35,635 nucleotides of DNA, taken from positions 1 through 35,635 of IMG/VR virus record IMGVR_UViG_3300001589_000061; one strand, written 5' to 3'. A model generated the notes under the pieces. That model saw only the letters and a program-made list of their open reading frames with translations. It did no database searches and was not told where the DNA came from. Shown here piece by piece: positions 1-35,635 of this stretch. This stretch comes from a virus. The position numbers and the translations under genes were made by a program. Every line of letters begins with the position of its first letter. The stretch's first letter is position 1.

Positions 1-1949
1 TTAAGAGGCCCTTTTTTGGACTTTTTAACGGACAAGTATCCCCTGGGTGGTTCAATTCCATTGGTGGCGTTCGACACAACGGAACTGCTCTCCGAAGGCA
101 TTTGTGCGGACAATGTGCTGTGCCTAAGACCGTGTTGTCGTATGTCTGTGCGTAAAGTATCCCAATCATAATTTAACTTATTCTCCACTATGCTATCGAC
201 ATCACTTTTGTATGTGTCAATTGGCAGTATGCCATCACTGTATTTAGTGCGGTCAAAATAATCACACGCACCACGTTCTTTTGCAAGTTTATTACTTGCC
301 CTTAGTAAGTAATATTGGAATGCTTCACTTAAATCGTGTACAAGTTTCCATGCTTGAGGATCACTATACATTACTTTATTTTTAGCTAGGTAATGTGCTA
401 ATCCAATATATCCTACACCTAAACTACGTCTTGCCTTAGTACTAATTTCTGCGGCTGGAATAGGATAGTTCTGATAATCAATAATCTCTTCTAATGCTCT
501 AACTGCTAATTCACATAGCTCTTCTAAGTCGTTCAAGCTCTTAATAGTTCCTACATTAATAGCTGATAGAATACACAATGCAATTTCACCTTCTGTATCG
601 TCTATATGGTTAAGTGGTTTAGTTGGTAGTGTAATCTCTTGACATAAGTTACTCATATAAACTTTATCTTTAAACGAACTGTGTGTATTACAGTGATCAA
701 CATTCATAATATAGATACGTCCTGTTTCAGCACGTTCTTTAATTAATGCACTAAACAATTCCATTGCTGGTATTGAACGCTTCTTGATACTTGTAGCACG
801 TTCATACTTTTCGTATAGCTGTTGGAATTCTGCAGGATCGTCAAAGTATGCTTCATATAATCCTGGTACATCGTGTGGCGAAAATAAAGTTATATCTCCA
901 CCAGATAATAATCTTTCATACATTGTTTTATTCAGCTGTATGCTATAGTCTAATTTTCTTACTCTATTATCCTCTGTACCTTTATTATTTTTTAGTACAA
1001 GAATATCTTCAATTTCTTGGTGCCAAAAAGGAAAATGTGTTGTGGCACTTCCACCACGCACTCCATTCTGTGTACAACAACGTACAGTCGCTTCGAACTT
1101 TTTTAGAAACGGAACAATACCTGTGTGTGCTACTTCTCCTCCTCTAATTCTGCTATTGACTCCTCTAATTCTTCCTGCATTGATTCCGATGCCTGCTCTT
1201 TGCGCCGTATAGCGGCCAATAGACATATCGCTGGCAAAGATGCTATCAAGGGTATCGTCAGAGTCAACAAGAACGCAACTTGCAAACTGCCTGACAGGGG
1301 TCCTGACTCCAGCCATGACCGGCGTTGGGATATTGATTTTAAATAGGGAAGTCGCATTATAATATCTCCTCACATATTGCATTCGTTCATTTTTAGGATA
1401 TTGTGCAAACAATGTTGCCGCAATCATCATATACATAAATTGAGGAGTTTCAAATAATCTTCCTGTGCTTCTATCCTGACACAGATACTTGTCAACTACT
1501 TGACGTAGTCCTGCATATGTAAAATTCTCGTCACGCCCATGTTGAACGTAACTATCTAGTGTAGTAATTTCGTCTTGGCTATAATACTCTAATATAGCAG
1601 GATCATAAACACCGCGTTCGATATTTAAGTCAATCATTTCTTGTAACGACTTTGGTGCATATTCACCAAACACATCTTTGTTAGTTGAGTAGGATAACAA
1701 ACGGGCGGCCGCATATTGATAATTTGGTGCATCTAAATTAATCAAATCATTAGCAGATCTAATTAAGACTTCCTGTATTTCACTAGTTGCCATTCCGTCA
1801 TAAAATTGTAAATTTGCATTCATCTCAATTTGACTTGAGCTAACTCCTGGTAGTTGTCTACATGCCTCTTCAACTACGATATGTATTTTATCTATATTAA
1901 GTCTTTCTTGTTTACCGTCTCTTTTTACTACCATTATCCCGTTTGACAT
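1..1949 (-). CDS. nrdA: Class Ia ribonucleotide reductase large subunit, 3' end outside window
   Basis: Reduces ribonucleoside diphosphates to deoxyribonucleotides together with the radical-bearing NrdB, feeding phage DNA synthesis. The reading frame is open from the ATG at 1949 through the left edge (about 649 residues seen; E. coli NrdA has 761). An ATP-cone domain opens the protein (VKRDGKQE near residue 8). The core has RQFASC (redox cysteine), QRAGIGINAGRIRG, LKNNKG, NLCQEI with the active-site cysteine, CILSAINVG with the partner cysteine, and NATNGIEPPRGY near the edge. The C-terminal radical-transfer tyrosines lie outside the window. A ribosome site (AGGAG) precedes the ATG and a late-type promoter motif lies at 1981-1988. 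The family assignment is secure; whether the missing end is intact is unknown. Confidence 0.96.
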   Translation of the reverse strand, partial: MSNGIMVVKRDGKQERLNIDKIHIVVEEACRQLPGVSSSQIEMNANLQFYDGMATSEIQEVLIRSANDLINLDAPNYQYAAARLLSYSTNKDVFGEYAPKSLQEMIDLNIERGVYDPAILEYYSQDEITTLDSYVQHGRDENFTYAGLRQVVDKYLCQDRSTGRLFETPQFMYMMIAATLFAQYPKNERMQYVRRYYNATSLFKINIPTPVMAGVRTPVRQFASCVLVDSDDTLDSIFASDMSIGRYTAQRAGIGINAGRIRGVNSRIRGGEVAHTGIVPFLKKFEATVRCCTQNGVRGGSATTHFPFWHQEIEDILVLKNNKGTEDNRVRKLDYSIQLNKTMYERLLSGGDITLFSPHDVPGLYEAYFDDPAEFQQLYEKYERATSIKKRSIPAMELFSALIKERAETGRIYIMNVDHCNTHSSFKDKVYMSNLCQEITLPTKPLNHIDDTEGEIALCILSAINVGTIKSLNDLEELCELAVRALEEIIDYQNYPIPAAEISTKARRSLGVGYIGLAHYLAKNKVMYSDPQAWKLVHDLSEAFQYYLLRASNKLAKERGACDYFDRTKYSDGILPIDTYKSDVDSIVENKLNYDWDTLRTDIRQHGLRHSTLSAQMPSESSSVVSNATNGIEPPRGYLSVKKSKKGPL

Positions 1950-1980
1950 GTCTCTTTTTCTCCTTCTCTCTTTATTGCTG

Positions 1981-1988
1981 GTATTTAT
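1981..1988 (-). promoter_or_regulatory. Late-type promoter motif for nrdA
   Basis: On the minus strand the sequence reads ATAAATAC, 32 bases before the nrdA ATG. It matches the T4 late -10 element (TATAAATA) apart from flanking bases. The same motif recurs before other minus-strand genes in this window. It lies at the 3' end of the preceding gene, so readthrough from upstream is also possible. Confidence 0.5.
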
Positions 1989-2410
1989 TTTCGTCTAGGC
2001 ATCTGATAGACGCATTGCGAAATAAACTTGTTATTAATTTCTGATTGATTGACGTGTGTATTCTTATCATAACCTAAAACCCTATCTTCTACATACAAAA
2101 GATAATAATGCTCACTCTTAACTTCATCTAATGTAATATGTATCTCAAAATCACTAGTAGAAAAGCGATCTGTTAATTGTAAAGTATAACACATTCCTAG
2201 TAAAATGCAATAGTCACAGTACTCATTTTCATGAACTAATTGCCAAGGATCTGGCCAGCTGGACATATCATAAGGATCAGTATGAATGCTCACTACAGGA
2301 ACTTGTTTGTAGTAATCTATTACGTCTTGTATTGGATCATTAGAGGATTCTAATGATTGCCTAAAGCTCGACCACTCTGCTAATCGAGCTTCGTATGTGT
2401 TGTTTCTCAT
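1985..2410 (-). CDS. Hypothetical phage protein, 141 aa
   Basis: I do not recognise a family. The protein is soluble and acidic in its first half, with SSWPDPWQLVHENEYCDYC near residues 49-68, a CxxC pair, and a positively charged tail ending MPRRK. It lies between the tail-fibre gene and nrdA on the same strand, 14 bases after the tail-fibre gene ends, so it is probably cotranscribed with that gene. No signal peptide or membrane segment is visible. A tail-fibre assembly or accessory role is only a guess from position. Confidence 0.7.
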   Translation of the reverse strand: MRNNTYEARLAEWSSFRQSLESSNDPIQDVIDYYKQVPVVSIHTDPYDMSSWPDPWQLVHENEYCDYCILLGMCYTLQLTDRFSTSDFEIHITLDEVKSEHYYLLYVEDRVLGYDKNTHVNQSEINNKFISQCVYQMPRRK

Positions 2411-2424
2411 CTATCCAACATTTT

Positions 2425-4035
2425 TTAGCGTCTTTGTGTTACACGAAATTTAAATGTACCTACATCAGCAGATGTAGTATTTTTAATTGTTACTTCAACT
2501 GTTTCTTTTGTTGCGTCTGCATTATCGTCTACGAAGTTTGCAGTTAGTTCTAAATTAGTTTGGTAAGAGGTGTCACCTACATAATCAAAATCATCACGTA
2601 CTATTAAGTCAGCATTTACTGCATCTAATGTTATATTAAGTACACCGCTTCTATATGCGGTAACAGCCGTACTTTTATATACATATTCAATTGTATATGA
2701 TACGTCTGCATCACCCGGCAACTTAAAGAACCTAAGTGCAGGATCCTGATTAACTACTGGTAACTCATCACCAAAGTTCAATGTACTAATACATCTACCA
2801 CTAATAATAGGAGTAAATTTTTGGCCTGTAAAAAATGTTGGACTATATGATAGTAGTTCAAATCTTTTAAAGTAATCTTCTGTACTTGTATTATGTTTAT
2901 CAACATATTTAATAATAGAATAAGCACCTGCGGCTTCTGTTCCATTAACATTACCAACATTAAGAAATGTGTTGCCACTACTTCTATTATGAGTTCCAGT
3001 CTCTACCCATATTGCTTCACGTGCAATTTCTTCAAATGTACAAGAAGTAATATAATTATTACTTGGTCCAGTTAATTGATTTGGTGAGCCTAATACAGTT
3101 CCTTGACCTAGAACAATACCATGTACGTTAGTATCAAAAGTGCAATTTTCAAACTTATTGTAAACAATATCTTCTGTTGATCTAAACGGATAACTCCATT
3201 TAGTAAATTTACAATTTTCAAATGCATTATTTTCACAAGTTACGCTAGTTGAAATACTAACTGCATGAATAGCTGTTTGTCCTATATTAACACTATCACC
3301 TACACTCCAAGGTCCATAAAATTTAATATTTCTAAATATACTATCTTTAGTGCTTTGTAATTCTAATGCAGTATGAGCAGTAGTCTGCTTAATTGTCATA
3401 CCTTCCATTAATATGTTTCTTGATTGGTTACTTGTATCTGTTGTAGATTCATTAGCAGGTGCTCCAGGTAATGAGGAACTGTTAACCATCTTAAATGCTG
3501 TATTAGTACTAGCATTAATTACAGTTTTATCTGCTCCCGCACCTACAATACTTGTGTACGGTGGAAGGAAAATTGTATCATTGATAAGATATTCTCCTGG
3601 ACCAAGGTTAAGTATTACTCTACTTGAACTGCTTGCTTTTGTTGCACTATTCAAAAATAGTTGGTCAATTGCTCTTTGTAGTGCTACCGTTACATTACTA
3701 CCATCATTAAGTACTCCAAAGTCTTTTGCATTAACTACGTCATCAATCTTTGATTGCAATGTGCGTTTAATTGGAGTTGTGGCTGACGCTCCTGTTTGTA
3801 ATCCATTGTCTTTGTAGGTATAAGTATTTGCGAATGTAAAAATGTTATCATGTTCAGTAAGTATCTTACTATTGCCTACTGCTGGTGCGCCTTCACTTAC
3901 TGCACCGTTTCCTATATACATTTCTTGGGTGTCTACTGCCCAACCTATTTCACCACTTGCTAATTGCGGAAGGCCTGAACCTGCGTTCTTCTGCCCTCTA
4001 CGCATTTGAATTCTACTTATTTGAACTACAGCCAT
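2425..4035 (-). CDS. Tail fibre / tailspike with right-handed beta-helix
   Basis: A 536-residue virion protein likely to contact the host surface. The N-terminus (IQMRRG, then LASGEIGWAVDTQEMYIGNG near residues 25-44) is the short phage fibre module that reads as L-x-x-GExG-x(3)-DT-x-x-LYIGNG. Residues of about 85-380 are a pectate-lyase-3-type parallel beta-helix: AKDFGVLNDGSNVTVALQRA at its start, then repeated N-F-x-x-C/K-F rungs such as NNAFENCKF and YNKFENCTF. The last 150 residues are beta-rich with no helix rungs. Whether it cuts polysaccharide cannot be read from sequence; no catalytic acid pair stands out. A ribosome site (AGGAG) lies just before the ATG, and a late-type motif at 4054-4061. 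Confidence 0.88.
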   Translation of the reverse strand: MAVVQISRIQMRRGQKNAGSGLPQLASGEIGWAVDTQEMYIGNGAVSEGAPAVGNSKILTEHDNIFTFANTYTYKDNGLQTGASATTPIKRTLQSKIDDVVNAKDFGVLNDGSNVTVALQRAIDQLFLNSATKASSSSRVILNLGPGEYLINDTIFLPPYTSIVGAGADKTVINASTNTAFKMVNSSSLPGAPANESTTDTSNQSRNILMEGMTIKQTTAHTALELQSTKDSIFRNIKFYGPWSVGDSVNIGQTAIHAVSISTSVTCENNAFENCKFTKWSYPFRSTEDIVYNKFENCTFDTNVHGIVLGQGTVLGSPNQLTGPSNNYITSCTFEEIAREAIWVETGTHNRSSGNTFLNVGNVNGTEAAGAYSIIKYVDKHNTSTEDYFKRFELLSYSPTFFTGQKFTPIISGRCISTLNFGDELPVVNQDPALRFFKLPGDADVSYTIEYVYKSTAVTAYRSGVLNITLDAVNADLIVRDDFDYVGDTSYQTNLELTANFVDDNADATKETVEVTIKNTTSADVGTFKFRVTQRR

Positions 4036-4053
4036 ATTCGTCTCCTATATAAC

Positions 4054-4061
4054 ATATTTAT
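4054..4061 (-). promoter_or_regulatory. Late-type promoter motif for tail fibre
   Basis: The minus strand reads ATAAATAT, 19 bases before the tail-fibre ATG, overlapping the last codons of the nuclease gene. Its agreement with T4 late -10 elements and its position before a virion gene support the call. Confidence 0.5.
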
Positions 4062-4765
4062 GCGAACTTCTCGTAATAGGTGTAGACTCTATTGTACCAT
4101 TCGGTCCGCCACTCGTCATATTCATGCGGCCATACATCAAACTGTTGATATGTTTCTCCACCTAGCAACATTCCGTCATCTCCGCGACTACACATAAAAA
4201 TATGTCCTTCACGTATGTCTGTGCCGTAGATTTCGTTGTGTGCTTCTGCGTATGCTACTAGCTGTAAGAAGTAGTTTTGTACATACTCTAGCTTCTTAGG
4301 CTTGTTAGTTTGTTTAAAGTCCATTATGCTAGGTTGTCCTTTGTACTGTCCAACTAAGTCTGTTGTGCCTGCATACATTTGTGGAACATAAAGAGCAACC
4401 TCACTTCCCCAAATCTCATCTACATCAACCATAGCATTGTCGCGAACTTGTGTTGCCATTGCATGTGCTTTCTTAGCAAATGGATTGCTTCCAGGAGTCG
4501 GCCATTCACCAAAGTCTACATAGTCCTCTAAATATTTGTGCATACGTGTGCCAACACCTGCGGCTTCTGTTGTTATTTCTCTTGCTTTAGTTTCACCTAC
4601 ACGTTTACGCCAAGCTATTAGTCCTGTCTTGTCGCTTGTAGCATCAAGAATAGTTGTAACACTAGCAACTGCACCTCCGTCAGGAGTTAGATACTTTCGT
4701 TTACCATCTATTTGTTTACGTGAAATTGGTTTATAATCGTACTTAGGCTTAATCAAACTACTCAT
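4058..4765 (-). CDS. PD-(D/E)XK superfamily nuclease (RecB/Cas4-like)
   Basis: Probable DNA exonuclease of about 235 residues, for recombination, repair or host DNA breakdown. The catalytic core is visible: GVGTRMHKYLEDYV (the helix with a conserved histidine), GTTDLVGQYKG with the first aspartate, IMDFKQTNK as the D-x-K motif, then YFLQLVAYAEAHNEIYG, the Q-x(2)-Y helix typical of RecB-like nucleases. No C-terminal iron-sulphur cysteines are seen, so it is not a full Cas4. An ATG at 4777 is also possible; I prefer 4765, which overlaps the end of the upstream Fe-S gene by 8 bases. Neither start has a clear ribosome site, suggesting translational coupling. Confidence 0.82.
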   Translation of the reverse strand: MSSLIKPKYDYKPISRKQIDGKRKYLTPDGGAVASVTTILDATSDKTGLIAWRKRVGETKAREITTEAAGVGTRMHKYLEDYVDFGEWPTPGSNPFAKKAHAMATQVRDNAMVDVDEIWGSEVALYVPQMYAGTTDLVGQYKGQPSIMDFKQTNKPKKLEYVQNYFLQLVAYAEAHNEIYGTDIREGHIFMCSRGDDGMLLGGETYQQFDVWPHEYDEWRTEWYNRVYTYYEKFA

Positions 4766-5075
4766 AGTCAAGACCATCGTCCATCATAGATGGTCCGTAA
4801 TCATTATAATAAGGTTGTACATCACTAGCACCGTCTTGAGCTTCAACTGTTAGTACCTCAGGTACATAATGTTTTAGCATATTTTCAACACCCATTTTAA
4901 GTGTAATTGTGCTTCCCATACATCCACTGCATGCCCCGCCTAATTCTAGAAGCAAATGTCCTTCTTTATAATCAACGTATTCAATAACGCCGCCGTGACT
5001 AGCTACAGCTGGTTTTACATGTGATTCGATTAACTCTTTGATTTGTTCAATGACTTCTTCGTCAGGTCTACTCAT
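4758..5075 (-). CDS. NifU C-terminal-domain (Nfu/NfuA-type) Fe-S scaffold
   Basis: Carries and hands over iron-sulphur clusters. The 105-residue protein is the Nfu domain alone: IKELIESHVKPAVASHGGVI, then LGGACSGCMGS with the cluster cysteines C49 and C52, then an acidic tail. It lacks the degenerate A-type domain of E. coli NfuA. Small Nfu proteins are known cargo of marine T4-like phages. It has its own sigma70-like promoter (5098-5126) and ribosome site (AGGAG), so it may be made at a different time from the virion genes around it. Possible clients cannot be named from sequence. Confidence 0.9.
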   Translation of the reverse strand: MSRPDEEVIEQIKELIESHVKPAVASHGGVIEYVDYKEGHLLLELGGACSGCMGSTITLKMGVENMLKHYVPEVLTVEAQDGASDVQPYYNDYGPSMMDDGLDYE

Positions 5076-5097
5076 TCTTATCTCCTAATTAGTTGTT

Positions 5098-5126
5098 ATT
5101 ATAACAGTTAGTTAGGTAAATGTCAA
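5098..5126 (-). promoter_or_regulatory. Sigma70 consensus promoter for the Nfu gene
   Basis: Minus strand: TTGACA (5121-5126), 17-base spacer, TATAAT (5098-5103), a perfect match to both consensus boxes, 22 bases before the Nfu ATG. Host RNA polymerase should use it without phage factors. Confidence 0.85.
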
Positions 5127-5131
5127 GTGTT

Positions 5132-5455
5132 TTATAGTCCTGCATCTGCTTTAGTTGCAGATTTAGCCATATTAGCAACTGTGTTGTCGCCTTTGGTGTC
5201 TGCTGTAGGCATATCATCAACTGCACTACCGTCGCTAAATGTTATTTTTTCAGCATCAAAATTCTTTACAAGTTCTTTGAATCCACCATCTTTATCGTAT
5301 GCAGATTTAAAAACATCATAATTAAATTGTGACTGAAGAACGTTCTGCATGATCTTATCTAGTTCGTCAAAGGTATAATCCTTGCGTTCGCCCTTTGATA
5401 AGACTTTTAGAACGTTATATATTTGATCTGTGCTTACAGACTCAATTATTTCTTT
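5132..5455 (-). CDS. Probable -1 frameshift extension of the prohead-core-like gene
   Basis: An open frame of about 107 codons with no credible start. The only ATG (5350) lacks a ribosome site, and the same frame stays open upstream to the nine-A run at 5453-5461 at the end of the preceding gene. There the zero frame reads GGA AAA AAA AAG AAA TAA, which contains A-AAA-AAG, the slippery heptamer of E. coli dnaX. A -1 slip joins the two frames into a product of about 418 residues. The encoded tail is hydrophilic (DQIYNVLKVLSKGERKDY, then FDELDKIMQNVLQSQFNYDV). A weak hairpin (TCTGT-AAGC-ACAGA) follows. A separate gene starting at 5350, or a homopolymer sequencing error, are the alternatives. 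Confidence 0.6.
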   Translation of the reverse strand, partial: KEIIESVSTDQIYNVLKVLSKGERKDYTFDELDKIMQNVLQSQFNYDVFKSAYDKDGGFKELVKNFDAEKITFSDGSAVDDMPTADTKGDNTVANMAKSATKADAGL

Positions 5456-6387
5456 TTTTTTCCGGAAAGTATAGCGCCAACCTTACGTGAACGTTCGATT
5501 GATTCTCTAGTAGCTCGACCAGCTTCTTCTTCGCCACTTTGTGCCGCCGCGGCCGCCGCAAAGTCATCTTCACTTGGTTCTTCTGCAGGTGCTTCTGCGT
5601 CTACTGTTGGTTCCATTGCTGGATCAGCTTCTGCGTCCATTGCTGGGTCTTCTGCACCCATTGCATCTGCCGGCTCACCTTCTCCTGTAAGCATGCCAAC
5701 TCCGCCAGTCAACGCAACACGAGTTGTTTCCATTTCAGCATATAGTGCATCAAGTGCTGGCTTAATTGCCGCAGTAAATGCTTCCGAAGTTTCTGAACCC
5801 ATTTCGTCTCTGATAGCATCTGCTAGTTCTAACATTGATTCTGACTGCATCTCTGCTGTGTCTTCCATCCAACCTGTTAGTTTGTCAACCATATCCTTAG
5901 ATGCCATTACTAGTTGTGCTTTATCTTCTTCACCTTCTTTAATAACTGATTCTTTCATTCCTGATTTACAATCTTTGACCATTGCTTTTATTTTTGCTTG
6001 ATCGCAATCTGGATGCATTTTACAAATTTCTTCCATACTCTTACCATCTTTGCACATTTTCATAATGTGTGCTTTTGATGGCATTTTGCCTTTTTCAGTT
6101 TCAGAAAGTTCTTCTGCTGTTGGAATGCCTTTTTCGTCTTGACGTTCAATAATAGCTTTGTTCAAAATGTCTAGGAACAATTTTGATTTTTGGTAGCTGT
6201 CTGTATGAACTGCATTGAAGCTTTCATTAGTTTCAATATCTCTTACTTGAGATCTAAGTTGGTTACGTGCATCTTCTAACTGTGCAAAATTAAACTTTGC
6301 TAAGTCAATTTTCGTTCCAAACTTTTGTGCCATGCTTTCATTAAGGGTAGCACTTGTAATTGGTTTTGCTATTTCTCTAATATTCAT
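5446..6387 (-). CDS. Prohead core / scaffold-like virion protein
   Basis: A 313-residue hydrophilic protein that I read as a head scaffold or core component, by composition and context rather than by a diagnostic motif. The N-terminus MNIREIAKPITSATLNES has a T4-like head-targeting look with an L-N-E cleavage site. Residues 35-90 are helical (QLEDARNQLRSQVRDIE); then comes a lysine/cysteine-rich stretch (HIMKMCKDGKSMEEICKMHP). Residues 230-300 are a low-complexity acidic Ala/Glu/Pro region followed by a basic end, SGKKKK. The zero frame stops at 5446 directly after the slippery A run described for the extension. A late-type motif lies 34 bases upstream. Confidence 0.6.
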   Translation of the reverse strand: MNIREIAKPITSATLNESMAQKFGTKIDLAKFNFAQLEDARNQLRSQVRDIETNESFNAVHTDSYQKSKLFLDILNKAIIERQDEKGIPTAEELSETEKGKMPSKAHIMKMCKDGKSMEEICKMHPDCDQAKIKAMVKDCKSGMKESVIKEGEEDKAQLVMASKDMVDKLTGWMEDTAEMQSESMLELADAIRDEMGSETSEAFTAAIKPALDALYAEMETTRVALTGGVGMLTGEGEPADAMGAEDPAMDAEADPAMEPTVDAEAPAEEPSEDDFAAAAAAQSGEEEAGRATRESIERSRKVGAILSGKKKK

Positions 6388-6421
6388 TTGTCCACTCTTC
6401 CTAGTACTGTGTCTTGTTACT

Positions 6422-6431
6422 ATTATTTATC
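6422..6431 (-). promoter_or_regulatory. Late-type promoter motif for prohead-core-like gene
   Basis: Minus strand GATAAATAAT, 34 bases before the ATG at 6387, close to the T4 late consensus. It sits in the short gap between two minus-strand genes. Confidence 0.5.
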
Positions 6432-6433
6432 AT

Positions 6434-6853
6434 CTAACTGTATATATAGTTATCAAGAAGAGACCTAGCATGTTCAGTATTGGCTTGTGCAATGTCTAAT
6501 CTTGTTAATAATACTTCTTTTTTCATACCATCTTCAGTTTTTTTATAACTATTATGAAAATATACTGAATCCATATAGTTTTTTTCTATTTGTTTATCCA
6601 ATCTCATAATAGCTACACTGTTGTCTTTGTTATGTGCAAGTGACTTAGCCATTGCAATCGCACTTGCTTTGCTAAAGGTTTGGTCTACTTGTTTATTATG
6701 TTCAGTATCATATACTAGGTATCCGTGTTTACTTGTTCGTATAATCATCTTACCTATACGGATACTATTTCCTTTTACATAAGGAAAGTGAACACCGTCA
6801 AAGCCTTTATTAATAATAGCTTCTAATTCATTTATTAGTAAATTTTGATCCAT
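6434..6853 (-). CDS. Hypothetical phage protein, 139 aa
   Basis: Unrecognised. It begins MDQNLLINELEAIINKGFDG and has a compact beta-rich middle (KMIIRTSKHGYLVYDTEH), followed by charged helices to the end. No cysteines, signal peptide or membrane segments. Its start overlaps the end of the upstream 74-residue gene by 26 bases, so the two are probably translated together. The setting among head-type genes suggests a virion role. Confidence 0.7.
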   Translation of the reverse strand: MDQNLLINELEAIINKGFDGVHFPYVKGNSIRIGKMIIRTSKHGYLVYDTEHNKQVDQTFSKASAIAMAKSLAHNKDNSVAIMRLDKQIEKNYMDSVYFHNSYKKTEDGMKKEVLLTRLDIAQANTEHARSLLDNYIYS

Positions 6854-7052
6854 TAGTTTTTACCAGAGTATACCCGTTATTAATTACTTTACTTACTAAA
6901 CTTTTCCGAACAAGCCCGTCAATAATGAACTGGTCTCTTTCGTCAAAACTATCTAAAGGTATGTTACCTTTAATAGAATTATAAAGTTTTTTTTCTTCGT
7001 TGTTCATAACAACTTTTATAGTAGTATCTGATAAGAATTCATTAGCTTTCAC
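6828..7052 (-). CDS. Hypothetical small phage protein, 74 aa
   Basis: Unrecognised soluble protein starting MKANEFLSDTTIKVVMNN. The first residues (M-K-x-x-E-F-L) resemble the shared N-terminal pattern of nearby head-type genes but no L-x-E cleavage site follows. A winged-helix-like second half (QFIIDGLVRKSLVSKVINNG) is possible. Its start shares a base with the stop of the upstream gene. Confidence 0.65.
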   Translation of the reverse strand: MKANEFLSDTTIKVVMNNEEKKLYNSIKGNIPLDSFDERDQFIIDGLVRKSLVSKVINNGYTLVKTNGSKFTNK

Positions 7053-7483
7053 TATTTTTGTCCTTGATTGCCTAAGGTACCCTCAGGTCCTTTAGCATTT
7101 GGGGTAGAGCTATTTGGATCGCCCAACCCTTTAACAATAGTGTCAATGTCTTTCTTTAAATAGGATATTTTCTCCGGTTCTTCAGGAGCTTTTTTAGCAT
7201 CAGGATTAATAAGTGTAACCATATCTCCGTCAACATCGTCAATTTCAAAATCATTTGTTCCGTTTTTAGTTGGCATTGGTATTGTACCACCTGGCTTAAC
7301 TAACTGTTGTATAACTTTATCTTGACTTTTCTTTACTGTATTAGCAGGACTACCCGGTCCTGATCCAGCTGTGTCGTCTTTACCATCAGTGTCTCGAGTC
7401 ATTCCTTGACCCTGTGGCATTACTGGAAGTTCTTCAGTTGTAGGAGTATTTTTTTTAGTAATAATAAATTCACTATATCTCAT
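7052..7483 (-). CDS. Hypothetical low-complexity virion-type protein, 143 aa
   Basis: Rich in Gly, Pro, Thr, Asp and Lys and likely largely unfolded. The start MRYSEFIITKKNTPTTEEL matches the M-x-x-x-E-F-I head-targeting look. The middle (GTNDFEIDDVDGDMVTLINP) is the only stretch that looks folded; the end (PNAKGPEGTLGNQGQK) is disordered. Its ATG overlaps the stop of the upstream basic protein gene (ATGA). A packaged or scaffold-associated role fits the context but is not shown. Confidence 0.65.
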   Translation of the reverse strand: MRYSEFIITKKNTPTTEELPVMPQGQGMTRDTDGKDDTAGSGPGSPANTVKKSQDKVIQQLVKPGGTIPMPTKNGTNDFEIDDVDGDMVTLINPDAKKAPEEPEKISYLKKDIDTIVKGLGDPNSSTPNAKGPEGTLGNQGQK

Positions 7484-7926
7484 ATCTTCTTAGCCCTTCC
7501 TTTTGCAAATCTTCTCTTAGGTCTTTTGTTAGCAGATCCTAAGCGTCTTGATACTGCACTTGTTCTTTTAGTTTTAGCAGTTTGAATTTTAATTCTACTG
7601 CCCTTCTTGCGTTTGGTCTTTTTCATTGTCAGCTTGGCTGTTTGATTTATTGGAGCATTACATGTCGCCGCTTTAGCAACAATACGTCCTTTACGTTGTC
7701 CACTAGTACATCGATATTTACGGACTTGTTTGTTACCGCTCTTACCCCAGATAGCTCTCACAGCTTCATCTATGTCTTCATGTGGTTCCCCATCTTTCAT
7801 TAACTCCCCGTCTGGCATAACATGATATCCATCTGGAATAGGTTTACACATGTCAGAAGTTCTACAAAAATATTCACCATCTTTGCATTGTGGGTCTGCC
7901 TCTGATATTAGCTCACGTAAATTCAT
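7480..7926 (-). CDS. Very basic head-type protein with capsid-targeting-like N-terminus
   Basis: A 148-residue protein. MNLRELISEADPQCKDGE carries an I-S-E/A junction of the kind cut by T4 gp21 protease, behind a T4-like targeting peptide. A cysteine-containing module follows, with CRTSDMC near residues 21-27. Then VRKYRCTSGQRKGRIVAKA, shared with the next gene upstream, and from residue 115 a lysine/arginine tail (TMKKTKRKKGSRIKI; RPKRRFAKGRAKK). The likely job is binding packaged DNA inside the head, as T4 internal proteins do. That is inference from composition. It overlaps both neighbours by 4 bases. Confidence 0.75.
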   Translation of the reverse strand: MNLRELISEADPQCKDGEYFCRTSDMCKPIPDGYHVMPDGELMKDGEPHEDIDEAVRAIWGKSGNKQVRKYRCTSGQRKGRIVAKAATCNAPINQTAKLTMKKTKRKKGSRIKIQTAKTKRTSAVSRRLGSANKRPKRRFAKGRAKKI

Positions 7927-8210
7927 CTTCTCTTACTACTCTTATTCATACTAGCAACTCTACGACTTGCTGGATTCATACGTTTAGTACGCTTCGCCTT
8001 ACGTATCATACGCTTACCTAATCTAGCCTTAGTTCTTTTAAGCGACATCCTCTTTTTCATATCAGGTGCCGCAAAACATGCCGCAGGACTGCTTACAATC
8101 CTACCATGTCTTTTACCGCCAGAGCAACGATACTTTCGGACTACATTCTTTCCAGAACGTGCCCAAACTTGTTTCTCTACGATAGTTGATATAAGTTCAC
8201 GCAAATACAT
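7923..8210 (-). CDS. Very basic head-type protein, paralogue of the downstream gene
   Basis: A 95-residue protein with about one third Lys/Arg. MYLRELISTIVEKQ gives an I-V-E/K possible protease site. The block VRKYRCSGGKRHGRIVSSP repeats the module of the 148-residue neighbour, and the remainder is an arginine/lysine tail ending ASMNKSSKRR. It looks like a shorter duplicate that lost the cysteine-rich insert. A late-type motif sits only 7 bases before the ATG, leaving no room for a normal ribosome site. Confidence 0.75.
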   Translation of the reverse strand: MYLRELISTIVEKQVWARSGKNVVRKYRCSGGKRHGRIVSSPAACFAAPDMKKRMSLKRTKARLGKRMIRKAKRTKRMNPASRRVASMNKSSKRR

Positions 8211-8217
8211 AACGTAT

Positions 8218-8225
8218 GTATTTAG
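8218..8225 (-). promoter_or_regulatory. Late-type motif abutting a start codon
   Basis: Minus strand CTAAATAC, ending 7 bases before the ATG at 8210. If it is a working late -10 box, the transcript would start within a few bases of the ATG and be nearly leaderless. CTAAATA is the form of the late motif reported for cyanophage S-PM2. Confidence 0.45.
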
Positions 8226-8229
8226 CGTC

Positions 8230-8460
8230 TTAGTTGAATTGAATTAAAATAACGATAATGGTTGAAAGTAGTCCTGCAACAATAGTACCAGCTGTACCTA
8301 TTAATACCTTCATCATAGCTTTGTTGCCATGCACAATATCTGTATGGATATGTTCGACTTTTTCTTCTATCTTACCTAATCGACCTTCTAGTTGCTGATA
8401 TCTTTCCTCGCAAAGGTCAACGTGTGCTTCTAAATTCTTTTTTTCTAGGGCAGTCGCCAT
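8230..8460 (-). CDS. Coiled-coil protein with C-terminal membrane anchor (possibly holin-associated)
   Basis: 76 residues: an N-terminal charged helix with heptad-like pattern (ALEKKNLEAHVDLCEERYQQ; RLGKIEEKVEHIH) and a single C-terminal membrane segment (VLIGTAGTIVAGLLSTIIVI). This coiled-coil-then-anchor layout is that of haemolysin XhlA-type small proteins linked to phage lysis. I cannot exclude a virion or membrane-modifying role. A late-type motif lies about 70 bases upstream. Confidence 0.65.
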   Translation of the reverse strand: MATALEKKNLEAHVDLCEERYQQLEGRLGKIEEKVEHIHTDIVHGNKAMMKVLIGTAGTIVAGLLSTIIVILIQFN

Positions 8461-8528
8461 AATATTTTCCTTGTGTAATCATTTCCCGGAGCCTGATAGT
8501 CGTATTATGTTTATGCCTTTTACGTAAT

Positions 8529-8537
8529 ATTATTTAT
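8529..8537 (-). promoter_or_regulatory. Late-type promoter motif
   Basis: Minus strand reads ATAAATAAT preceded by T, giving TATAAATAAT, the full T4 late consensus. It lies about 70 bases before the coiled-coil gene ATG, in the gap after the 133-residue gene. Confidence 0.55.
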
Positions 8538-8542
8538 ACTCT

Positions 8543-8944
8543 CTATAGTATAGTATTATCTACTACTTTAAAGATAATATTACTATTCTTAGAATCATTA
8601 GTCCTAAACACATTGGCTCCATGCTCACATGTCTCTGTTAATCCTGAGATAAAAGGAACTAAGTTTAAATCTAATTCAAGGATATTAATACTATCTGTTC
8701 CTTGGCTATCAAAACATAATTCCATTGTCCAAACATTATGTTTGCCTTTATATAGGCTACCAAAGTCTTTGGTTGTAGATACACTACTCATTGATACTGG
8801 TGTAACTATTTCAAAATTACTACGTAATCCTATGGTATTTAATAGTGTCATATAGTTTTGTTGCTGACTATATGCTAACTTGTCATCACCCTTACGTGCA
8901 TTTGTGTTAGTTATATCGATTAGTGTATGTATTACAATTTGCAT
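8543..8944 (-). CDS. Hypothetical phage protein, 133 aa
   Basis: Unrecognised. It starts MQIVIHTLIDITNTNARKGD and contains QQQNYMTLLNTIGLRSN followed by beta-rich sequence (NVWTMELCFDSQ; ELDLNLVPFISGLTE). It behaves like a conserved small phage protein of unknown role, lying between a terminator and a late promoter. No membrane or secretion signal. Confidence 0.7.
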   Translation of the reverse strand: MQIVIHTLIDITNTNARKGDDKLAYSQQQNYMTLLNTIGLRSNFEIVTPVSMSSVSTTKDFGSLYKGKHNVWTMELCFDSQGTDSINILELDLNLVPFISGLTETCEHGANVFRTNDSKNSNIIFKVVDNTIL

Positions 8945-8963
8945 ATGTATACTTATTTGTCAT

Positions 8964-8995
8964 AAAAAAAGGCCCACTTAAAAGTGAGCCCTTTC
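8964..8995 (-). terminator. Rho-independent terminator
   Basis: Minus strand: GGGCTCACTT, a two-base loop region, AAGTGGGCC, then seven T. The stem has one G-T pair. It ends transcription of the 113-residue gene and separates it from the genes further on. Confidence 0.8.
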
Positions 8996-9014
8996 TTGTT
9001 AGCTGTATTAGCTA

Positions 9015-9356
9015 TTACACTGCAATAGTTAGTGTCTTAGCTGTAACTGTTGCCGCTGATACATCAACACCGTCAAATGTACCAAGGGTTCTGATTGCCG
9101 CTTGCAATGTTGCTACAACAACGTTGTTGCCTTCTACTGCAAATGTTTGCTCAGTATTTGAGTTACCAAGTGGGCCAGCCGCAATGATTGTGGTTGTGTC
9201 CATAATCTTACGTAATACTGCCGCTTGTACTCCTGCTGGTCCTGCTGAACCATTTACTGCATTGATATAATCAATTGTGAAAAATTGGATGTCTTGTCCA
9301 ACTACTTCATAACCAGTAGTTGTTGCTACTGGATTTACTGCCGCTACTCCTGCCAT
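9015..9356 (-). CDS. Small virion-type protein, 113 aa
   Basis: Ala/Val/Thr-rich soluble protein starting MAGVAAVNPVATTTGYEVVG, with no charged-rich regions. It has its own late-type promoter (9411-9418), ribosome site (AGGAG) and terminator (8964-8995). This isolated, strongly expressed arrangement fits an abundant virion component such as a head decoration protein. That function is a guess from composition and control signals. Confidence 0.65.
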   Translation of the reverse strand: MAGVAAVNPVATTTGYEVVGQDIQFFTIDYINAVNGSAGPAGVQAAVLRKIMDTTTIIAAGPLGNSNTEQTFAVEGNNVVVATLQAAIRTLGTFDGVDVSAATVTAKTLTIAV

Positions 9357-9410
9357 TTTATTTCTCCTATTCTAATGACACATACTCATTACTCTATGAG
9401 TTTGTTATAT

Positions 9411-9418
9411 GTATTTAG
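9411..9418 (-). promoter_or_regulatory. Late-type promoter motif
   Basis: Minus strand CTAAATAC, 54 bases before the ATG at 9356 with a good ribosome site in between. Spacing and a matching downstream terminator make this one of the more convincing late promoters here. Confidence 0.55.
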
Positions 9419-9440
9419 TCTTTTTAAAAAAAAGTGCTGG

Positions 9441-10379
9441 TTATCGGCGTTTTTTGGCTCTCTGATGCAATACTCTAAGGTTTTGCACATAAGTTGGGCC
9501 TGCTTGTACAATATCATCTATCATTTTAACCGCTGGTAAGTATGCTTGTACATATGGAGAACTAATTGATTTACCTTGTCCTGCAAGTTCTAAGAACTTT
9601 TTAGTTAGTGCTACATTCTTTTGTCCAACTAGGTATCTATATAAACTAATATCCCTAGCTGATTTACCTAAGTCGGGTACACTTACTGTAGGCTCGTTAT
9701 CTCTTACTGCTGACGTTTCTAGATTAGTATCAGCAACAAACTTACTGAACTCGTCAATTAAGTCACTACTTCTTAGCTTTGCTCTAGCCGCAAATAAGAG
9801 TTTAGTAATTACTGCTCTACGTTGTCCTGTTGTACTATTACTAAAATATGTAAGTACTCGCCTAATTTCTTTGTAGTCTGTATTTGTAATCTTTAAACTG
9901 GCTTCAAGTTTAATTAAAAACGGTCCTACTCTTGTCGGACTACTACCAACACCGAGCATTCTTAAATATCTATCAAGTTCTTGAATATCAATTTTGGTAC
10001 TAGCTCTCATTGCCTTTGCCGCATTTGGATCTTTTAACTTTTCTTGTGCTGAGTTGTCACCTACTACATAATATATAAAATTATGTAGATCAGTACGGTT
10101 GCTCATATAAGCAAAATACTTTTGAGTAGACATCTTAGCATATCGTTTAACTTGTCCTGTATAAGCAGGATATTGACGCATTGCTTCTAGCATTAAAATA
10201 CTAAGGTACAGTCTTTCACAGCAATCTGTATAGGTAAGTATCCTATTTGAATCTTGGCCTCTGGTAAGCCTAGCTTCTTGCATATCTTGTATGAATGAAA
10301 AAGGTTTTTCTTTTTCAGGCTCAACAGTATGCCCGCCTTCAATTGCCGCCCATTGTGTAGCTGTGAATTTTTCAGCCAT
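9441..10379 (-). CDS. Hypothetical phage protein, 312 aa
   Basis: Largely helical soluble protein, not recognised. It opens MAEKFTATQWAAIEGGHTVE, contains TYTDCCERLYLSILMLEAMR near residue 49 and ends in a basic tail (HQRAKKRR). No nuclease, ligase or protease motifs are visible. It lies 5 bases downstream of the 104-residue gene, in a run of genes with head-type N-termini, so a virion or head-packaged role is the best guess. Confidence 0.7.
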   Translation of the reverse strand: MAEKFTATQWAAIEGGHTVEPEKEKPFSFIQDMQEARLTRGQDSNRILTYTDCCERLYLSILMLEAMRQYPAYTGQVKRYAKMSTQKYFAYMSNRTDLHNFIYYVVGDNSAQEKLKDPNAAKAMRASTKIDIQELDRYLRMLGVGSSPTRVGPFLIKLEASLKITNTDYKEIRRVLTYFSNSTTGQRRAVITKLLFAARAKLRSSDLIDEFSKFVADTNLETSAVRDNEPTVSVPDLGKSARDISLYRYLVGQKNVALTKKFLELAGQGKSISSPYVQAYLPAVKMIDDIVQAGPTYVQNLRVLHQRAKKRR

Positions 10380-10384
10380 GTTGT

Positions 10385-10699
10385 TTACTTACCTACTATC
10401 TTATGATATTCTTTTGCCATAGCCTCTTTAGATTGTGCAATAGCATTAGCAAATTCATCTTTCTGATCTGATGTTCTTAATTTAGTATGGTACTGGTCTA
10501 ATTTCATTAATACATTTTGATTAATTTCATGTTTGCTACCATCTTTAAATTCTATTGGTTTATTTTGTCCAAATCTCATTTGATGAGCTTTTCTAACTTG
10601 CATAATGATATTGCTATCAGCTGATGCTTTGTCTTTGTCTGTTGCAACTAGATCGAAATCAGCTGGATCAAACTTTTCATTGAGGTCTTTCATTAACAT
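10385..10699 (-). CDS. Small head-type protein, 104 aa
   Basis: Charged, helical protein. MLMKDLNEKFDPADF contains L-N-E/K, a possible prohead-protease site close to the start. The rest (MQVRKAHQMRFGQNKPIEF) is basic in the middle and has no hydrophobic segment. The ATG at 10699 has a clear ribosome site (AAGGAG, 7-base spacing). A gap of 11 bases separates it from the ligase-like gene, so it belongs to the same transcription unit. Confidence 0.7.
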   Translation of the reverse strand: MLMKDLNEKFDPADFDLVATDKDKASADSNIIMQVRKAHQMRFGQNKPIEFKDGSKHEINQNVLMKLDQYHTKLRTSDQKDEFANAIAQSKEAMAKEYHKIVGK

Positions 10700-10710
10700 A
10701 ATACTACTCC

Positions 10711-11847
10711 TTATCGTACTACGGCTCTATTAGCCGCACTAAATGTTGCTCTTGGTACTAGTTTTACATCGCCTTTAGGGTGAGCTAGTACATACCCTTC
10801 ACCGCCCGGTTGGCCGTTGATACTTTGTTTAACCTGTCCGCCTTGACTATCAAACTTACTAATAATATCATTCTTGGTATTCATTACTGCTGTTACTACA
10901 TTCCATAATGCTGTAAAAGCAGACTTATGTTCATTAATATATTGTAGGACTTTGTTTTTCATCTTGTCCGATACTTGTTTTCTAACCTCTAACCATTTAG
11001 CAAAGTCTGCACCTAGGTTAGTTAATCCTGTATCTACTTTGCTGTTCATATATGCATAAAGCAAATCAGGTAACCCTTTCATTTGCTTTTGTGTTAAGGT
11101 ATTAACATTTAGTAATTCATCTATACCTGCGGCATTTTTAGTTACTATTGATTTAAGTTGATCAATAGCGCCTGTGTCAATTTCAACTGGTTGCTCTGTT
11201 GTTACACTTGGAACTACTAATACATCTTTTTGGCTATTAAACATATCAATACTCTTAAATGGTCCTTCGTTACCTTGGTCATCTACTTCTCTATGTATTA
11301 CAATGCCAGTTGTACTTTTACCTATACGTTTTCCTAAGTCACTATTAACATCAACAGCATACTCAACTATCTGCGGTTTAAATATATAATTTTTCTCTTT
11401 AACTTCTGGTGTTGTATAATACAACAGGTCGCCTTTGAAATATCCTCGATATGTATCCGGAACTGTTTTTTCATATAATCCAAAAATAGTTGCCATTTTA
11501 TCTGCAAATGCTATTCTACCTGGGTCGTCTTTGAGCTTTCCTCCACTACGTCCAAGTAGTGCGGCTTTAAGTGCGTCTGGTGAAGTAGTACGTTCTACTC
11601 CGTCCTTTTTCATAAATCCTGACTTATCTGTAAAAACAAACTCACCCTTATCGTTACGACCAAATACAACAGCTGGTGCACCGTCCCATTTAAGTGTTAC
11701 TGATTTATGAGCATCACCTGTCATGCTACGAAGTGCATCTATTGCATGACTTGCTCCTTTACTTCCTTGATAAAAGATTAAGTCTTCAGCATGTTGTATA
11801 CGTGCTTCCATTTCTTTTAATGGTTGTTTGAATTCAACAAAACGCAT
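10711..11847 (-). CDS. KxDG nucleotidyltransferase, RNA/DNA-ligase-like
   Basis: A 378-residue protein resembling the covalent nucleotidyltransferase (ligase/capping) superfamily. Motif I is KWDG at residues 53-56, where the lysine would carry AMP; a motif-III-like FKGDLLYY is at 137-144, and a motif-IV-like TGIVIHR at 180-186. Motif V (K-x-K) is not obvious, so activity is uncertain. The N-terminus MRFVEFKQPLKEMEA has a head-targeting look with L-K-E/M. It overlaps the upstream pol-beta-type nucleotidyltransferase by one base (TAATG), implying coupled translation. Together they look like an end-processing and sealing pair for RNA or DNA. Alternatives: a structural protein that kept an inactive ligase fold. 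Confidence 0.68.
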   Translation of the reverse strand: MRFVEFKQPLKEMEARIQHAEDLIFYQGSKGASHAIDALRSMTGDAHKSVTLKWDGAPAVVFGRNDKGEFVFTDKSGFMKKDGVERTTSPDALKAALLGRSGGKLKDDPGRIAFADKMATIFGLYEKTVPDTYRGYFKGDLLYYTTPEVKEKNYIFKPQIVEYAVDVNSDLGKRIGKSTTGIVIHREVDDQGNEGPFKSIDMFNSQKDVLVVPSVTTEQPVEIDTGAIDQLKSIVTKNAAGIDELLNVNTLTQKQMKGLPDLLYAYMNSKVDTGLTNLGADFAKWLEVRKQVSDKMKNKVLQYINEHKSAFTALWNVVTAVMNTKNDIISKFDSQGGQVKQSINGQPGGEGYVLAHPKGDVKLVPRATFSAANRAVVR

Positions 11848-13016
11848 TATCTAATCCTCTGTGCCAAATCTATTATTTCGTTATAGGCTTCTGGAAGTTC
11901 CAAATTATCTCTTGCAAATCCTTCTTTAGCATCTGCTACCAATTGTTCGTAATCTGGTCTACCTTTAATAGCTTTAATAATATTTTCAACACTATCTAAG
12001 TCTGAAATCTTAGTACCTTTACCAAGTAAATTATCTGCAACTCCCTGCGGATCTTTTGCTATCATTTCTCCAGACTCCCTATTTGTAAGTCCGTTTTGGA
12101 AACTCCATTTCATACCTTGTGCTTTTGCAATACTAGCCATTAGTAAATGCCTATGCATACCTTTGTATGGAGTATTGTCTCCTGAGCCTCTAAGGCTAAA
12201 CTTTTGCCATTCTGGATCGCCAAACATTAAATCTGTCTGTACAAATCCATTCTTTGGATCACCAAGTATCGGTGTTTTGAAGTGAACACTAACTCCTGAT
12301 TTCGCAACCCATTGTCTAACTTCGTCCTCAGGATGATTCTTTTGTGCCCAAGCCGCTAGTTTATTAAATAGTTCCTGTTTATCTACATCATTTTGGTTAA
12401 CGCTGATATCCATATCACCACTTGTGCTTCTAATACCTGTGCTACCTAATTTAAAATCTTTATGCGGAAGTCCTGTAATCTTTTCTAACCATGCAAGTGT
12501 TGGATCAACGTCAGCTTGATTAATACGTTGCGTCACTGGTTGCTTGTTTTGATCTTTAAAGATGTTTCCACCTTCTTTTAATAGTTGCCCTGTATTTGTC
12601 TTACTTTCGTAAAATCCTCGGTCAGTTGGCTTTGCCGCATTGTATCCTCTAGCACCATCTCTAGCACTTAAAGGTATTTGATTGTTATTACTAGGTAGCC
12701 ACGCATCTCTTGCTGGCTCCCATGCCCATACAATACCGTTCTTATCTTTGTATTGTGCCGACTTTGGCATTTTATCTTGATTAATTCTTGTATTTCTAAA
12801 ATTATTTTTTTGAACTTTTTTAGTTTTAGATTTTTTATCATCTTTGTTATCACCAACCGGTTCAGCAGTAGAAGCAGGTCCTTTGTTGCCTGTTTGTTTT
12901 TGTGCAATATCAACCTGTTGTTGTAACCAACTACCACGTACCCAGTCATCGGCTTTTTTCACCCAACTCTTACCTTTTTTCTTTTTAGGTGCTTCTAATA
13001 GATCGTCTATTTTCAT
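11847..13016 (-). CDS. Pol-beta superfamily nucleotidyltransferase with basic N-terminal extension
   Basis: A 389-residue protein. The nucleotidyltransferase signature is GSTGIRSTSGDMDI at 191-204 (G-S ... D-x-D, D201 and D203), with the third acidic residue probably D262 in VQTDLMFG. Residues 1-148 are a disordered lysine-rich extension starting MKIDDLLEAPKKKKGK. It has an L-L-E/A site near the start and a second consensus site, L-K-E/G, at 146-149, exactly before the catalytic domain. Prohead protease could therefore free the enzyme from its leader. Substrate unknown: it could add nucleotides to RNA ends or modify a protein or small molecule. Four bases overlap the upstream gene. Confidence 0.72.
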   Translation of the reverse strand: MKIDDLLEAPKKKKGKSWVKKADDWVRGSWLQQQVDIAQKQTGNKGPASTAEPVGDNKDDKKSKTKKVQKNNFRNTRINQDKMPKSAQYKDKNGIVWAWEPARDAWLPSNNNQIPLSARDGARGYNAAKPTDRGFYESKTNTGQLLKEGGNIFKDQNKQPVTQRINQADVDPTLAWLEKITGLPHKDFKLGSTGIRSTSGDMDISVNQNDVDKQELFNKLAAWAQKNHPEDEVRQWVAKSGVSVHFKTPILGDPKNGFVQTDLMFGDPEWQKFSLRGSGDNTPYKGMHRHLLMASIAKAQGMKWSFQNGLTNRESGEMIAKDPQGVADNLLGKGTKISDLDSVENIIKAIKGRPDYEQLVADAKEGFARDNLELPEAYNEIIDLAQRIR

Positions 13017-13264
13017 TTTTTACTCTCTATAATCTTGTCAATGGCACGTTTAAACTTTTTTGGATCACCGGTTCTAATTGAATTTAGAAATCGTCTTTCC
13101 ATTTCACTTGCTGTAACCTCATCGTACTGCTCATTAATTCTATTCAAAAGATTGATTGCACTTTCAATAATATTATTAGCCGTAGTCTCAATTAAATGAT
13201 CACTGTTTTTAGACATTGATAGATTATTAAGCTCTTGCAAAATACTTCTTGTTCGTTTTTTCAT
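13013..13264 (-). CDS. Small conserved phage protein, 83 aa
   Basis: Helical, charged protein starting MKKRTRSILQELNNLSMSKN, with L-Q-E/L near the start and IIESAINLLNRINEQYDE after it. I chose the ATG at 13264 over an upstream one at 13291 because CGGAG lies 6 bases before it and a late-type motif lies at 13281-13288. It heads the operon that runs through the nucleotidyltransferase and ligase-like genes. Confidence 0.72.
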   Translation of the reverse strand: MKKRTRSILQELNNLSMSKNSDHLIETTANNIIESAINLLNRINEQYDEVTASEMERRFLNSIRTGDPKKFKRAIDKIIESKK

Positions 13265-13280
13265 CTTATACTCCGATACT

Positions 13281-13288
13281 GTATTTAG
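13281..13288 (-). promoter_or_regulatory. Late-type promoter motif, minus strand
   Basis: CTAAATAC on the minus strand, 16 bases before the 83-residue gene. It would drive the operon covering 13264 down to about 9441. A plus-strand late motif starts only 7 bases away, giving a divergent pair. Confidence 0.55.
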
Positions 13289-13294
13289 CAAGCA

Positions 13295-13302
13295 TATAAA
13301 TA
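13295..13302 (+). promoter_or_regulatory. Late-type promoter motif, plus strand
   Basis: TATAAATA, identical to the T4 late consensus, 27 bases before the lipase ATG, with ribosome site AAGAGG in between. Confidence 0.6.
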
Positions 13303-13329
13303 GTACTGTATTTAATTAAGAGGTAGTCA

Positions 13330-14109
13330 ATGAGCATAAGAGAACTGAGTTTCAAAGAACGATCCTTACTTTTTGCTAAACTTGCTTTTATATCGTATAA
13401 TAGCTTAAAAACAGTAAAAAGTCAAGCAAAAAAATTAGGATTTACACAAGTAGAGTTTTACGACAAAGATGGCGCACAAGCATATCGGTTTATGAATAAG
13501 ACAGACTTAGTTATTGCATGTCGTGGAACACAGCCAACAGAGTTTAACGATATAAGTGCAGATTTAAAAGCATTACCAGTACTAGCAGAAACAGTAAGTA
13601 GAGTCCATAGAGGATTTAAAGCAGAAGTAGATCAACTATGGCCTAGAATAATGGCAGACCTAATGTCAAAACGACCTGATCATGATGTTTGGTTTTGTGG
13701 ACATAGTTTAGGAGCCGCAATGGCAACTATTATGGCAAGCAGATGTCATTACAATACAAAAGTACCTAATCCCCAAGAACTATATACATTTGGTTCACCT
13801 CGAGTAGGATGGAGAGGATATTGTATTCATATAGGAGTAAAACATCATCGTTGGAAGAATAACAACGATATTGTTACAACTGTTCCTTTATTGTTAATGG
13901 GTTACGTACATCATGGAACCGAACATTATTTGAATGCATATGGACAATATCGTTCTCCCACTGGTTGGCAAATGATTAAGGATAGATTTCGTGGTATGTG
14001 GATAGGAATAAAAAATCGTAAGATAGATAATTTTAGCGATCATTCAATGACCGAGTATATTAAACATATTAGTGATTTACAAGAACCTATAGAGACCAAA
14101 CATAAGTGA
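13330..14109 (+). CDS. Class 3 lipase-like alpha/beta hydrolase
   Basis: Likely hydrolyses lipid esters. The nucleophile elbow GHSLGAA places Ser at residue 126; the Asp is probably D180 in NNNDIVTTVP and the His is in the HHG at 195-197. Other family marks are IACRGT (oxyanion region, about 63-68), VHRGF and LYTFGSPRVG. At 259 residues it is a standard single-domain enzyme. There is no signal peptide, so it would act in the cytoplasm or be carried in the virion; the start MSIREL echoes MNLREL and MYLREL of head-type genes but lacks a cleavage site. A late promoter suggests lysis, membrane attack or delivery. The end overlaps the opposite-strand gene by 33 bases. Confidence 0.87.
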   Translation: MSIRELSFKERSLLFAKLAFISYNSLKTVKSQAKKLGFTQVEFYDKDGAQAYRFMNKTDLVIACRGTQPTEFNDISADLKALPVLAETVSRVHRGFKAEVDQLWPRIMADLMSKRPDHDVWFCGHSLGAAMATIMASRCHYNTKVPNPQELYTFGSPRVGWRGYCIHIGVKHHRWKNNNDIVTTVPLLLMGYVHHGTEHYLNAYGQYRSPTGWQMIKDRFRGMWIGIKNRKIDNFSDHSMTEYIKHISDLQEPIETKHK

Positions 14110-14400
14110 ACTTATAATTATAGTTCCTACTAGCATTGCTATCCAAAAACCGTAAATTGGTAAAACATAAACAAAGATAGGAAAAAATAAGAGGCTTACT
14201 AAAACAAAGTATATTGTTTGTATACTTAAAGTTTTAAAAGTTTCTACATCAACTCCTGCATAATACAAAAATATAAAAGATACAAAACTTGCTAAAGGGA
14301 TACCTAATACAAATGCACCTATCGTAGGATATCTTTCACTAACAGTACTTACAGTAGCAATTATTATTCCGCCTATGATTGCTTTGAACAAAAGTTCCAT
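14077..14400 (-). CDS. Small integral membrane protein (DUF3147-like)
   Basis: 107 residues with four hydrophobic segments (AIIGGIIIATVSTV; GIPLASFVSFIFLYYAG; IYFVLVSLLFFPIFVYVLP; FWIAMLVGTIIISSLMFG). The opening resembles bacterial DUF3147 proteins, whose role is unknown. It starts on the stop codon of the PRPP synthetase gene (TAATG), so it is translationally coupled to it. Confidence 0.7.
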   Translation of the reverse strand: MELLFKAIIGGIIIATVSTVSERYPTIGAFVLGIPLASFVSFIFLYYAGVDVETFKTLSIQTIYFVLVSLLFFPIFVYVLPIYGFWIAMLVGTIIISSLMFGLYRFL

Positions 14401-15332
14401 TATACAAACAACGTACTTACTGACTCTTCGTTAGTCACTCTACGTATTGCTTCCCCAAACAAAGGTGCAACACTAACCTGTCGAGTCTTTTTACAGTTCT
14501 TAGGACATCGATTAGCAATTGAATCCGAAACTACTAATTCGTCCAGGACACTTTTCTCTACTTTCGCACATGCTTCGTCTGACAGTACACCATGTGTAAT
14601 ATAAGCACGAACACTTGCCGCACCAGCCTCCATAATAGCTTTGGCCGCATTACATAATGTACCTCCACTATCTACAATATCATCAACTAGAACTGCATGT
14701 TTACCTTTTACATCTCCTATTAGATTCATAACTTCGCTTTTGCCTGCTTCTGGTCTACGTTTGTCGACAATAGCAATGTCTCCATTAAACATATCTGCAA
14801 ACTTTCTAGCACGAACAACTCCACCTGCATCAGGTGATACAAATACTGTTCCTTCTGTTGTATCTACATTACGTTTAATATCTTTAGCAAAGACTGTTCT
14901 ACTTGTTAAGTCATCAACTGGTATATCAAAAAATCCTTGTATCTGTCCTGCATGAAGATCCATAGTTAATATCCTATCAGCACCTGCTACTGTAATAAGA
15001 TTAGCAACTAACTTAGCGGTAATTGGTGTTCTACTTGCACTCTTACGATCTTGTCTTGCATATCCGAAATAAGGAATTACTGCTGTGATTCTTTTAGCAC
15101 TACTACGCCTAGCCGCATCAATCATAATTAATAATTCCATTACACTATCATTAACAGGAGTACAAGTGCTTTGGACAATAAACACATCTTCACCGCGAAT
15201 GTTTTCTAAAAATTCTACACTCGACTCGCCGTCAGCAAAAGTCGAGACGTTCGCAGGAACTAATGTAGCAAAACATTGTTCTGCTATCTCCTGGGCCAAG
15301 TGAGGATTGGCGTTCCCTGTTATGATTTTCAT
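14400..15332 (-). CDS. prs: Ribose-phosphate pyrophosphokinase (PRPP synthetase)
   Basis: Makes PRPP from ribose-5-phosphate and ATP, the entry point to nucleotide, NAD and histidine synthesis. Signature motifs are intact: [54 protein letters not shown] (Mg/PRPP loop), [14 protein letters not shown] and [14 protein letters not shown] (the PRPP-binding loop). The start at 15332 ([10 protein letters not shown]) gives 310 residues, matching the family; an upstream ATG at 15383 would only add a non-family leader. Its own sigma70-like promoter lies at 15375-15403. With nrdA and the phosphate permease it supports nucleotide supply. Prs is known in some large marine phages. Confidence 0.95.
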
Positions 15333-15374
15333 TTTCAATTTGACTCCCTTTCCGTTAATGATATGTGTACTTAT

Positions 15375-15403
15375 ATGATACAATCATATTAAGAATTAGT
15401 CAA
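15375..15403 (-). promoter_or_regulatory. Sigma70-like promoter for prs
   Basis: Minus strand: TTGACT (15398-15403), 17-base spacer, TATCAT (15375-15380), 42 bases before the chosen prs start. One mismatch in each box. Confidence 0.7.
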
Positions 15404-15408
15404 GAAAA

Positions 15409-16368
15409 TTAGTATCCGTTTGGTACAATAACATAATGTATTGCAAGTACAACTCCTACACTTGCACCTAAGCCTATCATCATCTTAATGAAGTCTTTAG
15501 TTATAAGAGGAAATACTGTTTTAAACTTTTCCTTGCCTGTGACAGTTGCCATAGCAAGTTCTCGTCCACATAGTAGTCCTACGAATACCCAAGTTGTTGA
15601 CATTGGAATGTCGTTTATTTCTTTAAAGAATAACAGTATTACAAAATAAACACAATCAATAATTGTAGCACTACGCACATATCTTGTGTTGTGTTTCTCA
15701 ATTACAATCTGTTGTATCTTTCCTCCCCCTTCACGAAACATATATCCTAATCCAAATACAAACATTGCACTGATTAGAACCATTAGGTCCCAAGGTATTT
15801 CTCTTGGTAAGAACACAGCAATGTTTGCCATGTCATGTGATAACCAAGTGAACCATAAGAAGCCTGTTGTGAACCATTGTGCTATGCGCCATCGATTCTT
15901 GTGTTCTTCCTTAACAGGCTTTGCTTCGTCTAGCAGTTTGCTAACTACTAACCAAATAACATATGCCGCTACTGCCGCTACTGCATATCCCATCATGCTT
16001 TTTACAAGCATCTTCTCTAATACAAATGTACTGGCAAATGCACTCAGCACTAGGAAACTAGTACTAACTGGTACTCCTATCCTTGTAAGTATTAATAATA
16101 GTCCTGGTGCCATTGCGTGATACCACTGTATCTCTTGGAACGGAATCTTATTCAAACGTCCGTAACTAATGTCACCTCCGTTCATATACCAACCATACCA
16201 TAATGTATAAATGAGAACAGCCGAAGCCGCCAACCACATAATCTTCCAATTTACTTTTTCGTTATTTGATGCAATCCATGTACCTAAAGTTTGTACACTA
16301 TCGTTTGCTATTACAGAATAACCTGCGAACAGGAATCCTACAGCCATCCATAAGGTGAGTGCGTCCAT
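15409..16368 (-). CDS. PiT-family inorganic phosphate permease
   Basis: Multi-pass inner-membrane transporter (319 residues) that probably brings in phosphate. The two PiT repeats are visible: YSVIANDSVQTLGTWIASNN near the N-terminus and WLSHDMANIAVFLPRE in the middle, each with the conserved N/H-D. GVPVSTSFLVLSAF and DIPMSTTWVFVGLLCGRELA are the paired P-x-S-T-[ST] segments. It is shorter than bacterial PitA (about 500), lacking much of the central loop. The ATG at 16368 has a good ribosome site (AGGAGA); the longer frame to 16428 has none. Phosphate is the limiting nutrient in much of the surface ocean. Other ion substrates are possible for this family. Confidence 0.88.
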   Translation of the reverse strand: MDALTLWMAVGFLFAGYSVIANDSVQTLGTWIASNNEKVNWKIMWLAASAVLIYTLWYGWYMNGGDISYGRLNKIPFQEIQWYHAMAPGLLLILTRIGVPVSTSFLVLSAFASTFVLEKMLVKSMMGYAVAAVAAYVIWLVVSKLLDEAKPVKEEHKNRWRIAQWFTTGFLWFTWLSHDMANIAVFLPREIPWDLMVLISAMFVFGLGYMFREGGGKIQQIVIEKHNTRYVRSATIIDCVYFVILLFFKEINDIPMSTTWVFVGLLCGRELAMATVTGKEKFKTVFPLITKDFIKMMIGLGASVGVVLAIHYVIVPNGY

Positions 16369-16467
16369 TTTATATCTCCTCTGCTTGACGGCTTTACCCC
16401 GTCGCTCACATAATAAGAGCAGGCTCAACGATGCCTGCCAAGAACTTTATTGTTCATCGTTATTTAC

Positions 16468-16496
16468 AAAGTAACATCTATATTAAGTTCTGTCAA
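16468..16496 (-). promoter_or_regulatory. Sigma70-like promoter for the phosphate permease
   Basis: Minus strand: TTGACA (16491-16496), 17-base spacer, TACTTT (16468-16473). The -35 box is perfect, the -10 weak, leaving a leader of about 95 bases, which could hold a control element. No PhoB box could be identified with confidence. Confidence 0.5.
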
Positions 16497-16578
16497 GAAA
16501 AACCTAAGCCATGCGTATCAAGCATGACAGCCTTTACAAAAAAGTAGTCGATTTTATGTAAGTTATGCTGTACTATTA

Positions 16579-16586
16579 TATAAATA
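16579..16586 (+). promoter_or_regulatory. Late-type promoter motif for DUF1127 cluster
   Basis: TATAAATA on the plus strand, 176 bases before the first downstream ATG. The long leader is unusual beside the 20-60 base leaders elsewhere in the window. Confidence 0.55.
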
Positions 16587-16762
16587 ACAGTGTTAAAGAG
16601 CTATTAGATGGCGATTTAACGACACACAGACACTGGGATAGACCGGCGCACTACTCATGCGTTACAAGCAGTTGACGGTAGCAAAGACTACTGACGCCAT
16701 GCAAAGACATGGGGTATTGCTTTCCTCAAGCATCCACAACTTAAAAGAAACAGGAGAACACT
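16587..16762 (+). ncRNA. Structured 5' leader or small RNA with twin CAAAGA hairpins
   Basis: This gene-free stretch of about 175 bases follows the late motif. It contains two adjacent hairpins with identical hexaloops: CGGTAG-CAAAGA-CTACTG (16676-16693) and CCATG-CAAAGA-CATGG (16697-16712). The octamer GCAAAGAC is thus presented twice, about 20 bases apart. The last part holds the ribosome site (AGGAGAA) for the gene at 16763. It may be a leader bound by a protein or a separate small RNA; no known RNA family was recognised. Confidence 0.45.
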
Positions 16763-16963
16763 ATGAAAAACGTGTACAAAGTCCTACGGTTTTTGTTTGG
16801 ATCAGGTAATTCATCCAAAAACGAAAGCTATCGTGTATGGGCTAAGACAGAGTATGGAAATGATTGGCGATTTGCTTATCAGCACTTGCTTGATCATGAA
16901 GGCCAGCCGCCTAAAAGGCAAGACCACCACAACACCAACGATAACTTAAAAGGATGGGTATAA
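16763..16963 (+). CDS. Hypothetical small protein, 66 aa
   Basis: Starts MKNVYKVLRFLFGSGNSS, then a tryptophan/tyrosine-rich part (YRVWAKTEYGNDWRFAYQHL) and a polar end. Not recognised. A clear ribosome site (AGGAGA) precedes it and it is followed 4 bases later by the first of the twin small genes. Confidence 0.65.
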   Translation: MKNVYKVLRFLFGSGNSSKNESYRVWAKTEYGNDWRFAYQHLLDHEGQPPKRQDHHNTNDNLKGWV

Positions 16964-16967
16964 AATT

Positions 16968-17000
16968 ATGACGACACAAACACTAACAACTTACTATTGT
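16968..17000 (+). repeat. Direct repeat, copy 1 (5' ends of twin genes)
   Basis: About 30 bases starting at the ATG are nearly identical to 17153-17185, with only two silent differences in the shared part. They encode the common MTTQTLTTYYC start. The duplication covers the N-terminal segment only; the rest of the two genes differs. Confidence 0.8.
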
Positions 17001-17156
17001 AAAATATGCGATAGTATTTCAAATGGACTAAAAACTTTCGGGAATGGCTGTATTAGTTTTTTCGAAACTGCAGGCACTGCTAGAGCGGCCGCTGAACTTA
17101 CTCGAATGGGTATGCACAAAGAAGCTCGTGCATTAATGATGGACTTAAAAAAATGA
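16968..17156 (+). CDS. Small protein with twin N-terminus, DUF1127-like remnant, 62 aa
   Basis: Begins MTTQTLTTYYCKICDS, almost the same as the next gene, and ends ARAAAELTRMGMHKEARALM, a helix reminiscent of small arginine-rich alphaproteobacterial DUF1127-type proteins. The CxxC pair is shared between the twins. Its stop overlaps the start of the next gene by 4 bases. Function unknown; RNA binding is possible by analogy only. Confidence 0.65.
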   Translation: MTTQTLTTYYCKICDSISNGLKTFGNGCISFFETAGTARAAAELTRMGMHKEARALMMDLKK

Positions 17157-17185
17157 CTACACAAACACTAACAACTTACTACTGC
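17153..17185 (+). repeat. Direct repeat, copy 2 (5' ends of twin genes)
   Basis: Second copy of the repeat at 16968-17000, at the start of the DUF1127 gene. Confidence 0.8.
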
Positions 17186-17374
17186 CAATTCTGCGATATG
17201 GTTGCAGGGTTTTTTAAAGCTAGAGTGGCAAACTATCGCCACCAAAGAAACGTAAGGTCTGGTATAAATCAACTAAATGCTATGACAGACCTAGAGCTAA
17301 GGGATATTGGTATTAGCCGATGTGACATAGTTCGTGTAGCAAGCGGCCAGTGGGGTCGTCCGGAGAAGTTCTAA
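17153..17374 (+). CDS. DUF1127 (YjiS-like) small protein
   Basis: 73 residues. The C-terminal half, LNAMTDLELRDIGISRCDI followed by VRVASG, is the DUF1127 signature, very common in alphaproteobacteria. In Rhodobacter sphaeroides the DUF1127 protein CcaF1 binds RNA and is made from a locus that also yields the CcsR small RNAs; other DUF1127 proteins affect phosphate and stress physiology. The N-terminal MTTQTLTTYYCQFCD is shared with the preceding gene and is not part of DUF1127. Its presence in a phage suggests tampering with host RNA metabolism or stress control. Confidence 0.85.
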   Translation: MTTQTLTTYYCQFCDMVAGFFKARVANYRHQRNVRSGINQLNAMTDLELRDIGISRCDIVRVASGQWGRPEKF

Positions 17375-17457
17375 TGATACTTTATCATATGATTAGAAGT
17401 TACAAATACTACATAGGTGGTATCTATTATGTACATCTAAAAATGAAAGGAATGTAA
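17374..17457 (+). CDS. Possible 27-aa basic peptide
   Basis: Reads MILYHMIRSYKYYIGGIYYV and ends HLKMKGM. Its ATG overlaps the stop of the DUF1127 gene (TAATG), with AGAAG upstream as a modest ribosome site. Very short and unsupported by homology, so it may be chance. Confidence 0.35.
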   Translation: MILYHMIRSYKYYIGGIYYVHLKMKGM

Positions 17458-17458
17458 C

Positions 17459-17521
17459 ATGTGGCCTTACACAGACGACGAAGCAGATTTTTTAAGCGGT
17501 AATAAGCCTGCTACAAAATAA
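17459..17521 (+). CDS. Possible 20-aa peptide
   Basis: Encodes MWPYTDDEADFLSG and a short end; AAAGGAATG lies before the ATG. The MWPYT-x-x-E-x-x-[FW]-L-S pattern looks non-random for so short a frame, but I have no way to confirm translation. Confidence 0.35.
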   Translation: MWPYTDDEADFLSGNKPATK

Positions 17522-17533
17522 CACATCCAAGGT

Positions 17534-17565
17534 GAGTTGACTTAACGGTCAACTCATGCTATATA
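17534..17565 (+). promoter_or_regulatory. Promoter with palindromic operator for pseudoazurin operon
   Basis: TTGACT (17537-17542), 17-base spacer, TATATA (17560-17565). A perfect 8-base inverted repeat, GAGTTGAC-(6)-GTCAACTC (17534-17541 and 17548-17555), covers the -35 box and half the spacer, as expected for a repressor site. As RNA it could form a hairpin, but no T run follows. Confidence 0.65.
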
Positions 17566-17612
17566 TATTACATGGCTACAATCAGTAGCAACACATACAC
17601 AAAGGAAACTAA

Positions 17613-18041
17613 ATGAAAAATTTACTATCAACAGTTGCCCTCTTGGGTCTACTATCAACTCCGGCACTAGCCGCAGACACAACAATCGACATGCTAAACA
17701 AACGTGATGACGGAGCCAAAATGGTTTACAGTCAAGATATTGCACGTATTGATGCAGGCGATACAATTACTTGGTTACCAAAGTCAAAAGGTCACAACGT
17801 AGAATTCGTTGCAGGTCCAGATGGTTGGGAAGCACCAAAGAAATCAAAGAATGGTAAAGAAGTTGCTATTACATTTGATACTCCAGGAATATATCTATAC
17901 CAATGTACCCCACACAAGAGCATGGGCATGATTGCAATGGTAGTTGTTGGCGATGATACATCTAACTTAGATGCAATGGCTGGTATGAAAATGCGTGGCA
18001 AAAGCAAAAAGAAGATGAAAGCATTACTTGCTGATCTCTAA
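17613..18041 (+). CDS. Pseudoazurin, periplasmic blue-copper protein
   Basis: Small electron carrier. A signal peptide (MKNLLSTVALLGLLSTPALA, cut near residue 20) exports it. The type-1 copper ligands are all in place: H61 in KGHNVEF, C98, H101 and M106 in YQCTPHKSMGM, with the C-x2-H-x4-M spacing of pseudoazurins. The region GPDGWEAPKKSKNG is also typical. Length (142) matches the family. In bacteria it passes electrons to nitrite or nitrous-oxide reductases or to oxidases. It leads an operon with DoxX and small membrane proteins; the next gene starts on its stop codon (TAATG). The promoter at 17534-17565 carries a palindrome. Confidence 0.92.
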   Translation: MKNLLSTVALLGLLSTPALAADTTIDMLNKRDDGAKMVYSQDIARIDAGDTITWLPKSKGHNVEFVAGPDGWEAPKKSKNGKEVAITFDTPGIYLYQCTPHKSMGMIAMVVVGDDTSNLDAMAGMKMRGKSKKKMKALLADL

Positions 18042-18445
18042 TGAAACTTGTAAATAAAATTCCTGAGTTTTGTTTGAGCCATTGGTTACTGCGAGTGCCG
18101 CTGGCCATTGTGTTCATACAACAGGGTTTAAGTAAGTTTCCAGTGACAGTGGAAGATGCTCAATCATTTGAACTTCCGTACCTAGTATGGTGGATAGTTG
18201 CCTATGGTGAACTAGGCGCAGGTATTGGATTACTTGTGGCTGGTTTGTTAGCGTCATGGACATGGTTAAGTGACATTGGCGACATGTTAACACGTTTTTG
18301 TGGTATTACAATTTGTAGTATTATGACAGGCGTTATTTGGGTAGGACAACCAGAAAGTTTTTGGGATGTCATACTGTACGATAACCTACACGTCTTTCTT
18401 TGGGTAGGTGGAATGTTTTTTGCACTAAGAGGTAATAGAACATGA
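18041..18445 (+). CDS. DoxX-family membrane protein
   Basis: 134 residues with four hydrophobic segments and the DoxX N-terminus LRVPLAIVFIQQGLSKFP (L-R-x(3)-G/A-x(3)-x-x-G-x-x-K-F). AYGELGAGIGLLVAGLLASW is the second conserved segment. DoxX proteins are linked to thiosulphate oxidation, thiol redox or terminal oxidase assembly in different bacteria, so a redox role fits the pseudoazurin neighbour. Translation is coupled to pseudoazurin upstream and to the next small gene downstream (ATGA). Confidence 0.82.
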   Translation: MKLVNKIPEFCLSHWLLRVPLAIVFIQQGLSKFPVTVEDAQSFELPYLVWWIVAYGELGAGIGLLVAGLLASWTWLSDIGDMLTRFCGITICSIMTGVIWVGQPESFWDVILYDNLHVFLWVGGMFFALRGNRT

Positions 18446-18612
18446 GCGAACAAATTAAATGGCATGGAATTGGATACGCATTTTTGTGTGTCATATTCAT
18501 GTTAGTTGGAGTACCAATAATCAGTATGATGCTTATAGTAGGTCCAGAAGACTACTTTAGTAGTTACTGTAAACAAACTCCATTACTACCGTGTTTAGGA
18601 ATGACCAAATGA
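18442..18612 (+). CDS. Small single-pass membrane protein, 56 aa
   Basis: MSEQIKWHGIGYAFLCVIFM then a long hydrophobic stretch and a short tail with two cysteines (YCKQTPLLPC). Start and stop overlap neighbours by 4 bases (ATGA at both ends), strong support for a real gene. Not recognised; likely an accessory subunit or anchor in the operon. Confidence 0.65.
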   Translation: MSEQIKWHGIGYAFLCVIFMLVGVPIISMMLIVGPEDYFSSYCKQTPLLPCLGMTK

Positions 18613-18800
18613 AATACTCAATATTAAATACTGACACAGGTGATGTCCAAGAAATGTGTTTTGTAGATACATTACAATTTACAAACTGGTTTAAAATTGC
18701 ACCCGATAATTTTAAATCGTTAGGCAAAGTAGATGCATACTTACCAACTAGACATGTAAGAATGCAAAACAAAGAGGAGTTTGCTGGATGGAGGAGTTAA
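18609..18800 (+). CDS. Hypothetical small soluble protein, 63 aa
   Basis: MKYSILNTDTGDVQEMCFVD, then a beta-rich body and a charged end (MQNKEEFAGWRS). I take the ATG at 18609 that overlaps the previous stop (ATGA), not an upstream ATG at 18591. Unrecognised. Confidence 0.65.
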   Translation: MKYSILNTDTGDVQEMCFVDTLQFTNWFKIAPDNFKSLGKVDAYLPTRHVRMQNKEEFAGWRS

Positions 18801-19006
18801 CACCTAGAGAGGAAGCAGAAATAGAAGCAAAGAAAACTTATGTTGGATTCTTAAAAGCAAGTAAGTATACATTTTATGGTGCTCTTGCTTTTTTCCTTGC
18901 AGTAGCATCATGTAACTTTGGTGTTGAAGATGGTCCTAAGAAAACAGGATCAGGATATAACGGTGAGCAATATGCTCCTACGAATTTGAACGATAAGGAC
19001 AAGTAA
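18788..19006 (+). CDS. Small membrane protein resembling aa3-oxidase subunit IV
   Basis: 72 residues: an acidic N-terminus, then KKTYVGFLKASKYTFYGALA and one membrane segment, then a polar tail. The T-Y/F-x-G-F-x-[KR] motif directly before a single helix is the hallmark of the short bacterial aa3-type cytochrome c oxidase subunit IV (COX4_pro_2). The match is short and the tail longer than usual, so this is tentative. If right, it would sit with the host oxidase near the pseudoazurin electron donor. Confidence 0.45.
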   Translation: MEELTPREEAEIEAKKTYVGFLKASKYTFYGALAFFLAVASCNFGVEDGPKKTGSGYNGEQYAPTNLNDKDK

Positions 19007-19007
19007 T

Positions 19008-19526
19008 ATGCTTTTAAGATGTTTTATTATATTAATGATATTTGCATTACCAGTAAAGGCTCAAGTTAGTTGGAGCGACAGTGCAAGAATTATAACATGG
19101 TTGACAGATAATAGTGATTACGAATGGAATGGTGAACCTTTACCTAAGATTAAGTTTGAAACTATAGAAAACATGTGTATAACTTTGTTCCCAGAAGGAG
19201 TGCCTGACCCGTGTGAAATTGGTGGATACTATAATGACGAAACTAACGAAATCTTTATTGCAACAACTCCTACCAAACATATGGTTGAAGAAAGGTATGA
19301 AGAATCAGTACTTGTGCATGAACTAGTTCATTTTTTACAAAAAATTAATGGAACATATGAAACTATTAAATGTAGACGAGGTCTAGAAAAAGATGCTTTT
19401 CATTTACAAGACAAGTATATTGACGAGTTTGGATTGCCAGAAGAGTTACACAATGATCCATTGTTTGCACTTGTAATGAGTTCATGTCCTCAAATGGGAG
19501 GATTTTTAAACTCGGGCGGTGGTTGA
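19008..19526 (+). CDS. Secreted zinc-metallopeptidase-like protein
   Basis: 172 residues. A signal peptide (MLLRCFIILMIFALPVKA) is followed by a domain with the zinc-binding motif H-E-L-V-H in VLVHELVHFLQ and a downstream glutamate in GLEKDAFHLQDKYIDEFG, the E-x(2)-A-x(3)-Q-D pattern of gluzincin-like families. Four cysteines outside the signal may form disulphides. It would work in the periplasm or envelope. Substrate unknown; processing of envelope proteins is possible. It starts one base after the previous stop and shares TGATG with the next small gene. Confidence 0.75.
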   Translation: MLLRCFIILMIFALPVKAQVSWSDSARIITWLTDNSDYEWNGEPLPKIKFETIENMCITLFPEGVPDPCEIGGYYNDETNEIFIATTPTKHMVEERYEESVLVHELVHFLQKINGTYETIKCRRGLEKDAFHLQDKYIDEFGLPEELHNDPLFALVMSSCPQMGGFLNSGGG

Positions 19527-19624
19527 TGGATCCACAAAAACGTACAGTTTACTTAATGATATCTATATGTGTGCTACTGCACTTTGTGGTAATACCAATA
19601 TGGATGTGGAGTTTAGGATTGTAG
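19526..19624 (+). CDS. Tiny membrane protein, 32 aa
   Basis: MDPQKRTVYLMISICVLLHF and a further hydrophobic stretch ending MWSLGL. It starts on the stop of the protease gene (TGATG) and ends at the base of a terminator. A single membrane helix with a basic N-terminus. Confidence 0.55.
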   Translation: MDPQKRTVYLMISICVLLHFVVIPIWMWSLGL

Positions 19625-19661
19625 GCAGAGCCCCCCGCCAAGAAGGCTCTGCCACTTTTTT
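19624..19661 (+). terminator. Rho-independent terminator of the pseudoazurin operon
   Basis: GGCAGAGCC (19624-19632) pairs perfectly with GGCTCTGCC (19645-19653), followed by ACTTTTTT. It closes the plus-strand operon and may also stop the opposing transcript. Confidence 0.88.
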
Positions 19662-19672
19662 AAAGTGTTATA

Positions 19673-19906
19673 TTACTTCTTTGAATAAATTGAATATAAT
19701 ACCCATACCGCAACAAGACCTACTAGTCCTTGAGCAGAGAAGCCTGCTACTATTGCTTGAACGTTACTAATAACGCTGATGTCCGGCCAAAACGGTATGT
19801 TCTGTCCGCTAAAAAGGACTTCAAGCACAATGCCTAATGATAGTAGACTTACACCTACTTCAGTTAGAGCACCTGCCCATCCTTTTACTTTTGTTAAGAT
19901 ATCCAT
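19673..19906 (-). CDS. Small membrane protein, 77 aa
   Basis: Two membrane segments (EVGVSLLSLGIVLEVLFSG; LVGLVAVWVLYSIYSKK) behind a charged start MDILTKVKGWAG. It has a strong ribosome site (AAGGAG) and a CTAAATA motif at 19952-19958. Its size and late-type control would suit a holin-like protein, but nothing diagnostic is seen. Confidence 0.65.
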   Translation of the reverse strand: MDILTKVKGWAGALTEVGVSLLSLGIVLEVLFSGQNIPFWPDISVISNVQAIVAGFSAQGLVGLVAVWVLYSIYSKK

Positions 19907-19951
19907 TGGATCTCCTTTCTAAATACTAGCATTAGTGTGTTGCCAGTCTAT

Positions 19952-19958
19952 TATTTAG
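19952..19958 (-). promoter_or_regulatory. Late-type promoter motif
   Basis: Minus strand CTAAATA, 45 bases before the ATG at 19906, with a good ribosome site between. Confidence 0.45.
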
Positions 19959-20023
19959 AGCATAGTTTTCGATCATAAAGCACGTATAAATGGTCTAAGG
20001 TATCAAAAACGGCGATTCTTTTC

Positions 20024-20052
20024 TTGACAGACACTAAATAACATGTTAGATT
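20024..20052 (+). promoter_or_regulatory. Sigma70-like promoter with embedded late motif
   Basis: TTGACA (20024-20029), 17-base spacer, TAGATT (20047-20052), 33 bases before the ATG at 20086. The spacer contains CTAAATA (20034-20040), so the gene may be expressed both early and late. Confidence 0.6.
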
Positions 20053-20085
20053 AACTAACACTACACACATACAGAGGAGAATATA

Positions 20086-20400
20086 ATGAGCGTAGATACC
20101 AAATATGGCGAAGCCATCTTTAAACAAACACAAGAAGTTGCTGAAATGTTTAAGTCAGCAATGCCAAAAATCACAACTAATAAAAACGGATACGAAATTA
20201 GAACTAAGGTCCTAGAAATGGCTCAAAGCAATGTATGGAACGATTATCATGCTAAGTTTGCAGGCTGGTCAACTTTAATCACTCAAGAAGATAAAGAAGT
20301 TGTAACTAAAGTAGAGATGCCAGATGTACCCGGCGTCGAAGCTGTACTAGACGCGGCAGATAAGTTTTATGAATTCGTAAACGGAAAGCCAAATAAATAG
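20086..20400 (+). CDS. Hypothetical helical protein, 104 aa
   Basis: MSVDTKYGEAIFKQTQEVAE and following sequence are amphipathic helices, with GYEIRTKVLEMAQSNVWNDY in the middle. Phasin-like in general character but without a firm match. It is a single-gene unit with its own promoter and a structured inverted repeat downstream. Confidence 0.7.
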   Translation: MSVDTKYGEAIFKQTQEVAEMFKSAMPKITTNKNGYEIRTKVLEMAQSNVWNDYHAKFAGWSTLITQEDKEVVTKVEMPDVPGVEAVLDAADKFYEFVNGKPNK

Positions 20401-20447
20401 TAATCATTTTAACGATCCCATAGGGTGATACATATATAGTAACAGCA

Positions 20448-20517
20448 CCCCCTGCTAACGAAACCGGAATTGAGATTCATTGCCATTGGCTGTCAACATT
20501 CCAAAAGTTAGCAGGGG
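20448..20517. repeat. Long nested inverted repeat between convergent genes
   Basis: CCCCTGCTAAC (20449-20459) pairs perfectly with GTTAGCAGGGG (20507-20517). Inside lie a second pair, GGAAT with ATTCC, flanked by TTGA/TCAA, and an inner GCC/GGC. The 70 bases could fold into one rod-like RNA on either strand. No T run follows on the plus strand, so it is not a standard terminator there. Functions could be bidirectional termination, mRNA 3'-end protection or a small RNA. Confidence 0.55.
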
Positions 20518-20524
20518 TTAATCT

Positions 20525-21583
20525 TTATACAGTATACGGATCTAAGTCTAGATACTTACCCCATTCACCATAGTAATGACGCATACCTACTTCATCATGT
20601 ATGGTTCCGTTCTCATGCCTACCATGTAAAATGCTTCTAGCTTCTGTGCCTTCTCGCATTGTTGTGCCTTGTCCGGCTACGCCTATCAGGTCTTCATGTA
20701 GGTTGCGTCCAAACGGTCCCCATATACTATTGTGATGGTTGATGCGTGTGCGTCTTTCTTCTGGTGTATCTTTGCGTAGTCCATAACCTCTAAACTCAAT
20801 AAGAACTTTGTTACAACCTAATGGAGTAACTGAGTCGCTTCTATATGCACTACCACGCAAGTTAAAGTTAAAGCCTGGAAACAAATCTACCATGTACCAC
20901 TGGTTAGGTGGTAGGTTAGGAAAACTTAGTTCGCCTCTATCTTCAAATCCTTCATACTCTTCGTAGTTTACAGTAAACGAACTTACGTTTACATGACCGT
21001 TGTCAAAAGGTATATTCTTACGTGCAAAGTATTCATCGTTGAATCCGCTCACACGATTAAAGTAATGCATGAAGTCGTGATAGAATTCACTATTGGTATC
21101 ATGCCATAGTTTGTAGTTTGTATCGATTACTGCTTTATGATAATGGAACACTTCCATCTCTTCCGTGTCAATGGCGTCAGCAATACAATCAAATGCTCCT
21201 GCGGTCCATTGCTCTACGCTCTGTGTAGGATTAGGATCAAGTGTTACCCATACCATACCTCCGTGCTTTACTTCGCAATGCAACTGTGGTTCAACAGTTA
21301 CAATAGGTGCTCCTAGCGTACCACTAGGACTGTTTATGCCATAGTTACGATATGCTCTTACGCCATTGCCTGTGTTATATGCAATTACATTTACACCTGC
21401 TATTTGTGTTGTTCGATAGTCTAATTCGTTATACATTTCTGAGATATGACACATGGGTACCCACACCTTACTAAAGATGTGTTCTTGTTCCTGTGCAAAT
21501 ATCTCTGGGCTATTATAAGCTGAACTGCTAATTGATTCTACGTTTGGTTGTGCTAACCAACTCTTATGATTGCGTGGTGGCAT
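20525..21583 (-). CDS. Rieske-type oxygenase alpha subunit lacking the Rieske cluster
   Basis: 352 residues. The start matches ring-hydroxylating oxygenases (IFAQEQEHIFSKVWVPMCHI; TTQIAGVNVIAYNTGNGVRA). The [2Fe-2S] segment C-x-H ... C-x2-H, expected at about residues 80-105, is absent: the sequence runs YRNYGINSPSGTLGAPIVTV and straight on to GGMVWVTLDPNP. The mononuclear iron site is kept, with H169 and H173 in NSEFYHDFMHYF and probably D298 in NLHEDLIG. The protein is shorter than usual (about 400-450) by about the size of the lost part. It may use another electron source or have a new reaction. Promoter and palindromes lie at 21615-21661. Confidence 0.8.
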   Translation of the reverse strand: MPPRNHKSWLAQPNVESISSSAYNSPEIFAQEQEHIFSKVWVPMCHISEMYNELDYRTTQIAGVNVIAYNTGNGVRAYRNYGINSPSGTLGAPIVTVEPQLHCEVKHGGMVWVTLDPNPTQSVEQWTAGAFDCIADAIDTEEMEVFHYHKAVIDTNYKLWHDTNSEFYHDFMHYFNRVSGFNDEYFARKNIPFDNGHVNVSSFTVNYEEYEGFEDRGELSFPNLPPNQWYMVDLFPGFNFNLRGSAYRSDSVTPLGCNKVLIEFRGYGLRKDTPEERRTRINHHNSIWGPFGRNLHEDLIGVAGQGTTMREGTEARSILHGRHENGTIHDEVGMRHYYGEWGKYLDLDPYTV

Positions 21584-21614
21584 ATGTACTCTCCTTACAT
21601 GCTATATTTAATTT

Positions 21615-21661
21615 ATTATAGCATATAAAAAGAGCGTTGTCTAATAGACAATGTCTATTAG
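21615..21661 (-). promoter_or_regulatory. Promoter with tandem palindromes for the oxygenase gene
   Basis: Minus strand: TAGACA (21638-21643), 17-base spacer, TATAAT (21615-21620). At and upstream of the -35 box, CTAATAGACA-(1)-TGTCTATTAG (21641-21661) is a perfect 10-base inverted repeat, and TTGTCT/AGACAA forms an overlapping second one. This looks like a repressor or activator site. It also lies just past the tRNA 3' end, so a role in ending that transcript is possible. Confidence 0.65.
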
Positions 21662-21669
21662 GTTATAGT

Positions 21670-21768
21670 TGGCTCTGGGGGAAGGATTCGAACCTCCACG
21701 GTAAATACTTTGCGAGCTATTACCACACGTTAAACAGACGTGCATGTCTACCATTTCATCACCCCAGA
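21670..21768 (-). tRNA. tRNA-like gene, GUU (Asn) anticodon, long variable arm
   Basis: A 99-base cloverleaf can be drawn with CCA encoded. Acceptor stem TCTGGGG/CCCCAGA, discriminator G; D arm with ATG/CAT and GG in the loop; anticodon stem CACGT/ACGTG with loop CTGTTTA, giving anticodon GTT; T arm GGAGG-TTCGAAT-CCTTC. The variable region is 28 bases with a GGTAA/TTACC stem, as in class II tRNAs (Leu, Ser, Tyr), and the D arm looks Leu-like. Normal tRNA-Asn has a short variable loop. Base 37 is T, where a purine is expected. It lies 6 bases after the AsxRS-like gene on the same strand. Confidence 0.8.
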
Positions 21769-21774
21769 TCATTC

Positions 21775-22605
21775 TTATATCTTGTTGATCTTTTCTAGTG
21801 CAGGTATCATTCGTGTAATACCAATACCTCCACCTACTCTTTGAAAAAAGTCAAACTCTAAAAACTTTTCAAGCTCTGCTACTACACGTTCTTTACCAAA
21901 TAATTTAAACAACAGCTCCGAGTAAGCTCCGTCTGTAATTGTATGGAATGTATCTCTCATCATATCAATATCACATGAGCGTTCTGCTGAGCCAATAGTT
22001 TCCATACCACCTAGTATGACATCAATCTTTTTACTTGTTCCGCCGCCATCGTTTCTACTCATATTCCAAAACGGTGATGTCATCTCTGGAAAGTCTGTAA
22101 TCATTGTTTGACCAAAGTCTGCCGCCATCTTTAGTTCATGTTCAGCATCCATCTCGTTGATCCAATCAACTCCGTAATGCTCTTGCCAATCTCTATAAGT
22201 CTTTTCTGTAATGTTACCAAAGCCTAAGTATTCACATAGTTCATACTCCATTGCTTTAAGATCATTTATGTCGCCTGGCATTTCAAATTCAAACATTGGA
22301 AATATAATGTCATGTCTACCTGGGATTGCATTTGGTTCTTGTCTATAGGACGTTGAGACACAAAAAAACCCCTTACTATCGGGGCTACTTAATAATTCAT
22401 GTTCTAGCCACATCTGGCCTGTTTGCGGTAACGGCCAAACTTGGCCTGCATAGTTGTATACTGCTACGTTAAATGGATCTTCGCATGCGGCAAGTATTGA
22501 TAGTCTGTTCTGTGTATGGACTTCTAGAAATCCTTTGTCCAAAAAAAATGACCTTAAAAGGCCAACTGTTTCGGTAAATTTACGTGGGTTTATTAGTTGC
22601 GTCAT
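21775..22605 (-). CDS. Stand-alone class II AsxRS-like catalytic domain (AsnRS paralogue or archaeal-type asparagine synthetase)
   Basis: 276 residues from the ATG at 22605 (AAAGGA upstream). The fold is that of the AspRS/AsnRS catalytic core: PLPQTGQMWLE at 58-68, motif 2 in STSYRQEPNAIPGRHD (R88, E90), VILGGMETIGSAERS at 196-210, and motif 3 GGGIGITRMI at 258-267 with R265. The N-terminal anticodon-binding OB domain of true AsnRS and AspRS is missing. Such trimmed paralogues include archaeal asparagine synthetase, related to AsnRS, and enzymes that modify other substrates. The tRNA with an Asn anticodon begins 6 bases downstream, so charging or modifying it is the attractive idea. Substrate is not proven. 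Confidence 0.78.
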   Translation of the reverse strand: MTQLINPRKFTETVGLLRSFFLDKGFLEVHTQNRLSILAACEDPFNVAVYNYAGQVWPLPQTGQMWLEHELLSSPDSKGFFCVSTSYRQEPNAIPGRHDIIFPMFEFEMPGDINDLKAMEYELCEYLGFGNITEKTYRDWQEHYGVDWINEMDAEHELKMAADFGQTMITDFPEMTSPFWNMSRNDGGGTSKKIDVILGGMETIGSAERSCDIDMMRDTFHTITDGAYSELLFKLFGKERVVAELEKFLEFDFFQRVGGGIGITRMIPALEKINKI

Positions 22606-22626
22606 TTCTTTTCCTTTTTTCAACCT

Positions 22627-22655
22627 AAAAAAAATTTGCTCAAAAAAAATTGAGC
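22627..22655 (-). terminator. Hairpin-T-run terminator or attenuator
   Basis: Minus strand GCTCAA-(6)-TTGAGC (22638-22643, 22650-22655) followed by AAATTTTTTTT. It follows the nitroreductase gene but also lies downstream of a late-type motif (22671-22680), so it would sit in the leader of the AsxRS-like gene. Confidence 0.7.
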
Positions 22656-22670
22656 GTTTTTGTTCGTCGA

Positions 22671-22680
22671 GTTATTTATC
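22671..22680 (-). promoter_or_regulatory. Late-type promoter motif for the AsxRS-like gene and tRNA
   Basis: Minus strand GATAAATAAC, 65 bases before the ATG at 22605, with the terminator-like hairpin in between. Confidence 0.45.
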
Positions 22681-22714
22681 CAAGTCACACAAAAAACATT
22701 TTAAAAAGAATAAT

Positions 22715-23464
22715 TTATAAGAAGGTAACTAAATTATCTTTTGTAGGTTTTTGTCTTCTAGTAAAATGTTTTTCTTTTGGAAATGACTGCGGCAGATTTT
22801 TAGGCATACGTCCTTTCCATTCATCATCTTTGTGTACCCAATGTATAACTGTTTCTTTTTCTTGTGTATCAAGTTTAGCATAACCTATACCTAATGCTAA
22901 ACATAGTTCAACAACACCTTCTCCTAATATTGTATCATGCCAATTTGTACTATGACATCTTGCATAACCAGTTCGTAAGCCCTGCTCTTCTGCTGATAAA
23001 CATGCAAAGCTGGCGCTTACTGCTACGTCCATTAGTATTTGTTCTTTTTGTCCTCGACTAATTTCACCACTAAAGTTCCATGCTTCTTCGGCGCCTTTTA
23101 TTGCATCTAACGTTGCTTCATCAGTATTTGTGTTATTATCTTCTACTGATGATTGGTGTCTTCTTGACCATAACAACAATATTGGAGCTAGATATTGGCC
23201 ATTATATCTTTTTTTAGTACTATCTTGATGTTCTTGTGGTGTTTGTTTTCCGCCCACAACCCAAGTGTCATTCCAAAATAAATTTTGTTTAAATTTAGTT
23301 GCTTCAAGTGAGTTTGTTAAAACGTGTAATTGATATGGATATATTGAATTCTTACTAGGAGCACCGATAGCACAATCTATTATATAATCTATTTTATGTT
23401 TTTCTATTGGAGTGTCCAACCAATGATAGCATGTAGATCTTTGGTCTATTAGATCTTTTAACAT
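22715..23464 (-). CDS. Nitroreductase-family flavoprotein
   Basis: FMN-dependent NAD(P)H oxidoreductase family, 249 residues. Marks: LIDQRSTCYHWLDTPIEK at the start, IIDCAIGAPSKNSIYPYQLH (the A-P-S-x-x-N-x-x-P-x motif), and DVAVSASFACLSAEEQGLRT then GIGYAK near the end. It has a longer polar middle (residues 85-130) than simple nitroreductases. I chose the ATG at 23464, overlapping the upstream stop; an upstream in-frame ATG at 23521 is less likely. The electron acceptor is unknown. Confidence 0.8.
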   Translation of the reverse strand: MLKDLIDQRSTCYHWLDTPIEKHKIDYIIDCAIGAPSKNSIYPYQLHVLTNSLEATKFKQNLFWNDTWVVGGKQTPQEHQDSTKKRYNGQYLAPILLLWSRRHQSSVEDNNTNTDEATLDAIKGAEEAWNFSGEISRGQKEQILMDVAVSASFACLSAEEQGLRTGYARCHSTNWHDTILGEGVVELCLALGIGYAKLDTQEKETVIHWVHKDDEWKGRMPKNLPQSFPKEKHFTRRQKPTKDNLVTFL

Positions 23465-23592
23465 ACAAAAAAAGTATAAAAAAGAATTGTTAGGACGACA
23501 CCTTTTGCAAATGCTAACCAAGCTATGCCATACCAGCCTATACCTAGTTTATCAGACCACCATTCTACATATCTTTTATGCCGTTCGATCAT
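23458..23592 (-). CDS. Tiny membrane protein, 44 aa
   Basis: MIERHKRYVEWWSDKLGIGW then one hydrophobic segment ending FFVC. It starts on the stop of the previous gene (TAATG) and overlaps the nitroreductase start by 7 bases, which supports a real, coupled gene. Unrecognised. Confidence 0.6.
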   Translation of the reverse strand: MIERHKRYVEWWSDKLGIGWYGIAWLAFAKGVVLTILFYTFFVC

Positions 23593-23864
23593 TACTCTGT
23601 CCAAGGCCTTCCAGTAACAAGTCCGCCACTGTTTGCATTATCAACTAATGCACCTGTATTACTACTAGCGTTATATCTTGTTGGCAATTGACCAATAGTT
23701 AGAGTATTCCTTGCTCTATATGCAACTGCACTTGTATTTGTACTTCCACTTACATCTCCGTTTGCCGCTACAGTCTTGCCTTCACGCTTTGCTGTAGCCT
23801 TTGCAAGTTTAGTATCTTGCCTAGTTCGCTTTAATGTTAGTGTTGATATACCATTAGCCGCCAT
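23592..23864 (-). CDS. Hypothetical Gly/Ala/Thr/Asn-rich protein, 90 aa
   Basis: MAANGISTLTLKRTRQDTKL, a basic first third, then a flexible Asn/Thr/Gly-rich remainder (NASSNTGALVDNANSGGLVT). It has the look of a small virion protein. Its start overlaps the upstream zinc-ribbon gene by 11 bases. Confidence 0.65.
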   Translation of the reverse strand: MAANGISTLTLKRTRQDTKLAKATAKREGKTVAANGDVSGSTNTSAVAYRARNTLTIGQLPTRYNASSNTGALVDNANSGGLVTGRPWTE

Positions 23865-24000
23865 CTATTTGCTCCTCAACTGGTGTTTCGTATCTTGGGT
23901 GGTTACAGACTACTATCTCTATAGGATTGTTATCACCATCTCTAAACTCTTCAATAAGTCTACCTTCGTGTTGCCTACCGCAATTCAAACATACATTCAT
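23854..24000 (-). CDS. Tiny zinc-ribbon-like protein, 48 aa
   Basis: MNVCLNCGRQHEGRLIEEF and later VVCNHPRYETP give C-x2-C and C-x-H, a possible zinc site. A TAAATAC motif lies 3 bases before the ATG, with no room for a ribosome site. Below the usual size cut-off but with coherent coding sequence and an overlap with the next gene. Confidence 0.55.
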   Translation of the reverse strand: MNVCLNCGRQHEGRLIEEFRDGDNNPIEIVVCNHPRYETPVEEQIDGG

Positions 24001-24003
24001 ATT

Positions 24004-24012
24004 GTATTTACC
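24004..24012 (-). promoter_or_regulatory. Late-type motif abutting a start codon
   Basis: Minus strand GGTAAATAC, ending 3 bases before the ATG at 24000. If used, the message would be leaderless. Confidence 0.4.
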
Positions 24013-24026
24013 TGATAAGTAAGAGT

Positions 24027-24578
24027 ATGCAATTTATATCAGAAAACTTTTGGAAAACTTATAGACGCACAGTTTATTTTGATCCAATTAATGCCTGCTA
24101 TATAAAACACTTTCATTACCTTAACCAAGACTGGTATACCGATCATGTTAAAATAGTCAATAAATATTTTCCTGGATACATCCTAAATAATAAATTTAAT
24201 ACTGCAAAGAACCGAATGGAATTTAAATATAAAGCAATTGAAGGACAAACATTTAATGATGCCCGTTATAGTTATACCTATGAACAAATAAACTCAGTAT
24301 TTGAATATTGCATCAGAGATATAGAGAGAACTTGGCCATATAAATTAAATGACTGGGCATTGAGTAACATAATAATAACCCCGAATAATCATGTAAAATA
24401 TGTAGATCTTGATACATTTCATGATCCAACTGAATTGCCATCAAAAATAAAAACAGTAAAACAAATAAAAAAAGACTTCGAGGGGGGTTTTCAAAAAACT
24501 GATTGGAAGAAATTTGTTATGTGGAGGAAACATAATACATGTCAAAAATTATTACAGCAATATGGAATTATTTTGTAG
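24027..24578 (+). CDS. Kinase-fold-like protein, probably degenerate
   Basis: 183 residues. NDWALSNIIITPNNHVKYVD followed by LDTFHD resembles the catalytic and metal-binding segments of aminoglycoside-phosphotransferase / lipopolysaccharide-kinase folds (HGDLHxxN ... iiDfD). The usual H-G-D is replaced by N-D-W, and no clear ATP-binding lysine is seen, so activity is doubtful. It heads the plus-strand run leading to 5-aminolevulinate synthase. Confidence is in the gene, less in the fold. Confidence 0.65.
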   Translation: MQFISENFWKTYRRTVYFDPINACYIKHFHYLNQDWYTDHVKIVNKYFPGYILNNKFNTAKNRMEFKYKAIEGQTFNDARYSYTYEQINSVFEYCIRDIERTWPYKLNDWALSNIIITPNNHVKYVDLDTFHDPTELPSKIKTVKQIKKDFEGGFQKTDWKKFVMWRKHNTCQKLLQQYGIIL

Positions 24579-24754
24579 AATGGTGTAAAGACTATCAAGC
24601 ATTTCAACGAGAAATGAATGAAATGGGAATATTTAATATTCCCCACTTATTTGGTGTAGCCACATATATTGATAAAGAGAGTTTTGACCGGATAAGTAAA
24701 AATAATGATAGATCTTACGATATTCCAAAAAACAATAGACACCTTAAAGACTGA
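24539..24754 (+). CDS. Hypothetical small protein, 71 aa
   Basis: [20 protein letters not shown], helical and charged, with a polar tail. GGAGG lies 11 bases before its ATG. It overlaps the gene before it by 40 bases and the synthase after it by 50, larger overlaps than usual here. Unrecognised. Confidence 0.55.
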
Positions 24755-25916
24755 AGGCAAGTACCGCGTCTTTAACGACATAGTTCGTGAAGCAGGAGAC
24801 TTTCCTAAGTCTATATGGTATGGACCGTATAATATTAAGAACATTGTAAACTGGTGTAGCAATGACTACCTCGGTATGGGGCAACATAAAGTTGTTACTG
24901 ATGCAATGCATACTGCCCTTGACCAAACAGGTAGCGGCTCGGGTGGAACAAGAAACATTGGTGGCACTAGCCATTACCATGTAGCATTGGAGAACGAACT
25001 TGCCCGTTTGCATAGCAACGGAGCGGCTTTACTCTATACAAGTGCATATGTGGCCAATGAGTGGACACTCATAGCATTAAGCAAGATCATTCCCAACATT
25101 GTCTTTTTAAGTGATTCAAGTAATCACGCCTCGATAATCACAGGTATAAAAAATAGTGGTGCTGAAAAGATTATTTGGAAGCACAATGATATGATGGACC
25201 TTGAGGAGAAACTAGTAGAAGCCGCTGACAGAAAAATGATACCTTGTATTGTTTTCGAATCTGTGTATAGCATGGAAGGCGATGTATCTCCTATTTCTCA
25301 AGTCTGCGACCTTGCTGAAAAGTACAAGGCGATAACCTATATTGACGAAGTGCATGCAGTTGGTATGTACGGGGAAACTGGCGCAGGATACTGCGAGAAG
25401 ATTGGGGAGAAACGTATTGACGTAATCAATGGTACTTTAGGCAAGGCATATGGAGTACAAGGCGGTTATGTTTCCGGCGACGAATTGGTCATAGATGCAA
25501 TTCGAAGCATAGCAAGTGGATTTATATTCACAACTAGTACGAGCCCGGTTATTTGTGCTGGTGCCTTAGCCTCTATAAAATATCTAAAAGATCATAATGA
25601 ATTACGAGTACAACATCAAGAACGTGCGGCTAAACTTAAAGCTATGTTGGCTGAAGTTAACATAGAAGTTCATAAGGATAGCTGTACGCATATCGTTCCA
25701 GTTATGGTTCGCGATGCAAAACTTTGCAAACGTATGAGTGACATGCTGTTAGAAGATTATAATATCTATATACAGCCTATTAATTACCCTACGGTTGCAG
25801 TCGGACAAGAGCGTTTACGCATCGCGCCTACTCCGCTACATTCAGATGCGATGATGCACGATCTAGTTGACTCTTTACGAAAAGTATTCAAAAGAGTCAA
25901 AGAAGGTTGTGTTTAA
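24705..25916 (+). CDS. hemA: 5-aminolevulinate synthase
   Basis: PLP enzyme condensing glycine with succinyl-CoA to 5-aminolevulinate, the first committed step of tetrapyrrole synthesis in alphaproteobacteria. The 403-residue protein matches the family over its whole length: [73 protein letters not shown], and the PLP lysine K247 in [17 protein letters not shown]. The E-V-H-A-V-G and G-T-x-G-K-A-x-G patterns distinguish ALAS from related alpha-oxoamine synthases. The start fits the family despite overlapping the upstream frame. It shares a plus-strand run with DUF454 and a HemD-like gene. Confidence 0.93.
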
Positions 25917-25929
25917 ACGGAGTTAATTT

Positions 25930-26349
25930 ATGCAAAAAATAAAAAAGTACATATGGCTCAGCCTAGGATTTCTAAGTCTAGGCATGGCATATATTGGAGT
26001 TGTTGTTCCTGGCATTCCATTTTCAATCTTCTTAGTGTTTGCGGCCTACTGTTTTGCAAAGAGCAGTAAACGTATGCATGACTGGATATACAATCACAAA
26101 TACTTTGGACCGTTCCTAACTAATTGGGTACAGAAAAGAGTATTCCCTACCAAAGGCAAGTATGCGATGATTATTGTAATGTCATCCTCGTTAGCATTCC
26201 TTTGGTTTACATCTGAGAATATTAAAGCTGTTATGTGGAGCGGAGGCTTTATGGCATTAGTTGCTATATGGGCTTGGCGTTATCCAGGAAGCACTATAGA
26301 ATGGGAACGTAGATCAGACGAAGGCAAGAAAATCGGATGGTTTAAGTAA
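25930..26349 (+). CDS. DUF454 (YbaN-like) inner-membrane protein
   Basis: 139 residues. IWLSLGFLSLGMAYIGVVVP then GIPFSIFLVFAAYCFAKSS is the classic DUF454 N-terminus, followed by HDWIYNHKYFGPFLTNW. Further hydrophobic segments follow near MIIVMSSSLAFLWF. The family is of unknown function. A ribosome site (CGGAG) precedes it, 13 bases after the synthase stop. Confidence 0.88.
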   Translation: MQKIKKYIWLSLGFLSLGMAYIGVVVPGIPFSIFLVFAAYCFAKSSKRMHDWIYNHKYFGPFLTNWVQKRVFPTKGKYAMIIVMSSSLAFLWFTSENIKAVMWSGGFMALVAIWAWRYPGSTIEWERRSDEGKKIGWFK

Positions 26350-26370
26350 ATACTCTAAAGGAGACTTCAA

Positions 26371-26952
26371 ATGTGCCAAGTCAGTACTCAAATAGTCCAA
26401 CCTCCAGTAGTAGATGATAACTTCTTCTGGATACCATTAGAAAAGACATTGCAGGTTAAAGAACAGCCTGCAATGTCAATACAATCACCCTCAGTATTAA
26501 TAGTAACACATCGAAGATCATTTGAGCATTACAGATTTGTATGTAAGAGAGATGTTACTGTTCTGTGTGTTGGTCAACGTACAAAAGATTATTTAAACCA
26601 GCAAGGATTTGATGATGTAGTTTATCACAAGTCTGCAGAAAGCATAACACTACTTGATCGATATAACTATTATTGGTTACACGGAGATAAGTATAAGGTT
26701 GACTTTCGTAGGGATGGTGACAGATATAGAGAAAACGTAGTATCTATTAAAACTTATACAACACAAACCTTAATAGAAAATGTATGCTATATAACAAAGG
26801 CTACACCAAATACAATTAGTGTATACTCACAGGGCCAATATAACCTTATTGAAAACTCTGGGTACATTCCAGACTTGTTAAGGGTAGTTCCAAGTGTTAA
26901 GATGAAACAACCTAAACAATGGAAACAGGTTGAAGTATTCAATCCTGCTTAG
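26371..26952 (+). CDS. Possible uroporphyrinogen-III synthase (HemD-like)
   Basis: 193 residues. Although HemD sequences are poorly conserved, several typical elements appear in order: SPSVLIVTHRRSFEHYRF (TSxxav-like), TVLCVGQRTKDYLNQQGFDD (the aVG-x-x-T-x-x-L-x-x-x-G-f motif), a short YYWLHGDKYKVDF (l-x-G-d-x segment), VVSIKTYTTQ, and ISVYSQGQYNLIE (second TS-like turn). It is shorter than usual HemD (about 240). Its place after 5-aminolevulinate synthase supports the reading. RBS AAAGGAG is clear. The alternative is an unrelated Rossmann-like protein. Confidence 0.5.
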   Translation: MCQVSTQIVQPPVVDDNFFWIPLEKTLQVKEQPAMSIQSPSVLIVTHRRSFEHYRFVCKRDVTVLCVGQRTKDYLNQQGFDDVVYHKSAESITLLDRYNYYWLHGDKYKVDFRRDGDRYRENVVSIKTYTTQTLIENVCYITKATPNTISVYSQGQYNLIENSGYIPDLLRVVPSVKMKQPKQWKQVEVFNPA

Positions 26953-26961
26953 GCCCCGCTG

Positions 26962-27471
26962 TTACAGATAAGCACTCCAACTAGGATGTGCAATTTGCAT
27001 ATCTAATTGCTTACGTTTATTCACTAGCTCATAATAATCAGGAGCGTATGGAGATTTAATTGGCTTCATGTGTGTCTTGTTACCTTTAGTAGTATTACAC
27101 GGACCACATGCGGCTACAATGTTATTCCATTGGGTTTTGCCGCCTAGCGATAACGGAACAACATGATCTAGAGTTAAGTTATTTTTTGTGTAAGGAGTAT
27201 TACAATACTGACAAGTGTACAAGTCTCGCACATAAAGATTGTTCTTAGAGAATCTAGGCTTCTGCCGCCGACGTTGCATTTGTTTTAGCATCATTACTGC
27301 CGGTACTTTAGTTTCCCAACTTGAACTGCGTACAATCCAATCATCATACCAATCAAGGACTGTTACTTTCTCTAACCAAAGGTATGTAATTGCTTCTTTC
27401 CATTGAATTGCACTCAATGGCAAATATGATACAGGTTGAGCATCTGCATTAAGTAGTAGCACCTGACCCAA
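26962..27471 (-). CDS. HNH endonuclease
   Basis: 169 residues. A bacterial-type HNH domain with a zinc-binding frame: VRDLYTCQYCNTPY, LDHVVPLSLGGKTQWNNIVA and ACGPCNTTKGNK provide two C-x2-C pairs and D-H ... N ... N. The N-terminal half (LLLNADAQPVSYLPLSAIQW) is typical of this HNH subfamily found in bacteria and phages. The start is a TTG with AGAGGA at about 8 bases; no better ATG exists. It has a late-type motif upstream. It may be a homing nuclease, packaging helper or DNA-degrading enzyme. Confidence 0.87.
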   Translation of the reverse strand: MGQVLLLNADAQPVSYLPLSAIQWKEAITYLWLEKVTVLDWYDDWIVRSSSWETKVPAVMMLKQMQRRRQKPRFSKNNLYVRDLYTCQYCNTPYTKNNLTLDHVVPLSLGGKTQWNNIVAACGPCNTTKGNKTHMKPIKSPYAPDYYELVNKRKQLDMQIAHPSWSAYL

Positions 27472-27502
27472 TATTCAGTCCTCTTCTATTACTGTTTAAA
27501 TC

Positions 27503-27510
27503 TATTTATT
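27503..27510 (-). promoter_or_regulatory. Late-type promoter motif for HNH gene
   Basis: Minus strand AATAAATA, 31 bases before the TTG start at 27471. Confidence 0.45.
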
Positions 27511-27880
27511 AAAGTTTTTCTTTTGGAGCTGTGTATGGTTTAAACTTTGTTCCGCTAGTTACTAAGCAACCTGTACCGTCCGGAAAGACTCCAATAATAC
27601 TCCAACTTCCGGATTCGATATTCAAAGTCAATAACATCTCAGCCCTATGAAACATTCCTTTTGTTGCTTCTCTCAAAAGCAAATCTCCAGACCCAAGTAT
27701 TTCTTCTCCATGCTTCTTCATAACTATATCAAAAACTTTTTGCTTATCTGCATCGCATTGGATAGTAGACATAAGTTGTCTACTTGTAGGAGATGTAGTT
27801 GTTTCTTGTGCGACTATAGGTGTTGATAACATACCTATCACCATCCCGGTAAGCATTGTTGAACTAATTTTTGATAGCAT
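27509..27880 (-). CDS. Secreted hypothetical protein, 123 aa
   Basis: Signal peptide MLSKISSTMLTGMVIGMLST then PIVA-Q, cut near residue 25. The mature part has two cysteines (TIQCDADKQ; GTGCLVTSG) likely forming a disulphide, and a beta-rich end (SWSIIGVFPDGTGCLV). Probably periplasmic. Not recognised. RBS AAAGGAAAAG. It lies 14 bases after the YqgE gene. Confidence 0.75.
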   Translation of the reverse strand: MLSKISSTMLTGMVIGMLSTPIVAQETTTSPTSRQLMSTIQCDADKQKVFDIVMKKHGEEILGSGDLLLREATKGMFHRAEMLLTLNIESGSWSIIGVFPDGTGCLVTSGTKFKPYTAPKEKL

Positions 27881-27894
27881 AAACTTTTCCTTTG

Positions 27895-28446
27895 TTAGTT
27901 AAAAAACTGGTTTATCATTTGAGATGAACTAAGCTGTAATGCTTTGTGCCATTGTTCTTCCCCATCATACTCAAACATTATAGCATCAGTAGGCTTTAAT
28001 GTCAACCATCCTTTGTTTGGTTTATAAGGAGAATGTCCATTTACTTCTGCATTTAATTGCCCAGGGGCCCATCCACAGATGCCACTTGCCATTCTCCAAG
28101 CCGCTGGCACATTACCTGTTGACATTTTTTCAATCATAAAGTCATCGCTTGTAACATTATAATTGCCTGCTGGGGTTGTATTAGAACTATACCACTCTGC
28201 GGTATGGAGCATAGATACTGCACGTTCATGAACAGGTCCACCTTTGTAGATAGTCTCGGTAGTGTCAAATTCAAATCCGTTGGATTGGAATACCTTACTT
28301 ACAGGAAACTGACTAGACTTATTAAGTATAATACCTTGACTTCCGTTTGAAGTATCTTCGCAAACATAAATGACACTATTTTTAAAGAAAGAAGAATTAA
28401 GTTTAGGGTGGGCTACTAGAAGCATTCCAGTGTAGTTCATGCTCAA
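27895..28446 (-). CDS. YqgE/AlgH family protein (UPF0301)
   Basis: 183 residues. MNYTGMLLVAHPKLNSSFFK, VIYVCEDTSNGSQGIILNKS, IYKGGPVHERAVSMLHT, ASGICGWAPGQLNAEV and WLTLKP follow the family from end to end (GqlLiA.P.l.d..F.rsViyi..H...Ga.GlvlNrp ... GGPV ... G.aGWgpGQLe.Ei). The family is widespread in bacteria, with no settled biochemical role. The phage copy is full-length. Its ATG overlaps the stop of the upstream basic protein gene (ATGA). Confidence 0.92.
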   Translation of the reverse strand: MSMNYTGMLLVAHPKLNSSFFKNSVIYVCEDTSNGSQGIILNKSSQFPVSKVFQSNGFEFDTTETIYKGGPVHERAVSMLHTAEWYSSNTTPAGNYNVTSDDFMIEKMSTGNVPAAWRMASGICGWAPGQLNAEVNGHSPYKPNKGWLTLKPTDAIMFEYDGEEQWHKALQLSSSQMINQFFN

Positions 28447-28688
28447 CTCCAGTCGGGGATTGGTCCACCGTATTTCTTTCCTTTGATCTTTGCTCCTCCC
28501 ATTTTTACTCGTTTCTTTCCGAGCTTATGAGATTTCTTACCTTCTCTGGAACGATAGCCTTGCGACTTACATGAAGCTAGGGCACTTGCCCCAATTGCTG
28601 AATTGGACTTAGAAGACTTGCAAAGTTTACTCGTTGCTTTCCATTCTTCAATGTCTGCTTCTGTTTCTAATAGATCTTCTACTTTCAT
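28443..28688 (-). CDS. Basic head-type protein with capsid-targeting-like N-terminus
   Basis: 81 residues starting MKVEDLLETEADIEEWKATS, close to MKIDDLLEAP of the nucleotidyltransferase, with L-L-E/T as a possible protease site. The body is lysine/serine-rich (REGKKSHKLGKKRVKMGG; AKIKGKKYGG). It probably belongs with the packaged basic proteins of the 7.5-8.2 kb region, although it lies 15 kb away. A TTG at 28703 is an alternative start. A late-type motif ends 4 bases before the ATG. Confidence 0.68.
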   Translation of the reverse strand: MKVEDLLETEADIEEWKATSKLCKSSKSNSAIGASALASCKSQGYRSREGKKSHKLGKKRVKMGGAKIKGKKYGGPIPDWS

Positions 28689-28692
28689 AAAA

Positions 28693-28701
28693 GTATTTAT
28701 C
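28693..28701 (-). promoter_or_regulatory. Late-type motif abutting a start codon
   Basis: Minus strand GATAAATAC followed by TTTT and the ATG at 28688. A T4-like start site would fall on or next to the A of the ATG. Confidence 0.45.
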
Positions 28702-28927
28702 AACGATACCGATCAGCCGGATTACTATAGGCCCCGCTGTTGTGGTTAGCCCTATCGTCACAGAGTCGAAATGTTAATGCCTCACGAGGACCTTTGGTCG
28801 TATTTAAGGAGACTGTTCCTGACTTTTCGTGAAATTCAATCTTCGTTATCTGTGCAGGTTGATTGTTCTGACCCACGAGGATGGTTTGACCTAACTCTAA
28901 GTTAAGGCTAAGATTCTTTAATGTCAT
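28700..28927 (-). CDS. Hypothetical small protein, 75 aa
   Basis: MTLKNLSLNLELGQTILVGQ and a beta-rich body (QITKIEFHEKSGTVSLNTTK), ending polar (YSNPADRYR). The first 45 residues look like a small SH3-like beta barrel. RBS GGAG. Unrecognised. Confidence 0.65.
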   Translation of the reverse strand: MTLKNLSLNLELGQTILVGQNNQPAQITKIEFHEKSGTVSLNTTKGPREALTFRLCDDRANHNSGAYSNPADRYR

Positions 28928-28980
28928 TGGAGTTCTCCTATATTGGACTTAAGATGCTAAACAATTTACTGTCTGCCGTA

Positions 28981-28990
28981 AATATTTATC
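28981..28990 (-). promoter_or_regulatory. Late-type promoter motif
   Basis: Minus strand GATAAATATT, 53 bases before the ATG at 28927. It would drive the minus-strand group 28927 to 27509. Confidence 0.5.
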
Positions 28991-29003
28991 TTACCAAAAC
29001 CTC

Positions 29004-29032
29004 TTGACATCTAACAAAAGACATATTATAAT
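29004..29032 (+). promoter_or_regulatory. Perfect sigma70 promoter
   Basis: TTGACA (29004-29009), 17-base spacer, TATAAT (29027-29032). It starts the plus-strand early region and faces away from the late promoter at 28981-28990, marking the early/late divergence point. Confidence 0.88.
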
Positions 29033-29066
29033 GTAGAAATAGTTAGAAACTTAACGGAGAAAGATT

Positions 29067-29162
29067 ATGACAACTTATTTGAGTTTATTAGGAGCGGCAC
29101 TTATTATTAACACCGTTTCTGTTATTATTACAGGTGAACCATTTATGATTAGTATAGGTTAA
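29067..29162 (+). CDS. Tiny membrane peptide, 31 aa
   Basis: MTTYLSLLGAALIINTVSVI and a short polar end. ACGGAGAAAG provides a ribosome site, and the perfect promoter lies directly upstream. A single hydrophobic helix, possibly affecting the host membrane early in infection. Confidence 0.6.
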   Translation: MTTYLSLLGAALIINTVSVIITGEPFMISIG

Positions 29163-29168
29163 CCTAAT

Positions 29169-29384
29169 ATGAAATATTTAATCCTAGTTATTGCAGTAAT
29201 GTGTCTTAATGCCTGTTCAAGCTCAATGAGTTCAATACCTGAATGGGTTGGAGATCAGAATCCTAATAGATATGGATATAAATCTTATGATCCGTGTTTC
29301 AGATGCGGAGAAAGTTGGATCTTTTTGAAAAATGCTCCTGCTGGACCAAACGATCAAGCCAAATTAGGGCGTCACGGTAACTAG
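29169..29384 (+). CDS. Small lipoprotein, 71 aa
   Basis: MKYLILVIAVMCLNACSSSM is a lipoprotein signal with lipobox L-N-A-C, cysteine 16 being lipidated. The mature part is short and polar with a C-x2-C (PCFRCGESW). It would be anchored to the inner or outer membrane. Early phage lipoproteins often block superinfecting phage, but nothing specific shows that here. Six bases follow the previous stop. Confidence 0.75.
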   Translation: MKYLILVIAVMCLNACSSSMSSIPEWVGDQNPNRYGYKSYDPCFRCGESWIFLKNAPAGPNDQAKLGRHGN

Positions 29385-29426
29385 GATCTCTTTCCAAAAT
29401 ACCAAAATAAAAATTAAATAAAATTA

Positions 29427-29495
29427 CCAAAAGTGGTTGACATTCTTTGCGATTGATCGTATACTGTATAGACAATAAGGAAACAAATAGAGGGC
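29427..29495 (+). repeat. Early-promoter repeat unit, copy A
   Basis: These 69 bases are nearly identical to 35422-35490: the promoter flanks, -35, -10 and the following leader through AGGGC match; only most of the spacer between -35 and -10 differs. Confidence 0.85.
29437..29465 (+). promoter_or_regulatory. Early promoter 1
   Basis: TTGACA (29437-29442), 17-base spacer, TATACT (29460-29465), preceded by GTGG and followed by GACAATAAGGAAACAAATAG and AGGGC, the leader seen again at 35455-35490. Confidence 0.88.
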
Positions 29496-29500
29496 TACCA

Positions 29501-30010
29501 ATGGAAAATACTTACTGGTCACAGAATGGCAAATATCAAGCAGAATATAATCGCCTTGTAGGACTTATGCCTGCTGTCGGAGATGCAGAAACAGTCGCAG
29601 GCGAAATGATTAGAAGTGTCAGCAGACTTGGACATGAACTTTATAACAACGGAATGGGAAATAACTCATCCGGAGCAGTCAACTTTTTATGGGCTCGGAG
29701 TGCTATCGATAGCAAGACGCATGAAGCAATCCACCCAATGACAATGGGTCGTATCTATAACGGCAACTATAATGGAGACTCATTGCAAGTGGCAATTGAA
29801 TCTGCCATAGATCAAACCATACGTTATATACTAGACAATCCTACTGTAGAGATTGCCCCTAACAAGGAATCAATGTTTGATCACTCAGACGAAGATGAAC
29901 ATTATTGTGAAGAGTGCGATGATATTGCAGACGGTAGTTGGGGTAGCCACTGCCAATCATGTGAAGATCATATTGAAGAAGTAAATGAAGAAGAAGAGGA
30001 GTATTCTTAA
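29501..30010 (+). CDS. Hypothetical early protein with C-terminal zinc-ribbon-like motif, 169 aa
   Basis: Begins MENTYWSQNGKYQAEYNRLV at the ATG following the conserved leader; the longer frame back to 29447 would include the promoter and is rejected. The body is helical. The end has CEECDDIADGSWGSHCQSC, a C-x2-C ... C-x2-C likely to bind zinc, then an acidic tail (HIEEVNEEEEEYS). A nucleic-acid mimic or binding role is possible. Unrecognised. Confidence 0.72.
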   Translation: MENTYWSQNGKYQAEYNRLVGLMPAVGDAETVAGEMIRSVSRLGHELYNNGMGNNSSGAVNFLWARSAIDSKTHEAIHPMTMGRIYNGNYNGDSLQVAIESAIDQTIRYILDNPTVEIAPNKESMFDHSDEDEHYCEECDDIADGSWGSHCQSCEDHIEEVNEEEEEYS

Positions 30011-30348
30011 TGACCCAATTGACAGCAATAGACGATGGATTCGTCAACGAACAAGAAATAATTGTAGGCACAGACAGCCGAGGTTATGAGCTTTCCAGTT
30101 TTGTTTTGGCTGAAAGGCTGACACAGATGGACTGCCATGATATGGTTGTCAATGCCCAATATAAAGACTATTCATATATAGGCGAAATATTAGGTAGAGG
30201 ATTTAGAGGATACCATAATATGTCGCCAGGTGAATTATGGGCTGAGTTCAAAGAAAAAGAAGATGATTTCTATGAGCTTTTTGATTTGAGAAATCTACCT
30301 TACCTGTTTGATGAAGAACCGGCAAGTCCACAATTACCAAAAGTATAA
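30010..30348 (+). CDS. Hypothetical early protein, 112 aa
   Basis: MTQLTAIDDGFVNEQEIIVG then a mixed alpha/beta body and acidic tail. It starts on the stop of the previous gene (TAATG). No motif recognised. Confidence 0.68.
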   Translation: MTQLTAIDDGFVNEQEIIVGTDSRGYELSSFVLAERLTQMDCHDMVVNAQYKDYSYIGEILGRGFRGYHNMSPGELWAEFKEKEDDFYELFDLRNLPYLFDEEPASPQLPKV

Positions 30349-30369
30349 CCAACTAGAGATGGAGATGTA

Positions 30370-30546
30370 ATGAGAGACGAAGTAACGAGTGAAGACAAAA
30401 AGGCAATGGAAGAATGGATTGCAAAAGGAAATAAGGTAACTATATGTCCGCCGATGGCAAGGTCTGATCCAGATGATGTTGGTTATACTTGGGGTAAGAA
30501 AAAGAAGGCCGGTGCTCCAAAAAAGGTTGACAAAGCCAAGAAGTGA
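30370..30546 (+). CDS. Small early protein with basic tail, 58 aa
   Basis: MRDEVTSEDKKAMEEWIAKG, then VTICPPMARSDPDD, ending in a lysine-rich tail (KKKKAGAPKKVDKAKK). RBS GGAG lies 6 bases before the ATG. The last codons contain the -35 box of the next promoter. Confidence 0.65.
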   Translation: MRDEVTSEDKKAMEEWIAKGNKVTICPPMARSDPDDVGYTWGKKKKAGAPKKVDKAKK

Positions 30547-30555
30547 CCGTATACT
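30527..30555 (+). promoter_or_regulatory. Early promoter 2
   Basis: TTGACA (30527-30532), 17-base spacer, TATACT (30550-30555), preceded by AAAAAAGG and followed by GTAAGAACAATAAGGCAACA, the early leader. Its -35 lies inside the end of the upstream gene. Confidence 0.88.
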
Positions 30556-30599
30556 GTAAGAACAATAAGGCAACAAATTAGGCAAAGAGGGAAAATTAA

Positions 30600-31196
30600 A
30601 TGGCATATGTATCACAGGCAGATAAGGCAAAATTAGCACCACAGATTAAGAAGGTGCTTTCCAAGTACGGCATGAAAGGTTCTATTTCAATCCGTCATCA
30701 TTCTTCATTAGTAGTGACACTCCAAAGCGGAGCAATTGACTTCAAAGATTATACCCACGGTGATGGTTACATCCAAGTCAATACTTACTGGATTGACGAT
30801 CACTACCAAGGCAAAGCCAAAGCCTTCCTAACAGAACTGTTGGCCGCAATGAAAGGTCCTAACTATTTCTGTGAAGATGATATTCAATCAGATTATTTTA
30901 GTCGTTCACATTATACAGATATCAACGTAGGACGTTGGAACAAGCCCTACTTCCTACAAAAGACTGCTAAGAAGGCGTCTAAGAAGCCCGTACAACGGTC
31001 TAAGACCAAGTCTATTCCTATGATGCCACATTTTACAGTGAGCGATTCAAATGAAACTGCTGAAAATTTAGCTCGTATGAATGAAGACCAATTGAATAGT
31101 TTCGTTGATAGTTTGATGAATCGTTACCCTAATTTAGGTGAAGGCATCATGTCTAAGATTGGTTATGTAATGTTAGAAAAAGAAGGAGGATTTTAA
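30600..31196 (+). CDS. LPD29-like early phage protein, 198 aa
   Basis: The N-terminal domain (KLAPQIKKVLSKYGMKGSIS, IRHHSSLVVTLQSGAIDF) resembles the small domain seen in large polyvalent phage and plasmid proteins (LPD29-type), often in phage early regions. A lysine-rich linker (KKASKKPVQRSKTK) joins it to a helical C-terminal part. Function unknown. Confidence 0.65.
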   Translation: MAYVSQADKAKLAPQIKKVLSKYGMKGSISIRHHSSLVVTLQSGAIDFKDYTHGDGYIQVNTYWIDDHYQGKAKAFLTELLAAMKGPNYFCEDDIQSDYFSRSHYTDINVGRWNKPYFLQKTAKKASKKPVQRSKTKSIPMMPHFTVSDSNETAENLARMNEDQLNSFVDSLMNRYPNLGEGIMSKIGYVMLEKEGGF

Positions 31197-31339
31197 TGAT
31201 AAAGGCAATAATGTTTATGATTATAGGAGCCTGCGGTGCTTACCTATATATGAATCCAGGCGATGTCGACGGGATGACTGACATGGTCAAAGAAGGAGTA
31301 AATAAGGGAGCAACGGTAATTCAGGAGGCAACGAAATGA
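31196..31339 (+). CDS. Tiny membrane protein, 47 aa
   Basis: MIKAIMFMIIGACGAYLYMN is a membrane helix, followed by a polar tail with VDGMTDMVKEG. It overlaps both neighbours (TAATG and ATGA), which supports translation. AGGAGG precedes its ATG. Confidence 0.65.
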   Translation: MIKAIMFMIIGACGAYLYMNPGDVDGMTDMVKEGVNKGATVIQEATK

Positions 31340-31602
31340 TTGATATCTTAGATATCGAAGTTGGCAAACCTTACGCCTGTAAATTTAAGGTAGAGACAAT
31401 GCTAGATACCTATGGTAGACCTCCGGGGTTAAGTGATACTCCGTTGGCAGGTCCCGGAATGTATGAAGGCATTGGTGTAATCCAAGTTAGAGATACTACC
31501 AGCGAACACGTTCAGTTGAAGGACGAAAAGAGCGGGAAAGAGTTCATTGTTCCATTCAAACAGATATGGGATATTGATACTGCTGAGTTCGCCGATGATT
31601 GA
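31336..31602 (+). CDS. Hypothetical early protein, 88 aa
   Basis: MIDILDIEVGKPYACKFKVE, then beta-rich sequence and a GPGMYEGIGVIQVRD segment, like a small barrel. Coupled to both neighbours by 4- to 8-base overlaps. Unrecognised. Confidence 0.65.
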   Translation: MIDILDIEVGKPYACKFKVETMLDTYGRPPGLSDTPLAGPGMYEGIGVIQVRDTTSEHVQLKDEKSGKEFIVPFKQIWDIDTAEFADD

Positions 31603-31768
31603 GCTATGGTTACTTGGTGCCTATATCATAGGAACCTTATTCGGAATATGGGTTGGTTATCATAGAGGAATCTATAAAGCAACCGAGAGCACCATCGATC
31701 AGCTTATTGCAGGTGGTTACATAAAAACAAAAGGCGATGAGATCTTAAAATATAATGACAATCTCTAA
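31595..31768 (+). CDS. Small membrane protein, 57 aa
   Basis: MIELWLLGAYIIGTLFGIWV gives one membrane helix, followed by a cytoplasmic tail. I take the ATG overlapping the previous gene's end; a longer frame to 31547 is less likely. It overlaps the next gene by 14 bases. Confidence 0.62.
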   Translation: MIELWLLGAYIIGTLFGIWVGYHRGIYKATESTIDQLIAGGYIKTKGDEILKYNDNL

Positions 31769-31931
31769 TCCTAAAATTGAAGCCTTAAATGAGGTATTGA
31801 ACGAAAGGCTTGCAACCCTAAAAGATATGCAAACCAAAAACGTAAAGTTTCAGCGTCAGCAAGGAACCAAAGAAGATATCTACAGACTCAAACGAGAAAT
31901 ATCTGAATTAAAAAATGCCAAAACAGGTTGA
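31755..31931 (+). CDS. Small coiled-coil protein, 58 aa
   Basis: MTISNPKIEALNEVLNERLA and the remainder (DIYRLKREISELKNAK) form helices with heptad spacing. Its TGA stop is part of the TTGACT box of the next promoter. Confidence 0.6.
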   Translation: MTISNPKIEALNEVLNERLATLKDMQTKNVKFQRQQGTKEDIYRLKREISELKNAKTG

Positions 31932-31956
31932 CTTCTACTTCACTTGATTGTATATT
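31928..31956 (+). promoter_or_regulatory. Early promoter 3
   Basis: TTGACT (31928-31933), 17-base spacer, TATATT (31951-31956). Preceded by ACAGG and followed by a leader ending GGAGGGC. Its -35 covers the stop codon of the preceding gene. Confidence 0.8.
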
Positions 31957-31986
31957 ATAAAAGTAATTAGAAATTAGGAGGGCTCA

Positions 31987-32253
31987 ATGGCTTATTATAC
32001 TCACACTGAAAACCCAATAGGTTCTTTCGTAGAGAAATCTGTAGGTAACACCTTTGAGTTCTCAGTGAACACTCACGAGTTCAACCAAGAATATCCACAC
32101 TTGATATGGGTAGGTGATACAATAGGTTGGCCTTACCGTTATGGCGAAGTCAAAAAGACTGTAGTCTATATGGTTACAGATGAAGACGAGAACGGACTCA
32201 CTGTTGAGAAATGGAATATAAAGCAGAGGAGAGATTATGTCATTCATGACTGA
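31987..32253 (+). CDS. Hypothetical early protein, 88 aa
   Basis: MAYYTHTENPIGSFVEKSVG then a beta-rich domain (HLIWVGDTIGWPYRYGEVKK). First gene after early promoter 3, with GGAGGGCTCA before the ATG. Overlaps the HD hydrolase start by 17 bases. Unrecognised. Confidence 0.7.
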   Translation: MAYYTHTENPIGSFVEKSVGNTFEFSVNTHEFNQEYPHLIWVGDTIGWPYRYGEVKKTVVYMVTDEDENGLTVEKWNIKQRRDYVIHD

Positions 32254-32749
32254 TAAAGCCAGAGTCTTTGCAACGGCGGCTCACATGGCAGTTGGCCAAA
32301 AGAGAAAGCATACCGGCGAAGATTATATAGTCCACCCGGTTGCGGTTGCTGAAACTGTTTTAGGAACAAGGTACTCTGATGATACCTACATTGCGGCGGC
32401 TTTCTTGCACGATGTGGTAGAAGACACTCATGTCACTTTAGAACAAATTAAAGACCAATTCGGACAGGCAGTACATGATGTCGTCCAGGCGTTGACTGAT
32501 GTTCCATTCATTGAGAACGGTGCGAACAGAAAGGCAAGAAAGGCAATAGATAGAGATAGGTTGGCAAAGGCCGATGCAGGTACCCAGACTATTAAGGTTG
32601 CAGACTTGATCGATAACACTAAGACTATCGTTGAGTTTGACCCAAATTTTGCCGTCGTCTACTTGGCAGAAAAGGCATTGTTATTGAATGTCTTAACCAA
32701 AGCTGACCCAACCTTGTTATCAATCGCAAGGGAACAGGTATATGGCTAA
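32237..32749 (+). CDS. RelA/SpoT-type HD hydrolase (small alarmone hydrolase-like)
   Basis: 170 residues, only the HD domain of the RelA/SpoT family, like MESH1-type small alarmone hydrolases. Signature pieces: KRKHTGEDYIVHPVAVAETV, AAAFLHDVVEDTHV (the metal-binding H-D with E-D following) and TIKVADLIDNTKTI (K-x-A-D-x-x-x-N). No synthetase or regulatory domains. If active it would remove the 3'-pyrophosphate from (p)ppGpp and damp the host stringent response early in infection; other nucleotides (such as NADPH, cleaved by MESH1) are possible. RBS AGAGGAG. Confidence 0.88.
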   Translation: MSFMTDKARVFATAAHMAVGQKRKHTGEDYIVHPVAVAETVLGTRYSDDTYIAAAFLHDVVEDTHVTLEQIKDQFGQAVHDVVQALTDVPFIENGANRKARKAIDRDRLAKADAGTQTIKVADLIDNTKTIVEFDPNFAVVYLAEKALLLNVLTKADPTLLSIAREQVYG

Positions 32750-32900
32750 GAATAGACGACCTCAGGCCCCAAAGGCAAGAAACTTTGCGGCCAAGGCGGT
32801 AAGGGATCCAAACGGTTCCTTCCGCCCGAAATTTATCAAAAATAAGCTCAAAATAAAAAGACCTAAGTATCCAATAAAGGTTGACAATACTGAAGAATGA
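32742..32900 (+). CDS. Small basic protein, 52 aa
   Basis: MAKNRRPQAPKARNFAAKAV then a lysine-rich stretch and an acidic end (KVDNTEE). Likely binds nucleic acid, judging by charge. It overlaps the hydrolase end by 8 bases and its last codons contain the next promoter -35 box. Confidence 0.65.
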   Translation: MAKNRRPQAPKARNFAAKAVRDPNGSFRPKFIKNKLKIKRPKYPIKVDNTEE

Positions 32901-32909
32901 TCGTATACT
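32881..32909 (+). promoter_or_regulatory. Early promoter 4
   Basis: TTGACA (32881-32886), 17-base spacer ending GATCG, TATACT (32904-32909), preceded by AAAGG. Confidence 0.88.
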
Positions 32910-32939
32910 GTTTATATAATTAAAAACTAGGAGGGCTAA

Positions 32940-33137
32940 ATGAGAAAATATATTGAAATAGGAACTAAGGTTGACAGCAATCATGGTATGGCTAAGATAA
33001 CAGGTATCGAACTTTGTCAAAATGGTGAGAAATATGGTATCGATGTTGATAAGATTTTCACAGACGAGAAAGACAGATGCGTCTTTGATTTAGATAACGG
33101 TCACTGGGCATATGGTTACCAGGTTCAAGCAATATAA
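32940..33137 (+). CDS. Hypothetical early protein, 65 aa
   Basis: MRKYIEIGTKVDSNHGMAKI, beta-rich, looking like a small SH3-like barrel. AGGAGGGCTAA lies before the ATG. Monocistronic between promoters 4 and 5. Confidence 0.68.
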   Translation: MRKYIEIGTKVDSNHGMAKITGIELCQNGEKYGIDVDKIFTDEKDRCVFDLDNGHWAYGYQVQAI

Positions 33138-33147
33138 CCAAAATAGG

Positions 33148-33176
33148 TTGACAATAGTTCTATTAGGTGCTATTGT
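33148..33176 (+). promoter_or_regulatory. Early promoter 5
   Basis: TTGACA (33148-33153), 17-base spacer, TATTGT (33171-33176), preceded by AATAGG. The spacer ends TTAGGTGC, similar to promoter 6. Confidence 0.8.
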
Positions 33177-33207
33177 CTTAATATAAGTTAAACAAATGAG
33201 GTAAAAA

Positions 33208-33678
33208 ATGGCTACTAGAAGTGCAATCGCAATGAAAACTCCAGAAGGTAAGATCAAAGCAATTTATTGTCACTGGGACGGATATGTGGATCACAATGGT
33301 AAGATCCTAATCAATAGTTATACTGATTTAGATAAAGTAAAGAACCTAATTGATTTAGGTGACCTATCTTGTCTACGATCAGAGATTGGTGAAAAGCATA
33401 ACTTTGACGCCAAATACGGTGACGAACCTGAACTACCATTGACTGACGAATGGTGCTTGGCTTATCATAGAGATCGAGGCGAAGAATGGTCAGGTACCTC
33501 TCCGCAGATAATGGATGATGCTGTCGCTTTCGTAGATGCCTTTGATGGTAGCTCTTGTGAATATTTTTATCTATTCGATGGACGTGATTGGCTAGTATCA
33601 AACGGCACAAAAGACGAGAACGGCTTTCCAATCTTTGATTTTGTAGAAGTGGAATTACTAAAAGAGATCACAGGATGA
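33208..33678 (+). CDS. Conserved early phage protein, 156 aa
   Basis: MATRSAIAMKTPEGKIKAIY then CHWDGYVDHNGKIL. This opening (M-A-T-R-S-x-I ... Y-x-H-W-D-G-Y) is a recurring type in phage genomes, whose role is not known to me. Acidic overall, with WCLAYHRDRGEEW in the middle. Ends with a 4-base overlap onto the next gene. Confidence 0.75.
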   Translation: MATRSAIAMKTPEGKIKAIYCHWDGYVDHNGKILINSYTDLDKVKNLIDLGDLSCLRSEIGEKHNFDAKYGDEPELPLTDEWCLAYHRDRGEEWSGTSPQIMDDAVAFVDAFDGSSCEYFYLFDGRDWLVSNGTKDENGFPIFDFVEVELLKEITG

Positions 33679-33899
33679 AGATGATTGGTAGATTTGTCTC
33701 CGCTCTACCTATTTGGGTATCAGCGGCGGCACTCTGCATCATTGCTTGGAAGATGATGGAAATGGAAAAAGAACATTCTCTTATGCTCAATTATATTGAT
33801 TCCCTTCATGTCCAAACCGAACAGCTCGTTATTGAACTAGATGAGCTTAGGTCAGACATGGTAGAGCAGAAATTAATTGAAGGCATGGTTAAAAAATAA
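33675..33899 (+). CDS. Membrane-anchored coiled-coil protein, 74 aa
   Basis: MKMIGRFVSALPIWVSAAAL continues into a single helix, then a charged coiled coil (YIDSLHVQTEQLVIELDELR). Coupled to the previous gene (ATGA). Layout opposite to the 8.4 kb coiled-coil protein, whose anchor is C-terminal. Confidence 0.65.
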   Translation: MKMIGRFVSALPIWVSAAALCIIAWKMMEMEKEHSLMLNYIDSLHVQTEQLVIELDELRSDMVEQKLIEGMVKK

Positions 33900-33911
33900 T
33901 TCCAAAAGAGG

Positions 33912-33940
33912 TTGACACTATAGCATTCAGGTGCTATAGT
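33912..33940 (+). promoter_or_regulatory. Early promoter 6
   Basis: TTGACA (33912-33917), 17-base spacer ending GTGC, TATAGT (33935-33940), preceded by CCAAAAGAGG. Confidence 0.85.
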
Positions 33941-33976
33941 ATAAACATAATTAGAAACAACGACATGGAGGGCTAT

Positions 33977-34333
33977 ATGTCAGAAGATACTTTCATCCAA
34001 GAACGCAATCATTACGATAACCTAAAAGAAGAGTTAGGTTATGAAACTGTATTTGATCTAGACGTAGGCATCAAGTCCTTAGATTTCAAAATTTTCACAG
34101 ACAAGCCTAGAACAGTCAAGTATAAAATTATTGACAGAATGGGCTATTCCTTTGATGACGTTGATTGGGTGACTTTCAATGCCGTTGCCAAAGACGGTAC
34201 TTTAGGTGCTCTTTGGGCCGCGGCAGAGGATTGCTTTCAACAAGCCAAAGAGAACAACGGCGACTGGCATTACTTTATCGAAGACTTTGATATGCAAGAC
34301 GACGGTACATTAGAATTGGTAACAGGGAGCTAG
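33977..34333 (+). CDS. Hypothetical early acidic protein, 118 aa
   Basis: MSEDTFIQERNHYDNLKEEL followed by an alpha/beta body, rich in Asp and Glu throughout. I chose the ATG behind GGAGGGCTAT; a start at 33965 would put the ribosome site inside the gene. DNA mimicry is conceivable for so acidic an early protein. Unrecognised. Confidence 0.68.
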   Translation: MSEDTFIQERNHYDNLKEELGYETVFDLDVGIKSLDFKIFTDKPRTVKYKIIDRMGYSFDDVDWVTFNAVAKDGTLGALWAAAEDCFQQAKENNGDWHYFIEDFDMQDDGTLELVTGS

Positions 34334-34336
34334 AAT

Positions 34337-34621
34337 ATGAAATTTCAAGATTTAAAAATGGTTGAGATCCGTAACGGCCACTTTCAGGCAACCGAACAGT
34401 TCGGCCAATATCAATTGAGTGTGGTATTGCTCCCTGGAGCAACCAAATATGAAGTCGCAATATTTGACGATGATATGTTCGTTCAATTGCCGGGGATTCA
34501 TCCTAGCTACGGTGATGATTGGGGTGATGATGTTATCCCAGGCCTAATGCCAGAAGATGTCAGCGTCATCATGAACAAACTAGAAACCTTACAAGGTCCA
34601 CCAAAACAGGTTGACATTTAA
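34337..34621 (+). CDS. Hypothetical early protein, 94 aa
   Basis: MKFQDLKMVEIRNGHFQATE, a beta-rich acidic protein with YGDDWGDDVIPGL near residue 57. GGGAGC lies before the ATG, 3 bases after the previous stop. Its last codons (KQVDI) are the -35 region of promoter 7. Confidence 0.68.
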   Translation: MKFQDLKMVEIRNGHFQATEQFGQYQLSVVLLPGATKYEVAIFDDDMFVQLPGIHPSYGDDWGDDVIPGLMPEDVSVIMNKLETLQGPPKQVDI

Positions 34622-34639
34622 CAAGAACGGCCGTATACT
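34611..34639 (+). promoter_or_regulatory. Early promoter 7
   Basis: TTGACA (34611-34616), 17-base spacer ending GGCCG, TATACT (34634-34639), preceded by AAAACAGG, then GTAAGAACAATAAGGCAACA as in promoter 2. Confidence 0.88.
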
Positions 34640-34673
34640 GTAAGAACAATAAGGCAACAGAGGGAAATATAAT

Positions 34674-34961
34674 ATGTCAAATTTAGTTACTCAAGCAAGT
34701 GAATTGATCTACAAAATGGATGCAGATCAAGTTGATCAGATCATTGAAGCAATCAAGCTCAAAAGAACACACCTAGCGAAAACGGTTGCACGTTCAATCG
34801 TTGTAGGCGATATTGTATCGTTCAACGGCAGACGTGGTCAAACTGTATCCGGTAAGGTTACAAAGGTCAATCAAAAGACTGTGGTCGTACGTGATTCAAA
34901 TACACAGGTCCAATGGAAGGTAACGGCTTCCATGCTAACCAAGTTAGGCATTGGAGCCTAA
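34674..34961 (+). CDS. Small early protein with KOW/SH3-like domain, 95 aa
   Basis: An N-terminal helix pair (QASELIYKMDADQVDQIIEA) and a barrel-like end (IVVGDIVSFNGRRGQTVSGK then VTKVNQKTVVVRDSN). The V-G-D-x-V-x-F ... G-x-V-x-x-V-N-x-K-T-V-x-V pattern is shared with several phage proteins; nucleic-acid or protein binding is plausible. Confidence 0.72.
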   Translation: MSNLVTQASELIYKMDADQVDQIIEAIKLKRTHLAKTVARSIVVGDIVSFNGRRGQTVSGKVTKVNQKTVVVRDSNTQVQWKVTASMLTKLGIGA

Positions 34962-34962
34962 C

Positions 34963-35172
34963 GTGGGACCGTACTCCGAGGAGAAGCAATATCAAAGAGC
35001 AGAAGCTATCAAGTTTCTGCTCGAGTCTAATCCTGATATTGATCCTCTCTACAGAGCGATATGGGAAAAGCATCTTTTGAATCTAGCTCATAATGAAACC
35101 ACATATAATTATAGAGTGAAGAATATCTATTCAAATATGATGAGAGGTCCAGTGGTGAATTGGGATGGCTAA
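34963..35172 (+). CDS. Hypothetical early protein, GTG start, 69 aa
   Basis: Helical protein with EEKQYQRAEAIKFLLESNPD. The GTG at 34963 has GGAG 6 bases upstream, one base after the previous stop; a TTG at 34951 is less likely. Overlaps the SWIM gene by 8 bases. Confidence 0.65.
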   Translation: MGPYSEEKQYQRAEAIKFLLESNPDIDPLYRAIWEKHLLNLAHNETTYNYRVKNIYSNMMRGPVVNWDG

Positions 35173-35413
35173 GTTCAAACAATCTTATATGAAGCCATCA
35201 TTCAAATGTGATATGAGCTTCTTCGAAGGTCTGACATGGAACGAGCCCAACTCTAAAGGTACCGATACCTATGACATTACATTAGAAGCCAAAGGCTTCA
35301 CTTGTGACTGTCCAGGCTTTACTTTTAGGGGTAGGTGTAAACATACCAAGATCGTTGACAGTAGACTCAAAAGAGCTATTGAAGGTGATGTTCCTCAATA
35401 TAATTTTGCCTAG
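35165..35413 (+). CDS. SWIM zinc-finger protein, 82 aa
   Basis: The core CDCPGFTFRGRCKH is a SWIM-type zinc site, C-x-C-x(n)-C-x-H, after a beta hairpin (YDITLEAKGFTCDC). SWIM domains bind DNA or protein. The protein is little more than this domain plus an N-terminal basic stretch (KFKQSYMKPSFK). Its function in phage is unknown. Confidence 0.8.
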   Translation: MAKFKQSYMKPSFKCDMSFFEGLTWNEPNSKGTDTYDITLEAKGFTCDCPGFTFRGRCKHTKIVDSRLKRAIEGDVPQYNFA

Positions 35414-35421
35414 AAAATCTT

Positions 35422-35490
35422 CCAAAAGTGGTTGACAAACTCTATTATAGATCGTATACTGTATAGACAATAAGGAAACAAATAGAGGGC
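35422..35490 (+). repeat. Early-promoter repeat unit, copy B
   Basis: Near-copy of 29427-29495, differing mainly in the promoter spacer. Confidence 0.85.
35432..35460 (+). promoter_or_regulatory. Early promoter 8
   Basis: TTGACA (35432-35437), 17-base spacer ending GATCG, TATACT (35455-35460), preceded by CCAAAAGTGG. Confidence 0.88.
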
Positions 35491-35495
35491 AAGAT

Positions 35496-35635
35496 ATGTT
35501 TTACATTTACGAAAAGACTTCAACTTATATTATTGGAAAGCCAGACTATAACGGAGTGGCTCGTCCAGATCACAGACAATACTATAAAACAATGCCTGCG
35601 GCTAAGGCAGGATTGACTAGGATTAAAAAGGCAGA
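35496..35635 (+). CDS. Early phage protein, 5' part only
   Basis: MFYIYEKTSTYIIGKPDYNG, continuing HRQYYKTMPAAKAGLTRI to the window edge (46 codons seen). It follows the conserved early leader with AGAGGGC. It resembles small phage proteins of unknown role; the rest lies outside the window. Confidence 0.7.
   Translation, partial: MFYIYEKTSTYIIGKPDYNGVARPDHRQYYKTMPAAKAGLTRIKKA

Follow-up and report, generated by a model that had tools for sequence, protein, structure and literature searches.

An AsnRS-like enzyme and a class-II-shaped tRNA with an Asn anticodon as an obligate pair in marine phages, with a possible role in pyrimidine synthesis

Aminoacyl-tRNAs are used outside translation by glutamyl-tRNA reductase, by GatCAB, and by the Fem/PEARL-type ligases, and the staphylococcal tRNA-Gly that does not decode is an example of a dedicated non-decoding tRNA. 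To our knowledge, none of these systems makes pyrimidines, and in none of them is an AsnRS-like enzyme strictly tied to a class II tRNA that has an Asn anticodon. In the textbook account, pyrimidines are synthesized de novo by a single universal pathway starting from carbamoyl phosphate and aspartate. Archaeal asparagine synthetase A (AS-AR; PDB 3p8t, 3reu, 3rl6) is an AsnRS-type catalytic domain of about 290 aa without an anticodon domain. It has no tRNA partner, and we know of no case in which it is encoded in a pyrimidine operon.

The closest described genes are those of the cyanophages P-SSM2, P-SSM5, and P-SSM7, which possess the pair of genes dealt with here, annotated as “tRNA ligase” and “tRNA-Asn.” The genes of P-SSM2 and P-SSM7 (“tRNA ligase,” T4-GC 194) are 65-68% identical to those of the present locus but were annotated as two separate ordinary items; the tRNA of P-SSM2 was annotated elsewhere, and by sequence it is located behind the enzyme gene. 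No function, pairing, or link to pyrimidines was found for the P-SSM2 and P-SSM7 genes in the open-access papers searched, and searches of the open-access literature revealed neither an account of the two genes as a pair nor a pyrimidine route linked to a tRNA.

The enzyme and the tRNA of the window

The window is the complete 35,635-nt stretch of viral DNA that was analyzed. Its features are listed in Table 1, including the enzyme, termed ENZ in the following, and the tRNA, which begins 6 nt behind the stop codon of the enzyme gene.

Table 1. Positions of the features in the window
Feature	Position	Strand	Description
NifU-domain protein	4758..5075	-	Strong Pfam match
PRPP synthetase	14400..15383	-	PF13793, E 2.9e-53; phrog_619
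Cupredoxin, plastocyanin/azurin family	17613..18041	+	Strong Pfam match
Ring-hydroxylating oxygenase, catalytic domain of the alpha subunit	20525..21583	-	PF00848; 352 aa
Class-II-shaped tRNA	21670..21768	-	Anticodon GUU, U37, U1-A72, G73, CCA encoded; from sequence, covariation, and folding
Variable arm of the tRNA	21698..21725	-	28 nt, TGGTAATAGCTCGCAAAGTATTTACCGT
Anticodon loop of the tRNA	21731..21737	-	CUGUUUA (C32 U33 G34 U35 U36 U37 A38); commonest loop among the relatives
ENZ	21775..22605	-	AsnRS-like class IIb catalytic domain; 276 aa from ATG at 22605; no anticodon-binding domain
Nitroreductase-family protein	22715..23521	-	
Aminotransferase class I/II, presumably of the 5-aminolevulinate synthase kind	24705..25916	+	Named by eye

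A preliminary description had assigned the protein to an AsxRS-like catalytic domain of 276 residues with intact motifs 2 and 3 and without an anticodon domain. This assignment was confirmed by the match to the class II D/K/N synthetase domain (PF00152, E 2.4e-15), by the fold, and by an alignment of 63 phage and cellular sequences in which R88/E90 and R265 were invariant. The protein also belongs to phrog_29758, a family of unknown function (E 1.8e-128). Its AlphaFold2 model (pLDDT 92.7, pTM 0.90) was closest to human AsnRS (VIA Z 27.7, 2.1 A over 247 residues), followed by AspRS (Z 26.0), GenX (24.0), and archaeal asparagine synthetase A (23.8 for 3rex, 23.5-23.8 for the entries named above). 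Residues 3-274 of the model aligned to the catalytic domain only, and the OB-fold anticodon-binding domain, which is N-terminal in AsnRS, was absent.

ENZ shares with AsnRS, a class IIb enzyme, the catalytic fold, motifs 2 and 3, Arg209, and a Q-x-x-Q-x-x-L-E stretch: QTGQMWLE of ENZ aligned with QSSQLYLE of AsnRS, while AspRS has QSPQLYKQ there. The two proteins are nevertheless only about 20% identical, and the invariant Cys41, Pro178-Asn181, and Arg240 are features of ENZ alone. The curated AsnRS score was missed (29 bits, cut-off 414), and so were those of the asparagine synthetase A models (PRK06462, NCBIfam) with about 16-24 bits against cut-offs of 309-389; the window protein itself reached 15.9 bits with PRK06462, the cut-off of which is 389. 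Residues E42, Q61, L67, E68, R88, H98, W180, N181, R209, R240, and R265 were shared by 63/63 phage and cellular sequences, with Cys41 and Pro178-Asn181 being likewise invariant. Because these active-site residues do not vary, the phage and the cellular enzymes very probably catalyze the same chemistry.

Read on the minus strand from 21768 to 21670, the tRNA starts with TCTGGGG-TG-ATGAAATGGTAGACAT-G-CACGT-CTGTTTA-ACGTG, continues with the variable arm, and ends with GGAGG-TTCGAAT-CCTTC-CCCCAGA-G-CCA, giving 7 base pairs in the acceptor stem, 3 in the D stem, 5 in the anticodon stem, and 5 in the T stem. Folding recovered all arms except the D stem, with a minimum free energy of -30.5 kcal/mol (z -2.1). 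The tRNA was reported neither by ARAGORN nor by Rfam at the gathering score. This silence was not taken as absence of a tRNA because the relatives show covariation: in 27 aligned sequences, pairing was kept in 97.4% of the cells, and both sides had changed at 21/27 pairs compared with at most 11 when the partners were slid. The earlier claim of a class-II-shaped tRNA with GUU anticodon, 28-nt variable arm, G73, and U37 was thus borne out by all four features being read in the sequence, and its check by tRNA finders and covariance was supportive with respect to covariation but not with respect to the finders. Of an ordinary tRNA-Asn, the window tRNA has GUU, G73, and U1-A72. It does not have the class I shape with a variable loop of 4-5 nt (28 nt in the window, 13-39 nt in the relatives), and while U33 is present, position 37 is a U instead of the purine 37 (t6A37) of tRNA-Asn.

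Pairing in phages and the bases kept by the tRNA

A search of viral sequences with ENZ matched at least about 600 stretches, and in the nearest loci a class II GUU tRNA followed the enzyme gene on the same strand. Starting from the enzyme, 77 of the 80 P-SSM2-like loci possessed a match to the tRNA model directly behind ENZ, and the contigs of the other 3 end at this position. Starting from a scan for the tRNA pattern that was blind to ENZ, 80 viral stretches were obtained; ENZ was present in 73/73 testable ones, and in the other 7 the tRNA was located near the end of the available stretch. The reciprocal scans rule out that the two genes are chance neighbors. In marine phages the two genes form an obligate pair; the enzyme and the tRNA belong together, as had been claimed, and the option of an asparagine synthetase beside an unrelated tRNA is refuted. 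In total, 277 ENZ loci had a class II tRNA directly behind the enzyme gene, at a median distance of 14 nt, which indicates that both are probably parts of the same transcript.

Co-occurrence in the wider survey held for the marine phages but not for cells and some divergent phages, which carry ENZ without the tRNA, a situation that the preliminary description had listed as refuting its proposal. The matches listed for two huge-phage records (L084, L085) and for several long contigs with ENZ included no class II GUU tRNA, and one huge phage with ENZ has an ordinary tRNA-Asn. In a tree of 63 enzymes, the tRNA-bearing phages were scattered among cells and tRNA-less phages, with supported branches forcing at least 6 changes of label; therefore, the tRNA was gained or lost repeatedly, and in the same form every time. 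About 50 nt behind ENZ of another locus (L089, near 5865-5890), a tRNA cut down to its acceptor stem was observed, TCCGGGG-T-CCCCCGGAGCCA, which is either a deletion of the entire tRNA body or an assembly artifact.

The 277 loci contained 134 distinct tRNA sequences. For the base counts, every class II tRNA up to 700 nt downstream of ENZ was used, with no condition on the anticodon or the discriminator. G73 and U8-G9 were each present in 134/134, the pair 1-72 was U-A in 129 and A-U in 5, and the anticodon was GUU in 133 and GUC in 1. Within the anticodon loop, variation was confined to the bases outside the anticodon. Position 37 was U in 123 tRNAs, A in 10, and C in 1, a pyrimidine in 124/134, and U33 was replaced by C or G in 11/134. 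U37 cannot carry t6A. CCA was often encoded. As a comparison, 123 other distinct tRNAs of the fetched phage loci had a purine 37 and U33 in all cases, and their pair 1-72 was mostly not A-U. The single tRNA with the Asp anticodon (GUC; L270, 2830-2940) has a variable arm of 39 nt.

The Asn identity set consists of the anticodon and G73; amidation of Asp-tRNA-Asn is favored by U1-A72 and opposed by G1-C72 and U20a, and t6A37 is an antideterminant for AspRS in yeast tRNA-Asn (PMC9976931). The conserved G73, anticodon, and U1-A72 of the ENZ-linked tRNAs match these published sets (PMC9976931). Since the identity bases were kept and the bases at positions 33 and 37 were lost, the signals for charging and amidation appear to be retained and those for the ribosome dropped; judged from the base counts, the tRNA would keep what AspRS or AsnRS and the amidotransferase read. 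The lone GUC anticodon would fit AspRS as the reader.

Cellular relatives and pyrimidine genes

ENZ has cellular homologs of 50-61% identity, with an unchanged active site, in Patescibacteria, DPANN archaea, Chlamydiae, Rickettsiales, Dependentiae, Gammaproteobacteria, Myxococcota, and Pasteurella atlantica. No class II tRNA was found at the cellular ENZ loci, and when a class II GUU tRNA was sought elsewhere in 8 of these genomes, the best matches listed were ordinary tRNA-Leu and tRNA-Ser. In about 16 of some 73 cellular loci, from several phyla, pyrD, pyrE, or pyrF was present up to 5 kb from ENZ, and in six loci these genes scored above the NCBIfam cut-offs (L109, L116, L121, L136, L146, L154). 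The gene order was pyrD-ENZ-pyrF-pyrE in P. atlantica (pyrD on the opposite strand), ENZ-pyrF-pyrE-pyrD-prs in a member of the Midichloriaceae, ENZ-pyrEF-pyrD in Myxococcota, and pyrD-pyrE-pyrF-argH-ENZ in a Parcubacterium; prs was part of the ENZ-pyrF-pyrE operons of three loci (L120/L123/L134). On two CPR contigs (L102, 2008-4934; L121, 3844-5976), argininosuccinate lyase and an amidohydrolase (PRK06886) are encoded beside ENZ and pyrE. The two genes were rejected as pathway genes, recurring nowhere else among the loci examined. In an SR1 bacterium (L141, 5001-5807), ENZ contains three in-frame stops under table 11, as expected if TGA encodes Gly in this group.

Aspartate carbamoyltransferase (PyrB, ATCase) above the cut-off was absent from 16 of 18 ENZ genomes, many of which are incomplete metagenome-assembled genomes in an unmatched sample; three matches below the threshold, in genomes that were negative otherwise, were ornithine carbamoyltransferases, with an HCLP motif and adjoining carbamate kinase or carAB. 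Among 15 ENZ genomes, many of them fragmented assemblies, CarB was absent from 13, and so was dihydroorotase above the cut-off in a search that excluded the dimer type of PyrC; dihydroorotate dehydrogenase (DHODH) was present in 11. In a sample of Patescibacteria, pyrB occurred in 0/5 genomes with ENZ and in 54/235 others, which is not a significant difference (p 0.59), and DHODH was not seen in three of the five.

Genes of the same kind are located near ENZ in some phages. A pyrE gene above the curated cut-off is present upstream of ENZ and the tRNA in two loci (L220, L295), pyrD-like genes are near them in three (L074, L087, L098), and short genes that resemble pyrE and encode a PRPP-binding motif, several of them near-copies, are up to 5 kb from ENZ in about ten further loci. 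One locus (L272) has the order purB-ENZ-pyrF-glnII with overlaps between the first three genes (pyrF 207 bits, cut-off 111). Glutamine synthetase (glnII) is near ENZ in three phage-type loci (L272, 2903-3931; L278, 4004-5002; L147, 2660-3322). ENZ was present in P-SSM2, P-SSM5, P-SSM7, and three records of huge phages among 50,697 phage records, and among isolated cyanophages (roughly 460 records by gp23) exactly P-SSM2, P-SSM5, and P-SSM7 possess the pyrE of the ENZ phages; these represent two lineages, not six independent events. Neither the short DHODH (7/17 and 2/18 long contigs) nor the short pyrE (ENZ in only 19/78 pyrE stretches) was retained as an obligate partner of ENZ.

The PRPP synthetase of the window, an enzyme that provides orotate phosphoribosyltransferase with its substrate, may possibly belong to the same metabolic module as ENZ, without a positional link. 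In about 17 of 85 phage loci, a relative of the window oxygenase is encoded just behind the tRNA; a Rieske domain match is absent from the window protein, although its length leaves room for one. The nitroreductase-family protein and the aminotransferase flank the region as unusual metabolic cargo for a phage.

Possible functions of the pair

Among the options of the preliminary description, a tRNA acting as a carrier in non-ribosomal chemistry fits best, on account of the relatives in pyrimidine operons and the lost decoding bases, and stands as a proposal. In the reading that is tentatively favored, and that falls somewhat short of being probable, ENZ is an AsnRS-derived enzyme feeding pyrimidine synthesis and the phage tRNA serves solely to carry Asp/Asn, with which host enzymes charge it. 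We infer a reaction, a direction of flow, and a charging enzyme as follows. The cellular ENZ would replace the missing CarAB-PyrB-PyrC steps and deliver dihydroorotate or its immediate precursor to PyrD, PyrE, and PyrF. Its presumed product would feed the same three enzymes as does the CarAB-PyrB-PyrC route, but its fold is unrelated and it occurs mainly where PyrB is absent in the genomes checked. Asparagine already contains N1, N3, and C4-C6 of the dihydroorotate ring together with its carboxylate, and only C2 is missing. The simplest chemistry would be the formation of dihydroorotate from L-asparagine, CO2, and ATP: ENZ may activate asparagine, or its carbamate, with ATP and close the ring with CO2, one step in place of carbamoyl phosphate synthetase, ATCase, and dihydroorotase.

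In phages, the host AspRS (or AsnRS) would charge the tRNA by recognition of G73 and of the anticodon, GUU or in one case GUC, and in hosts using the indirect route, the amidotransferase would accept it via U1-A72 (or A1-U72). The long variable arm and the altered anticodon loop would exclude the tRNA from translation, making it a carrier instead of a decoder, and ENZ would consume Asn-tRNA or the asparagine carried on the tRNA. The ester of Asn-tRNA is an activated asparagine, and it is the sole asparagine in hosts that make this amino acid only on tRNA. The complete route, in which the non-decoding tRNA brings asparagine from host AspRS plus GatCAB, or from AsnRS, to ENZ for conversion into dihydroorotate with a bypass of CarAB, PyrB, and PyrC, and in which the cellular enzyme uses free asparagine or the Asn-tRNA of the cell, is possible if rather doubtful. 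Cellular and some divergent phage enzymes have no tRNA nearby, and therefore tRNA dependence is not a general feature of the enzyme. The co-occurrence with the short DHODH in phages is loose, the mutual exclusion of ENZ and pyrB in Patescibacteria is not significant, with DHODH missing from sight in most of the ENZ genomes there, and the acidic nature of the enzymes of tRNA-bearing phages (median pI 4.7) does not help tRNA binding. Moreover, AsnRS-like binding of asparagine places the alpha-carboxylate at the ATP, whereas dihydroorotate keeps this carboxylate free; the chemistry would therefore need a carbamate or N-carboxyanhydride twist.

Alternatively, ENZ may aminoacylate the tRNA with asparagine or another amino acid by recognition of the variable arm and the acceptor end, and the tRNA may decode AAC/AAU during infection. 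The obligate pairing, the fold closest to AsnRS, class II motifs 2 and 3, the AsnRS-type L67-E68 and R209, the nearly invariant GUU, and the frequently encoded CCA would all agree with such an orthogonal charging pair. This translation role, preferred in the preliminary description, is nevertheless the weaker reading compared with the metabolic one and unlikely. Pyrimidine 37 and the losses of U33 were found in none of the 123 comparison tRNAs, the anticodon is conserved although ENZ has no domain to read it, and the cellular relatives, which share the active site, are encoded in pyrimidine operons without a dedicated tRNA. That the tRNA is an ordinary decoder with a loop altered to escape host anticodon nucleases, assisted by ENZ as a helper synthetase, is hardly credible: phages are known to have tRNAs whose loops evade nucleases, and the loop indeed varies only outside the anticodon, but the other phage-locus tRNAs kept U33 and purine 37, and the class II shape and the pyrimidine context would be left unexplained.

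The adjacent tRNA is dispensable for the cellular enzymes, and ENZ may thus be a pyrimidine enzyme that needs no tRNA at all, while the tRNA replenishes Asn-tRNA as ENZ drains asparagine or acts in the processing or stabilization of the 3' end of the ENZ message, with which it is probably cotranscribed. This is distinctly unlikely, since a mere processing element would not need an invariant G73, an A-U pair at 1-72, and GUU, and a supplementary decoder should retain U33 and purine 37. An enzyme of the archaeal AsnA kind, an AsnRS paralog without anticodon domain that makes free asparagine for use by the tRNA, would agree in size and fold, in the weak NCBIfam matches, and in the demand for amide nitrogen suggested by glnII near ENZ. 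It is highly improbable because the scores remained far below the cut-offs of the asparagine synthetase A models, the AsnRS-type Leu67-Glu68 suits an amide rather than a carboxylate, and the pyrDEF operons and the missing pyrB would not be explained.

The favored reading, with ENZ in pyrimidine synthesis and the tRNA as its carrier, concerns two questions that can both be tested directly, with the isolated phages P-SSM2 and P-SSM7 and with pyrimidine mutants of Escherichia coli. If true, an ENZ that takes over the first three pyrimidine steps in several lineages of bacteria and archaea would represent new core metabolism and would explain genomes with pyrDEF but without pyrB. A phage tRNA with signals for charging but not for decoding would add nucleotide synthesis to the few tasks of aminoacyl-tRNAs outside translation.
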